Assembly: GCA_029717555.1 (NCBI GenBank)
Contig: JAMDHS010000070.1
Span: 49,197-113,196, forward strand
From: Peribolospora baueri
Taxonomy: Eukaryota; Basidiomycota; Peribolosporomycetes; Peribolosporales; Peribolosporaceae
DNA: 64,000 nucleotides
Reading direction: 5' to 3'
The notes beneath the pieces are model-generated. The model did no database searches and was not told the origin of the DNA. It worked only from the letters and a program-made list of their open reading frames with translations. Below, piece by piece: positions 1-64,000 of the stretch (position 1 is its first letter; every line of letters starts with the position of its first letter). The position numbers were made by a program, and so were the translations under genes.

Positions 1-566
1 TCCGTCGGGCTGCATTCCATTCAAACATAGGTTTGTCCCGATCATTACCCCTCCCTACTCCTTTCACCGGCACCGCTTGCTCTTCTTCCTGTCGGGTCAA
101 TCTGGAAGCAGCCGTATGTATTCATTACTTTCTCCATTTCCATCCGTCGGTTTGTGGTTTGGCTGCTGGTGAACTATGGTCATTTTGCTTGGTTTCCTGT
201 TGATAAACCCTTTCCCCTCGGATGATTCTCTGGGCTTGAAATGGAATGAAGGAAGACGGTAACGGGTCTCCGTGATCAACGCTGGAGGTCTGACTTCGTT
301 TTCGTATGACATTACCCGGCCTTCTTGGGCCTCCGTGTAGAAAAAACAGTTCATCCCCGAACGACAAGAGTCGCGTGGGCAAAGTAGTGCCTCAGGTGCC
401 GAGACGACAAGGACTAGGCAAACGCTCAAACTCTCTTACGTTGCTTGCCGATGACAGGCTTCAAGTATTAAGCCAGAACTAAGCTTTGTCCTATGTGTGT
501 AGGGAAGGGAAGGATGGGTGCCATCAGTCACAAACAAATGGATGGTAGGGTGACCTTCCGCGACCT
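1..566. other. Intergenic, downstream of the P450 gene
   Basis: This is the left edge of the window, beyond the P450 stop codon on the minus strand. It presumably holds the P450 3' UTR and terminator. A 110-codon minus-strand frame at 97-429 shows no recognisable domain, so I did not call it. I see nothing else. Confidence 0.5.
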
Positions 567-3421
567 TCATCGATGCTTGACGCGGCGAGTAACGATGAGA
601 GGTAATCCTCCAGTAGGCTTCATCGTGATAGCCGAATCCATCCTGGGCTTCTGATCCTTTGAGACCGGTGCAAACTCAAAGTGGGCGACGAGGACGCTGA
701 CAGAAAGTACGATGATAGTAAAGTCAGATGACAATGGAGATGGACGATGCTACGAAATCGCATGGAGGCTCACCAAACGACTGCCTTCATCTCTCTGCAA
801 TCGGCACCCCCGATAGCGATACGAGCCAGACCAGAAAATTAGAAACCATTGGGAAAAAAACAAAACGGGGAGGAAGCAAATTGGAGACACTTGCAGATAA
901 GACATCGTCCGCCCAATGCACTGATGAGCCCTGCAAGAGCGAAGAACAGGGAGCAGCGTAAGTCCATCAGCAACCTTGACCTCTACCGTTCAACGGCCTT
1001 GAGTACTACGGTCGAACGACTCTTACCCGGCAATGAAAGTGAGCATGGAGAAAGTTTTATCGTACTTCTCGGGCAAGTCAAACCAGCGTTCAGGGCGGAC
1101 TGCAGAGCCACGAGGGCAAGAGAGAATGAGCTCGGTGTGATGCTCAAGCAGAAGCCAGCACCTACGCCAGAAGGTCGAGTCAACTTACAGGTGAGTGCAT
1201 CGTTCCCCCACACTCGTTTGTCGGTGTTTACGGCACGGTTGGCAATGGCAAGCAACTAGAATGAGAGTATAACTCTTCAGCATCAGCCAACCCTCATCAA
1301 AACGAACGTCTGTCAACAAGAGGTAAATACGCACAGTACCCTTGGGGATGAAAACGCCGTCGATGTAGTCTGATTTTGCGGCTTGCCTCATGGTTCGCTG
1401 TCACGGACGGTTACTCAAATCAAGTAAGTCATCTGTGACGGGATGAGGTTCACTCAGACCACGATACACACCGGCACCGGAGGCATAAACCTCATGGTCT
1501 CGTTTACGACCGCGTCAAGATAGGCCAGTTGCTTGACCTCACTGTACGCCGGGATCGGGTCAGCGTTTAGAAGGGTGGAACATTCCTCGGCAAGTTTCGC
1601 CTGCACATCGGGGTGGGTAGCTAGCATCCAGAGCATCCAAGAGACACCTGCGAAGAAGAAAGGCACGATGAAAAAAAGGGTTCGGCGGCACCTTCACTTC
1701 AGATAGCTGTAACGAGCTATACTCACCGCTTGCCGTAGTTTCATGGCCAGCGCCAAGAAACGTGAGCTACAAAAAAAGGTGGCGCCTTCTCTTAATATCG
1801 CTACAGCCGACGTCACTTCAAAGCATTGAAGAGAACCTGTGCATTTAACTCACAACCTGCGAGACCATGTCTTTCTCGGTCGTGATCGTGCCGCCCTCGT
1901 CCTGCCGAGTCTTGTCGATAATGCCAATGATTGACTTGGGGGCCTCTGGACCCGCCTGATCTTCATCGCTTAGTTGACGGTTAAGGATTTCGCGGGATAC
2001 GAGCTTGATGCGATGCATCGCGTTGAGGAATTTAAAAAGCACGCCAAGCTGGCCAGGAAGTCCCGTGCTGGAAGACCACGCTGAGGCATCGCTTAGCCGG
2101 TCCAACACCCAGGGAGCTCCAGGAATTTGAAGCAGAGCTAACAAGCTGCCAAAATTGCGTCCTTGAAAGGGAATTCGTCGCATTTCATTGAGTGACGCAC
2201 CAAATTGTGTAGGTCGATCCAAATGCACTTACCGTTTTGTAGGCTTATAAGCTGATGATAGGCGGTACCGAGTTCGTTATTGGTGTTGGCCAGCGCATCT
2301 GTTCGGTAGCCTAGAAAAAGAGAATATTATCAAAGCAATGTTGCCTTTAGCTCGTACGCCGACCTGCATAATACAAGCACACGCTTACCGAATGCGGTTT
2401 GACAGATGATGTCTAGCAAAGCACGCGAGCACCAATCAGCGCAGTCAATGACCGTTTCTTTGGAGCCCGTGTTCTGGTCAATCTGTTGGTTGAACATGTC
2501 GACGAGCGAGTAAATAGAGCCATAATAAGTCGGGAACTCTGCAGGGAATGGCAAGGGCGTCGTTAGCAGATTCACAAAACGTGTGAACTCCACGAAAGAG
2601 AGGACTACTTACGAGCAATGATGTTCGTCAAGGAGAAAGCAGGATTCATCGTTTTGCGCATGTTCTTGTGCATGTTTCCTTCTACAGTCAAAAGACCGTA
2701 TCCAGCGGCCTAAAGAAAGCCGAAGCGAGCGCCAACGTCAATACACAAAGCGAAACGAACGACGAGCGACCCTGTGTTGAAATTGGTTCCTACCAGGCCG
2801 AGTGCGCTCGCAACGAATGAGGGCTGCAGCAGTGAGAAAAACAAGGACGGCGAACGGAGGAAAGGGAATAAAGGAATCGGAGCCAGTACAGAGGTGGTGT
2901 TTGACCAGGACCATCTTCGCACACGGCGGAAGGCTACAGGTCTCACTTTCGGATAAGAATAGGGCTCCTCAACAAGGATCTTGCGAAGAGCAGACGGCCT
3001 TAAGAACGCGACCAATTCGTAGCCAAAGGGCCAGAGGATCCTTACGTGACCGGCATCACCGTACTGGATCGAATGGACAGAAGCAGTAGCACCACTCGTA
3101 CAGCATCAGCGGTCCGTCAGCGAGCCTGGTCACGCGACTGAGAATGGATGGCTATTGCCAGGGGGGCACGAAGACGCGTTCCATAGAACGCACCTTTTCA
3201 GTCCATTCTATCTCAAGTTCAGCCCCTTGGCTTCGAGCAATGTTCCCGAACTGCCCCAGCACGATGTTCCCCACTGGGGGGCCAGGAAGGTGGCGCAAAG
3301 GAGACAGATGTCGAGGCTGTATGTAAAGATATATGAAAAACGCTATGAAACAGCCAGTTGCAGTGAAAGCCCCGGTGATTAGGGATGAGACGAGGTCAGC
3401 TTGATGTATGTGGGACAGCAT
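567..3421 (-). CDS. Cytochrome P450 monooxygenase, membrane-anchored, multi-exon
   Basis: This is a haem-thiolate monooxygenase, probably in the ER membrane and fed electrons by cytochrome P450 reductase; the substrate is unknown. It opens with a hydrophobic anchor (about residues 10-35) followed by the proline-rich hinge LRHLPGPP. Spliced minus-strand exons then give the C-helix region (GLLTVEGNMHKNMRKTMNPAF), the I-helix oxygen-binding motif GAGHETTA with the donor just after it (near 1720), the K-helix ExxR (ETMRF), the PERW motif (RPERW) and the haem loop FIAGAHQCIGR, whose Cys codon is 918-920. The protein ends RVKHR at a TGA at 567-569. All hallmark residues are present, so the enzyme looks functional. 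At least eight introns were inferred from frame continuity. It is divergent from the S2P gene, with about 530 bp between starts. It is not evidently CYP51 or CYP61, and I cannot assign a family number. Confidence 0.93.
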
Positions 3422-3955
3422 GGCGTTGGTGGGGTGAGCTGCGCAAGCGAGTCGACGAAACGCTATTCTTTTCCATCCCCTCCAGGGCCGGCACTTAAAT
3501 AAGGCGCGGAGGCAGAAATGACACGCAGGACCATCCACCGTCCTCGACGACGATGCGGAGAAGAGAGAGGGGCATGTGAAAGAAAGAACAGCGCGCATTT
3601 CGCTGTTGGGACGCGGCCGTCGATCACCGGCACGTGATCAGGCATGGTCGAGAGCCGCAGCAAATGACGCTCGCAACAACGCTCGCAAGAATCAAGGTAC
3701 GAGAGGACGATGGAGACGGCGCGAGGCTCAGCTTCATCTTTACATCTCTTCCGTCCCTCCTGCCTCCTCCCTCTCCCTCTCCCTCTTTCCGCGTCCATTC
3801 ATCCTCCCCGTTCGGCTTGGCGCAGCCAGGATCCGCCGGCCCGGGCTGGCTGGCTGGTTGGGACGAGACGAGACGTCTGAATCTCTCCATCGAGTCGCCC
3901 TCGTCCCGTAGGCGGCCGCCTCCTCTTTCGGCACTCAAACCCGCCAGCATCGACG
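3422..3955. promoter_or_regulatory. Divergent promoter region between P450 and S2P genes
   Basis: About 530 bp separates two start codons that point away from each other, so both promoters must lie here. It includes a CT-rich stretch around 3755-3790. Several overlapping open frames on both strands look like compositional shadows. I could not recognise a sterol-response element or other defined operator by eye. Confidence 0.5.
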
Positions 3956-6900
3956 ATGCACCCCCTTATTCACCTCCTCCTCACCACTGCTGCCCTCTAC
4001 GCCTTTCTCCACGCCCTCCGCCTTTTTACCCCGCTAGGCCGCCGCCTCTTCCGCCCCTCCACCGCCGTCGGTAGCCGTGTCCACCTCACCCTCGGGTGGG
4101 CATACGTCAAGGTTGAGACGACGGCTTGGAATGAGGTGCCGCGCAGGTTCGTGAGGTGGTTGGATGGCGCAGGCGCTGATGGCGGCAGCGACGGCGGTGT
4201 TGGAACGGGTGTCAGGACGCACGGGGCGGACAGACGATGGGCTCGAGATCGAGCTCGTCAACTCCCCAACACCTCGCCTTCGTCTTCTTCCGACGACCTC
4301 CGATCGCACGCCGACCTCCAGAAGCAGCATCAGCACCAGTCCCACCCTCCCAGTGCCACTCCTACCTCCCCTCCAATTCTCACACACCCTCCCTCCAAAT
4401 CCCACCACCTATCCCCTCGTCACCTCCCGCCATCCCGCCCCCGCCGCCTCCTCCGCTTCTTCTACGACCTGGCAGCGCTGTTCGCTCTCCTTGGTGTGCT
4501 TGCCTCCTTCCTCGTCTTACTCGTTGCTGCATGGCAGTTGCTCGGTGGGCTCGTGCGCCTCGCTGGCGGAACGGCGGCGGGGGGAGGGGGAGTGGGAGTA
4601 GGGGTGGCCGAGGCGGTTCTGGAGCAGACGGCAGCGAGAGGATTGCAGAAGAGAGCGTTCGCGGACGCTCCTTCTCTCACTGAGGCGGAGAGAGTGAGGA
4701 GGGGAGGTCACACTGCCATCCTAACGCCCCTGGTGCGTCGATGTGCTCGTCCAGGTGCTCTCTGGCCGGCTCGCCCCGTCTCACATGCTCGTCTTCGTCG
4801 TCTTTTCCCTCCCATCAGATCCCAGGCGTCACCGTGCCAGCGAGCCACGCTTTCCCGCTCTTGCTTGCTCTTTTCGTATCTCAGGTCGTACACGAAGCCG
4901 GACATGCCATCGCTGCCGCCGCGTGAGTCGAGCCGAGTCGAATTGAGTCATCAGGCCCCACTCTCTTCCGGCTAATAGAGCAGCTTCACTCACGCTCCCT
5001 TTTTTTGGCCCTCGTTCTCTCCACGCCACCAGTGAGGATCTACCCATCCTCTCCGCTGGCGTTGTCATCCTTTTCCTCGTCCCAGGCGCCTTTGTCTCCC
5101 TCCCTTCCTCTCCTTACCAATCTCCCTCCTCCTCGTCGCCAGGACGAGACCACTCCGCTCGCACGCGCCGACACGACACCGCCCGACCATCGAAACTTGC
5201 CACCTTGCCCACTCTCCCTTCCCTTCCCCCTCTCCCCCGCCTTCGCATCCTCGGTGCCGGCAGCTGGCACAACTTTGTGGTTTTCGTCCTCTGCCTCCTC
5301 CTCGGTTCGCTTGGTCTCGGATCGGCACTCGCGAGGTGGTCCGGTGGATGGAAGGAGGTGGCGGATGGCGTCGTCATCGAGAGCGTCGCTGAGGTAAGGG
5401 GGAGGATCTACCCTAATTTAGGTTGGGAGAGGATGGGAATTGATTGGATCTGTTCTCTATCTCTTTTTATTTCCTTGTTTCTATTTGCCTACTCATTCTC
5501 GCACGCAGTCCTCTCCACTCTTGCCCTATCTTTCTCCCGCGTCCACGATCGTTAGGATCAATGACTTTTCCCTCGCCGCTGACACGCTCGACGCCCGGCA
5601 GGAACGATGGGACAGTTTTTTGTTGGGGAGCGGGGGTGGCGGTGGGGTCGATGGAGACGGAAGACGGGAGATGGGGTGGTGTGTCAACAGAAAGTGGTTT
5701 GAAGGTGATGCATCGCCGTCGTCGCCTTTTAGCTCCCCGGTTGATCGTCGGATTGAGCAGTGGTCTCTAAATAATTCTTCTTTATGTCCCATCCAGCCCT
5801 TCCGACAGATTGCTGCAAACCAGGCTCCTCAGGACCGTCCTTCTCCGAGTCTTCTCCCTCGTCCTCCTTGGAAGGACGACGAGGTGCCGCTTTCAACGAT
5901 AACGGCGACGATGGCGAGGGTGAGGGTTCTGGCGCGACGTTGTGCTTCCTCCCTTCCGAGCCTTCCTTCTCGTCCTCACGGCATGAAGGGCACTGTCTCG
6001 ACCCCACCCCTCTCCTTACCGCCAACCCCAACATCACCGCGCCATTCCCCCCATCCCTCTCCAGTACGTACCCCGACGCCAAGTCTCTCGGCTCCCGGAG
6101 GTGCGTGGACGTTTGTGGAAGGGAGGGCGAGCGCGAAGGAGAGGAGCGGGAGCAAGTCTGTGTAAAGCCGGACTCGCGCGCCGGCCTATTGAGGATCGCT
6201 TTCGTCCCGCCGCCTTGGGAGGCAAGGCCGATAGTGCGTGACGGGGAGGCTTCCTCGGAGCACTCTAGAGGCGAGGTGGTAGTATTGTTTCAAGGGCCCA
6301 GATGGGCCGTCTGGGAGCAAGGTGAGCAGATGCGGAATTGACGGCGATTTTCTTTTCATCGGAGAAGCGATCAAGATCGTCGTTTTCCGACTCGCTCATG
6401 TCTCTTGCGCACCGTGCTCCTTTTCGCGCTCGCAGTTCGTACGACGCCCCTTCGACCCACGTTCGGCCCTTTTCTCCGCCTCTCTCTCGGAACAAACCTG
6501 TTCAGCGATCCGTCGCTGAGCCTCTCCCTCACGCCCGTGACTCTCCCGCGTCGCCTCGCGCTCTTCTTTTACGCCTACCTCCCCTCCCTCTCCCTCGCAC
6601 TCGCCGTGCTCAACCTCCTCCCCGCTTGGAGGCTCGACGGCGCCGAGGTCCTTCGAGCGGCGTTGGAGGAATACTTTGCGCGTCAAGAGGCGGAGCGAGG
6701 ATCCGCGGGTGCGAGGAAAGCGAATGCGAGAGGAAAGATGAAAACGAAACCGAAATGGACGGGCACGGGAGAGAGGCTAAGTAGGAGGGGCCATTCGTCA
6801 CGTGCTTCGTCTTCGGCTGAGGGAGGGACAGCGGAAGATGATGCGCTCGCGTTCTTTGCCGAGGGAGATCGACGGTCGTCCTCTTTCGACGTCGAGATGG

Positions 6901-7301
6901 TCGGTGCGGGGCACTTTGGCGGCGAAGACGAAGACGAATATGACGGCAGCGATGAGGAGGACGAGGATGATGTGGATGGATTTATCGGAGAAGGCGACGG
7001 CGGCGGCAGCGACGGCCATGGTGTGCGGGACCGAAACCGAGGTAGAGACGGGAAGCCATCGCCGTCGTCATCGTCGCCGCACGCTCTGTCATCAGGCTTG
7101 TCGATATCTCGATCAACTCCTCCAACACCCGCTCACGCCGCACGCTGGCGTCCTCGGGTCCGACGCTCGTGGCGATCAGCGCCGGCGCATGCGAGGGCGG
7201 CGGACAGGGTAGCTCGGAGGGTGGAGTGGGCCGTCGGGGCGGCTGCCGTGCTCGTTCTCGGCGGGATGACGCTCCTGTCCGCCTTCATGGGCGTCCCATA
7301 G
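3956..7301 (+). CDS. Site-2 metalloprotease (M50 family, MBTPS2/Stp1-like)
   Basis: This is an intramembrane zinc metalloprotease of the M50 family. In animals and Cryptococcus the family releases SREBP-type transcription factors in sterol and hypoxia signalling. Exon 1 (3956-4732) carries an N-terminal membrane segment and a second hydrophobic block. Exon 2 (4819-4922) encodes the zinc site HEAGH (4891-4905) inside a membrane segment, matching HExxH. Exon 3 (5033-5393) continues with LRILGAGSWHNF. A Cys-rich luminal region follows, with CVKP near 6161 and LLRIAF. The third metal ligand motif NLLPAWRLDG is at 6612-6641. A long acidic loop and a last membrane helix end at LSAFMGVP. Both signature motifs are intact. 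The luminal and cytosolic loops are longer and more Ser/Gly/acid-rich than in animal S2P. Start chosen at the first ATG before the predicted first membrane segment. Confidence 0.93.
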
Positions 7302-7625
7302 TCAGCTAATCAGTGCTTCCCGAGGTATCGCCACCACCTTTTTCCCCGTCGACGCAACCGCTACAACATAAACAGTGCCCAACGCGACGATACGCGGTCC
7401 TGAGCCAGCTAGGCCGGCCATTTTCCCCTCTCTCTCTTTCTCTCTCTCTCTCGCATTCTCTTCCGTTTCCGTCCCTGACTCGACCTGGCGGGCGCACCGG
7501 ATCGGCCGGGTTCGGAACGAACAAACGACGTAGACGCACGCATGCATGTAGCTGTACCCCTGACACGCACACCGGAATCGAACTATCTTCATTAAAGAAT
7601 ATTTTTCCGGGAGGATGGAGAGGAA
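7302..7625. other. Convergent intergenic spacer
   Basis: This 3'-to-3' spacer lies between the S2P and ARG5,6 genes. It contains a CT microsatellite at roughly 7428-7453. No gene is supported. Confidence 0.6.
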
Positions 7626-11420
<3,795 letters not shown>

Positions 11421-11871
11421 GGCGGACGGAGGTATGGCGATGGTTGAAGGGGATGAGACTGTCTACGAGGATGAGGAGGAGGACGAGGAAGGAGAGAATA
11501 AGCTAGACAGTGAAGAGAGGAAGAAGACGTCGCTGTTCCTTCTCTCTGCGCACTTCCGACTCAGATGCGCTCCTAGCGCGGAGGAAGAAGGGCCGACCTC
11601 TTATCTAGCCCCGCCTAAGCCCGCCTGTCTCCTCCGGCTGGCGGCTGCCGCAGCAGCAGCTCGGCGAGGCGGCAGCGTGGACGGAACGATCGAAGTGACG
11701 CAATGCAGTGATGAGGCGAGAGACGGCGAGACGAGCTGAGCTGAGCTGAGCTCCGACCATCGAATGAACCACCATCGCCGCCTCCTCTCGCGATACTCCA
11801 CGTCGCCAATCGCAAGCACGCTCCACGTACACTCAACACCCGCGAGAAGCGCATACTGGAAAACTGCCACC
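11421..11871. promoter_or_regulatory. Divergent promoter between ARG5,6 and a small gene
   Basis: This spacer separates two divergent start codons. Close to the right-hand gene it contains a pentamer run of GAGCT units (about 11735-11752). The next ATG upstream in frame, at 11764, would add 36 residues to the small protein, so the transcript start decides which is used. Confidence 0.5.
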
Positions 11872-12296
11872 ATGTCCGATTCGACCAAGCGCGGCGACGA
11901 GGAGCGGCAGTTCACCATCCAGCCTCACCCGGCGACGACGAACGACCCCAACAACGACCCTGCCCTTGGCACCGGCGGGGGCGATTTCCAGAGCATCCAG
12001 GACAAGCTCATGTCCCGTCCCGGCAATCGCAAGTTTGAGGCCCAAGCCGCCATCGCTTCTCACCCAGGGCCGCAGATTGTGACAGGCGCTGAGGCGAGCA
12101 AGGTTGAGCAGCCGAAGAGTGCGTGCTAAGGACTGCCGTATGAACATATGCAGCGGGTGATATGTTTGTGTGTGAGGTAGAGCTCACCGACACAGCCATC
12201 CTTGTCGTTCCTCGCTATTCCGTCTGTGATCCTCTTCCTACTTTCCCCTCAGGTCACGAAGAGCTCCAAGCGCGCGCGAAGGAGCTGAACAAGTAG
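11872..12296 (+). CDS. Small hydrophilic protein of unknown function (96 aa)
   Basis: I do not recognise this gene. Two exons (11872-12118 and 12253-12296) splice in frame to 96 codons. The start has a strong context (gccaccATG). The protein is hydrophilic and rich in Asp, Pro, Asn and Gly. It has a short motif SIQDKLMSRPGNRKFEAQ in the middle and a predicted helical, charged end HEELQARAKELNK. There is no signal peptide or membrane segment. Clean splice sites, the start context and a shared promoter with ARG5,6 argue that it is real. It may begin 36 codons earlier at 11764, which would add an Arg-rich N-terminus. Confidence 0.7.
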
Positions 12297-13115
12297 ATTT
12301 GGCATTTCTGCGATCTTCTGATTTCCGTCATAGTCTTCTCAGCTTTGCTTTCTGCTTCGCCGTCGTCCCTCATGTTCACTCTCCTTCGCGATGTATGATG
12401 CGCCTTCGCCACTGTCATCACCTCTATCGTCCTCATCGCCCTTCATTTCCCTCTCTCTGCCATTGTACTTAGACGCTCTCCGCTTCTTTCCTGTAGTCTA
12501 ACTAGCCATCCCACTCCTCTGTAGCTCCATCAGCCCCATCTCATCTCATTCCTCAGAACACGAGACAGCTGCTCCTCCTCTCTCACCTCCTCTTGCTCCT
12601 TTTGTTTCAAATGGAAAACACTCAGTGAGCTTGACGGTCTAGCCGAGCACCGAGAAACCCTTTCCTCTGCGAGGTGTCTCTCTCCCGTCATCTATTATCT
12701 CGTCAATGAGCTGTTATCGCTCCCTCTTTGCGTATGCCACAAGAGCGATAGGAACCAGAGATGTCGCTTACCACTGCTGCCCGTGCATACGCGAATGTTA
12801 TCTATGCACTGGAGCTAGACAACAGACCTCAAACGTCCACAGCTGAAACCGAGTCGAGTCGACGTTCCCATTCCGCACAGGATTGAGCGGCCGACTTGAC
12901 CGAGCCACCCGACGACCTGCCGCGGGACAGAACGCAGCCCAAGCTTGCCGCAGCAGAGCCAGCGCCGCGTTGGATCGGGGTGGGAACGACTTCGTTGGGC
13001 AGACAAGGCGTCCAGTCTTCGTACCTTACCGCCGGAGATAACCACATCTCTCCTTTCCCCCCTTCCTCCCATCCGGAACGACTGTGACTAGCGGAAGAGC
13101 GTAGCAGAAGCGAGG
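12297..13115. other. Intergenic spacer upstream of the GGA gene
   Basis: About 820 bp between two plus-strand genes. The left part is T/C-rich and probably 3' UTR; the right part should contain the GGA promoter. No RNA gene or conserved ORF was recognised. Confidence 0.5.
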
Positions 13116-15984
13116 ATGATGAGCAGCACCAGGACGGGCTTCGGCTCCGGCGCAGGTTTCGGCTCTGGGTCGTCGGGATCGGGGTGGGCGGACTGGGCGA
13201 CGCAGTTCGGAGGAGGAAGTTCGTCGGCACCCTCGAGGAAGGTTGAGAGCTATGTCGGTGAGTAGCATTGGGAGATGGAGGCGGACAGGGAAGGAGGAAG
13301 GCAACGCGGGGCAGGGCGGGAGTCGCCGTGGAAAGAAGGAGGGAAGGCATGCAAGAAGAAGCATCTCAGAGCCACGAGCTCACCCGCTAACTCGGCTTCT
13401 CTGCCTCGTCTCTCGACCTCTCTCTTCTCTCTGCGCTGGGTGCTTCGCACGCACGACAGAGCGATGCTGTGATCCATCCCTCTTTGAGCCCAACCTCGCC
13501 CTCGACCTCGAGCTGGCCGATTACATCAACCAGAAGAAGGCAAACACGTGCGTGTTCTCCCCTTCCTCTCTCATCGCTCCTGCTGCCCTTTCCATGTGCG
13601 CAAAGCTGACGGTCAGTTGGCACTCCTTCGTACACCGCCCCGGTAATCTGCACAGACCACGAGATGCTGCTGTCGCCGTTGTGAAAATGGTGAACCATCG
13701 CAATCCTCACGTGTCCATGCTGGCGTTGCATGTAAGCTGTTCGACCTCATTTCAGGCTGAGTCTGGCACATTTGGGGAACATAGGGCCGTAGCTAATCCT
13801 ATCAATCGAATACCGTCTACTTCCATCTCGTTGCTTTCCTCGCTCCTTCGCTGCACCCCAGCTCCTGGACATCCTGGTCAAAAACTGCGGCTACCCTTTC
13901 CACCTCCAAATCGCGACGAAAGAGTTCCTCAACGAGCTCGTCAAGCGCTTCCCCGAGCGCCCTCCAGCCGTACCCAACCCGGTAATGAACAAGATACTGC
14001 AGCTCGTGCACCAGTGGAAGCAGACGATCTGTCTTACGAGCAAATACAAGGAGGATTTGGTGCATATCAGGGATATGCATCGGTTGTTGTGCTATAAAGG
14101 TGGGACACCCCGTCGCGATTGCCTTTTCCACCCTCTTTTCCATCAAGAAGGGATGGCTGTGTCCGCCTTGTTCCAGTCTCGTCGTCTCGATCTGACGTTG
14201 TGGACTTGTCCATCGACCCCTTCCCTTTCACAGGATATCGCATGCCAGAGGTGGATCGACGATCAGAAGCGGTGATGAACACCAGCGAGGTGAGCGCGAT
14301 TTTGCCCCGCCCGTCGTCCATGGTTGCCGTCGAAGATCGCAAGACGACACTTTGTGCAGCGAAAACTAAGCTTAGTAAGAGTGTTTGGCGCGTGTCATCG
14401 CCCTCGTTGTGGTTGGTAGAACTTCAAATCTCCAAACGAGTTGGAGGAAGAGGATCGTGCGGCACAAGGCGCGGTGAGTACATCAGCTGCCGCCCCTCAC
14501 AATCAGGGACATTTGCACACGTCAATAACTAGCAGCAAACTGAAGTCTAGTGCCGTTTAAACAACCTGTTCATCCTCGTCCCTCCAATAACCTGCTCCAA
14601 CAAAACATTTGCAGAAACTCCAAGAGCTCATCCGAAGAGGCACGCCGCGGGATTTGGCAGCTGCTCAGGAGCTCATGAAGGTCATGGCTGGCGCGGTACG
14701 TTGTGATACCGCGTCCTGCTCGACCTCGCTGTTGTCCGGCGCCCGGCTCTAGGGCTCACGTTCATTCGTTCTTTCGATTTGACCCCCGATCGCTTCTCAC
14801 GCGCACAGGAGCCGGAACGGAAACCAGACTACAAGAAACAGACGGCCAAGGAACTCGACAAGGTGCAGCAAAAGGCCATCTTGCTCAACGACATGCTCAA
14901 CAACGCGAACCCGGGGGAGAAATTCGTGAGGGGAGACGCTTATGAGGTGAGTATGAAGACGAGAGACGAGCAAAGTTAGTCGTTCACCCGTCTGACCCAT
15001 TGCTATGCCAATGACTGTCTTGGCCCCGCATCGATGCGACGAACAGCAAATCGCACAACACATTCGACAAGTCCAGCCGAGGATTCAGAAATGGGTGTCC
15101 GAGGTTGAGGAAGACGATGGCGAGTCGGAAGCCATGGGTGAGTTACAGTTCGCCCTACGACCACATTAGGGTGTCCTGAGAGAAAAGCTGAGCGTTTGCT
15201 TTCGGTTGACCACGTCGAAACTTGCCATGTCTCTTCAGATCGGCTGCTGTTGATCAACGACCTGATGAACCAGGTGCTGCAGCGATACGAGGCTTTCAAG
15301 AAGGGAGACTTTTCTGCCACAGCGGAGATTGACCCTGCGTGAGCACGCTCTTTTCACCAGTGAATCGGTTCAGGTTCTTTGCATTTACAAACTTAGCTTG
15401 TGCACGACGACACCCTTCTTCTTTGTTATCTGCACGACAGGCTCGACCCGAAGCGAAACACTTCCGCGCCATTGCCCAAAGCGACGGACCTGATCTCATT
15501 CGACGAAGAAGAGCCCAAAATCATTGGTACTGCCCCCACCGCATCCGCCGCTTCCGGTACGACCTCCGACCTCGAGGCGCTGGCTTCCCTTTCTCTGGAC
15601 ACTCCTGCGACTGCCCCACAACCACAGCCGTCACGACAAGGTCCCGCAGGCTTGCCCACCGACTTCTTCTCAAAGACCTCCTTACCACCTTCCGGCAATG
15701 TCTTCAACAATAACAACAGCAGCCCAGGTCCGGCGGCCCAGTTGGGAGGTTGGGGTGCTCTCCAACTCGGTGATGGACAGCAGCGATCTGGTACGCCTAC
15801 GCAGATGCTCACTCCCATGCAGACAGGCGGCTCCGCACCTGGCGCTTCTGTGGCTCAGGGCCAGGCGCAGAACGGAGGTGGCAACGTCCCGGGCGCGGCG
15901 GCCGCGCAGTCGCAGCAGCCCTCATCGATGGCGCAGCAGAAGGGCAAGGACGATCCTTTCGCAGACCTTGCGGGTATCTTCTAG
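13116..15984 (+). CDS. GGA-type clathrin adaptor with VHS and GAT domains, no ear domain seen
   Basis: This is a monomeric Arf-dependent clathrin adaptor for trans-Golgi to endosome sorting. Exon 1 (13116-13257) encodes a Gly/Ser leader; exon 2 starts at 13460. The VHS domain runs from VERCCDPSL through HVSMLALHLLDILVKNCGYP, KEFLNELVKRFPE and the helix YKEDLVHIRDMHRLLCYKGY, which is diagnostic of fungal Gga. The GAT domain follows (LQELIRRGTPRDLAAAQELM through LLLINDLMNQVLQRYE). The hinge has DLISFDEEE, a clathrin-box-like acidic motif. The rest is Ser/Gln/Pro/Gly-rich and ends DDPFADLAGIF. I see no gamma-adaptin ear (GAE) before the stop, unlike classical GGAs. At least seven introns. Start taken at the first of two adjacent ATGs. 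Confidence 0.88.
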
Positions 15985-16415
15985 TCCTCCTTTGGGGGCG
16001 CGAGCGCTGGTCGTTACAATATTTTTTCAGAAGCGGTTGCTACTTGTCCATCGCACCTCGTATCATGTTTCGCAGACCGATCCACCGCCGCATATCTTTC
16101 CTTTGCCTTCTCTCCTTATTTACTTCGTTGCTTCATTCTTTCGCCGGTAGTCGTGTTCCGCCATCTGGCGTCTAATTTGGTATATGGGCCGAACGAGCGG
16201 TAAGCACAGCTCGAAGCGGTGAAGGGGTGAATGGAGAGTGGAAGTCTAGAACCATACCCCCTTTCTCATCCGCTCTTGTCCTATCGTATCGTACAAAGAA
16301 AGACACGGACGCTACATTGCAGAGTGACGAAGAAAAAGACAACGACGATGGTGAAGGCAGGCAATGTTGATCGTGCATCGCCTGAGATGCGGCCTTGATT
16401 CTCTCCTTTCCCATC
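15985..16415. other. Convergent intergenic spacer
   Basis: Shared 3' flank of the GGA gene (+) and the centrin-like gene (-). It is T/C-rich near 16080-16150. No gene is supported. Confidence 0.6.
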
Positions 16416-18184
16416 TCAAACGAGCCTATTCCGTACCATGATCCCCCTGAATACTTCGAGATCCACGCCACTAGAGGAAGAACGCTGAGCTGGCCGGAGG
16501 TCAGAAGGGAGGAAACGACCCGCTTCGTCGAGCATTTCTTGAATCTGCAAGACGGGCCATCGGCGGCTGAGATGAGCACCCGCACGACGAAGGAAGGAAG
16601 CGCGGATACGACCGAAGAACTCACGTCTGCATCACTTAGCTTCTCGCCCAACAAGGTGGCCACCGTCCTGATGTTCTCGAACGTGATCTTCTTCTTTTCC
16701 AAATCCTTCACCTCCTTCTTCTCTGCCACCCCTGCCCCAAGCATCCCGCCTCCCCCTTTCCCTCGCATGCCTTCGCCACCTCCTTTTCCGCCGAGACCAT
16801 CTTTCATCGAGGCAGACTCCTCCGCAAAGGCGAAGAAAGCGGCAAAGTCGCTCCGTACCTGACTTTCTTGGCGCGCCGAGAGACGCACCCCTCCTCCTCC
16901 TTCGTCGCCTTCATCCATTGTTTCGAGGTCGTCATCGCGCGCCTTGCCTTTGCCCTTGCGCCTGCGCCCGGACTCTCCCGCGCTCGTCGTCGTCGTGACC
17001 TTTCGTCTGGCTTTACTGTGTCCACCCCTCGGCCGACTGGTGTAGTCGTCGTCGCTGTCAACCGCCTCCGCCTCCTCCGGAAAAAACCCTCCTCCGGTGC
17101 TTTCGTCATCGGAAGGACGAAACTCGTCTTCCGAGTCGTCGGACAGATCTGGCATCGTACGATCCATTTGGCGACGTCCTCTCTTCCGCGGTCCAGGAGC
17201 GTCCGTCTCGTCGCCTTCGTCCTTTCCTTCCTCATCCCGGTCCCAACTCGCTTCTTTGTACGAGGGGGGAGAAGAGGCTGCTGCTACTCGTTTCCTCGTC
17301 CTCCTCCGCCGACTTGGATCGTTGATGTCCACGTCCATCTCCGATGGGTCTAGCCGTTCGCGGCCATCGGACGAAGCATTTTCTCCCCCCATCTGGCCCC
17401 GCTCAGTTAAGAGGACCTTAGCGACCTCCACAAAATCCTCTCTCGATACCACCTTCCTGCCGGTCATCTCCCCATGCCGACGCCGGAGCGAGATGGCGGT
17501 GTCACGACAAATGTCGAGCACCAGTGGGTCCGATGGGGAGAGGTGAAGATTGAGCAATGCAGCGGGGATTGCTTCCAGGGGGATGTGCGTTGCGCCCTCC
17601 ATCGCCTTCGACGAAGATGCGCTTGTGGATGCCCTGGAAGGGAAGGACCCCCCTCCACCGTCGTCGCCAGCCTTCTCTGGAATGAACCCGCCGCCGCCGC
17701 CGCCGGCAGCGTCATCTGGGAGAAACCCACCACCACCATTCGCAGCATCGTCCGCTTGGTCCTCGAGCAAGAATCCACCGGCGTCCGCAAGCTCAGAGAA
17801 AAGCCCACCACTTCCCGCGCCACCTGTAGCTCCCGCGTCTTTCTCTTTATCCACTTGCTTGCCCCTCCCCGTCTTCTCCCGGTTATACGGGTTCGGCAGA
17901 TCGCTCACGTCCTCTCCAGCCTGAATACGCGCCGAGCGTATGGCGTCATCAAAAGCGTCGGTAATCTCTCGCAGCTGAGCTCGACTGAGCTCTTGATCTT
18001 CTCCTTCCGCTGTTCTTCTGCTGTAGAGGTCGGATTGATTCGACGCCTGCGGGCGGGCCCGGCGGCGAAGTGACTGGGCGGCAACATGGTGCACACCACG
18101 ATCGTGCTGTGGTCAGTTGCCTTCTTTCGAGCAGGGAAATAAACACATTTGAGCGCAAGTCACACACGCCACTCCACTCACCAT
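16416..18184 (-). CDS. Centrin-like EF-hand-fold protein with long acidic inserts (Rad33-like?)
   Basis: The spliced protein is about 537 residues. Near the N-terminus ELSRAQLREITDAFDDAI resembles the first helix of centrin or calmodulin. A second block, SARQESQVRSDFAAFFAF, resembles the start of lobe two. The C-terminus, KKITFENIRTVATLLGEKL then SDADIQEMLDEA and DLEVFRGIMVRNRLV, closely follows the centrin fourth-EF-hand pattern, but the calcium loop is replaced by a Ser/Pro insert, so metal binding looks lost. Between the lobes lie long Gly/Asp/Arg-rich disordered stretches. Yeast Rad33 is a centrin-like partner of the repair factor Rad4; that role here is inference. The last intron is 16545-16624. 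The start is inferred: an ATG at 18182-18184 directly abuts a GTGAGT donor and splices in frame to 18106. Without it the frame has no AUG near its 5' end. Confidence 0.7.
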
Positions 18185-18640
18185 GACCGGTGTGCTCTTA
18201 CGCTGTCTGTCCCGTCTCCTTCGGCGCCGTCGTCGTTTAGCGACGCTTCTTCGTCACCGTCGTCGCCGTCGCCATCATCGAATCTTGAAGCTGACGTAAG
18301 CGGCCGCAGCAACCGCCGGACCATTATTAGCGCTCGGACCCAACCCTTCATGGATGTATCTCGATTCTTGGCCCGTAGGCAAAGACTCGTGCAACTCCGG
18401 ATCACACTCCAAGTTTACATACGGACGGAAGACCTTCATAGGTTCTATGAGACTGGTAGTCCACAGGCCAGAATGGGTGCTCTGAAAGCTTTGAAGCATT
18501 CTTCAAGATTCGAATTTCATCCCCGCCAAGCCGCGTCGAACCTCTGTCGCGCACAACTCGTCTCTGCGGCTCTAAACCAAGCCCAACCGCTCTCCTACCT
18601 TCCTTGCTTCTTCCCCCCTTCTCCCTCACCCTTCTTCTCT
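18185..18640. other. Spacer between tandem minus-strand genes
   Basis: This spacer lies downstream of the tRNase Z stop and upstream of the centrin-like gene, so it should hold a terminator and a promoter. Open frames cross it on both strands but none has a recognisable protein pattern. Confidence 0.5.
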
Positions 18641-21600
18641 TCAACACGGACATCTTGGCCACTTCACTTCTTCTTCTTCTTCCCCGTCTCCTTTTCCCTT
18701 CTTCTCTCCCCCTCCCGGCCGCTCCACCAACTCGTCGACCCCGCCTCTCACCAACTTCTCTCCTTCGTCGTCGTCATCCATGTCCGCGGCGAAGAGCTTG
18801 AACATGGCATTAGTATAGTGCGACATTTTCCACATCGACGATAATGCAAGCGTCATCAGATCGAAGGACGGCGCGATGACAGGTGGCGGTTGCAATGAAG
18901 AGCTTGTAGGTTCGGCGGCCGCGCTAGCGTCGGAAACGGCATTCGATGGAAGAGTGAGTCGAGGGAACTTGGGATAACGCTGAGAGAAGTGGGTAAGAAG
19001 AATGTGCTTTGCTCGCATACTGCTCGCGTTGCGTTTCACCGAGCAAGCACGAAGAGGTGCCGGAGGGTGGACAAGGACGATTGTATCAGTGTGCGGCGCC
19101 TTCGCGTTTGCTTTGTCGCCCCTCTCTCCTTTCCTCGTCGCCAACTCACCGGACGCCAACATCGATGGCCTGGCCAAAGGTGCTGTGACCTTTAAAGTCT
19201 GCCACTTCCGGCTTCTCATCCTCGATCGTTGCCTCGTGTACGAGGAGTGTGGCATCCTTGCCAGCCTCTACGAAAGGCATGTGCGGCCTCGTGTCGCCCG
19301 AGTATCTGAATAGAACATCCGACGTGATCGAGCGGGTGTGAGAAGCAGAGGTAATAATAAATGTCGTAGCAGCAGCCGGAAAAACACTCACGCAATTTTC
19401 CATCCATCCTTATGGGTCACCACTAAACCGTAGCAGCTCCAAGTCCGATGGTCCATAGAGACGACTTGTACCGACGACAGACCGGATGCGTCCTTGAGTT
19501 GCTTCACGAACTCCTTGGACCTGTCGAAGGGTGAAGCGAACGGGACGGGAGAGCGATCCGCCATGAGACGCTATCTTCTTCTTTGCGAAAAAGAAGTCGA
19601 GGAGAGACAGAAACTCACTTTCGTCGGAAGTCGCCTCTGTCGGAGTTAATCTTTCGGGCGGAAGATCGCTCCGAAGGATCGTCCACAACGCCATCGACGC
19701 CATGCTGCCAATCCAGATGCTCGGCATCGATGAAATGGACGCCGTTAGAAGCTCCGAGCGCCAAATCTTCCACCTGATGATACTCGGAGAGATACAGCCG
19801 CGTGTACTCGTTCGCAATCACGAACAGCGGCTCGGTGGGGGGAGGCGAGAGCTGCAATACACGCGTGTACAAGAGAAAGGGCGAAGAAGTGCTAAGCATG
19901 CATTGGCTCCCTTCGTGCACTGGCGGCGTGACTGCCCCGCCTCGCTCAGTTCATTCGCTCACTTTCCTCCTCTCCACGAGCAAACGCGACACGCCGGCAT
20001 GATGATCTGCGTGGATATGGCTGACGAACAGAAGTTTGACGCTCCGTAATACGTCCTGCGCGCTCTCAACAGGCATGTCCGTGTTGGGTGCGTCTTGACG
20101 GAGTAGGCCGCCGATGGTGCGAGCTGCTTGGCTGTCTCGGCCGAAACGCCTACAGAGTTGGCCCCAGGTGTTCTCTCCCGCGTCGAGGAGAATTGAGCCG
20201 GAGCTAGGAGTTTGAATAAGCGTGGCCGAGACTGCAGGACAAAAAAAGAATCGAAGTGGCGTCGTCAGTTGATGGGAACGGGGAGATATCCGGTACGATT
20301 TTGGCCTTAGTTCTTGACCATCTGCTCACCATTCCGATACTTGCTAGGCATGGCGCTGCCCGTACCCAAAGCGGTCACGATAAGCCCAAAGTCGTCGTGC
20401 GGACACCTCCCGCTGTTCTCCTTCTCCTCTTTCTCGATTACTTCCCTCGCCTCCTGAACGGCCTCGCAGAAGTCCTTCCAGGCCTGTTCGGATCGGGCTT
20501 GCTCGGACGGAGTGGAACTACGGTGGCTCAAGGCGCTTGCAGCCTTTTCTGCTTTCGGGGAAGGTGCGGCGAAGTCGAAGTTGACGCCTGGGGGAGGGAG
20601 CGCCGGAGGGCCTTTGGGTTCCATGACCACTTGGGCGTCGGCGGTGAAAGGGGCGACCGATGCAGGAAGGTTGGGAACTTTGGAACGGTAAATAAAAGAA
20701 GAGGCGTGAGCCAGTGGACTTGTTCCAATGACAACGAATAGGGTCCGCTTACCATCAGCGACCGACTTCCGCGGATCGAGCTCGTACTTCGGCAAGGTGA
20801 AGATGTCCCGGTTCAACTTGTTCAGTCGCAACTGGGAAAGAGCGGAGGAAGGAAACATGACACGGTCTGCGCAGTACGTTGGCGATGCGATGGTGTGCTG
20901 TGCGCGCCAAAAAGGATTTCTTAGCGAGATGAGTGTGGCGATGAAACCGTGATAGAGGACCGCTCACATGCACGTTGTCGCCGAAACCGCGCATCCATGC
21001 CTGGTATCGCTCATCCTCGAGCACGTCGTCCGCCACTTGGTGCACAACTAGGTGCGGGGGCGTCCTCATCAACGGGTCCTCGTCCAAGGTAGGCACCCTA
21101 CCTCCCTCTCTCGGCCGAAAAGCCTCCCAGGCGGGACTGAGCAAAAGTGGAGGAATATGCTCTACGGTGGGCACGCGCATGACGAAAAATACGGACCCGG
21201 GACGTGTGGGTCCAAGCACGTCTGCACTCCGGATCGTCCGTCCGTTCTCAGTCGTCACGTCCTCGCCCCGGGTGAGCGCCGCGTAAGCAGGACCTGGCTT
21301 GAGACCGAGTTGCTTCGCCTTGGCGACATCGAATTTCCCCCTCATGGGCTTGGCGACGCAGATATAGCTCACCGCGAGGGGAGGGGAGCTCCAGGACGCG
21401 GACGCCGGGTTATCTTGTGGAAAGGGGAGCGGTGGAGGAGGCAGTGGTTTGGAGCAACGCGACGGTCCACGAATGGGTCGCGGAGCTCGGGAGATAAGTA
21501 CGCCCTGGGCGCCGTCCATAGAGACTTCCATCGAGCTTGCTGGTTTCGGCGCAGGAAGAAGAGCTCTTCCCTCGGGTGTGTTGGTGTCAATGAACATGTC

Positions 21601-22433
21601 TTTCACGATCGCCTCTCGAAACCGGTCGGCGTCTCGACCACGGGGAGCAAAGTCGCGCCGCATCCACGCTCTACCGGACACATCCATGTTGCCTTCCGTA
21701 CGATCGTTGTTAACCGATGAGATCGTACCCGAGGCCGAGCCGAGGTGGCTAAACAACTTTGGTGAGCGATATTCCTGGCGCTGGGGAGAGGAGTCAGGGC
21801 GCTTCCGTTTGCGCTCGTTGGGCTGGGTCGAATTGGGGTAAGAATCTGGAAGGAGGGGTACCCCGAAGACGGACATATTGTCGTCTTCAAAGATTGGCCG
21901 AGCGTTGGCTGACTCTGAAAGTTCGACTTCGTGCGGGGTGACCGTCATTGTATCCCTATCAGGGAGCGATGGTCCCAAATCAGCTGGGGAAAAACGGGGG
22001 GTTGGAACTTGGACATGCCCTTTCATTGTCTCACCTTTGTGTGTACAGACGCATGGTGGCAATGAAGTGGGTGAGGTTACGGGGCCCAAATACATCTACT
22101 TGTTTCATCCCGCTGTCGGCCATGGTCATCAGCAAGCCTACGAACGACGGCAGAAGGGGTGCAAGGCCAGATATCCATTTGAGCCAACCTACTCGAACAC
22201 TCTTTCAACTCTCCAAAGGCACCGGACTTACCAGGAAGACCAGCACCAGACTCGACGCCGGCGCTAGTCAAGAACACCTGACCGACCTTCTTGACGCTGG
22301 TGCCTCTCTGAAAGGCCGTCCTTGTCGTCCCCTCGCCGGCATTGAAGATGTACCTCGCCGAGTCGAAGTGCACATACACAGTCGCAGTGGTATCGGAGGA
22401 AGGGGGTGTCAAGAGCTTGACATGCCATCTCAT
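18641..22433 (-). CDS. TRZ1: Long-form tRNase Z (tRNA 3' endonuclease, ELAC2/Trz1-like)
   Basis: This metallo-beta-lactamase endonuclease removes 3' trailers from pre-tRNAs in nucleus and mitochondria. The degenerate N-lobe starts [14 protein letters not shown] and contains [14 protein letters not shown], the non-catalytic counterpart of the active-site strand. A disordered linker of over 100 residues follows. The C-lobe is catalytic: [31 protein letters not shown], the zinc-binding HIHADHHAG (near 20000) and [10 protein letters not shown] followed by [10 protein letters not shown]. Then comes [17 protein letters not shown] and a Lys/Glu-rich tail ending at 18641. All zinc ligand motifs are present. 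Introns are numerous. The start at 22433 has an A at -3. The frame stays open upstream and encodes a presequence-like segment without an AUG (see findings). Divergent from PMP3. Confidence 0.94.
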
Positions 22434-22912
22434 CTTGGCAAAGGCCGTGCTGAAAGAACGGCGCTGGCGGGCAGGGGAAACGAGGGCGGACGACGGAGAT
22501 AGGTGCGGCGCAGGGCGGGCGAGGGAGAGGGCGACGCTCGCTCCGAGTCGAAGCCGCTGCGAGCTCCTGAGAAGGAGCGCCAAGAGAGCGAGAATTTTGG
22601 GGAATATGGCTTTGCTCGTGCCTGTGTCGCCTGATCTCAAAACGACACCAAGAGAGACAGGGCCGATAAGTACAAAGTGGTACAACCGGGGGCGAATCTT
22701 GCACGAAGAGAAGGGTGACCAAACGCTGCGGCAAGCTGCAAGCGTGATCACCTCCAGGCCGATCGATCGATTGCGAGTCGGAGGGCACGGCGGAGGAGAG
22801 GGGAGAGGGGAGAGGGAGAGAGCCAGTCCTGCTACCACCACCTCGCTTTTCCCAGAGCATCTCAACGTCTCGTTCATCTTGACTTGCGCGCACACTCTCG
22901 TCCGCCGCCAAC
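22434..22912. promoter_or_regulatory. Divergent promoter between tRNase Z and PMP3, with presequence-like frame
   Basis: Just 480 bp separates the two starts. The half next to tRNase Z is open in its frame on the minus strand for about 60 codons and encodes an Arg/Ser/Leu-rich, acid-free stretch ending RRSFSTAFAK. The half near PMP3 has a purine-rich GGAGAG repeat (about 22790-22825). Confidence 0.5.
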
Positions 22913-23668
22913 ATGGTCCGCAGTTCCGGTGCGCTTGTCCTCGTCGAGGCGATAAGAGGCCGTCACGACACTGACTGACCGGTCTGACGTGCGCAAACAT
23001 CCCTCTCCCGCAGATATCATCCTCATTATCGTCGCCATCCTCTTCCCTCCCGCGGCGGCGTTCTTTATGACCGGTTGCTCCTGCGACCTATTGAGTGAGC
23101 GGGACATCGTCGTTTTACGCTCCCCTCCACCTCCCGAGTCGTCCTATGCTCGTGTTGACAGACCGACGACGTTGAACGCTCCCTTCTCGGACAGTCAACG
23201 TTCTCCTCACCGTCTTGGGCTACATTCCCGGACACAGTGAGCATTCTTCCGAGCAGCTTGCTGGAATGAACCTTTTTTGTACCTGAGCTCACTTTCGTTC
23301 TTTCACGTGTCTGTCTTTATAGTACACGCGTGAGTACCACGATGGATTTTTGGATGACAGGTCCGCCGCGCTCGCTCGGCACATTGACGCATAGCTATGC
23401 CGATGCCATTACACCTCACCAGTTTCTACCTCATATATAAGAGGGTGAGCCACACTTCTAGGTTCCGTCGCATCTCGCAGAGCCGTACTGACGTCATCCC
23501 ACGTTCGCGCAGATGCAAGCCGAGAAGAGGTACGGCCACGGCGGCTACAAGTACGTCGGAACTGGCCAATTCGCCGCCACCGGGCCCGCCGCCGCCCCCG
23601 TGGCCCCCTACCAGCAGCCCATCGTACAGCCCGGCGCTCCACAGCCGGCCGGATACGGCGCTGTGTGA
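22913..23668 (+). CDS. PMP3: PMP3-family plasma membrane proteolipid
   Basis: This is a small two-helix membrane proteolipid of the UPF0057/PMP3 family. In yeast, loss of PMP3 hyperpolarises the plasma membrane and causes sensitivity to cations. Six exons give 107 residues: 22913-22928, 23014-23094, 23195-23236, 23323-23329, 23423-23444 and 23513-23668. Helix one is IILIIVAILFPPAAAFFMTG, followed by the family signature CSCDLLINVLLTVLGYIPGH and the second hydrophobic run. The 7-nt exon 4 supplies the middle of GHIHAFYLIYKR, which matches the family, so it is well supported. The hydrophilic tail (RYGHGGYKYVG, then an Ala/Pro/Gln-rich end) is longer than in yeast Pmp3 and resembles that of filamentous and basidiomycete members. 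Confidence 0.95.
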
Positions 23669-25381
23669 GCGGCCGTGATCCGGGCCACATGGACGTTCTC
23701 CGAGTCTCAAAGTCGCCAAAACGTTCACGTCAGCTTCATTGTCTTCTACCCGACTGGGTGAGCCACTGAAAGGTTGAATTTTTCGATGCTGGTCACCCGG
23801 ACTACGGAGTATTTGCGAGCGCCAAGGCTCGTCCTCGCTGCGGACGCTCGTAACTTCTTTTTCTAAGCCAGGACCTTGACACCTCTTCCCCTTGCCTCTG
23901 TAACTCTCCCCTTTACTTGTGTTACTTGTGGCGCACATTACGCTTTTTTTGTTAATCTTCCCTTTACCTCGACGAACCTGTGCCCGAACCTGTTCGGGTC
24001 GTCGACTTGTTGAACGTGCGTCTGCACCGTCGGCGGATCTTAATCTCGATCGCGAGTGACGCTGTACATAGCGGCAAAGCCTTCGGTCGCGTCGAGCTAT
24101 GATCATTTTGCCGTTGGTCGCCATCCGTCGTCTCGCCCTCCACCGTCCTCCTCCGTTCTGAGTGTAAAAGCCTGGTAATGCTGAGGTATGCACAGTCAGC
24201 GAAGACCTCGAAGCGCCGAAGTCATGACACGGGGAGCAAGCGGTGCAACTGCTTCAGAGGGGTTAGGGCCACACGGCGGGCCTACCGGGGTCCGTCTTTC
24301 TACCTGTCTTTTCCCGTTCAGCGTCTCCACGAGAGATGACAGGTAGTAGATGAGTGCCGCCCCTGCACGAGCCGTGACACCGTGATGGCGTTGCCGCCGT
24401 CGAAGGCTCTGAAGCAGGACGATGGAGTGGCCCTAAGGGCCGTCTCCATCCCAGCTGCCTGCGTTCCGAGTCGCCTCGCCGCTCGTCGCCGCCGCTCGTC
24501 GCCGCCGCTCGTCTCATCCTCGATTCGAAGCTGCCTCGAGACGTCTGCACAGAAATATTGTTTGGCTTGAACCGTGAAGACGCCTTCTTCTTCTTTTTGT
24601 CGTTTACGTCAGAGATAGGACTCGGAGCAATGTCGTCTCCTCCCACACAAAACGCAGCCCACCCCTGTAAAAATGGCGTCACGTGAGCCACGCACACCTT
24701 ATCGTGTCGGTCACGGGCACGTGAATTTCACGTGACGTCACGTGCTGCCACTTTGTCGAGGGTGGGCTGCCACGCTTCCTCCCTCGCCCCGTCGCCGCAG
24801 CCGTACGCAGGCCGGACTGACGGCGAGAGTAGACAGGACACATCGAAGAAGTACGCTTCGACCGAAAGCCGCCGCCGACGACGACGACGAAGAAGAAGAG
24901 GAACAAAACAAACAAGGCGCTCCCATACTTGATAAACAGCACGGGAACGTCAACTTTCGATGTTCTTGCCTCCACCCGGTCGGTGCAAGCTCGTCCAGAC
25001 GGTACACGTTGCAGTCATTCGTTGCGGGGGCACGACGGCCGGCCAAGGCTCACCCGAAAATAGAGAGCGACTTCTCAGGAACGAACGCACACGTCTCGGA
25101 CCTACTCTTTCCGTCCTTCGACCATTCCGTCCCAAGTGTAGTCGAGGTCCGGAAAGGAAATGGGCAAATGGAAAATGTCACGAGCGCCATCCCTCCGTTA
25201 GCTATGGCGCGCCTGGACGGGCGCTGCCCGGAGTCGCGCAATCGCGACTCGGATGACTTCGTCTCAGCCGGTTTAGGAAGCTCACTTCCCTCCCCCGTTA
25301 AATCTGCCTCTTTCTCCTCCTCCTCTCACTTTCCTTTCTCTTCCCTTTCTCCTCCCTCACGACCTACCCTTCCGGCTCACC
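23669..25381. promoter_or_regulatory. Long intergenic region with clustered CACGTG boxes
   Basis: A 1.7-kb gap between two plus-strand genes, with no convincing ORF. It holds a 13-bp tandem repeat of GCCGCCGCTCGTC-like units (about 24478-24515). Four CACGTG boxes fall within 65 bp (24680, 24718, 24729 and 24739); the last two form the palindrome CACGTGACGTCACGTG around a TGACGTCA site. Stretches just before 25382 are T/C-rich. It probably serves as the promoter of the large downstream gene. Confidence 0.6.
24729..24744. promoter_or_regulatory. Perfect 16-bp palindrome: two E-boxes overlapping a CRE
   Basis: The sequence CACGTGACGTCACGTG equals its own reverse complement. It contains two CACGTG sites (bHLH-type) that overlap the ends of one TGACGTCA site (bZIP/CRE-type). 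A further CACGTG lies 5 bp to the left. It is about 640 bp upstream of the start of the large gene at 25382. Binding is inferred from the motif alone. Confidence 0.6.
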
Positions 25382-28300
25382 GTGGCCATGGCCGTCCCTA
25401 CTCGCCTAGTCGCCGGCCGCCCTAAGCGTGACGACCAAGTTGCTCCTCCTCTTCTAGATGACGCTGACCGACGCCGGCCATCTGCATCGCGGCACGCCAG
25501 GTCCACGGGCTCTCTCAAACGAGCTCACCAGCTTGCCGTCAGCGATCAAGTTTTGTCTCGCCCCTTGCCGCCAGTGCCTTCTCCCTCTCCTCCGCACCCC
25601 ACAGCATCCGCTCTTCGCCAACGCTCAAGATCGACTTCCTCCGCTATATCGCTTGCGGGCGTATCGTGTCCGCCGTTTTTGCCCACCACACCTTCTGGAA
25701 AAGGGGTCTGCTCTGCCACGAATGATATGCCAGCACTCGCTCAGCCCTCCACTGGCCAGCTGTCCGCTCAACCCGCTCAGCTTCACACTTCCCCGCAGTT
25801 CTTCGACCCAGCCAGTACTCCCAAGGCACAAACACTCCCTGACCCTACCGACACTCATAGTACAAGCAGCAGATTTAAAACTTGGGGGAGATGGTTCGGC
25901 AAGCACAAAGGCCGTTTCGATGCTGGAGAGATGGTAAGTCGCCTTTGCTCACTTCTTTGACGCCTGGACGTGTTGTGAAGGACCGAATCCTTCCTCGCGG
26001 AACCTCGTTTGACGGGCCTCGTCTTTCTTGTGTGATCCGGCACGCAGCCCTTCAGCGCTCACCTCAAAATAGCTCAAGATGCCTTGAGCCCGGCGAAATC
26101 ATCTGACCCCCCTGCCCGCCCGCTCCAAGGAGAGAGCGGCGGTCAGCACCCCATGTCGGCCGTCTATGTCGCTCCAGACGGTGGATTCGAATCAGACGGA
26201 GACGAGGCTAGGCGCGGTCGCGCGCGCTCCCGCTCGTTTTCTCTCGGCGTCGCCAACCTCCGGCGTTCTATCCTGCGTCCTCGAAGCGGATCTGTCCCCA
26301 GAGAACGTGATGTAGCCTCTGCCGACGCTCGAAAGCAACAACCAACGGACGCCATCCAAGAGGCAGGGAGTTGTGCGACTCTCCAAAAGTCGGGGTCCTT
26401 GAAAAAACACCATCACCGACGGAGCAGAAGCGCCACCCACTGGGCTGGCGTTCCCAGGATCTCTGCGCCTTTCCAGGTTTCCGAGGATGCACCACCTTTG
26501 CCGCCAAGGCTTGGTCCTATGCTTCCGGTACCGCCGAATCAAGATCCTTTAGTGAGCATTCGCGGTGTGGGTGGAGACAAGAAGCGAGGATGTCTGTGGG
26601 GGAATGTATGCACCTTACGCGAGTCACGAGGGGGCCGGGTACGGAAGTGTCTACCCGAGTCAGTCTCATTGCAGAGGTCCTAGGAAGCAAGGCTTATTTT
26701 TTCCTTTGTTGTAACAGGCAGGGCCGTCCTCTAGCGCGCGACCAGAGGAAGCGCAAGTCTCTTTCCCTATTCTCGAGCCGCACCCAGGTCCGTCGACGTC
26801 TACAGGAAACCGAAACACTCGTGAATCCGCTGTTGCGAGAGAGTTCCCCCGTTCCAGCTCTCTTTCCAACGTGTTCCATCATCCGCGAGCTAAATCTGAC
26901 TCAAGTCGCGCCAATCAGGGACCCGATGGTGCTTTTGTTCCCAGCTGGCAGTCTCGTCGGGGAGACCAAGACGAACGGCCTTTGGACCTGCTCCCGCGTC
27001 CCGCCGAAAGACAAAGAGACAAGGGGAAAGGCAAAGCCGACGGCCCTTCTTCGGCCGCTGCGACGCCAACAAAGCAAGATCGCCGCCGTCTGCGTCCGGA
27101 TTCCCCAGCGCGTACTCCGGGCACGCACGTTACCCCTCCCCAAGGCGACGGCGAATCGCGCGAAACCTTCCTTGAGGGAGTCCGTCGGCTCAGCCGAGTA
27201 ATTGAAGCTGGTGCCATCATCCGCGAGGCTGAGGAGCGTGTCTCGCGCTTTCACTCGAGGGCCCCTTCGCCCGTCTCGGGTCCTCAGGGCGACACCATCC
27301 CCATCGGTAGAGGCGCGCCGATGGGAGAGCGTCTTGTCCCAGCTGCGCCGTTCCCTTTCAATGCCAGCCAGCATTCTTCCTACTCGCACTCGCGCAGAGC
27401 TTCTCACACCAGCCTGCCTTACCTCTTCGGTTCCCGATCCAACATGGCCGATCATTCCCGACAGGGCAGCTTTGCGGAGAGCTTGGAGCTTGCTGTGCAA
27501 CAAATCGGATCCGAGGCGGAGGAGATCATCTCTCAGCTGGGGCAGCAGGAGGCCGACGGGAGGGAGGCCGAGGGGAGGGGGGCCGAGGCCGAGGTGATCA
27601 TGCCGCGCAAGGATAAAGGCAAGGAAAGGGAGAGGACCGACTCACGCCCTTTGCCACCGTTCCCCCTTGCCAATAGAGGGCCGACGTCCCCCTCCACACC
27701 GATGAAGACGGACGTGCAAATCATCCGAGGCTGTAAAGGCCATGGCGGAGTCTGCTCCTGCGCTTACTCCCCGACGAGCCTGGCATCTGCGCCCCTGGAG
27801 TCTGAGACCGTGGCCGCCGAGGTGGCCCAACTAGCTGGCGGGCGCCCTCGGGCATCATCGCTTTCCTCCTCGCCCTCGTATTGGCGCCAGTGGCGTGCGC
27901 AGAAGGGCCAAAACGAGGCAGTGGCATGGCCGCGTTCGCGGTCGAGGAGCCTCACCCAACAGCCCAACTTGAGTCCCCACACGGCCGCACCTTCTCTTGC
28001 CGTGTCACCTACGATTCCTTCCCCCGCTCCCACTCACTCTCCCACCGCCTTCTACTCCGCTACTTCGAGCCCGAGCGCTTACGTCTCTTCTCCCGGAAGC
28101 ACTTACGCAGCGAGGGCTCGAGCCGCCGAGCTAGCTTTGATGCCTTCGAAGGAAGTCAGCTCCGAGTCGGATGTTCCTACCGACCTCAGCGACCAAAACG
28201 CCTTGGAAGGAGGTCTCGCCGTCAATCCGCCGGACCTGCAGAGAGGTGCGAAGGGAAAGCGGAGGGTGGCCTTCGTCCCGAGCACGAGCGACGACGGTCG

Positions 28301-30818
28301 TGAAATTCCGGCGAGGGATAGGGCGCCTCGCGCGGCTGGCCGAGGGAAGGCTGTCGCTGTGACTGCCGAGGCGTCGGCCATCATTGGTCCTCAAACCGTA
28401 TGCGGCCCCATCGGGCTGGCTAGTCAGTTGCGCGCACAAGTGGAAGCGAAGAGGTCCAGAGTCGGTCCTTCCTCTACAGCGCATGCCGAAACGGCTTCGG
28501 ATAATCAGAACACCATCGTTTTCCCCGAGTGTCGATCCATTGCTGCTCGTACAGAGAGCGGGGAAGGAGACAACTGGCGGCACCCTCGCCCAACCAACAG
28601 GGAAGGAGACGACGGTCACCACTCCGCCGACGGCTCGGACGTCCTAACAAACCTCCCCTCTAAGGAGACTCTCCGCCTCTTCCCACGCCCTTCGTTATCC
28701 GTATCTTCTGCGCACCCCAGCGTCGGCCCGACTAGCACCACGTCGAGTCCCGTCAGCGGGAGCGGCAGCAGCCGTCGTTCAAGCATGTACTCGAACCGCT
28801 CCGACATGTCGCTCGGCTCGAGCCGGCGTGGCTCGGCGGACCTCGCGGCTCAGGGTCTCCTGCCGATTCAGCTGCCGCCGCCGCAAAGACGGCTCCCACC
28901 TGTGCCGGGCGCGGCCTCGGGTCTGGGTTCAGGTTCCATGCCACCACAAGGCCCACCGCCTCGAGATCCTCTGCCTCCCCTTCCTCAAGAGCGACAGCAA
29001 TTCACTCGAGAAAGCAGAAGCGAAGACAGTCGATCCAGTCATGCAGGGGCTCGTCCGGAAAGCGAAGTGCTGAAGAAAGCGGAAGTGAACCATCTCCGCG
29101 GAGGATGCGGAGCGGACAAAGCTCCTCACAACGCCAGCGCTTTCATCAAAAGGCTGCCCTCCAAGTTGCCGCTTTTCAGGAACAGGAGCAAGATGATAAA
29201 ATGCAGAGCCAAGGAGGGGGCGGTCGTTTTGAACGGTGCTATGATGGACTGCGAGCGCAAGTCTGACCACTCGAGCGTGAAACGCATTCAGAACGACGAC
29301 AAGGGAAAGCCGGACGTCATTCCTTCACCACCCTCCGCCACTCCTTTTCGCACCCCATCCGGCACTTCCGTGCACTATACCAGAGGCAAAGGCGTGCCGT
29401 CCAAGTTGCCCTCGCCCTCCCCGTCTCGCCGGCCTTCGAAGCGATTCGTAAGGATCGGCTCTCAGCAATTTGAGTTTGTGCGCTTCGATTCGCATTTCGG
29501 TAGCCGAGACAGGGTCAGGACCGGTGGTGGCGAAAGGGACGTGGTCAGGGCTGGGCTTCAGCGTCTGAGCAGACAGCCGGCGATGGGGTGGCAGCGCGCT
29601 CAATCACGACGCGCCTCGAGCGGCGGCGGCAGCGGTGGCGTCTTGTGCGAGGACGACGACGACGAGGACGGCGACGACAACGGCGATGACAACGACGACA
29701 GGGGAAAGATCAAGGCGACGACGACGCTGGATATGTATGCGGCGAGCAGTCCCGTCCGGCCTTTGCGGTTGGTTGTGGTGAATGCCAGTGCGGCGGATCG
29801 GGAGGTGTTGGAGGATAGGACGAATTCGAGGAGTCCGAGCCCGGCTCCTGTGGATATCTCTTCTCCACCTGCTCCCAGAGGCGCAAACGTCGGCACCGTG
29901 ACGGATACAACGACGCCGCCCCCACTCCCAGCTCCAGACATGAAGCCACCTCCGCCGGTAGTGATCGTCAGCGCAGAAGGCACGACGAGCAGTCTCAGCG
30001 AGAGCAGCCCGATGGTGGTGGGTGAAGCGGGTCACTCGCGGGCCGACGGGGACAGCCCAGCGTTCGAGTACGACCTGGACGACCTGGACGAGGTCGTCGC
30101 CAACTCCCCGGACGAGGTCGTCGCCACCTCCCCAGGCAACCGAGCTGCGTCTATTCCTAATCCCGACGTTACGACGACGGCGGCCAAGGAGGACGATCAT
30201 GGAGGCGGCCTCGGCGTTGCACTAGGTCTCGCTGCGCCTGGCTTGGCCGGGGCGCACGGTGTGGAATACGTCGCAAAGGAGCTAACTGGATGCGACTCGC
30301 TCACCTCGTTGAGCATCTTCAGATCCAGCCCACCTCCGGCGCCGTCCATGTCTCCTGTTTTTCGTTCACTACCTCCGGCGGCCCTATCGAGCTCGTCCGA
30401 AGAAGAGGACGAGGAGGCGTGCACGCCGGGCTTGGCGACCGACTCTGCGACGACGACGACTGGGACGACGACGGTGACGACGGCGACGACCGCAACCGAT
30501 GGGCCGGCACGCTCGTATACTTCGCCAGCCAACGCTTCCTTCTCCGTTGGCGAACGCCCGAGGTCGATAGTGAGCATGTACCGCTCGCTCAGCGCAGACT
30601 CTGCGGACAACGAGGGTGACGGGAGCTACAGCGGCGGGGAACGGGAGAACAGCGAGGTGGGGCGAAGGGGGGAGTCGATGGCGGCGATGAACAGTGGGGG
30701 GCCTCACTGGGCATGCGAGGGTCAGAAGAGAAAGAAGCTCGAGGAGCTGTATTCGGCGCTCGGATTGAATTTTGGTGTCGGTATCGGTCTGGGTCTGAGT
30801 GGGGAAGGGCATGAGTAG
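25382..30818 (+). CDS. Very large, mostly disordered Ser/Pro/Arg-rich protein of unknown function
   Basis: I do not recognise this protein. Three exons (25382-25933, 26048-26551, 26718-30818) splice in phase 0 to about 1718 residues. Most of it is low-complexity Ser/Pro/Arg/Gly sequence typical of a disordered scaffold or signalling protein. It has repeated basic-Ser motifs (RSRSFSLG, RRSRSATHW, SRRASHTS) that could be kinase sites. Ordered-looking parts are few: SRFKTWGRWFGKHKGRFDAGEM at the end of exon 1, a helix ETFLEGVRRLSRVIEAGAII, a helix FAESLELAVQQIGSEAEEII, SAFIKRLPSKLPLF, RFVRIGSQQFEFVRF and the C-terminal helix KRKKLEELYSALGLNFGVG. An Asp-rich run (DDDDEDGDDNGDDNDD) and a short tandem repeat DEVVANSP/DEVVATSP lie in the last third. 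There is no membrane segment or signal peptide. A second ATG two codons in (25388) is also possible. Confidence 0.75.
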
Positions 30819-31565
30819 GTGGTATGGGCCCGTTTCTTGAGCTCATTTGCGTGAGCGGGCGATGGAAGCACGAAAGCACGTTGCGCTGAGTGCGGCGCCT
30901 CGACCGGAGCGCTCCGGCTTCCTTGGAGGAGGACCACCGACCCTCGAGGCCGGCCACACCAAGCCGACGGCACATGTATATTCTTTTTCCACTTGCCCAA
31001 GTCGAATCTCAATAGTTGGAGACAAGGTCTGCGGAGCTCAAGATTATTCCGATCCTCTGGTCCAAGCACTGACAATTCTCACAGCTCAGCGGCATGATCC
31101 AAGCGCTCGCAAGGGGACGGATCTCAAGGGAATGACGGTGCCCTCAGCTTTCCGTTCTTGCCGAGCGAGAACGATCGCCGCAGGATGCGGACGGACGCCT
31201 CGCCCGAGCACCTTCACGGGCCACCGACGAGCCTGGAGAGAAAGAAGAAGTCGAGCAGAGCCAGTGGGGGCGTCCGGCTCCCGAAGGCGCCTGGACGCGC
31301 ATGAATGGCTTGGCGGCCCTCTCTCTCGCTCTCCGATCGTCGATGCCAACCGGGACGCGAGCGCGTCCGGGATGGGGAACACGTCGGTGTCCGCCTCGGT
31401 GGGGATCCTCATCCCTCTCTGACGGTTGTCATCATTGGGCCGGACCGAGAGCGACGCGATGGAGACACGGGCCACATCAACGGGGAGGACACGGCCAAGG
31501 GTATCCCGGTCGAAGAGAGACAAAAGATAAAACGCCCCGCCCGTCAAGCGCGCAGCTTGGCGCAC
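30819..31565. other. Convergent intergenic spacer
   Basis: About 750 bp between the stops of the large plus-strand gene and the Nop6-like gene. Open frames are present on both strands (for example 30847-31422 on plus) but none has recognisable protein features, and both flanks should be 3' UTR. Confidence 0.5.
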
Positions 31566-32783
31566 TCAACCCTCCAAGCGCACAGCGTTGGCCCCCGTCG
31601 CCATCCACTTGGGCATCTTGCTGCCCTTCTTCGCCGTCTCCTTCGTCCCACCAGAGCCCTTTTTCCATCCCTTCACCTCCAACGCCTCGTTCATCGCTTT
31701 CTCTCGCTCGGCTGCCTTCGACTCGGCTGCCGGCGCGATGTATTTGTCGTGGAGTTTCCTCTGCCCGTAAAGAATGGATGAAGGGTAGCGGACGGTCAGT
31801 GGAGCAAAGTCGAGAGCAAAACGGCCGAACGCAACCCACCCTCTCGAGCTCGAGTCGTTCGTTCGCTTTCTTGATCTTCTCTCTCCTGGCCTCGCTCTTT
31901 CCTCCCCCGCCCGCGCTCAGCTCGACATTGATCTGGCGACCGCTGAGGAAAGTGTGATGGAAGCGGAGCGCCTTTTGAAGGCTGTTCGGGGAGGAGAATT
32001 CGAGAAAGGCGCAGCCTTTGGAAGTGGGTTTGGCCGGTTTGCCCTTGGTTTTCTTGTCCTTGGCGTCGACGGCGGACGTCTTTTTGGTGAGGAGCCTGAT
32101 CTTCGGGGCCTCTCCTGCGAGGTGGGACGAGGGGCCGACCGATCGACGGGAGACGTCGAAGAAGGGGTGAGATCAGTCAAGTGAAGGGGGGGGGTCGAGG
32201 GGGCAGCTCACCGCAGTTTTCAAAATGCTTGAGGATCTTCTCAGTGGTGACATCAAAGGGCATGTTGCCTGTGCGAGGAGAAGGTGACGAGATGAGACGT
32301 CTCTTCCGGTCGCTCGAGAGGAGATCTGGCGCATTCACCTACGAAGACGATATACCGTGTCGTCTGCCCGCCCTCCTTCTCGCCGCCCTTCCGCCGCTTC
32401 TTATTCCTCCCCGCCGCCGCCGCCGCCTCTGCGTCTTCGTCCCCTTTGGTCGAGCTCTCCTCTGTTCCTCCTCCTTCCCCGGCGTCGTCCCGCTTTGAAG
32501 ACCGTTTCCGCTTCTTCTCATTTCCGTCTGCTCGTCCAGCGTTGAGACCGGCGCCCTTGGCCTTGGCCTTGGCCTCCGTCCCCGTCCCCGCCGCCGTCCC
32601 TGGTCCATCATCAACGTCGTCGTCCATCTCCGGCAAATCCCTAATCAAGTCCTCCTCCGCCCTCCTCTTCCCATTCCCATTCCCATAATCCCCATCGCGT
32701 TTTCGCTCGCCGGATCGATGAGCGAGCGCCTTTTGCTGCTTCTTCGTCAACTTTTTGCCAGCGGCGGTGGTGGTGGCGGCGGT

Positions 32784-32825
<42 letters not shown>

Positions 32826-32837
32826 TGTTGGAGGCAT
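31566..32837 (-). CDS. NOP6: Nop6-like nucleolar RNA-binding protein (RRM)
   Basis: This resembles yeast Nop6, an RRM protein of early 40S ribosome biogenesis. The N-terminus is an Ala/Thr run from a GCN triplet repeat, then KKLTKKQQKALAHR and long Lys/Glu-rich stretches. The RRM starts RYIVFVGNMPFDVTTEKILKHF (RNP2-like), continues GEAPKIRLLTKK and KGCAFLEFSSPNSLQKALR (RNP1 region), and ends HHTFLSGRQINVELSAGGGG. The AGGGGKSEARREKIKKAN segment is characteristic of this family. A basic C-terminus (EVKGWKKGSGG, KMPKWMATGANAVRLEG) finishes at 31566. At least two introns split the RRM. The linker inside the RRM (SAVDAKDKKTKGKPAKPTS) is a lineage-type expansion between strands. Confidence 0.87.
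32770..32825. repeat. GCG/GCC trinucleotide repeat in the Nop6-like coding sequence
   Basis: A nearly pure triplet repeat on the plus strand, read as GCC codons on the minus strand. It encodes the Ala/Thr-rich N-terminus of the Nop6-like protein and is prone to length variation. Confidence 0.85.
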
Positions 32838-33298
32838 GATGGCGGTATGACGGGGTCAAAACGAAGCAAAGAAAGGGAATACTAAAAGAAGACGGTGAGC
32901 CCGTTGGTCGTGCGCTTCGCTTCCTCGTCGGCTTTAACGAACGAACGGCAGGCGCCTGAAGCAAGCAGACAAGACAAGACGAGACGCTTGTTCAGCTCCT
33001 CCCTTCTGCTGCTCCTGTCGCTCGTCCAAAACGCTGCGGCCGTCGCCTCGCCTCGCCTCGCCTATCGTCGTCAGTCTCTCTAGGCCGCAGTTGGCCTGTA
33101 TTAAAGACTTTAAACGGATTAATCAATCAATAAATCTATCACCTACCGCAGTAACTCTACCGCAGTATGCCTTTTTTTCTCATTGCACTCTTGCCTCTCT
33201 TTATATTATACTCCCTTTAGGTCGTTCACGACTGGACTGTTAAGCAGATTAATCAATCAATCAATCAATGCAATCAATCAATCAACGGCGAGGCGATG
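32838..33298. other. AT-richer gap with AATC tetranucleotide repeats
   Basis: The left part of the gap holds the 5' flank of the Nop6-like gene. The direct repeat GATTAATCAATCAA occurs at 33117 and again at 33247, the latter extended into an (AATC)n run up to the transposon. There is no coding potential. Confidence 0.6.
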
Positions 33299-33300
33299 TA

Positions 33301-33893
33301 CAGTCAAACTTGTCTATAAGCATACGAGTTGTATAGCGCGAGGGCTCCACACAGAGGGGGTCCATGCATATTTGCCGCAGTCCTTGCCACAGTCGATAGC
33401 GTCCATCAAGACATGAATTCCAAGCTTTACTATAGAGTATGTACACGCCATAACACAACCATGTTCAAGAAGAAGCGTGGGCAGAAAAGAATTGTCGAAG
33501 ATCGGTTTGTTTACGCTGCTTGTTGACATGTTCTTTGAAAGAGATGGTGAAACGCGGACAAGCACCCACTTGTAGTAATGTTAGAACTGACGGTGGATGG
33601 ACGAAAGTGGATGTTACTGGTGCGTTATTGTTTCAGCCGCGTAACCACGGTGCTCGTCGCCGCCAATCTCCAACACCCACGAGGATGCACGTGATCCTCA
33701 ACCCTAACTATGCATGCCGAGGGGCATACCTGGTTAAGGACGGGCACCGGTGTCAGTGCTATGCAATATGCGGGTATGTTTAGTATGCATATAGACCAGC
33801 GCTTTGGCTGGGGAGCAAACGGGAAAGGGAGATCGCTATGCGCTATGCGAAGGCATTCCTCTGAACCCGTATGCTAACAAATACGTTTGACTG
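33301..33893. mobile_element. Non-autonomous pogo-like (Tc1/mariner) element, 593 bp MITE
   Basis: The ends are inverted copies. The left end begins CAGTCAAAC and the right end finishes GTTTGACTG; extending inward, about 24 of the first 31 bases match, including the shared block AGCATACG. Both ends are flanked by TA (33299-33300 and 33894-33895), the target duplication made by Tc1/mariner transposases. The CAGT(C/A)AAAC end resembles pogo/Emigrant-type elements. The interior has no long ORF and is AT-richer than its surroundings, so the element must rely on a transposase from elsewhere. Orientation cannot be set. Confidence 0.8.
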
Positions 33894-33895
33894 TA

Positions 33896-34269
33896 GTAGA
33901 GAACGGAGAGTAGATTGCGTATATCTCGGTTCGGTGGTATGTATCACTTCAGAGAACCAAAGCCGAGCCCGAACGTGCGTACAAACGGACGTACGAACGG
34001 ACGAACGGACGGTCGACATGGATTGCTCGACACAAGAGACCGAACGAAAGAAAGAAAGAAAGAAAGCGGAGGGACGAACAAACGAAAGGACGAGCTCGGG
34101 ACATATTAAGGAAGGAAGAAACACAAAAAAGAAAAGGTGGGGGGATGGATAAGTTCAGAATAAGTATACGGATGACGAGCGGTCAAAGGAAGATATAAAA
34201 CCGCCGTATGTACAGAACGGGGAACAAAAACAAACGAGAAGGGACGACGACATCGACAGAGAACTCTTT
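33896..34269. other. Spacer between MITE and bHLH gene
   Basis: It contains degenerate ACGAACGGACG repeats (about 33980-34015) and a GAAA tetranucleotide run (about 34043-34065). It presumably includes the 3' UTR of the bHLH gene on the minus strand. No gene seen. Confidence 0.5.
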
Positions 34270-34510
34270 TCACTCCTCCATTTTGATCGTCGTAAACCCT
34301 TCCTCCAACTGGCCAGCCGCCACCGCCGCCGCGCTTTCTACTACGCCGACGCCCTCGCGGTCCTTGCCTCTCGCAGCCGACGATGTCATTGATCGGTCCT
34401 CCCGCCGACGCCGGTCGCGCTTCTGGCCTCGATCCGCCGCGTCCGCCGCCGGCTGGACGTCCACCATGAGTGCTCCGTTTGTCGTCCGTCGTCCGTCGTC
34501 CTCGTCGTCA

Positions 34511-34548
<38 letters not shown>

Positions 34549-37500
34549 CTCGTCCTCCTCCTCGTCCTCCTCCTCCTCCTCCAAGTCATCGTCTTCCTCT
34601 TCCAAGTCGACAAGCATCATCGTAGAGCTGCCGTCGCCCGCCGTGCCACCCGCTGCCGCTGCCACCGCCGCAGACGCAGCCTCTGAAGACGGAGAAAAGG
34701 CAAAGCCGTTGAGAAAGGCCTTTGTGACGGTCTCCGCGTCGGCCGCGACGCCGCCTGTCACTTCGGTTCCTCGCGATCCCGACCCGGACCCGGACCCGGA
34801 TCCCAGCGCCACGCCCACTCGATCGGATCCCTTTCCCTTTCCCTTACCAATCCCACTCCCACCACCGCCCGACTGGCTTCTCAACCTCCTAACCTCTTCG
34901 GCAAGCACACGATTCCTTCCGAGCTGGAGTTCGACAAACTGCTGGAGGTAGCGGATGTAGTCCACGCTCTTGCTCAGGATCACGCCCTTGTTGGGTTTTA
35001 TCGGCTGGACGGCCGAAGCCGGGGCCGACGTCGAATCCGGGGCCGATGCCGGGACAGAGGTGGAGGGGAGGGAGAGAGATGGGTCGTCCTCGGTCTTGAG
35101 GGCAGCGTTGCCGGCGGCGGCGCCGGAGGGACTGGAAGACGACGGTGCCTCTGCCTCTGCCTCTGCCTCTGCCTCTGCCTCTGCCTCTTTCCTCTTTCCT
35201 CCAGCTCTCTCCGCGCCGCTACCGCCGTCACCACCGCCGTCACCACCGTCAGAACCAATAACACCAACGTCAGCAAGGAGCGCCTCGGGCAAGAGCGTAG
35301 CAAGCTCAGCGATCTTCTCGTTAATGTTGTCCCTCCGACGGCGCTCGACGGCGTTGTGAGACTCGCGCCTGCGTCGACGTTTTTCGGACAGGAGGGCGGC
35401 GCTGAAGAGGAAGAGGAAAAGGAGAGATATAAACAAAAGGCACGAGCGACGACGACGACCACAGACACGGTTCTTACGACCGGACCCGGGCAACTCACCG
35501 CTTCTCGCTCTCCTCCTCTCCCGTGCCAACCTTGCCGGCCGGTGTCGCGCCGGCCACGGCCTTTCCCGCGATCCCTTGCCCTTGCCCTTGCCTTTGCCCT
35601 TGCCCGCCGCTCCTGGAAGCAGCCTTGGAAGCGGCCTTATTATGCGGGAGAGTGCGACGGCCACCACCGCCATCGACCTCGATCTCGACCGTCCCGCGCT
35701 CCGACAAGTCTTTCCTCTTCTCCCTGGCGCTCTCTCCAAGTTCTCCCGACACCGGCACGGAAGCGGACATGGAGGCGGAGGCGAAGGGAGGCCGCGAGTC
35801 GGACACAGCGCTCCTCTTTCCTTTCGACTTGGACTTGCGCGACGACGACGACGCCCTGCGCGCCTCGTCCGGCTCGGCTTTGTCGACGACTGTCATCGCA
35901 TGGTGGTGCGGATGGATGGCGCCCATCTCCATTCCCATTCCCATTCCCATCCCCGCTCCAAATTCGCCGCCGCCTGACACGGACACGGGAACGGCGGGCG
36001 GGGCGCTTGCGACGGTGAAAGACTGCTTTGAGAATCCGAGGGCGAGGTCGTCTGAGAAGAAGGAGGAGGAAGAGGAGGTCGACGCGGCACCGTGGTCGTG
36101 GCCGTGGTGGCCGTGGGAAGAGGACGGGATGGCGATAGCCGACGGCCCTTGTTGCTCTTGTTGTTGCTGCGCGTGTTGAGAAGGGACAAAGTAAGAGCCG
36201 AAAGGGACGGGGCCTCCATGGGACGACGTCGCGGGCGGCGGAGAGGAGGACATGGTGGGAGGCTGAGGGGGAGCGGCGGCGAAGAGGTGGTCGAACGTCA
36301 TGCCGTGATGGTCGTCATTCGGATTCGGCTGGGCGCCCTGGTGGTAGGAGTACGGGTGCCACTGAAACGGCGCGTTTTGATCATGCAGGCTCTGCACGTG
36401 GTGGGCCCACCCGGCGTGCCGTCCCTGCACGGGCATGGAGAAGGCCATGGCGGCGCCGTCGAGAGAGGGTCCGACCGTCGTCGGCGGTGCGGCGGCGCCA
36501 GCGCCGGAAAGCGAGAGCGGGAGGCCGTTATGGAAAGGGTGCTGGCCAGGGTGGAAGGGGAGCGGGGCGGCGCCAAAGCTGGAAGCGTGAAGGTCTGCGA
36601 AAGCGCGCGAGCCAAAGGTGGGGACCTGTACGGCGCCGGCAGCGCCTCCTCCGCCGACGCTGGCGACGGAGGAGGCCGCGGAGGAGGAGGAAGGGGACGA
36701 CGGGGAAGGGGAAGGGGCGAGGATGGACCCTCTTCTTCCCTGTCCGTACCCGTATCCGAAGCCCTGTAGGCGGGGACTTGCGGCCCTCTGGCCGCCGAAG
36801 TTGGTTCCAGCGCCGCCGCCGCCGCCGCCGCCGCCGCCCCTTTCCTTGCGGACAGACGCCACGGAGCCGCGTCTGGCGGCGGGGGCGGCGGAAGGCGGGG
36901 GCCCGCCTCTGGACGTGCTCCTCTCCGTCCTGATCGGGCCGGGGGAGGAGACGTGGGTGCGGCTCCTGCTCCTCCGTGTGGAGCCAACGCCGGCGGAGAC
37001 GGGGGGGGAGTCGAAGCTGGACGGGGCGGCTTGGCCGGCGGAGCCAAAGGGGGAGGAGGAGAGGAAGGGCGAGTCGATGGGGTCGACGCCGCTGCCGGCG
37101 GAAGAGGAGCTGGCGTGGTGATAGTGTTGCTGGACGTGGGGAGGAGGGGCGTGTGGGCTTTGGGACAAGCCGGCAATCGCACCGGGGAAAGGCTGTCCGT
37201 CGTGATCCATGAGCGAAGCGACGAGGTCGGCGTCAAAGTCCATGGGCTGGACGGGGTCATTGGCGGGTGCGGGGTGGTCGGGGTGGGAATGACCATACTC
37301 GTCGAGAAAGCCGGAGTGGAAGAGGAGGTCGGGTTCGAGGCGGGTGGTGGAGGAGGAAGCGGAAAAGTCGTTAGTATGGTTAAAGTCGTAGGGTTGGGCG
37401 GACTGGGTCTGGAGGGACTGTGGGGTGACGGTGGCGGTGGAGGAGGTGGACTGCCTGGGGGGTGCGTCGAAGCCCTGCTGTTTGACTTTTGGTTCGTTCT

Positions 37501-37582
37501 GGGCGTCGGGAGGGGAGTTGGAGGAGACGCGGCCGGTGGAGGACTCGAATAGGGCGGGGGTGGAAGCGAAGAAGAGGGACAT
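34270..37582 (-). CDS. bHLH transcription factor with expanded loop and low-complexity regions
   Basis: This is a nuclear DNA-binding regulator. Two exons (37582-35499 and 35401-34270) splice to about 1071 residues. Exon 1 encodes a long Ser/Pro/His/Gly-rich, probably transactivating region. The bHLH begins right after the splice: the basic part RRRRESHNAVERRRRDN keeps the His, Glu and Arg positions that read CACGTG-type E-boxes, and helix 1 is INEKIAELATLLPE. The loop is unusually long (about 90 residues) and carries an (EA)n repeat. Helix 2 is GVILSKSVDYIRYLQQF, leading into a leucine-zipper-like LGRNRVLAEEVRRL. A very acidic tail (runs of E and D) precedes the stop. It lacks the Tyr that marks SREBPs (ERRRR, not ERRYR). 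The start at 37582 is the first in-frame ATG. Confidence 0.9.
34498..34612. repeat. GTCCTC hexanucleotide-like repeat encoding an acidic run
   Basis: A degenerate TCGTCC/TCCTCC repeat on the plus strand. On the minus strand it encodes the Glu/Asp tail of the bHLH protein. It is likely length-variable. Confidence 0.8.
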
Positions 37583-38873
37583 GGCGGTCGTTGTCGTCGT
37601 ACCGGTGGTAGTGGTTGTTCCCGTTGGGGTCGTCGCCGCCGGCGCCGCCGGCGTGGTGGTGCTGAGGATGGTGGAGGCGAGAAGATGAGCATGCAAGCTG
37701 AATTTCTGTCTTTCATTCTCCGCCGTTGATTGTCATCTGCATCCATCCATCCATCCATCCGTCTATCCTTTCCCTTCCCACTTGCACTCACCCACTCTTT
37801 GCTGATCAGGCAAGGGAGCGACAGAAGAGGGGTAATGTAACGTGTGTGGCGAGGGGCGTCGACGAGCGCGTCGGGCCGGCGGTTAGGCGGGGCGACAAGG
37901 GAGGAAGGGCGGGACGATAAGGCGGGGTGGAGCGGGGTGGAGTGAGTGGAGTGAGTGGAGTGGACGGATGGAAGGGAGGATGATGGGATCGTCGGTGGTG
38001 GTGGTGACGGCGACGGTGGTGGTGGTGGAGACGATGGCGACGGCGACGGCGATGGCGACGGGATGAGAGAGGGAAAGAGAGACGGCGTTGGTTGGTCGGC
38101 GTCGTCGTCAGGTCGCCGAGTCGAGTCGAGTTCATCGCCGGACCGACTTTGGCTTGGCTTGACTTGGCCTGGCCTGCCCTGGCCTGCCCTGGCCTATAAC
38201 CTCCCCACCGTCCGCTCCATCCGCCCAGCAATCTGACTAGATAACAGACTGACTGACTGACTACCATTCATTCGCCTTCCCTCGCCGCCCCTCCCGGCTT
38301 TGCGCTTCCTTCTTTCCCTCGTGTGATACCGCACCCTCGCCCTGCACCGCTGATCCCCGTCCGCCTCTAGCCCTTACCCCGCACTGCCGCCCCGCCGGAC
38401 TCGCTTTCTTCCTCCGGCCGTCAACGAGCCAATCGCCGTCGGCCATTGCTTGCTTGGCCTATCCGCGGGTTAACTGCGCCGCGCCGGCCGGAGGGAAAGC
38501 GGGGCGCGCGACAGCGACAGCGAGCGAGCGAGCCAAAGCAAGCAAGCAAGGCACGCCCAAGCCACCAGCAGCGAGCGAAACTCCCTGCTGGTTATCAAAT
38601 ACTACAGCTAAGAAATTTAACATTATAATTATAATAAGAATAATGTACTGAGCTATTGTTCGATTTTCGGGCGACGCACGGTCACAAGCCAGCAAGCCAG
38701 CCAAGCACGTGCTCGTCCTCGTCAAGGCCATGTGCTTCGTTCGTCGTCGTTGTCGTTATCACCGTCATTTGTAACTACGTCCGCAACAAGAACGAAAGAA
38801 AAAAACGGAAAATACATATCATCGACGACCGCTCCTCCTCCGTCGCCCGTCTCCTAACCACATACACGCTTCT
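37583..38873. other. Intergenic region upstream of bHLH gene with several small repeats
   Basis: About 1.3 kb between two minus-strand genes. From left to right it holds: (CATC)n at 37741-37758; a GGAGTGAGT repeat near 37938-37960; GGTGGTG/GACGGCGATGG repeats at 37990-38060; two and a half copies of a TGGCCTGCCC unit at 38165-38196; and an AT-rich island at about 38600-38645 in otherwise GC-rich DNA. It must contain the bHLH promoter and the hydrolase 3' UTR. Confidence 0.55.
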
Positions 38874-39743
38874 TCACCCCGTCGAAACCTCAAACAGCCC
38901 TTCCCCCTCGCCCTCCAGCTCCCATCGACTCCTTCTCCTCAGCTTTTCCGACCAGAACCTGCGGGTCGAGAGAGGGTCAGCCACAACACAAGACAAGACA
39001 TTCATACCACGCCAACCGGCCGACTCACCGCATCACCTTCTCCCACTCCTCCCTCCCCTTCACCATCTCCTCCCCCGCTCCCACCGTCCCACGAGCCTCG
39101 CTAACATCCTTGAACCCCTTTTTCCACCACTCTACCCATCTCGCGTTCCCCCGGTAAAAGACTAGCGCCGGCGTCTCTACCGGCGGAGAAAATGTGGGCA
39201 GCGAGAGCAGAGGACCGCATATGGATACCACCGACCCGAGCTGCCGTCTGTCCTTGTTCGCATCCTTGGTGGCCGTCCGTCGCTCCCTCGTCCACCGAAT
39301 CGCAAGCTCCCCCGCGAGTGTCCCGCCCTGCCCAAAGCCAAATAAGTGGATCGACGTCGAAGGCCAACCGCATTCGTCGATCAACCGGTCCAAAAGGCCT
39401 CCGAGTGTTCGGAGGGCCGACGACGGGTCTGGGTGTGAAATCACTGGCATCGATCCATCGACGGGGGCACGATCAGCTAGAAAAAAAAACAGAACGAACA
39501 AACAAACAAAAACTCACTCTCGCCTAATACATCAAAGCTATCCCACCACTGCCATCCTTCCTCCTCTAGGTACGGGATCCGACGAAGCCCGCGTACAGAG
39601 AGTATGGCTGTTTGGGGGAGGTTTAGTGACTGGCCCATGTGTGTGAAGGGCGTCTGTGTATCGCCTGCGAGGCGCGAGGAAAGAAGAGAATAAGCGGCAA
39701 AGGAATGGAGAGAAAGCAAAGAGACAGCAAAGAAAAGGAAAAG

Positions 39744-39791
<48 letters not shown>

Positions 39792-39800
39792 AAAAAAAAG

Positions 39801-39837
<37 letters not shown>

Positions 39838-40026
39838 CGCAACATCCAACCACCCTCTCCGTCTCACTCACTCACCCAATCCATGAAACAAAACCAGCAG
39901 ATTACTGTCCACCCCATCCGGACTCGCCCGGTAGTCGAACACGACATCCCCTCGCGTCGTCGGTGCCCGCTTGCGAGTCGATTCTTTCTTTGCTGGCTTG
40001 GCTGTCCAACTTTCTTGCACTTGCAT
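38874..40026 (-). CDS. Alpha/beta-hydrolase-fold protein (carboxylesterase-like), apparently lacking the catalytic triad
   Basis: The fold is that of the phospholipase/carboxylesterase group: LLVLFHGLG then DTQTPF, LNLPQTAILSVRG, GWQWWDSFD, IDECGWPSTSIHLFGFGQGG and TPALVFYRGN. However, the nucleophile elbow reads G-F-G-Q-G (39325-39339), with Gly where the Ser should be. The strand that should carry the acid reads VFYRGNARWVEWW without a suitable Asp. The C-terminal segment (FWSEKLRRRSRWELEGEGEG to the TGA at 38874) has no His. It may therefore be a non-catalytic member or use other residues. The second exon joins HGLG to DTQTP across an intron with a very long poly-T tract. Start at 40026 chosen as the Met nearest the conserved part; upstream in-frame Mets exist. 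Shares a 172-bp promoter with TMA22. Confidence 0.8.
39744..39832. repeat. Poly(A) tract of about 89 bp inside an intron
   Basis: An almost pure A run on the plus strand, interrupted by single Gs at 39790 and 39800 (poly-T on the coding strand). It lies in the first intron of the hydrolase-fold gene, between the donor near 39880 and the acceptor near 39662. Confidence 0.95.
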
Positions 40027-40198
40027 TTTCCTTGCTTCCTTGTCTTGCTGATGACGTTCGACGGAGCGAGCGACAAGACGCGCTGACGCCGTTCGATCAT
40101 CGCTCGAAAAGCTGCGGCCTCGGCTCACGACGACGACGGTCAACACTCCTTCCTTCCGTCCAACCCGTTCACTTCCACCACCGACCGACACCATCAAC

Positions 40199-41096
40199 AT
40201 GGCCGACGCAGCCCCCGCGCCCGCGCCCGTGCCCCCGCCCGCGCCGAGAGAGGTAAGTAAGCCGGCCGTTCTCGCCATCGTCCGTCCCCTCACCCTCACC
40301 CTAACCCTCACCGTCGGCACAGATCCTCTATTGCGCAATCTGCACCGCTCCCCCCGAGTACTGCGAATTCAGCAGCACCCAATCAAAATGCAAAACCTGG
40401 TTGGAGGACAACCACCCGGAGTTGTTTTTCAAGTATTGGTCTGATGGTGAGTTTTTCGTTTTTCCTTTCTTTGTCCTTCTCCTCGCCTGACTCTTTCTTT
40501 TCTTCCCCCCTCAAGAGGCCATCTCGTCCAAGATGGCAGCCCTCTCTACAGAGGCCAAGGAAAAGCTCGAGGCGGAGGCGGCGAAGAAAGAGGCCAAGGC
40601 GGAGGCCAAGGCGGAGAGGGAGATGCAGAAGAGAAAGGTGACATCTCCTTCGTCTTTTTGCGTCCCTCCTCCGCTCCGTTTTTGACTTTTTTTTTTTTTT
40701 TTCCCCCACGCAGGCCTCCAAGATCATCATCAAACGCATCGAACGAACAAAGCGCAAGCACGTCACCGCCATCTTTGGCCTCGACAACTTTAACGTCGAC
40801 CTTAAAAAATGCGCAAAGACGCTCGCTTCTCGTTTTGCCACCGGTGCTTCGGTGGCTAAAAACGCTCAAGGGTTGGACGAGATTGTGGTGCAGGGAGATG
40901 TGGCGGAGGAGGTGTTGGAGATGATTGAGAAGCAGGAAAAGGCGTTTGCGGGCGTGCCTAAGGAGAACGCTGAGGTGGGTCGACGTTGTCGTTGTCGTTG
41001 TCGTCGTCGTCGACCGACCAACTCACTGCATCCTTCGCTCCCCTCCTTTCGCACCGCCAGATCATCGAAGACAAGAAGAAAAAGGCCCCCGCCTAG
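40199..41096 (+). CDS. TMA22: Translation machinery-associated protein 22 (DENR homologue, SUI1 domain)
   Basis: This is the DENR homologue. With its MCT-1/Tma20 partner it recycles post-termination 40S subunits by removing deacylated tRNA and supports re-initiation. Exon 1 (40199-40252) encodes an Ala/Pro leader. The next exon, from 40323, has the N-terminal cysteine motif ILYCAICTAPPEYCEF and KCKTWL. A Lys/Glu/Ala coiled segment follows. The C-terminal SUI1 domain includes KIIIKRIERTKRKHVTAIFGL, DLKKCAKTLASRFATGASV and DEIVVQGDVAEEVLEMI. The chain ends in a Lys-rich tail at the TAG at 41094-41096. The length is typical of the family. Confidence 0.96.
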
Positions 41097-41581
41097 CCTC
41101 GTCCCTTCCCTTCCCTTTCCGTACCGTCCCGTCCAGCCGTGTACTTTACGACGATCCGTACGGACGTACATACGGCGACCGAGCACGGCTGACAATCTTC
41201 CACATACCATACCCCACCTACGCCTTGCCTCCCTCCCTCCCTCCGACCGGTCCAGTCTAGTCCGGTCGAGCGTCGAGATCGAGATCGATTCGGAATCCGC
41301 ACACCGTACCGTACCGCCTCCTCCACTCGCAACTCCAGCGCCCGCTCGTTCTTTCGTTCATTTCGCGGGCAAATGTCCGGCGTGCATTAATCACTCACTC
41401 CTTCGGCCATCGACCGAAGGGCGATGTGGACAAAATGAATCGACATGGTTCGGAGGAAAACAGACAGACAGACAGATGGGCAGAACCCGCGGGCGACTCA
41501 GATCTGGTATGCTCATTCCAGCCCGGCGAAGACCGGACTTGTCCAGACGAGATGGGACCCAAACAAGCGTCCGCCCGTCGC
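41097..41581. other. Convergent intergenic spacer
   Basis: Shared 3' flank of TMA22 (+) and the acyl-CoA-binding protein gene (-). It contains short CAGACAGACAGA repeats near 41460. No gene is supported. Confidence 0.6.
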
Positions 41582-42345
41582 TCAAGCCGAGTTGATCTCG
41601 GTGATCCACGCCGCCGACTCCTCGCTCTCGACCCTGCCGAGGACCTGAGTGCGACGGCGCGTTAGTGTTAGGAGAGCAACCCTTAAAAAAAAAGCCAAGC
41701 AGGACCCCGACCCCCCGGCACTCACCGAAAGCAGCAGCTCGACGTACTTCTCCTTGGCCTCCTCCTGGGACATGCCCTCGTTGGCCTTGTACGCGTCCCT
41801 GCGCCGCGGACGTGTGACGAAGCGGCGATGAGACACAAAGCCCAAGCGGCCATCCTCAGCCTGCGTTCAAGCTCACCACTTGGCCTTGCCGGTAAAGTCC
41901 ATCATGCCGGGGCGAGCGCTCTTGACGTCGCCCTCGGTGGCCTGCTTGTAGAGGCCGTAGAACTGGCGACCCGCAGGAAAAAAAGCCGCGTTCGTTGCCA
42001 CGCCGCACCCAGGTCAGCTTGGCGTCGCTCTTACGACGGCACGACCGCACACTCACCTTGAGCTTGTCGTCCTGGGACGTTTGGACGGGGCCGTCCTGAG
42101 CACGAGACAGAGAAAAAACGAGTTGTGTCAGCCCGCATCCCAGTGCACAGACAGCGCACGTCCAGATTCGTTCCCACTCGCAAACCGCCATCGCCTCGGA
42201 TCACAAGGAACCAGCTCGTCTACCCAAAATCGAGCTTGAAAACGAACGCCCTCGCCCAATCGAATGACATCCGTGAGCAGCAGCTCACCTTGGGAAGACC
42301 CTGGACGATCTTGACGGCCTTGTCAAACTTGGCAGCGGTGGACAT
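41582..42345 (-). CDS. ACB1: Acyl-CoA-binding protein
   Basis: This small cytosolic carrier buffers long-chain acyl-CoA esters and delivers them to lipid synthesis. The spliced product is about 104 residues. It starts [19 protein letters not shown], continues [20 protein letters not shown], where the Lys-Phe-Tyr-Gly-Leu-Tyr-Lys-Gln motif contacts acyl-CoA, then [25 protein letters not shown] and a final helix ending at TGA 41582-41584. Four or more short introns cut this short gene. Divergent from the LYR-protein gene, with 321 bp between starts. Confidence 0.96.
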
Positions 42346-42666
42346 GGTTTCTTTAGCAGAGGCGAGGAGGCAAGCAAGAGGAGCAACAACGAGTGGGGAG
42401 CAGACGGATTCTGGCGGGAGACGGAGGTGGTGGTGGGACGGTGGACTGCCACGACTTCAGCCGCGACCGGCTCAAGTACTCCGTCCCGTCTTCACTCTCA
42501 TGGGAGTAACGCCCGGCGGAGATAGGCGGAGGAAGACGGGTGATCGATCGCGGGGCAACGCTCCGGCCCACTGGGCCGTCATCCGCCTTATCCCTCCCTT
42601 CCCCGTCGTGTCGCAAGTCCATCTCAGATAGCAAGGTCTGACTCTCCCAAGGCCAGCATCGCCATC
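42346..42666. promoter_or_regulatory. Divergent promoter between ACB1 and the LYR-protein gene
   Basis: Both starts face outward from this 321-bp spacer, so it must serve both genes. No defined element was recognised. Confidence 0.5.
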
Positions 42667-43209
42667 ATGCCTCCCGTAGGCCACCCGCTTCGCGCGCGGG
42701 CCATCGGGCTGTACAAGGAAGTGAGTCAGCTAGCGGGCGAGTGTTGAGGGCCGTCTCAGACCGCACGGACGGACGAAGGTCAGCTGGCAGTCCGACCGAC
42801 CCTCTCCTCCTTTCGTCCCCGCCCCTTAGCTGCATCGAATAGGTCGCGACTACCCTGACCCGTCCTATGACTTTTTGGGAAAGCTGAGGAACGCCTTCAG
42901 GGCCAACGCCGGCTTGACAGACGAGGCGGAGGTGCGAAAAAAGTTGGAGCTGGCAGAGTTCGTCAGGGATGGTGAGTTTGTCGTCATAGGAGATGGTGAC
43001 TGCCGTGGGCGCGGTTTGGTCTCGCGATCGGAGATAGCATCGGGAGCCTCGCCATCGAGGAATGGCCTATGAAGCCGTCATCTTGCACACGGGCCGAACC
43101 TCGCCCTCGGGCTCATCGCTTTTTCTTGCAACGAAACGCAGAGCTCTACGCGCTGTACGCCCTAAAGAAGTACAGGACATTGAGGAAGAGATACGTGCCA
43201 GGGGCTTGA
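42667..43209 (+). CDS. LYR-motif protein, LYRM5/ETFRF1-like
   Basis: Three exons (42667-42720, 42830-42971, 43142-43209) give 87 residues, normal for the family. The sequence ALIGLYKE-like start (RARAIGLYKELHRIGRDYP) carries the LYR-type motif. The middle FLGKLRNAFRANAGLTDE and the end LAEFVRDELYALYALKKYR then TLRKRY match LYRM5/ETFRF1. In animals that protein binds the electron transfer flavoprotein in mitochondria and removes its FAD; members of the wider family pair with acyl-ACP. That role here is inferred from similarity. The Leu-Tyr-Lys variant replaces the strict Leu-Tyr-Arg. Confidence 0.88.
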
Positions 43210-43559
43210 ACGACCCTGCGCCCCTTACCACCTTGGCCGACGTTTTCAGGCACGGCGCTAGCCAGTGGATGAGCAAATAGATATACGCGCCCTTTTTCTT
43301 GGGTGGCCCACGTCGCTGCCTCGAGCGACATGTCGTCGTTACCGTCTAATAAACACGTCCGTCCATCGCCAATGCGCCCTTCCATGAACGGATCATGGAC
43401 GAGAAACGAAAAAGTGCCCCGCCCTAGCCCCCGTCCATAGTGACTACTCCCGCTTTCGGGCGGCATTGTCATTTCGCATGTGTCTCTTGCAAGGAACACT
43501 CACGGTGCAAGCGAATGAATGAACAACGACAAGCGAGCGAGGCGAAAACAAAACCGCTA
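43210..43559. other. Convergent intergenic spacer
   Basis: A 350-bp 3'-to-3' spacer between the LYR-protein and NAA15 genes. Nothing recognisable beyond flanking UTRs. Confidence 0.55.
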
Positions 43560-46500
43560 CTACGCCGTCTCGCTCGTCGCCTTGCCATTCGGCCCCTCAC
43601 CGTCCTCGTCCGCCCCTCTCTCGCGCCTCCCTTCCATCCGCTTCCTGGCCTCCGCCTCCAGCTCCTCGGGCGTCTTAAATGCGTTCGCCAGAGGCCACCT
43701 CTTCTGCAACGATACCCGCATCTCGTTTGCCCGTGCGCTTCGAAGGTGCAGCTTGAGGAAGCCGAACGCCTGCACGCCGTCCTCGAGCGAGGGCGACTTG
43801 TCCTCCGCGACGGACTGGAACGCCAAGTCCTCGGCCTCCGCCTTGCCTTGCTCCCCGCGCGCCTCTAGCACGCCCCTCGCGGCGGCGAGGACGTGGGAGG
43901 GGGACGACGAGTGGCGCTGGAGGTAGTCGGAGCAGAAAGCGTCCAGGGAAACCTCCGAGGGGAGGATGGAGGGGAGGACCTTGTCGATCGTCGCTCGTAC
44001 CGCCTCCTGCACATCCGTCTCGGAGTCCAGCTGGACCTTGAAGCGCACGATTAGCGGGTGTAATCCCGGGTGAGAAGCATCGATATCTCGTGCTCGTCTC
44101 AGGTACCCAAGCGCTTCGACGTATGCCTCTGAAGGAATACGAAAAGAAAAGAAAAGCAAATGAGTCGATTTTCAGCGAATGTCTCAGCAACAACCCGAGC
44201 GTGCGACATCGTCTCTTGACTACGGCTCACTTCGTCGCAACGCCACATCAACGCTTGCCAGCCACGTCTCGATCCGCTTGGGCGCGTACAGCTGTAGCTT
44301 CTTCGCCAGTTTGGCCGCGTCTTCCAGCGGCTGCTTGGTTTGAAGCAGTTTCAGGCCTTCCGGATCATCGTCCTTAGGAGTCACCGGTTCCCCTTCCGGA
44401 ACCGCCGCCGCCTTGTTCGCGTCGGGCTTGGGTGCAGGCTTCTTACCCTCGTCTTCCTTTGCCTTTACCTCGGCCTTCTTGGCCTTTTTAGCTGCCTTCT
44501 TTCGGTCTTCCTCCGTCATGTTCTCCATCTCGCTCGGATCCAGGCCTGACGCGACGAGAGGCTCATCGTAGAGCTTGGTGTAGATGCCGATGGCCGTCAA
44601 GGCCGCGTGTACGTATTGAGGGTGGGACCGGAGTTTGTCTTCCCAGCGAACCGTCCTATGGAAGCCCCGCAGAGACAAGGTCAGGTGTACAGCCACCTCC
44701 GGGCGCGACCTGAGGCCACACCAGCTTGGTCCCACTCACTCGACGTATTGCCGAAAAGTGCACCTCCTCAGGCAGTAGGAGTGGAAGTCCAGTTGCTCCT
44801 CCCAAATGTCCTCGAATGTCTTGTCGATCTGGGCGAGCCGCTTGAGCGCCATAGCGTACTTGCCGCACCGGAGGTAGCAATCGGCCTCCTCCGATAGGTA
44901 CCAGAGACATTGCAACTCGACAAGGTCGGCCAATGGTGGAATATCCGACTGGAACGGCGAGCAGAAAAACAAAATTAATCTTTTCAGTCACATCACCCAG
45001 CAGAAAAAAGCTCCGCTCGAACACGTTTTCCACTTTCGTCAACTCACTTTCGTGAACAACCCCATCGTCTTTACCGCCTCCTCTCCCCGATCACTCCTCA
45101 GCAAGTATTTGGCCGTCTTCGAGTTCAAGAACCGATCCTGCCCATCAAGCAACCTAGCGTCCTCCATGACATCCGCGGCGCCCTGCACGTCTCCTGCCCT
45201 CTTCAATATGCGCGCTTTCGTCATGTGCAGATCGGGAAGAGTCGGTGTATGGTCGATGGCAGTGGTGATATAATGCAATGCGAGGCTGGCGTTGTGCAGG
45301 TGAGAGTGATGCTGTGCGAGAAAGTACAAGGTCCAGAGATACGTAGAAGGCGGCTCCAGCGTCGAGGGCTCGCCTGAGTTCGAGGAAAAGAGGTGATCAG
45401 CTAAACGGCGTCTAAATCGACAGATCTAGTCTCCACCTCAAGCTCACCAGACTGCTGATCCTGTGCCCATCGTGCTCGATAGCCCTCTGAGAGCTCGTCG
45501 ATGACCTTCCTCTTCGACTGGTTTTCGTAGAGCGGCTTGAGGTCTGAGAATAAGGAAGGAATGCCCTTTTTGAGAGCGGCTTGCATGTACGCGTCTAACC
45601 GGGTACGGAACTGGTCGGCGGTAGCATAGTCGAGGGCGAGCCGCTTGGCGGATAGGGATTTGGGATATTTAGACTGGAGGTCGTCGAAGAGAGCGAGAAC
45701 ATCGGATTCGGAAGCGTCGCCTGGAGCATGCCAGAAGATGGATTCATCAACGCCAGACATCATGGGACACGCCTCATTAAGACGAAGACTGGCTCGACTC
45801 ACCCGAGTCGAGGCCTTTGACAGAGAGTAGCCCCTCAAAGTATTCTTTGTTCTCCGGGTTGCTGTCTAGCAAGGACCGCCAAGCCTCCTCCGCCTCGTCA
45901 CTGCGGCCAAGTGCCTTGAGAGCTCGTGCTGTGGAGCCGTTTAATTAAAGATCGGAGTTACCCTTCGCTGTTGTGAGAAAGTGAGGCACAATGTCCAACC
46001 GTCCATCCTACGCACCTCTTGTCGTCTGTGACGCCTTGGAGTCCATGATATCCTTGTCGTGCTTTTCGAGGAACGAGAGGGTCCTCTCGTGTTCACCCAT
46101 TTCTTCCAAAATGTTGATGTGATAGAGAAGGAACTCGGAGCGCTCGAAGGAGACTTTGGGGATGTCCCGCTGCGTCGACAGAGATTGCAGCATCAGAAAT
46201 CATCCCCTTCCTGAAGGCTCTTCCCGGCACGTCCTGACGACAGCAGCACACTCACTCTATCAGCGCCTTCAAAATTCGTCAGGACCTTGTCCGCCTCGGA
46301 TAGCTGACCGGCGACATGATGTGCGAGGGCCATTCCTCCCCAGTGAGCGCTCGCGTGAGGTTGGACGCGAAGCATGGCCTTTCGCGTCTCAAGGTAGCCG
46401 TTGTAGTCGCGGAGGTAGATTTGCAAAAAGGCCACCTCTCGCAGAATGTTCAGGTTGTCCTGGAGCGAGGTCGGGGCACGGCGGCAATGCAGACACAGAA

Positions 46501-47102
46501 TGAAGAAAGTGTCAGACAGAGACACACGTCCATCTGGCAGCGCAAGGTACCACCCACCTTCTCTATCCGCAAGGTCTGAGAGTAACATTTGAGCGCCTCC
46601 TCGTAGTTCTTGTCCAAGCGGTACATTATGCCGAGGGCGTGCCAGCAGATGAAGCTCGTCAGGTCGAAACGGACGCCCTTGCGCGCGAGTTCGAGGCCTT
46701 CCTCCGACTTTCCCGAGTGGGCCAACATAAGGCCCTTCATGGCAAGCGTTTCTACAGGCGGGAAGAGGGAGCGCGAGGATACGAGGAGGAGACGGTCAGC
46801 GATCGGCGACGAAAAATGTGAAAAGAGGACCGGCCGCACCAGATGGTGCCAAGCGGGACTTTACCTACCTCCATGTTCAGGAAACTTTTTCAAGATAGAA
46901 TCGGCTGTCTTTATGCCCCTCTTGAACTGTTTTTGCTCGTATTGTTGCTTTGGGTGGAACGATGAGAGAAGGATGGGCAAGAGACGCTAAATGACCAGGA
47001 CCGCATGCTCTGCGGCCGGGAGGCCTCAGTGGAACTCACAATGAGCGTCTGGAAGAGGGTGCGCTCCTTCGTGGGCAGGGCCTTCTTCACCGGAGGGGCC
47101 AT
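43560..47102 (-). CDS. NAA15: NatA N-terminal acetyltransferase auxiliary subunit (NAA15/Nat1)
   Basis: This is the large TPR scaffold of NatA. It anchors the catalytic Naa10 at the ribosome for acetylation of nascent Ser/Ala/Thr/Gly/Val/Cys N-termini. The N-terminus is MAPPVKKALPTKERTLFQTL; next come KQFKRGIKTADSILKKFPEHGETLAMKGL, the TPR LARKGVRFDLTSFICWHALGIMYR, NYEEALKCYSQTLRIEK and FLQIYLRDYNGYLETRKAML, all close to the family. Later blocks include YFLAQHHSHLHNASLALHYI and WYLSEEADCYLRCGKYAMALKR, then the Lys-rich KAAKKAKKAEVKAKE region typical before the C-terminal domain, and the end at TAG 43560. At least nine short introns. Divergent from PDS5. Confidence 0.95.
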
Positions 47103-47462
47103 GGCGAGCGAGGCGAGGAGGAGGGCGAGGAGTATGAAGCTGAAGACGGAGGAGGAATCCACCGAAGGCGGTCTGCGATAGGGATTGGATGCGATGGGAC
47201 ACGAAGATCGTCCGGCCGAACATCGATCGAAGGCAGCGAGCGGTCGAAGGGAGGCGTCGAGCGTGGGAATCTTGCCGCGTGGATCATCAACGCGTGTCGC
47301 GCGCGTCGATTGTAATAAGGGCGCGTGGACACGACGACGAACACTCAATCCCGCCGCGGGGATCTCTTCCATCTCTCCCCCATCTACCCCTTCTCCTAGC
47401 GACCCACGCAACAACGGACAGCACACGCTCTCTACGCCAACCACCCCCTAGCACAGGCTGCG
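47103..47462. promoter_or_regulatory. Divergent promoter between NAA15 and PDS5
   Basis: About 360 bp between divergent starts. No defined element was recognised by eye. Confidence 0.5.
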
Positions 47463-50400
47463 ATGAGCCATGAACAGCGCTCGCTGCGCCCAAGGAAGCA
47501 GGCGATCAGCTTCAAGGGCAAGATCATCCAGAAGGGCTCGACGAACGATGCCCTGCTGAAGCGCCTCAGGGTGAGACTAGGGATGGACGAACTGGTCGTA
47601 TGAATGGCTTGTTCTATAGAGGGAACAAACCGTGAACAGTGCCGGATTGTAAAGGCTCTTGGCCTTGACGCTCGCATCTCACTACTGTTGGTGCTCCCTT
47701 TGCCTGCCTTCCTTCCCACAACCTCAGTCGGTACAGACGAGCCTCGCAGAAATGGACCAAGAAGACGCGAATTTGGATTCGCTCGCCGGAGTTAGCAAAG
47801 AGCTGATTGAACCCACGCTCATGCTTCACAAGGACAAGGGCGTCAAGGCTGCCCTAGCTTGCTGCCTCGCGGACATTCTCCGTCTTTATGCTCCGGACGC
47901 ACCTTACACGGTGCCCGAGCTCAAGGTGAGGAGCACAGCTTCACTAGATCATTCGCATGGAACGACTGACCTTTTTTTTTTTTTTTTTTTTTTGCTCGGC
48001 CCAGGACATTTTCGACTTCTTCTTCCGACAGCTCCGCGGACTGCTGCTGGAAGGCATGTCCTCTCCCTTTTATAATGACTACTTCTATCTCCTTGAATCT
48101 CTGTCCAACGTCAAGTCCGTCGTGCTCGTATGTGACCTCCCAAATGGCGATGAGCTCATGGCGGAGGTGTTTCGGAATTTTTTCGATGGTATCGGGTAAG
48201 CGCACAAACGGTTCCTGCACGAGAGCCACCGGAGTCAACAACGCCGCGACCTGTCGCATCGATTCCGGCAAGCTCAATCTTTGTTCATCTTCCGCTCCTC
48301 CCTTGGCTACGAATACCAGGGACAACCTCTCGAAGAACGTTGAAATCTGCATGTCCGACATTCTGGTGCAGCTACTCGACGAGTGCACCTCTGTCCCGAA
48401 CGAGGTTCTGGACATTCTGCTAGCACAGTTCTTGCCGAAAAACAAGGTGAGCAACATCGCGATCCCTTTTCAAATACTTGCATGTTTCCATGTCGTGGAT
48501 GAGGAAACTGATTTCGTTTGCCCTTCTCTCCAGAAATCGAACGCAGCGGCGTACAGGATGGCAACGGACGTCTGTAACGCGACAGCGGACAGGCTCCAGA
48601 AGCATGTCTGCCAGTACTTCACCGAAGCAATTGTCACCGCCTCCAAGTCTCCCGAGGACCCTTCCACCATCGAGGAGCTGCACACAACGCACTCGCTCAT
48701 CAAGCAGCTCAATCGATCCGTACCTTCGCTTCTTCTCAACGTGATCCCCCAGCTGGAGGAAGAGCTTCGTGTGGACGATAACACCCTTCGCGGCGTCGCG
48801 ACAGGCGTTCTAGGAGAGATGTTTGCGGAGAAGGATGGCGCTGCAGCGGGAGGGGAGTTGGCAAGGCGGTACGCCTCCACATGGAAGGCTTGGTTGGGGC
48901 GGAGGCTCGATCGCGCCTCAGCGGTTAGGGTCGTCTTCGTGGAGGCGCTCAAGAATTTGATGGTGAATAAGCCCGAGTTGAGGACTGATGTGCAAGGTGA
49001 GTTACTCTTCCTCGCGACATCGTTCTTTTTGCAAACCTCCTTCAACCTTCTTGCTCCCCTTCTTTAACGCGTTATCGCAGCGGTAACGAAGGAAAAACTC
49101 CTTGATCAAGACGAAAAGGTCCGCCTGGCTATGTGCCAAGTGTTCTCGTCTATCGACTACGAGATCGCCTTGCACCACGTCGACAAGGACGTTTTGATGG
49201 CTTTGGGCGAGCGGTGTAAAGACAAGAAGGTCAGAGGGTTTTGTACCTGCCCAGTTAGAGTCGACTCGTGACTGACAGAGCTCGTCACGACCTGACATTC
49301 AATGAGCACAGAAATCGGTCCAGCGCGAAGCTTTAAGAGCCGTTTCCAGGTTATTCGATCTCGCTTGCCCGGAAATGTGAGTCCACAACCCCTAGTCTTG
49401 CGATCGTAGGTAGATGCGGCTGATTCCTTCCCTTTCTGTTTTCTCAGCGAACGACAAGACCCGGCCGCCATCGACCAATTCGCTTGGATGCCCGGCATGA
49501 TCGTCAGCTCTTTCTATGTGGGCGATGTGGACTTGAGGTAAGTTCTGGCGGTCCTCGTAGGCTCGTGATATGTAGTACGCTCATCGTCGATGAGCTTGCC
49601 GACGGCCTTCTTCGAACATCCGCAGTTTCCAAGCCGAGTCGATTCTGCTGTCGCATATCCTCCCGCTTCCGTCCAATGGCGATGAGGAGGCGGCTTGGGT
49701 GGACCGGCTGTTGCTCGTGTTGAAATACTTGCTGCCGGGTAACGTCAAGGCGCTCCTGTTCGCCACGCAGCTCCAAGTGAGCCGGCCGGGCGCTTTCGAT
49801 CGATTCCTCGATTTCTGCGAAAAGTACAATGTGAGCATCTTCACATGGCTTCTTCCATTCTCTAATATTGTAGTGCTGGCCTCCTTGGCACGGGTTATAA
49901 CCGCGCTCTCTCTGATCGCCCCTCGGGACCCTATCAGGGCGGCGTCATGGACGACAATGAGAAGGAGACGAGAGAAGGCCTACACAGGGTCATTCAGCAA
50001 GTCGCAAGTGAGCACCCTTTCAGGGATTAGGTCTATTTGTGTCGCCTGACGTTTATCTGCTCCCTTTCCCAGGAACATTCCCTGACCCCAAGAAAGCGGC
50101 GAGCGACATGCTAACGTTTTCGAAGATGAACGAGAAGCGCATCTACCGCTTGTTCCGAACCTGCTTCGATCCTCAAACCGATCTGAAGGGCCTCTTGAAG
50201 GCCAGAGCTGAGGTGCTCAAGAAGATCGAGCAGAACAGTCCGTCCATCAAAGAGACGTTCGACCACATCCTCCGTCGCGGTTCGTTCTTTTTCATCAACA
50301 AGTCCTCGATTCCGGCTCTGGTCAAGCGGCTTCAGAAGTCGGACGGGTCCAACGAGACGAGCAACCCTGAAGTCAACGCGAAGAATGCCAGCGTCCTTCT

Positions 50401-52533
50401 CGAGTTCGTCAGCAAATATTCTCCCGTTCTCTACAAGGCGCACGTCAGCGAGTTGGTCAAAGCGCTCTCATCAGACAGGTCTAACGAGCGGCTCGTGCGC
50501 GTCTGTCTCGGTGCGCTGTCGAGTCTGGCTCAACACGAACCGAACGCCGCACCCTCCGATAGGTCAGTGAAGCGCAATGTGGCTAAACGATTTGCAGGTA
50601 AAATTGTTTTTGCTGGCTGACGACCTTGATTATGACCATTAGGCGCGCGTTGGAGCAGGCAGTGTACTACGTTCAAAAAGGCACGCCCCTCCAGGCGCGT
50701 TATGCAGCCAAGTTGCTCGCCCTGATGCAAGGCAAAGAAAGCGATCGTCAGAGGCAGACGAAAGTGAGGGCTATTCTGCCGGCGTCGAGCGAACGAGTCA
50801 CGCCGAACGAACGAGTTGTGTGTCTGACCCGATCCCGCCTCTTGTTTCATTTTAGATCCTTGCCGACGCTCTCCCTTCCGCCACGGGCGAGACTCTCGTC
50901 GCACACCTGCACGCTCTATCCCAGATTGCCAAGTTTGCTCCGGAAGCGTTTGAGGAGAGCAGCGACAAAGTGATGCAGATCACTCTCAAGGACATCCTGA
51001 TGAAGTCGTCCTCTGGGACGAAGACGCGTGCGTCGGAGGATGACGACTGGGTTGCGGATGAAGACATGGATGCGAGCCTGCGAGCGAAGCTGCTTGGAGT
51101 GGAGGTCATCACCAACCGAGGGCTGTCATTTGCAAAGGCCGACAATGCAGAGGACATGCTCAGGCCTGTTCTCAAGTGCTTGTGGGCAATATTGGACCGG
51201 GGCGAGGTGGTGGAAGGGAACAGCCCGTGAGCCGTCGCCTTTGCCGGCTGGTTTCGTCGAGATGTTGGCCCTCACTGACGGTGGCTTATTCTTCCAGCGC
51301 GTCGTCCAAGTCCCGAATGCGTTTAAAGTCGGCATACTGTTTGCTCAAACTCGCTCGGACGGAACAGGGCGACAAGGCGATTGGCAAGGACTTTCTGAAC
51401 CTCGCTTTTCTGATGCAGGATCCATGTTTCCAAGTCAGGCAAGGCTTCATCGTCAAGCACTTGAAGTATCTGCGACGGGGCCAGTTGAGGCCGAGGTTCA
51501 ACGCCATCCCTTTCCTGGTCGCTTACGATCCTGAAACGGAGAACCGGACGATGGTGAGCGAGAGGGGCGACAAGAGAACCTTTTTTTTTCGTAGCGCGAC
51601 ATCTGGCCTAACTCGTTCCCTCTTCGTAGGTGGCCAACTTTGCGATCCAGCAGTTCCGAAACTTGCCCGCTCAGGCTCGCTTGGCTCGGTTCGAAATGAT
51701 CTTTGTGCGCCTGCTACATCTCCTCGCCCATCATCCGGACTTTAGCAGGGAGGGAGAAGATTTCGGAGAGGAAATTCGAAGCTTTGCGCGGTACATCGAG
51801 TTTTACCTCGATTGTATCGCCAACAGCGAAAACGTGTCTCTTCTCTTCCACCTCGCGCTCAAGTGCAAGACAGTGCGAGATGCGGAGAGCACGGGACACA
51901 GCGAGGTGCGTCCTTGAAGGAACTTTGTCGACATGTGACGGAGCCAAACTGATCCTATTCGTGCTGACACCCCCTTCCCATCGATCGGTCTCAGAACTTG
52001 TACACTCTGTCAGAGCTCGCGCAACACCTAATCCGACTACGGGCAAGCGCTCACCAATGGCCTCTGAACACCTACCCGGCGAAGATCCAAATGCCGTCGG
52101 ACATCTTCCGTTCACTGCCGAGCAAGGAGGTAGCGCAGGAGGTCTACCGTCGAAACTTTTTTCCTCCGGCCGTTTTACAGACTATAGGAAGCGAGGCCAA
52201 GCGGAGACCGGCGGAATCAGGAGACGGTACGATAAAAGCGGTGAGCAAGGCGATCGGTACGGGAGCGAGGAAGAAGAGGGCACGGCGGGAGAAAACGCGG
52301 CCAAAGTGAGCCTATTTTTCTGTCTTTCGAATCCCGGGCACGTACGTGTTCGAAGTTGGGGCGCTCACGCTGCCTTTCCGTCTCGCAGGGCGAAACCGAA
52401 GCGTAGGAGGTACGCGTCGGAAGAGGAAGAGGAAGAGGAGTCGTCGTTGGAGGAGGAAGAGGAAGAGGAAGAGGAAGAGGAGGAAGAAGGCGGTGACGAC
52501 TCGTCGTTGACGTCCTTGTCCGATGAGGAATGA
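47463..52533 (+). CDS. PDS5: Sister chromatid cohesion factor Pds5
   Basis: This HEAT-repeat regulator of cohesin binds the Scc1 subunit and controls cohesin loading, release and acetylation. The N-terminus carries KQAISFKGKIIQKGSTNDAL, then LIEPTLMLHKDKGVKAALACCLADILRLYAPDAPYT, the hallmark Pds5 segment. LKDIFDFFFRQL, YLLESLSNVKSVVLVCDL and ILDILLAQFLPKNK-like helices follow. Later exons continue the HEAT array (KVRLAMCQVFSSIDYEI, SFFFINKSSIPALVKRL, VLLEFVSKYSPVLYKAHV, LLKLARTEQGDKAI). The C-terminal tail is basic (KKRARREK, KPKRRR) and then extremely acidic, ending SLTSLSDEE at 52533. More than a dozen introns; one at about 47973 has a 24-nt T run. Confidence 0.96.
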
Positions 52534-53738
52534 GGAAGTGGAGGAATGAGATGAGAAACCGCGTGGTGTCATGCTCTGTTTTGTGCTCTGCTTCGTATGT
52601 ACGTCTGGCCTCGAATCGCTATCCGAACGGTTGTACTTTACTTTTTACTCATTCTAGTTAGCCGCCGCCGGTCCGCCTTGCCTCGGTCGGGGCGGGGCGA
52701 TCGTCGGGGGAACAGGGCGAGATGGAGGAGGAATGTGCCACGTCGGCAGTCCGCATGTCACGTTCTGCAGGTGTGTATGTGGGTGGAGGAGAACGAGCGC
52801 TCTCCCTCCCTCCCGTGGACCTAGCTAGGACTGGGCCCGCTTTGCTTTGGTTTGCTTGTTTTCCACTCGACCGGTCGGGTCGGACCTGGTGATCAATCAG
52901 ATCAACAATGGGGCGGGGCGGCGGGTCCACGCACCCACGGTGGGTCCATTTGTTTATTTATTTATTCATGTTCATCGCCGTCGCTCGCCTGCCTCCTCGT
53001 CTCGTCTCGTCCGTCTCCTGCCTGCCTGCCTTCCTCGCCTGCCCGTGCTCGCCCAGCTGAGCACGGCGACGTGGCTGACCAGCTCGGCGCGCGTCGGCGC
53101 GTCGTGGGGGACAGACGGAGAGGAGGGGATCGTCGACGAGCGAGCCGTCCCACATACAGCTCTGTTCGGAGGGCGGCGGCATGTTTACTGATGTGTGTCC
53201 GTCGATAGATAGATAATCAGCTTTGCGGAAGGAGATGGTGGGCCGAGCAGAAGGAAAGGCGGCGTCGATATTCGCCGGACGTCGGCCTGCGGCGACTGCG
53301 GCGACTGCGGCGGGGCCCGTTGAGCGCGGGTGCAGTCGCCGCTAATCGACGCGTCGAAAGGGCATTTCAAATCTTTCAAATCCTAAACGACGGCCGCAGC
53401 CGACGCGCGGGGCGGAGGGAGAGCGGGGAGACGGCGTCGAAGGGGGCGGGCTGGCGGGAGTCGTGTACACCGATAGCATACGCGCGTAGTAGTAAGTATA
53501 CGCTACACGTACACTAGTAGTCTGCGCGACACTCATGGTCGGAACTCGGTCGACTCGCTCGACGCGCATCGTCGCAGCCATCTCCATCTTTCCTCCCTCC
53601 TCCATCTCCATCTCCATCTCCCTCCTCCTCCTTCTCCTTCTCGGCTTGTATTTGCTTCCTCCCCTCTCTCCTTCCCACCTACGCTCCCTCAGCATCCCAG
53701 CCGTTGATTGGCGCCTAAGATCGACCACACCCACGGCC
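52534..53738. other. Intergenic region between PDS5 and a conserved unknown gene
   Basis: About 1.2 kb between two plus-strand genes. It contains TTTATTTATTTATTC near 52952-52967 and repeated GGCGACTGC units near 53288-53312. The last 200 bp are CT-rich and likely the 5' UTR of the next gene. No ORF with recognisable features. Confidence 0.5.
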
Positions 53739-54775
53739 ATGTCCGGTGAGCTGAGCTGAGCTGAGCTGAGCGGGACCGGATCGTGACGGACGGACAGACG
53801 ACCTCGCCTGCTGGCTTTCGCTCACCTTTCTCCCTTCCCCTTCCCCTCAGCCGTCTACTCCATCTACACCTCCCCCAACCATGCCCCCATCCCGAACCAC
53901 CTTCCGACGTTGATCGTCACCCCACATGGTGTGTCCGCCGCGCGACCGCGCGAACTCGTCTCTCCTCACGCTCACGCTCACCCCACATCTTCCCTCTTTC
54001 GGCTCTTTCGTTCGTCGCCACGCTCTCAGGGCAACCCCACCACACTCTGTGAGTTCTGACATCGGGACAACAAATCTGACACGTGTTTCAGACGAGACCT
54101 GACGCTGCCCCCCTTTTCCAGTTACTCCTACATTCACACCAACTTCAACCGGGAGACCTATCTCCTCACCCCGTAAGTACGCGCGATGCCTCTCTGTCTC
54201 AGCACGTCCTCTTACGCTGTCGCTGTCGCCGCGCTGTCCTACAGCTCTCCTCAAGGCGACCTCTGCGTCGCCAAGATGATTCCCCCTCCCGGCTCGCGCA
54301 CTCCCGCCGGCGGCGGCTCCACAAAGTCCGACCCCGGCCACCCCAACGGCGGCACTCGGTCCGTCCACTGCGAGGCGTCGCGCAACCTCAAGTGGACCAT
54401 CACCAACACTGGCGTCGTCTCTCCCATCTACAAGCTCACCTTGCCCAACCCCGACTCGCCGTCCAACGAACAGCCCCTCTTCCAGATCTCCAAGCCTAAC
54501 CCCAACGCGACCTTCTGGACCATGTTCTACTTTACCTACGCAGGTCACCTCATCCCCCCCAAACGCGTCGAGTTTGGCAAAATTCAGAAGAACGCGACCG
54601 TCTCCTCCAGCGGCGGTACGGCAAGCTCCGCTGGAGGAGGCACTCGAGTGACCATCACCGGCAAGACGGAGGAGGAGAAGGCGGTATGGCAGACGCTCGG
54701 AGAGGGCAACGAGGACATGGTCGAGTGGATCGTCCTCTGCGCCGCCCTCAACCTCCTCGACGACGAAATCATCAA

Positions 54776-54809
<34 letters not shown>

Positions 54810-55316
54810 ACTAGCGGACCCGGACCCGGTCGATCCGTCCCGTCTTCTCGATCCCCGCAACCGCAGCCCCCGCGCTCGCCTATCTATGGCCCCAACGCCG
54901 GTGCACCAGGACCGGGGAGCGGCTTCCGTCCGCCTCCACCTGGCCCGGGCCTGCAGGCTCGTCCTATGCCCAACGGGTATGGTCCCCCCCCTCCAGGCGG
55001 CGGCGGCGGCGGGTACCCGATGGGCCCACCAGGAGGCCCTGCCGGGCCGCGCCCGCCGCGCTCACACCCGCATCCGCACCCGCAGTCTCCGCAGGCGCTC
55101 GGTCCCACACGCTCCTTGTCAAACAACAACGTGGGCCAGGGTTACCCCATGCCCGTGCCTCGAGGACCGGGACCGGGACCGGGGCCGCCTGGGGGGATGG
55201 GCCCGATGGCTGGGAGGTCGCCGGTGAATTATGGGGGGGCGATGCAGGGCGGTGGGGCGGGACCGCCGAGGGGGCAGGGGCCGCCGCCGGGTCAGGGCCA
55301 GGGGAGGAGGATATGA
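53739..55316 (+). CDS. Conserved fungal protein of unknown function (408 aa)
   Basis: I recognise this as a conserved fungal family but know no function for it. Five exons splice in frame: 53739-53745 (7 nt), 53851-53928, 54030-54048 (19 nt), 54122-54172 and 54245-55316. The conserved N-terminal domain (about residues 1-210) begins AVYSIYTSPNHAPIPNHLPT and includes LYSYIHTNFNRETYLLTP, SRNLKWTITNTGVVSPIYKL, FWTMFYFTYAGHLIPPKRVE and EDMVEWIVLCAALNLLDDEI. The C-terminal half is Gly/Pro/Arg-rich disorder, including a poly-Gly run from a GGC repeat. No signal peptide. The pattern of strands and a final helix suggests a compact globular domain. Confidence 0.88.
54779..54812. repeat. GGC trinucleotide repeat encoding poly-Gly
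   Basis: A pure GGC run inside the coding sequence of the 408-aa protein. It separates the conserved domain from the Gly/Pro-rich tail. Confidence 0.85.
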
Positions 55317-57045
55317 TGGGCGACAAACGAGCGCGTCCTATGTCCCTTCGTCCCAGCGCCCCTTTTTCTCTTCTCCTCTAGTTGCCTTTCCCTTTTCTCT
55401 TTTCTCTCCTTCTCGTCTCCTGCTTTCTTCTCTCCTTTGATCGAGCTAGCGAGTAGCGGATAGCGAGTAAAACGAGCAGTCAGCGTTCCTCTCCTTCCCA
55501 CCCCCCCTTCCCGATACCCGTTCCAATTCCCCGGTCGGCCGTTCCGCATCGTCTCGTCCATCCTCTTCCCTTCCCCTTTTCCTATCTTTTGGATTTTGTT
55601 GTTCGATCAGTTTTATTCCTCCCATCCATCCATCCATCCATCCGTCCGTCCGTCCGTCTGTCGGGTCGGTCGTTCGTCCGTCCGTCCGTCGTATGTTCGG
55701 TTCACTGTTTGCTTTTGCTTCAAACCAACCGCCTCCTCCTTCCCCTCCCCTTTCTTCCTCCCTCTCGATCCCCACCCGCTTGTTCCTCTCCGTCCTTTTC
55801 CGTACCCTTGCGCACATGGCGTGGCATGGGCGGGGCGTGGCGTGAGGCGCCGTGTCTGTCTGTTCCATCCATCCGTCCGTTTCATTTTCGAGTGAGTACA
55901 ACAAGTCCGATTCCCGTTTCGTTTCCGTGGCGTGCAGTCACGTAGCCCGTCCACCCGTCCGTCGTGTCTGTCTATCTGTTTCGTCTCGTCTCGTGTCTCG
56001 TCTATCTCGCCTTTTTTTTTTTTGTTTTGTTTTGTTTTTTTTTCCCCTACTGTTCGGCGCTTGTGGAGATAGGGAGATGAGACAAGGACGAGTGCGATCG
56101 ACGGATGCGTGGAGCCGGTGACGCTCGGGCTTGGCAGGACCACGTGAGCAGAATGGATGAATGAATGAATGGATGGGGCATGCACGGTCACGCGGGTGGA
56201 TATCCGGATGGTCGAGGCGTACGCACGCACGTATATGGGAACAGAAAGGGGGACGTCACACGCGCGTGCGATCAGGCGCGTGGCAGAAGTATCATTCATT
56301 ACAACTACGACGACCCCTTTTCTCGTACAAAGAACAAAGAAACGGACAAAGGAATGAAGCGAAGGTGGGGTAGATACCTAGGTCGGTCGGGTGGGCGACG
56401 AAAAAAAAAACACAAGGAAAACCACGGGACCGAACGTCCGAACCAATACAAACACAGGGCGGAAAGATAGGAAGGAAGGAAACGAAAAAAAAACCGATGG
56501 GACGATGGACGAACGACTAGAGACCGGACGGACTGGGTGGGGCATGATATCGAACGCGTGTGTGAGCACGTGTCATTAGGGCCTAGGGTAAAGGCCAAGA
56601 GCGAGCGGGAGCGTGTGTGCGCTCAAGAGCGAGCGAGCGTTTTTAAGTGTGAGCAAAACTTGGAGGAATGCGATGATGCCAACGAAAACCGAGATGAAGA
56701 CCGTGAGCTATGGAGAAGGACCGTGTGCGACGCGAGGTCGGTGGAAGGACCGGGGGAATCTTGAGAATGAGATGCGGGATGGAATGAATGGATAAGAGAA
56801 AAGGAGATGGAGTGGACGGTGAGAAGTGAAGAAAGAAAACGAGGACAGGGTTTCGAGAGGCAGGTGGGAAGATGAGCCAGTGCGTGCATCGTCGATGGCC
56901 AGCCGACCGATGGATGCGCCCGGTGGCCGAGGCGAGGCACCCTGGGCAGGAGAACTTGGAAAGGAAACGGTGAAGACGGGATGCCGGTAGAGGCGAATGC
57001 GAAAGGAGGGTAGCCGACGCGAACAGCTGTTCACCCTCCGCTCGC
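55317..57045. other. Convergent intergenic region with tetranucleotide repeats
   Basis: About 1.7 kb between two convergent stops, long for this window. It has (CATC)n/(CGTC)n at 55619-55695, T runs at about 56012-56043 and (GAAT)n near 56157-56172. Its ORFs read through these repeats and look spurious. I see no gene, but a non-coding transcript cannot be excluded. Confidence 0.5.
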
Positions 57046-60000
57046 CTACATCTCGCGCCCCGCCCTACCCCTCCCCGCCCTTTCCCCCCTCCCGTTCAAC
57101 TTTCCTTCCTCCTCCTCCCCGCGCCCTCCACCGCCATTCAAAGTTTTTGCCGAAGCCGAAGCCGAAGTCGAAGACGAAGCCAAAGCCAAAGCCGATCCGG
57201 CGAGAGTCTCCCGCGATCGCGACGCCTTTCTCGCCTCCGTAGGCGAGTCTGGAGGACTGGTCGCGACGGCAGCGAGCACGCCAGCCCGGCGAACGCCCAG
57301 ATCTCGATCTCTGACCCTGCTCCGGCCTCCGGTCGCGGTCGAGCGAGCGAGCCTGTCGGTGGGAAGGGACGCCGCGGAAGGCGAAGGAGATGCGGAGGAA
57401 TTGGGACGAGGAGGACTGGCGGCGGCATGGGAACGGGGAATGGGGCGTCTGGAAAGAGGCCTGGACCTCGTCTGCTTGCTCGACGAGCCGTCGGAAAAGA
57501 CATCCTCTGAAGACGCTCGAGGAGGCCGTGACCTGCCCCCTCTCCTCTTGCCCACGCTCCCGCGGCCTGGACCAGGGCCGCTCCCAGGCACATTCGACGC
57601 GCGCGAACCCTTGCCGCCCGCCGCGACTTTGGCATCCCGAGAAGGCCACTTGGACGTCGATGACGACGGCTGACCGCTCGCCTCGAAGCTCCGCACCAAG
57701 CTACGCGGCTCGAACTCGTCTCCATCCAGCTCGAGGTCCTTGGGCGTGCGTCCGCTGGGCGTCTGCAGCGTCAGCACGGGCGCCGCGGCGTCGCGGACGG
57801 GCGTGATGGCGCGCACAGAGGGCGAGTGTGGAGATCCATGTTGAGGCGCTGGGAGAGGTGATGCGGGCGCATTTATGCGAAAGCTGCCAGTGGGGGCTGG
57901 AGCAGTCTTCGGAGGCGAAGAAGGGACGAATCGGGCCGGTAACGCGGGCACTGGCGGCGGGGGAGATTGCTGTTGTGAGGTGCGAGAAGAAAAGGGGGAA
58001 GAAGCGGTGCGGAGGGATTCGGAAGAGCGCTCGAGAACGCCGCGGAGCGCGTCCACGCTCCTCATCCTCCGCGTCGCTCTCCTCCTTTCTTGCCTTTCGG
58101 CGTCCACCCTCGCGGACTGTCCGGCGAGACGGTGAGCGTCCGCCGATTCCATCCTTCCTCCCGTAGTCAAAGGCGTAGAGAAGCTGGACCACGTGCCAAA
58201 GCCCGTGGCATGCCCACCAAAGCCGATGGACAGGCTAGAAGGCCGGAGACATCCCTCGTTGCGTAGCGCGACAGCCGCACGGGGAGACAAAACCGCGGGG
58301 GCTATTTGGGCGTGCAGAGAGGTGCGTGGGCGGCGTGGTCGGCGTTCGTCGCATTCGGACGGAGGGGACGTGGGTGGCGAAGGGGAGGCGACGGGAGGGG
58401 CTGTGGCGGACTCGGCGGTCACCCCACCGCCGCTGACGCTGGTAGACGCGTCGACGGGACCGTTTGACCGAATCGGCCATGTCTCGTAGCCATCGCCATC
58501 GCCGTCGCCATCGCCATCGCCATCGCCATCGCCGCTCCGGCTGCGGCTCTTCCTCCGCTCGACGGCAGCTTGGTCGAGAGGAGCGAGCGTCTTGCTCCAC
58601 TCCTCGCGAGCGCGACGATGTTCCTCAGCGTCTCCTCCCGGAGAGGACACGTCGCTGGCGTCCGAGAGGGACTCGAGCAGAGAAGGGCGCTCCTTCCTCC
58701 TCGTCGAGCCCCGCACGCGTGCGCCGGCCGAGGAAGGGGCGGTGGCGGAGATGAGAGGCGAGTCGAGGGCGCTTCGAAGCTGCGGGCCCTCGGCGCGACC
58801 CTGGCCCTCGTTGCCACCGTTTGGGAGCATATACAAAGAAGGGTCTGTTAACGGGGAAGGTAAGGTCGCATTGCGGCGGTAGGCGAGCGAACCCGCCCAT
58901 ATCGGGTTTTTGGTGCTGAAGGAGGAGGAAGAGGCCCTCGACGGCGGGCCTGGCCTCGCGTTCGGTGGGAGAGGAGGACGAGGAGGCCCGGCCAAGGTAG
59001 ATGCGCGGTCGATGGGCGGCGCTGCCTTGGACGACGAACCTTGAGGAAGCGCCGCGGACATGGCCATCGGCGAGGCTGGAGACGACTCGGTGCGGCCCAG
59101 GTGAGGACGCTTGGACGCTGCGTCGAGTGGGTGGCCATGGTGGGAGGGTAGGAGGGAAGAGAGGGAGAGGGAGGAACTGACGTGGTTGGGAGAAGAGGTG
59201 GTCGAAACGGATGAGGAGCTTTCGCCGGAGGAGCCCGAGCCTGAGGCGTCCAGAGGAGGAATGTACGTCGGCGCGGCATCCAGTCCCTTCGCGGAGGGCG
59301 GATGATGGTCGACATTAGCGGCGTCGACACCCGCACTCGAGATGAGGTCCGACAAGGAGCGCAGGGAGGAGAGAGCGTCTCCGTTTCGTCCTCGGCCGGC
59401 GGTGTCCACCGACGTGTCGCGCGCAGGAGGCGACGGAGAATCCGCTGGGGCGACCTTTTGGGCCTGGCCGGGGCGCCAGAGGAGAGCGGAGACCCAGTCA
59501 GGAAAGCTCTGCTGCTTCCTGAGCGCCTTGGGTTGTCGATCTGTCGTGCGCATGCCGGCCATGTGAGCTCCTTCGTCTTCGTCGCCTGCCTCGTCCCCTT
59601 CCTCCTCCGCCGCTCCATCGCCCCGTACACCGCCATCTCCGACCTTGCCATCGGCTTTGTGGGTGGAAGAAGGCGTAAAACCGAGACTGGCGATGCGAAG
59701 GCCGAACCCACTCACGCCGCGCGGACGGGGGCCTCGGCCAAGTCGGACGGACTCTGGGGTGAAGACGCGCGTCTCCTTGTAGCCGGCTCGCTCGAGGAGG
59801 TCTTGAAGGGACTCGTAAGTCTGTGAGGCGGGACGGATGGATAGGCCAGTGGGTGGCGGCGACTGGGCGGAGAGTGGCGAGGACGGGTCGGTTGAGGCGT
59901 CGGCGTCGTCGGCGGCGGCTCGACGTGGGTGTCTAGACGAGGTCGCGCGGGCGCTGCGTCGAGCGTGGTGAGTAGGGTAGCGAGGTGTACGCTGAAGAGG

Positions 60001-60339
60001 CTCTCCCACTTCGGCGGGGGGCAAGAGAGGCGTTGGGGGAGACATGACGATGGCCGGGGAGAAGGAGGTGGAGGTGATGGGTGGAGTTAAGGACGAGGGA
60101 GAGGGTGAATTAGGAGGGCAGGTGTTGGAGACGGAGCGATGCCCCGGTCGGGTAGAAGCCGAGTTATCATGATGGTGGTGGTGGGGGGGAGTGGAAGCGG
60201 GCAATGGGCGGGAAAGGGGACGCGAGGCCTGGTGGGGCGGGATATGGTCGATCGGGGCAAACAAAAGAAGGTGAGACGAAGATGAGATCGGGGTGCGGCT
60301 CGCACGCAACCCGTCTGTCTCCCTCTGGACAAACTCCAT
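57046..60339 (-). CDS. Disordered 1097-residue protein of unknown function
   Basis: A single uninterrupted frame of 1097 codons, which is itself unusual here because other genes of this size are split. It is rich in Ser, Pro, Arg and Ala throughout. The one compact, probably conserved stretch is near residues 170-215: TYESLQDLLERAGYKETRVF followed by TPESVRLG. Another short helical block is RRMRSVDALRGVLERSSESL. No membrane segment, signal peptide or catalytic motif is visible. A tandem GDGDGDGD run (about 58495-58530) comes from a GCCATC repeat. An internal Met (VMSPPTPLLPP) before the conserved block may be the true start. Function unknown. Confidence 0.65.
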   Translation of the reverse strand: MEFVQRETDGLRASRTPISSSSHLLLFAPIDHIPPHQASRPLSRPLPASTPPHHHHHDNSASTRPGHRSVSNTCPPNSPSPSSLTPPITSTSFSPAIVMSPPTPLLPPAEVGEPLQRTPRYPTHHARRSARATSSRHPRRAAADDADASTDPSSPLSAQSPPPTGLSIRPASQTYESLQDLLERAGYKETRVFTPESVRLGRGPRPRGVSGFGLRIASLGFTPSSTHKADGKVGDGGVRGDGAAEEEGDEAGDEDEGAHMAGMRTTDRQPKALRKQQSFPDWVSALLWRPGQAQKVAPADSPSPPARDTSVDTAGRGRNGDALSSLRSLSDLISSAGVDAANVDHHPPSAKGLDAAPTYIPPLDASGSGSSGESSSSVSTTSSPNHVSSSLSLSSLLPSHHGHPLDAASKRPHLGRTESSPASPMAMSAALPQGSSSKAAPPIDRASTLAGPPRPPLPPNARPGPPSRASSSSFSTKNPIWAGSLAYRRNATLPSPLTDPSLYMLPNGGNEGQGRAEGPQLRSALDSPLISATAPSSAGARVRGSTRRKERPSLLESLSDASDVSSPGGDAEEHRRAREEWSKTLAPLDQAAVERRKSRSRSGDGDGDGDGDGDGDGYETWPIRSNGPVDASTSVSGGGVTAESATAPPVASPSPPTSPPSECDERRPRRPRTSLHAQIAPAVLSPRAAVALRNEGCLRPSSLSIGFGGHATGFGTWSSFSTPLTTGGRMESADAHRLAGQSARVDAERQERRRATRRMRSVDALRGVLERSSESLRTASSPFSSRTSQQQSPPPPVPALPARFVPSSPPKTAPAPTGSFRINAPASPLPAPQHGSPHSPSVRAITPVRDAAAPVLTLQTPSGRTPKDLELDGDEFEPRSLVRSFEASGQPSSSTSKWPSRDAKVAAGGKGSRASNVPGSGPGPGRGSVGKRRGGRSRPPRASSEDVFSDGSSSKQTRSRPLSRRPIPRSHAAASPPRPNSSASPSPSAASLPTDRLARSTATGGRSRVRDRDLGVRRAGVLAAVATSPPDSPTEARKASRSRETLAGSALALASSSTSASASAKTLNGGGGRGEEEEGKLNGRGERAGRGRAGREM

Positions 60340-60917
60340 CCAACACGCACCCGTCCAGTTCCAAGGGCCAGGGTGCCCTTGGTGGGACAGTCGCGGGCCG
60401 ACATGTCCGTCTGGCTGACCTGCAGCCTGCGTGGCCGGGGCAGAAGCGAATAAGGAGAAAAAGGGGCCGGTGGTACGAGAAAGGAAGAAGGAGGACCGGG
60501 GAAATTAGGGGTTAAGGGGGAAGTAGAGACGGGGGACTGGGGTTGATGGCGATGGCGATGGCGGTGGCGATGGCGGTGGCGGTGGTGGCGGCGGTAGTGA
60601 CGGTGGTGGTGGTGGTGGTGGTGGTGGTGGTGATAGCGACAGCGAACTTGGACGACGGTAACGAGACGAGCAGACGACCACCGCAACAAAGCGCGCGAGA
60701 GAAACGGCGACCGCGCTCAACGACGACATTACTCGATCGGTTAATATCCTTGCTTACGTTCGCGCTAATCTCCCTTCATTCTCGCCCGCCACCCAAAAAT
60801 GCACCGGGCCCTCTTCGTCGCGCTCACCGCTGCGAAAGGGAAACGGCGCTTTTTGGAGGGAACACTGTAACTACTAGTACAAGTCGAAGCAGACGAACAC
60901 GAGCAAACAGACCCTGT
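60340..60917. other. Intergenic spacer with a GGT/GGC repeat
   Basis: Between two minus-strand genes: the 3' flank of YTH1 and the promoter of the 1097-aa gene. It carries a (GGTGGC/GATGGC)n triplet repeat at about 60543-60632, including ten GGT units in a row. No gene. Confidence 0.6.
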
Positions 60918-62237
60918 TCAATACGCGAACGGGAGCCCGCCTGGACGGGCTTCCCACCCTTCCGGCCGTTCCCTTCCCCCCGGCCCTCGCTCCTTGCCGC
61001 CGCGGTTGCCCGGTCGATTCGGGTTGGGACACATGTTGGCAAAGTGACCCCGCTCCCCGCACTGTCCAGACCAGACCACACGCCAAATCGATCTGGGTCA
61101 GCGTCCGTCCGGGAAGAGGACCACGAGCACTTGACACGCCTTCGCCTCGGTCATTCGAATGCGAGGCACATCGCTCACCTTGAAACACAAAACCTCATCC
61201 AAGTTTCTTCGGAAACCTCTCCGCGGCGCCTCTTCTCCCTCCCCTCCCCCTCCCATCCCGTTCTCCCGGTCGCGGTCGCGGTCATTCTGGCGCCCGTGTC
61301 TGGCCAGCGGAGGACCTCCAGCCGCCGGGTCGATGGGTCGATGGAGCGGCAAAGGTGAATTTGAACGGGAAGGAGCCGATGGCATGCTCATCTTTGGGCT
61401 GTCCGCACGACGAGCAACACGATCGCAAGCTTCAGCGCCGGGCAAGGCAAAACAGATTCGTTCACGATCACCGATCCACTCACTGTCCCATGGTGCAGTC
61501 CGGTCCATATGGGCAGAACCCTGCCAGATAGCGAGGACAGGCTACTCGACGGATGTGCTTCTTCGGACACCGCGGGCCTGCGACGAGGAGGGCGAAATGG
61601 AGGGAAGGAGGAATGGATAGGAAGTGAGCTCATGCGACACGACCAACGCGGTTTCCCAGACCACGACTCACCATCCTTGCAGAAACCGCGGCGATAGTAG
61701 GGGCATTCCCGGATCTTGGCTCCGGGCTCGACGTGTAGATAGAGGCACTCGTCGCCGTTGCTGCAGAACCCATACTTGGCATAGAACCAGCATTCAGGCA
61801 TGCGACGAAGGTTGTACTCGTGAAGAAATTCGCAAGTGTCGCCTTTCTTGCAAAGCCCTCGCAACCAGTGCTTGCAGACCGTGCGCTGTGTCGGATCGCG
61901 AACCTGCGTTCCGGGAGGCAGGAAGTTTTGAGGCGAGGGAGATGTATGTCGCAACGGGCAGCGAATACCGTTAGGGCAGTCGCCCAGCAAAAACGGCTTG
62001 CAGATTTGCTCATCTGACTGGTCGAGAACCGGGGTCCAGATGGAAGACGCGGGCACAAGGAACGGCAAATGTCAACAACCGTCGACCGGTAGTGCGACGC
62101 CTCCTTGAGCGGGTTACGGACTCGCCTGTATCGAGCTTGAGGTTGAGCTGATTCTTGATGTGGTCCTCGAAAGCGAACACGTTTTGATGCCAATCAGGTC
62201 GATGGACGACCGGCGTCGTCGTCACCGTCTCGGCCAT
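60918..62237 (-). CDS. YTH1: CPSF30/Yth1 zinc-finger subunit of the mRNA 3'-end processing complex
   Basis: This is a subunit of the cleavage and polyadenylation factor. Its zinc fingers bind the poly(A) signal and, in yeast and humans, Fip1. Five CCCH fingers follow in order: ICKPFLLGDCPNGIRCPLRH, VCKHWLRGLCKKGDTCEFLH, ECWFYAKYGFCSNGDECLYLH, ECPYYRRGFCKDGPRCPKKH and ACPRYLAGFCPYGPDCTMGH. After a Ser/Pro/Arg linker the last exon completes a CCHC zinc knuckle, CFKCGERGHFANMC, as in animal CPSF30; S. cerevisiae Yth1 lacks it. The N-terminus (HRPDWHQNVFAFEDHIKNQL) is also family-typical. Stop at 60918-60920. Introns split fingers 4 and 5 and the knuckle. Divergent from the cyclophilin gene. Confidence 0.95.
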
Positions 62238-62546
62238 GCTCGCGAATCGTCGGGTCTGGGTGTCAGCGACAAGCGGCGATACAGACAGAGGACAACACGC
62301 CGTACGCGAAGAACGAGACGCGGATGATGAGCGGCTAGAGATGGGTCCGGATTGCAATCCAGCGGCGTCTGCCCGAGTTTGGTGTGCGTGGTCTGGTAGA
62401 AGAAAGATGCAGGCGGCCGATGACCGTCAACCTGGAGGAACGTCGGACTGCCGCAGCAACTCACGAAGGATAGTGCGTGTCGATCGAAGACGTCGTCGTG
62501 GATGGCGATCGACCGTTGATCATCGCGGCACCTCTCCTCGGCAACC
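62238..62546. promoter_or_regulatory. Divergent promoter between YTH1 and the cyclophilin gene
   Basis: A 309-bp spacer between divergent starts. No defined element was recognised. Confidence 0.5.
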
Positions 62547-63739
62547 ATGGCGTCCACAAACTCTCGGCCGGTCGTCTTCATGGATATCTCCATCGGGGAG
62601 ACGCCTGCAGGGAGGATCAAGATGCAGCTCTTCTCGGACATTGTGCCAAAGTGAGCGACCGAACAAGGTCCGACGGACGTCGACGGCCCGCGTTGACCTC
62701 CTTCCTTCCTCTTGACGACGTCTCAGGACCGCAGAGAACTTTCGCCAGCTATGTACGGGTGAATACAGGTGAGAAGGCCGCGCGTTTGCAGCTTTTCAAT
62801 TTCTCAGGCTGAAGCGTCGGACCTCGCTCCCACAGGAAGAATGCACAGCCGATGGGCTACAAAGGCGCGATTTTCCATCGGTGAGCACCGGTTCCATGCC
62901 CGCGACGAGGCATACTACCGTCCCTCCGCTGAGTCCGCTTGTGTTTCGCTTTGTCCACCGCAGCGTGATCAAGGACTTTATGGTACAAGGAGGGGACTTT
63001 ATCAATGGAGACGGGACGGGTAGCTTCAGTATTTACGGAGATAAATTTGAGGTGGGCGGTTTCCACGGAAACGTCCAGCGTTCGTCCAGCAGCTTACTCG
63101 ACGTGATCTAAATGTGTATCGGATGAGCAGGACGAAAACTTCCAAGAGAAGCACACCGGTCCAGGGCTCCTGTCGATGGTGCGCGGCCCTTGGCTACCCT
63201 GATCAAGCGATGGTAGCGGGACTGACGCCGCCGTCCTCGTTTCGGTCCCTATCAGGCAAACTCCGGCCCCAATACGAATGGCTGTCAGTTCTTCATCACC
63301 TGTCAGGAAGCGGACTTTCTGGACGGCAAGCACGTCGTCTTTGGCAAGGCAAGTACGACGACGCGCGCTTGGGGACGGCTCCGCACGCGGCTCGTCTCTA
63401 ACTAGGCTTTTGAACCGCCGCTGGGCATGTCCACAGGTCATCGACGGGCTGTTGACGCTACGGAAAATCGAAAACGTGCCGACAGGTGAGTCGGTCCGAG
63501 CGTTTCTTGCGTGCGATTGGCATTCCTGACGCGAATGCCGCGCACCGGCGCACACTCTCTCTCTTGTCAGGCGCGAACAACCGACCGAAGCTGGCTGTGA
63601 AGGTCACGGGTGAGTGAAGCATGGGCTGTGCCTGGGTGCACGATCTATCAGGGGGCGATGCGTCTCGATCTACGGCGATTCACCACGGCGTGTCTCCACT
63701 TGTCTCGGGCGTGAACCTGCAGAGTGCGGCGAGATGTGA
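62547..63739 (+). CDS. Cyclophilin H-like peptidyl-prolyl cis-trans isomerase
   Basis: This cyclophilin-type prolyl isomerase is closest by eye to human PPIH, the cyclophilin of the U4/U6.U5 snRNP. It starts [20 protein letters not shown] and keeps the active-site residues: [15 protein letters not shown] (catalytic Arg), [20 protein letters not shown], and WL replaced by FL in [14 protein letters not shown]. That replacement puts Phe at the Trp121 position of cyclophilin A, which should weaken cyclosporin binding. It ends KVTECGEM like PPIH. At least eight exons; the intron at 63349-63436 begins with GC rather than GT. Start in the context accATGg. Whether it is snRNP-bound here is inference. 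Confidence 0.94.
63349..63436 (+). other. GC-AG intron in the cyclophilin gene
   Basis: The exon ends with the codons for VFGK and the next bases are GCAAGT, the classic GC-type donor. The acceptor is CCACAG before GTCATCGACGGG. Using the GT four bases further in would break the frame and insert residues into a conserved strand. Confidence 0.8.
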
Positions 63740-64000
63740 TCTTGTGGTAGAACGCGATTCGGTGGCGTACTTGTAAATAGCGGATGCGAGCGTTCGCAGG
63801 GCACGCAGGGCACGCCTGCGAACGTGGTTGCCAGCTTCCGGACCGGAATACCAATGGTGGTCGTGGTCGTCCCACCGAGTTCTTTTGGCGTGAACGCTGC
63901 GGCGGCGCAAGTGGAGCGCCTCTCGATCGCGGCCGCTGACGTCGATACGTTCGTCGACGTCCCCCTTTCTTTCCCTTGATACCCTGGCAGTGGCCGCCAT
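63680..64000 (-). CDS. Possible partial gene running in from the right edge
   Basis: The minus strand is open in two frames up to the window edge, and a plus-strand frame is also open, so GC-rich composition may explain all of them. The two minus frames end near 63675-63680, just behind the cyclophilin stop, as expected for a convergent neighbour. Neither translation shows a motif I recognise. Treat as a placeholder only. Confidence 0.2.
   Translation of the reverse strand: MAATARVSRERKGDVDERIDVSGRDREALHLRRRSVHAKRTRWDDHDHHWYSGPEAGNHVRRRALRALRTLASAIYKYATESRSTTRSHLAALCRFTPETSGDTPW
63791..63824. terminator. 10-bp-stem hairpin 52 bp after the cyclophilin stop
   Basis: CGTTCGCAGG at 63791-63800 and CCTGCGAACG at 63815-63824 are exact inverted copies with a 14-base loop. 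It lies in the cyclophilin 3' flank. A role in 3'-end formation or RNA stability is inferred; fungal terminators do not usually need hairpins. Confidence 0.4.

Follow-up and report, generated by a model that had tools for sequence, protein, structure and literature searches.

A 593-bp MITE in the basidiomycete Peribolospora baueri, very probably formed by internal deletion of a pogo-superfamily transposon

Introduction

MITEs of Arabidopsis were reportedly derived from a pogo-like transposon, as described by Feschotte and Mouches in 2000, and this pairing is known by the names Emigrant, for the MITE, and Lemi1, for its pogo-like partner. The terminal inverted repeats (TIRs) of pogo elements begin with CAGT. 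In those sections of a superfamily survey that are drawn upon here, Tigger and Lemi elements are both bounded by TA, with DD29-36D and DD29-42D, respectively, and the fungal Lemi elements are all from Ascomycota, in Saccharomycotina and Pezizomycotina (PMC7386202). The same sections also cover Fot, a set of fungal pogo-superfamily elements reported in Basidiomycota from two classes; nearly all Fot elements are DD35D and most are bounded by TAA, and FotC and FotD, a minority, have TA (PMC7386202). A literature search found no described pogo MITE in Basidiomycota, although absence from print is not thereby shown.

The element reported here lies in a 64,000-nucleotide stretch of Peribolospora baueri DNA, hereafter the window, and is very probably a MITE that originated by internal deletion from a pogo-superfamily transposon, was multiplied in trans, and then decayed. 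By description it can be likened to the pogo-derived MITEs of Arabidopsis, although its host is a fungus and its assembly yielded no intact partner.

Structure of the window element

The whole insertion (33299..33895, plus strand) comprises a 593-bp element with a TA on each side, and its terminal sequences read TA-CAGTCAAAC...GTTTGACTG-TA. The two ends match each other at 9 of 9, 15 of 20, and 24 of 31 bases. The first-pass annotation, made from the sequence alone, had described an insert of exactly this length with flanking TAs, perfect 9-bp ends, and the same 31-base match, all of which is borne out. It had also called the element non-autonomous, and no transposase-sized ORF is present: ATG-started frames inside reach at most 79 codons, and stop-free frames at most 109.

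The terminal ends of the MITE family read CAGTCAAC. In the window copy, the left TIR (33301..33331, plus strand) is of the end B type, begins with CAGTCAAACTTGTCTATAAGCATA, and shows no mismatch to the family end pattern, while matching the other end at 24 of 31 bases. The right TIR (33863..33893, minus strand), of the end A type and containing TGTTAGCATA, is decayed, with three mismatches to the family pattern, the maximum allowed; it is among just 4 of 72 matched ends needing that many. A subterminal motif, GCTATGCAATATGCGGG, lies at 33758..33774 (plus strand) and occurs at consensus positions 46 and 539; its counterpart near the opposite end of the consensus is partly removed in the window copy by a 20-bp deletion. 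The site of this deletion, 33351..33352, is private to the window copy among the 23 copies compared. Two further deletions relative to the consensus are shared, one of 61 bp at 33631..33632 with L002, L003, and L004, and one of 21 bp at 33805..33806 with L002, L005, and L006. Since these sets differ, at least one deletion must have recurred or the copies must have exchanged sequence; recurrence may apply to the 21-bp deletion, as short direct repeats flank its site in the consensus.

Surroundings in the window

To the left of the element is an ORF at 32253-32837 (minus strand) that has no Pfam match and has the element on its 5' side, and to the right is a bHLH-domain (PF00010) ORF at 34270-35739 (minus strand), with its 3' side towards the element. 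The element has a GC content of 48.9%. A scan in 600-bp windows and 50-bp steps placed the lowest GC at 39451-40050 (44.3%), followed by the window starting at 33101 (44.7%), which is largely the element's left flank; GC is also low at 2101 (46.8%). The first-pass view that the element occupies the only AT-richer gap was therefore wrong. Elsewhere in the window, an ORF at 9052-10728 (minus strand) fuses amino-acid kinase, N-acetylglutamate synthase, and semialdehyde dehydrogenase domains of the arginine pathway, which is a fungal arrangement. On another contig, C153, a frame combines a homeobox with Mating_N, a basidiomycete family. Together these two frames point to a host that is probably a basidiomycete.

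A dispersed family

The element was used as a DNA query against its own assembly (22.1 Mb in 178 contigs), and at least 70 matching pieces were recovered, with 40 of 63 candidates scored, such that copy counts are lower bounds. A genome-wide search for the family ends, using a 26-base degenerate pattern with up to three mismatches, returned 72 (38 + 34), versus 0 + 0 for the reversed control pattern. An absence of other copies, which the first-pass annotation had named as contrary to its own reading, is thus not what the genome holds.

Of 48 loci scanned for ends, 32 possess two usable ends. TA is present on both sides of 25 of these, the window copy included, and the other seven have one altered side, in support of the earlier claim that the element duplicates TA. 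Most (29 of 32) measure 206-859 bp, and the remaining three 1.9-3.1 kb. In 30 of the 32, one type B end (usually CTATAAG) and one type A end (usually CTGTTAG) stand in opposite orientation; the exceptions are the copy on contig C108, which carries type A twice, and L075, with a second end (CTATTAG) that is intermediate between the types. An all-against-all comparison of the 32 sets of flanks (E 1e-8) found a single pair with a common stretch, of 42 bp. The 593-bp element therefore belongs to a dispersed family that is short, non-coding, and multi-copy, with terminal inverted repeats and a TA target-site duplication, as is expected of a MITE.

These same data bear on whether the element could instead be a conserved regulatory or RNA element, which is extremely improbable. 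Its position between reading frames, 5' of the ORF at 32253-32837 and 3' of the bHLH ORF, would suit such a role, but the copies are TA-bounded and dispersed among non-matching flanks, and the single-strand DNA fold is no better than that of shuffled sequences. Specifically, the fold had a z of -0.92, with 20 of 100 shuffles as good, and a hairpin or RNA function was rejected.

Relics of the parent element

A DDE_1 profile search of the genome matched at a single place, on C108, in two pieces lying in different frames, and DDE_3 had no match anywhere in the genome. HTH_Tnp_Tc5 was matched on C71, in a family relic with one stop within the match, and on C101, in a 563-codon frame. Within the family, recognizable pogo-type domains are thus limited to the Tc5-type DNA-binding domain of C71 and the DDE_1 nuclease of C108, never in one copy and never intact, which makes the connection to a functional pogo enzyme indirect. 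The first-pass annotation had suggested looking for a full-length element with a transposase; searches of the assembly with DDE_1, DDE_3, and HTH_Tnp_Tc5 found no intact transposase, only these decayed pieces. Comparison of one DDE_1 piece with the PDB gave no matches.

When the inner part of C108 was used as a DNA query, seven relatives were identified (on C108, C99, C175, C90, C44, C71, and C87), all of them broken and all adjoining one or both MITE-type ends. The ends of these relics align piecewise with the window element, at about 75-96% identity. Pieced together from several relics, none of which is complete by itself, the parental order runs from end A through the gene start, the DNA-binding part, DDE_1, and a downstream part to end B. 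Parental end A corresponds to the reverse of element bases 597 to 244, and end B to the reverse of bases 243 to 1.

The label "pogo-like" given in the first-pass annotation is upheld by the HTH_Tnp_Tc5 (C71) or DDE_1 (C108) relics beside MITE-type ends, together with the TA target and CAGT-type TIR starts that mark the pogo superfamily. A TA duplication, a TIR of about 30 bp, and relic pieces of Tc5-type and DDE_1 domains are shared with the superfamily's Tigger, Lemi, and pogoR families, as described in the survey sections used here (PMC7386202). In the open frame of C108, 30 residues separate the second and third D, as counted by eye in a decayed copy whose match is eight positions shorter than the DDE_1 profile stretch. 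This apparent spacing, set beside family descriptions only and taken from a decayed copy, falls within the ranges given there for Tigger and Lemi (PMC7386202). TA and the apparent 30-residue spacing of the decayed C108 copy are unlike the TAA and DD35D of most Fot elements, although a minority of Fot also has TA in the same account (PMC7386202).

The CENP-B-like ORF on C101 was rejected as the parent, given that a scan of two frames there found HTH_Tnp_Tc5 without DDE_1, and that the genome's DDE_1 is on C108 only. This locus, L043 (C101:535407-538595), combines HTH_Tnp_Tc5 in the 563-codon frame with a CENP-B_N match just under the cut-off in a neighbouring frame, lacks DDE_1, and is possibly a host CENP-B-like gene encoding a domesticated pogo-type DNA-binding protein.

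The deletion junction

In the relics, GAAAG of end B is followed by TGCGACTGAG, slightly altered on C175, and end A carries sequence such as ACGCGGACGACGG ahead of AGATGG. In the window element, GAAAG is joined directly to AGATGG at 33541..33542, with one shared G and about 1.5 kb or more of the parent gone. To the left of this junction, 33299..33541 (minus strand) derives from the parent's end B, the downstream end of the transposase unit, and matches the C175, C44, C87, C99, C90, and C71 relics as far as element base 242-243. To the right, 33542..33895 (minus strand) derives from end A, the upstream end, with piecewise matches to the C108, C71, C99, C175, C44, and C87 relics.

The junction was found at 28 places genome-wide, 21 of them letter-perfect over 25 bases, versus none for the control, and the family thus has a common deletion breakpoint from a longer element. 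Such an exact junction at so many places indicates that one deleted copy was multiplied. Among the loci compared, the undeleted end-B form (at most one mismatch) was present on C44, C87, C90, C71, and C99, and the undeleted end-A form on C175 and in the short copy L012 (both with no mismatch) and on C108 (two mismatches). None of the compared loci with the junction has an undeleted form; undeleted forms are confined to the relics and L012. It follows from the junction and this distribution that most short copies stem from one deleted copy. L012 itself (C88:194500-198000, 1319-1932), a two-ended copy of 614 bp in which the end-A sequence is undeleted and the common junction absent, is, judged by its sequence, a separately formed deletion derivative. 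Two very short two-ended members also lack the common junction, namely L079 (C88, 370-575; 206 bp) and L077 (C103, 404-776; 373 bp).

It could be argued that the MITE was never deleted from the pogo relics and merely acquired similar ends, so that the same enzyme moved it in trans. The piecewise divergence of the relic ends from the MITE and the presence of end A at both ends of C108, the fullest transposase relic, are compatible with this alternative. Against it, joining one parental end to the other at base 243/244 accounts for the whole MITE and not just its tips, and in the relics parental sequence extends past this point on both sides; the base-exact junction largely refutes acquired ends, which are accordingly very unlikely, and deletion from a pogo parent is the preferred explanation.

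Age and decay

Divergence was estimated from 23 of the 28 junction-bearing copies, with L019, L024, L029, L031, and L032 omitted because they have no usable second end; another six short copies with two ends, which lack the junction (L012, L020, L038, L075, L077, and L079), also stand outside this set. The 23 copies have a median distance to their consensus of 4.8% (2.0 to 6.7) and a median pairwise distance of 8.1%, with a minimum of 3.5%. Singleton changes number 270 versus 111 shared, a pattern not far from a star, which suggests that a burst of copying gave way to independent decay, with a degree of subfamily structure.

The window copy lies 5.6% from the consensus, ranks 18th of 23 from the least diverged, and carries 17 private changes in addition to its private 20-bp deletion. 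Together with its mismatched right end and the lack of any pair closer than the minimum above, these values do not support the earlier suggestion of a fairly recent insertion. Intact ends are no sign of recency here, since TA has been kept at both ends of 25 of the 32 copies in a family that is old by divergence.

Across 29 short two-ended copies, from which the long copies L009, L042, and L056 were left out because of their inserts, substitutions comprised 571 transitions versus 455 transversions, and the most diverged members, L038 and L079, are about 21% from the consensus. Cytosine-directed decay, whether RIP-like or at CpG, was unsupported as the main cause of divergence, CpG sites being more diverged than other positions in 15 of these copies, less so in 13, and equal in one.

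The retention of TA on both sides of so many copies could also mean that the family is still mobile, through a transposase missing from the assembly or a cross-acting one. A 178-contig assembly may miss repeats, and a search of this one with a conserved LSU rRNA pattern returned no match. Continued mobility is nonetheless unlikely, given that even the closest pair of the 23 copies differs by 3.5% and that, of the families searched, DDE_1 occurs at one broken place and DDE_3 at none.

Under the preferred history of deletion, spread, and decay, a stretch of about 1.5 kb or more, with nearly the whole transposase gene, was deleted from one parental pogo copy, as the relic map and junction show, leaving 243 bp from one parental end and 354 bp from the other. 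A full-length relative would then have supplied a transposase that recognized these ends in trans, excised the deleted copy, and inserted it at TA targets, duplicating the TA, as the ends, the TA, and knowledge of the superfamily imply. The deleted form multiplied to at least 28 sites by count. Finally, the transposase copies probably decayed and the MITEs drifted as relics, consistent with the lack of close pairs and of any intact transposase.

Longer relatives with inversions and inserts

Several longer relatives have unusual structures. On C108 (L042, C108:46500-52500, 1670-4420), a 2.75-kb TA-bounded fold-back carries end A twice, along with all of the DDE_1 matches in the genome, which fall in two frames; its outer ends are mutual inverted copies (84%), and inner parts are repeated in inverted orientation around the middle. 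On C99 (L056, C99:132500-137500, 1205-4306), a 3.1-kb two-ended pogo relative has a 1,181-bp insert directly before its Tc5-type domain, containing an OrsD domain and a palindrome of about 410 bp. Parts of this insert are held in common with C175 (L009). OrsD had no further match in the genome outside C99, and no donor of the insert was found in the genome, where only two short matches on C102 exist besides the C175 copy.

On C71 (L055, C71:1-8000, 3227-3717), a partly palindromic 491-bp insert, common to C111 and C133, sits between element bases 196 and 193 within the pogo relic that bears HTH_Tnp_Tc5. At L071 (C111:115500-121500, about 1863-4494), a family end A fragment (about 1863-2007) is followed from about 2299 by gene-like frames, which have no Pfam match above the cut-off, are about 88% alike to C133 over 1.5 kb, and contain GTGLGKT, which we take to be a nucleotide-binding-like motif. 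Finally, C102 has a 230-bp palindrome (89%) at about 53135-53364 (L063 1542-1771), and near it a frame (L073 1903-2457, minus strand) whose Pfam HTH matches all fall under the cut-off and which resembles the HTH start of a Harbinger-type nuclease.

One reading is that the inserts and inversions of the longer relatives would have come from aberrant, template-switching gap repair after excision, and such repair could be the source of the MITE deletion as well. A broader and decidedly tentative picture is that a pogo lineage outside Fot may reside in a basidiomycete, where its longer copies may repeatedly have gained inverted duplications and foreign pieces by aberrant gap repair, among them the genome's sole OrsD match and a portion of a gene-like sequence that recurs on two other contigs. 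The genome would then preserve the steps from full element to fold-back and patched copies to multiplied MITE.

Conclusions

The window element is an ordinary MITE in kind, but its origin is unusually clear and traceable to one exact deletion. The case is a clean one: within a single genome, the MITE's birth can be followed back to one deletion junction, and both its spread and its decay can be counted. Should the parent indeed lie outside Fot and the host be a basidiomycete, pogo elements would have a wider range than is reported for Basidiomycota in those sections of the superfamily survey drawn upon here (PMC7386202).
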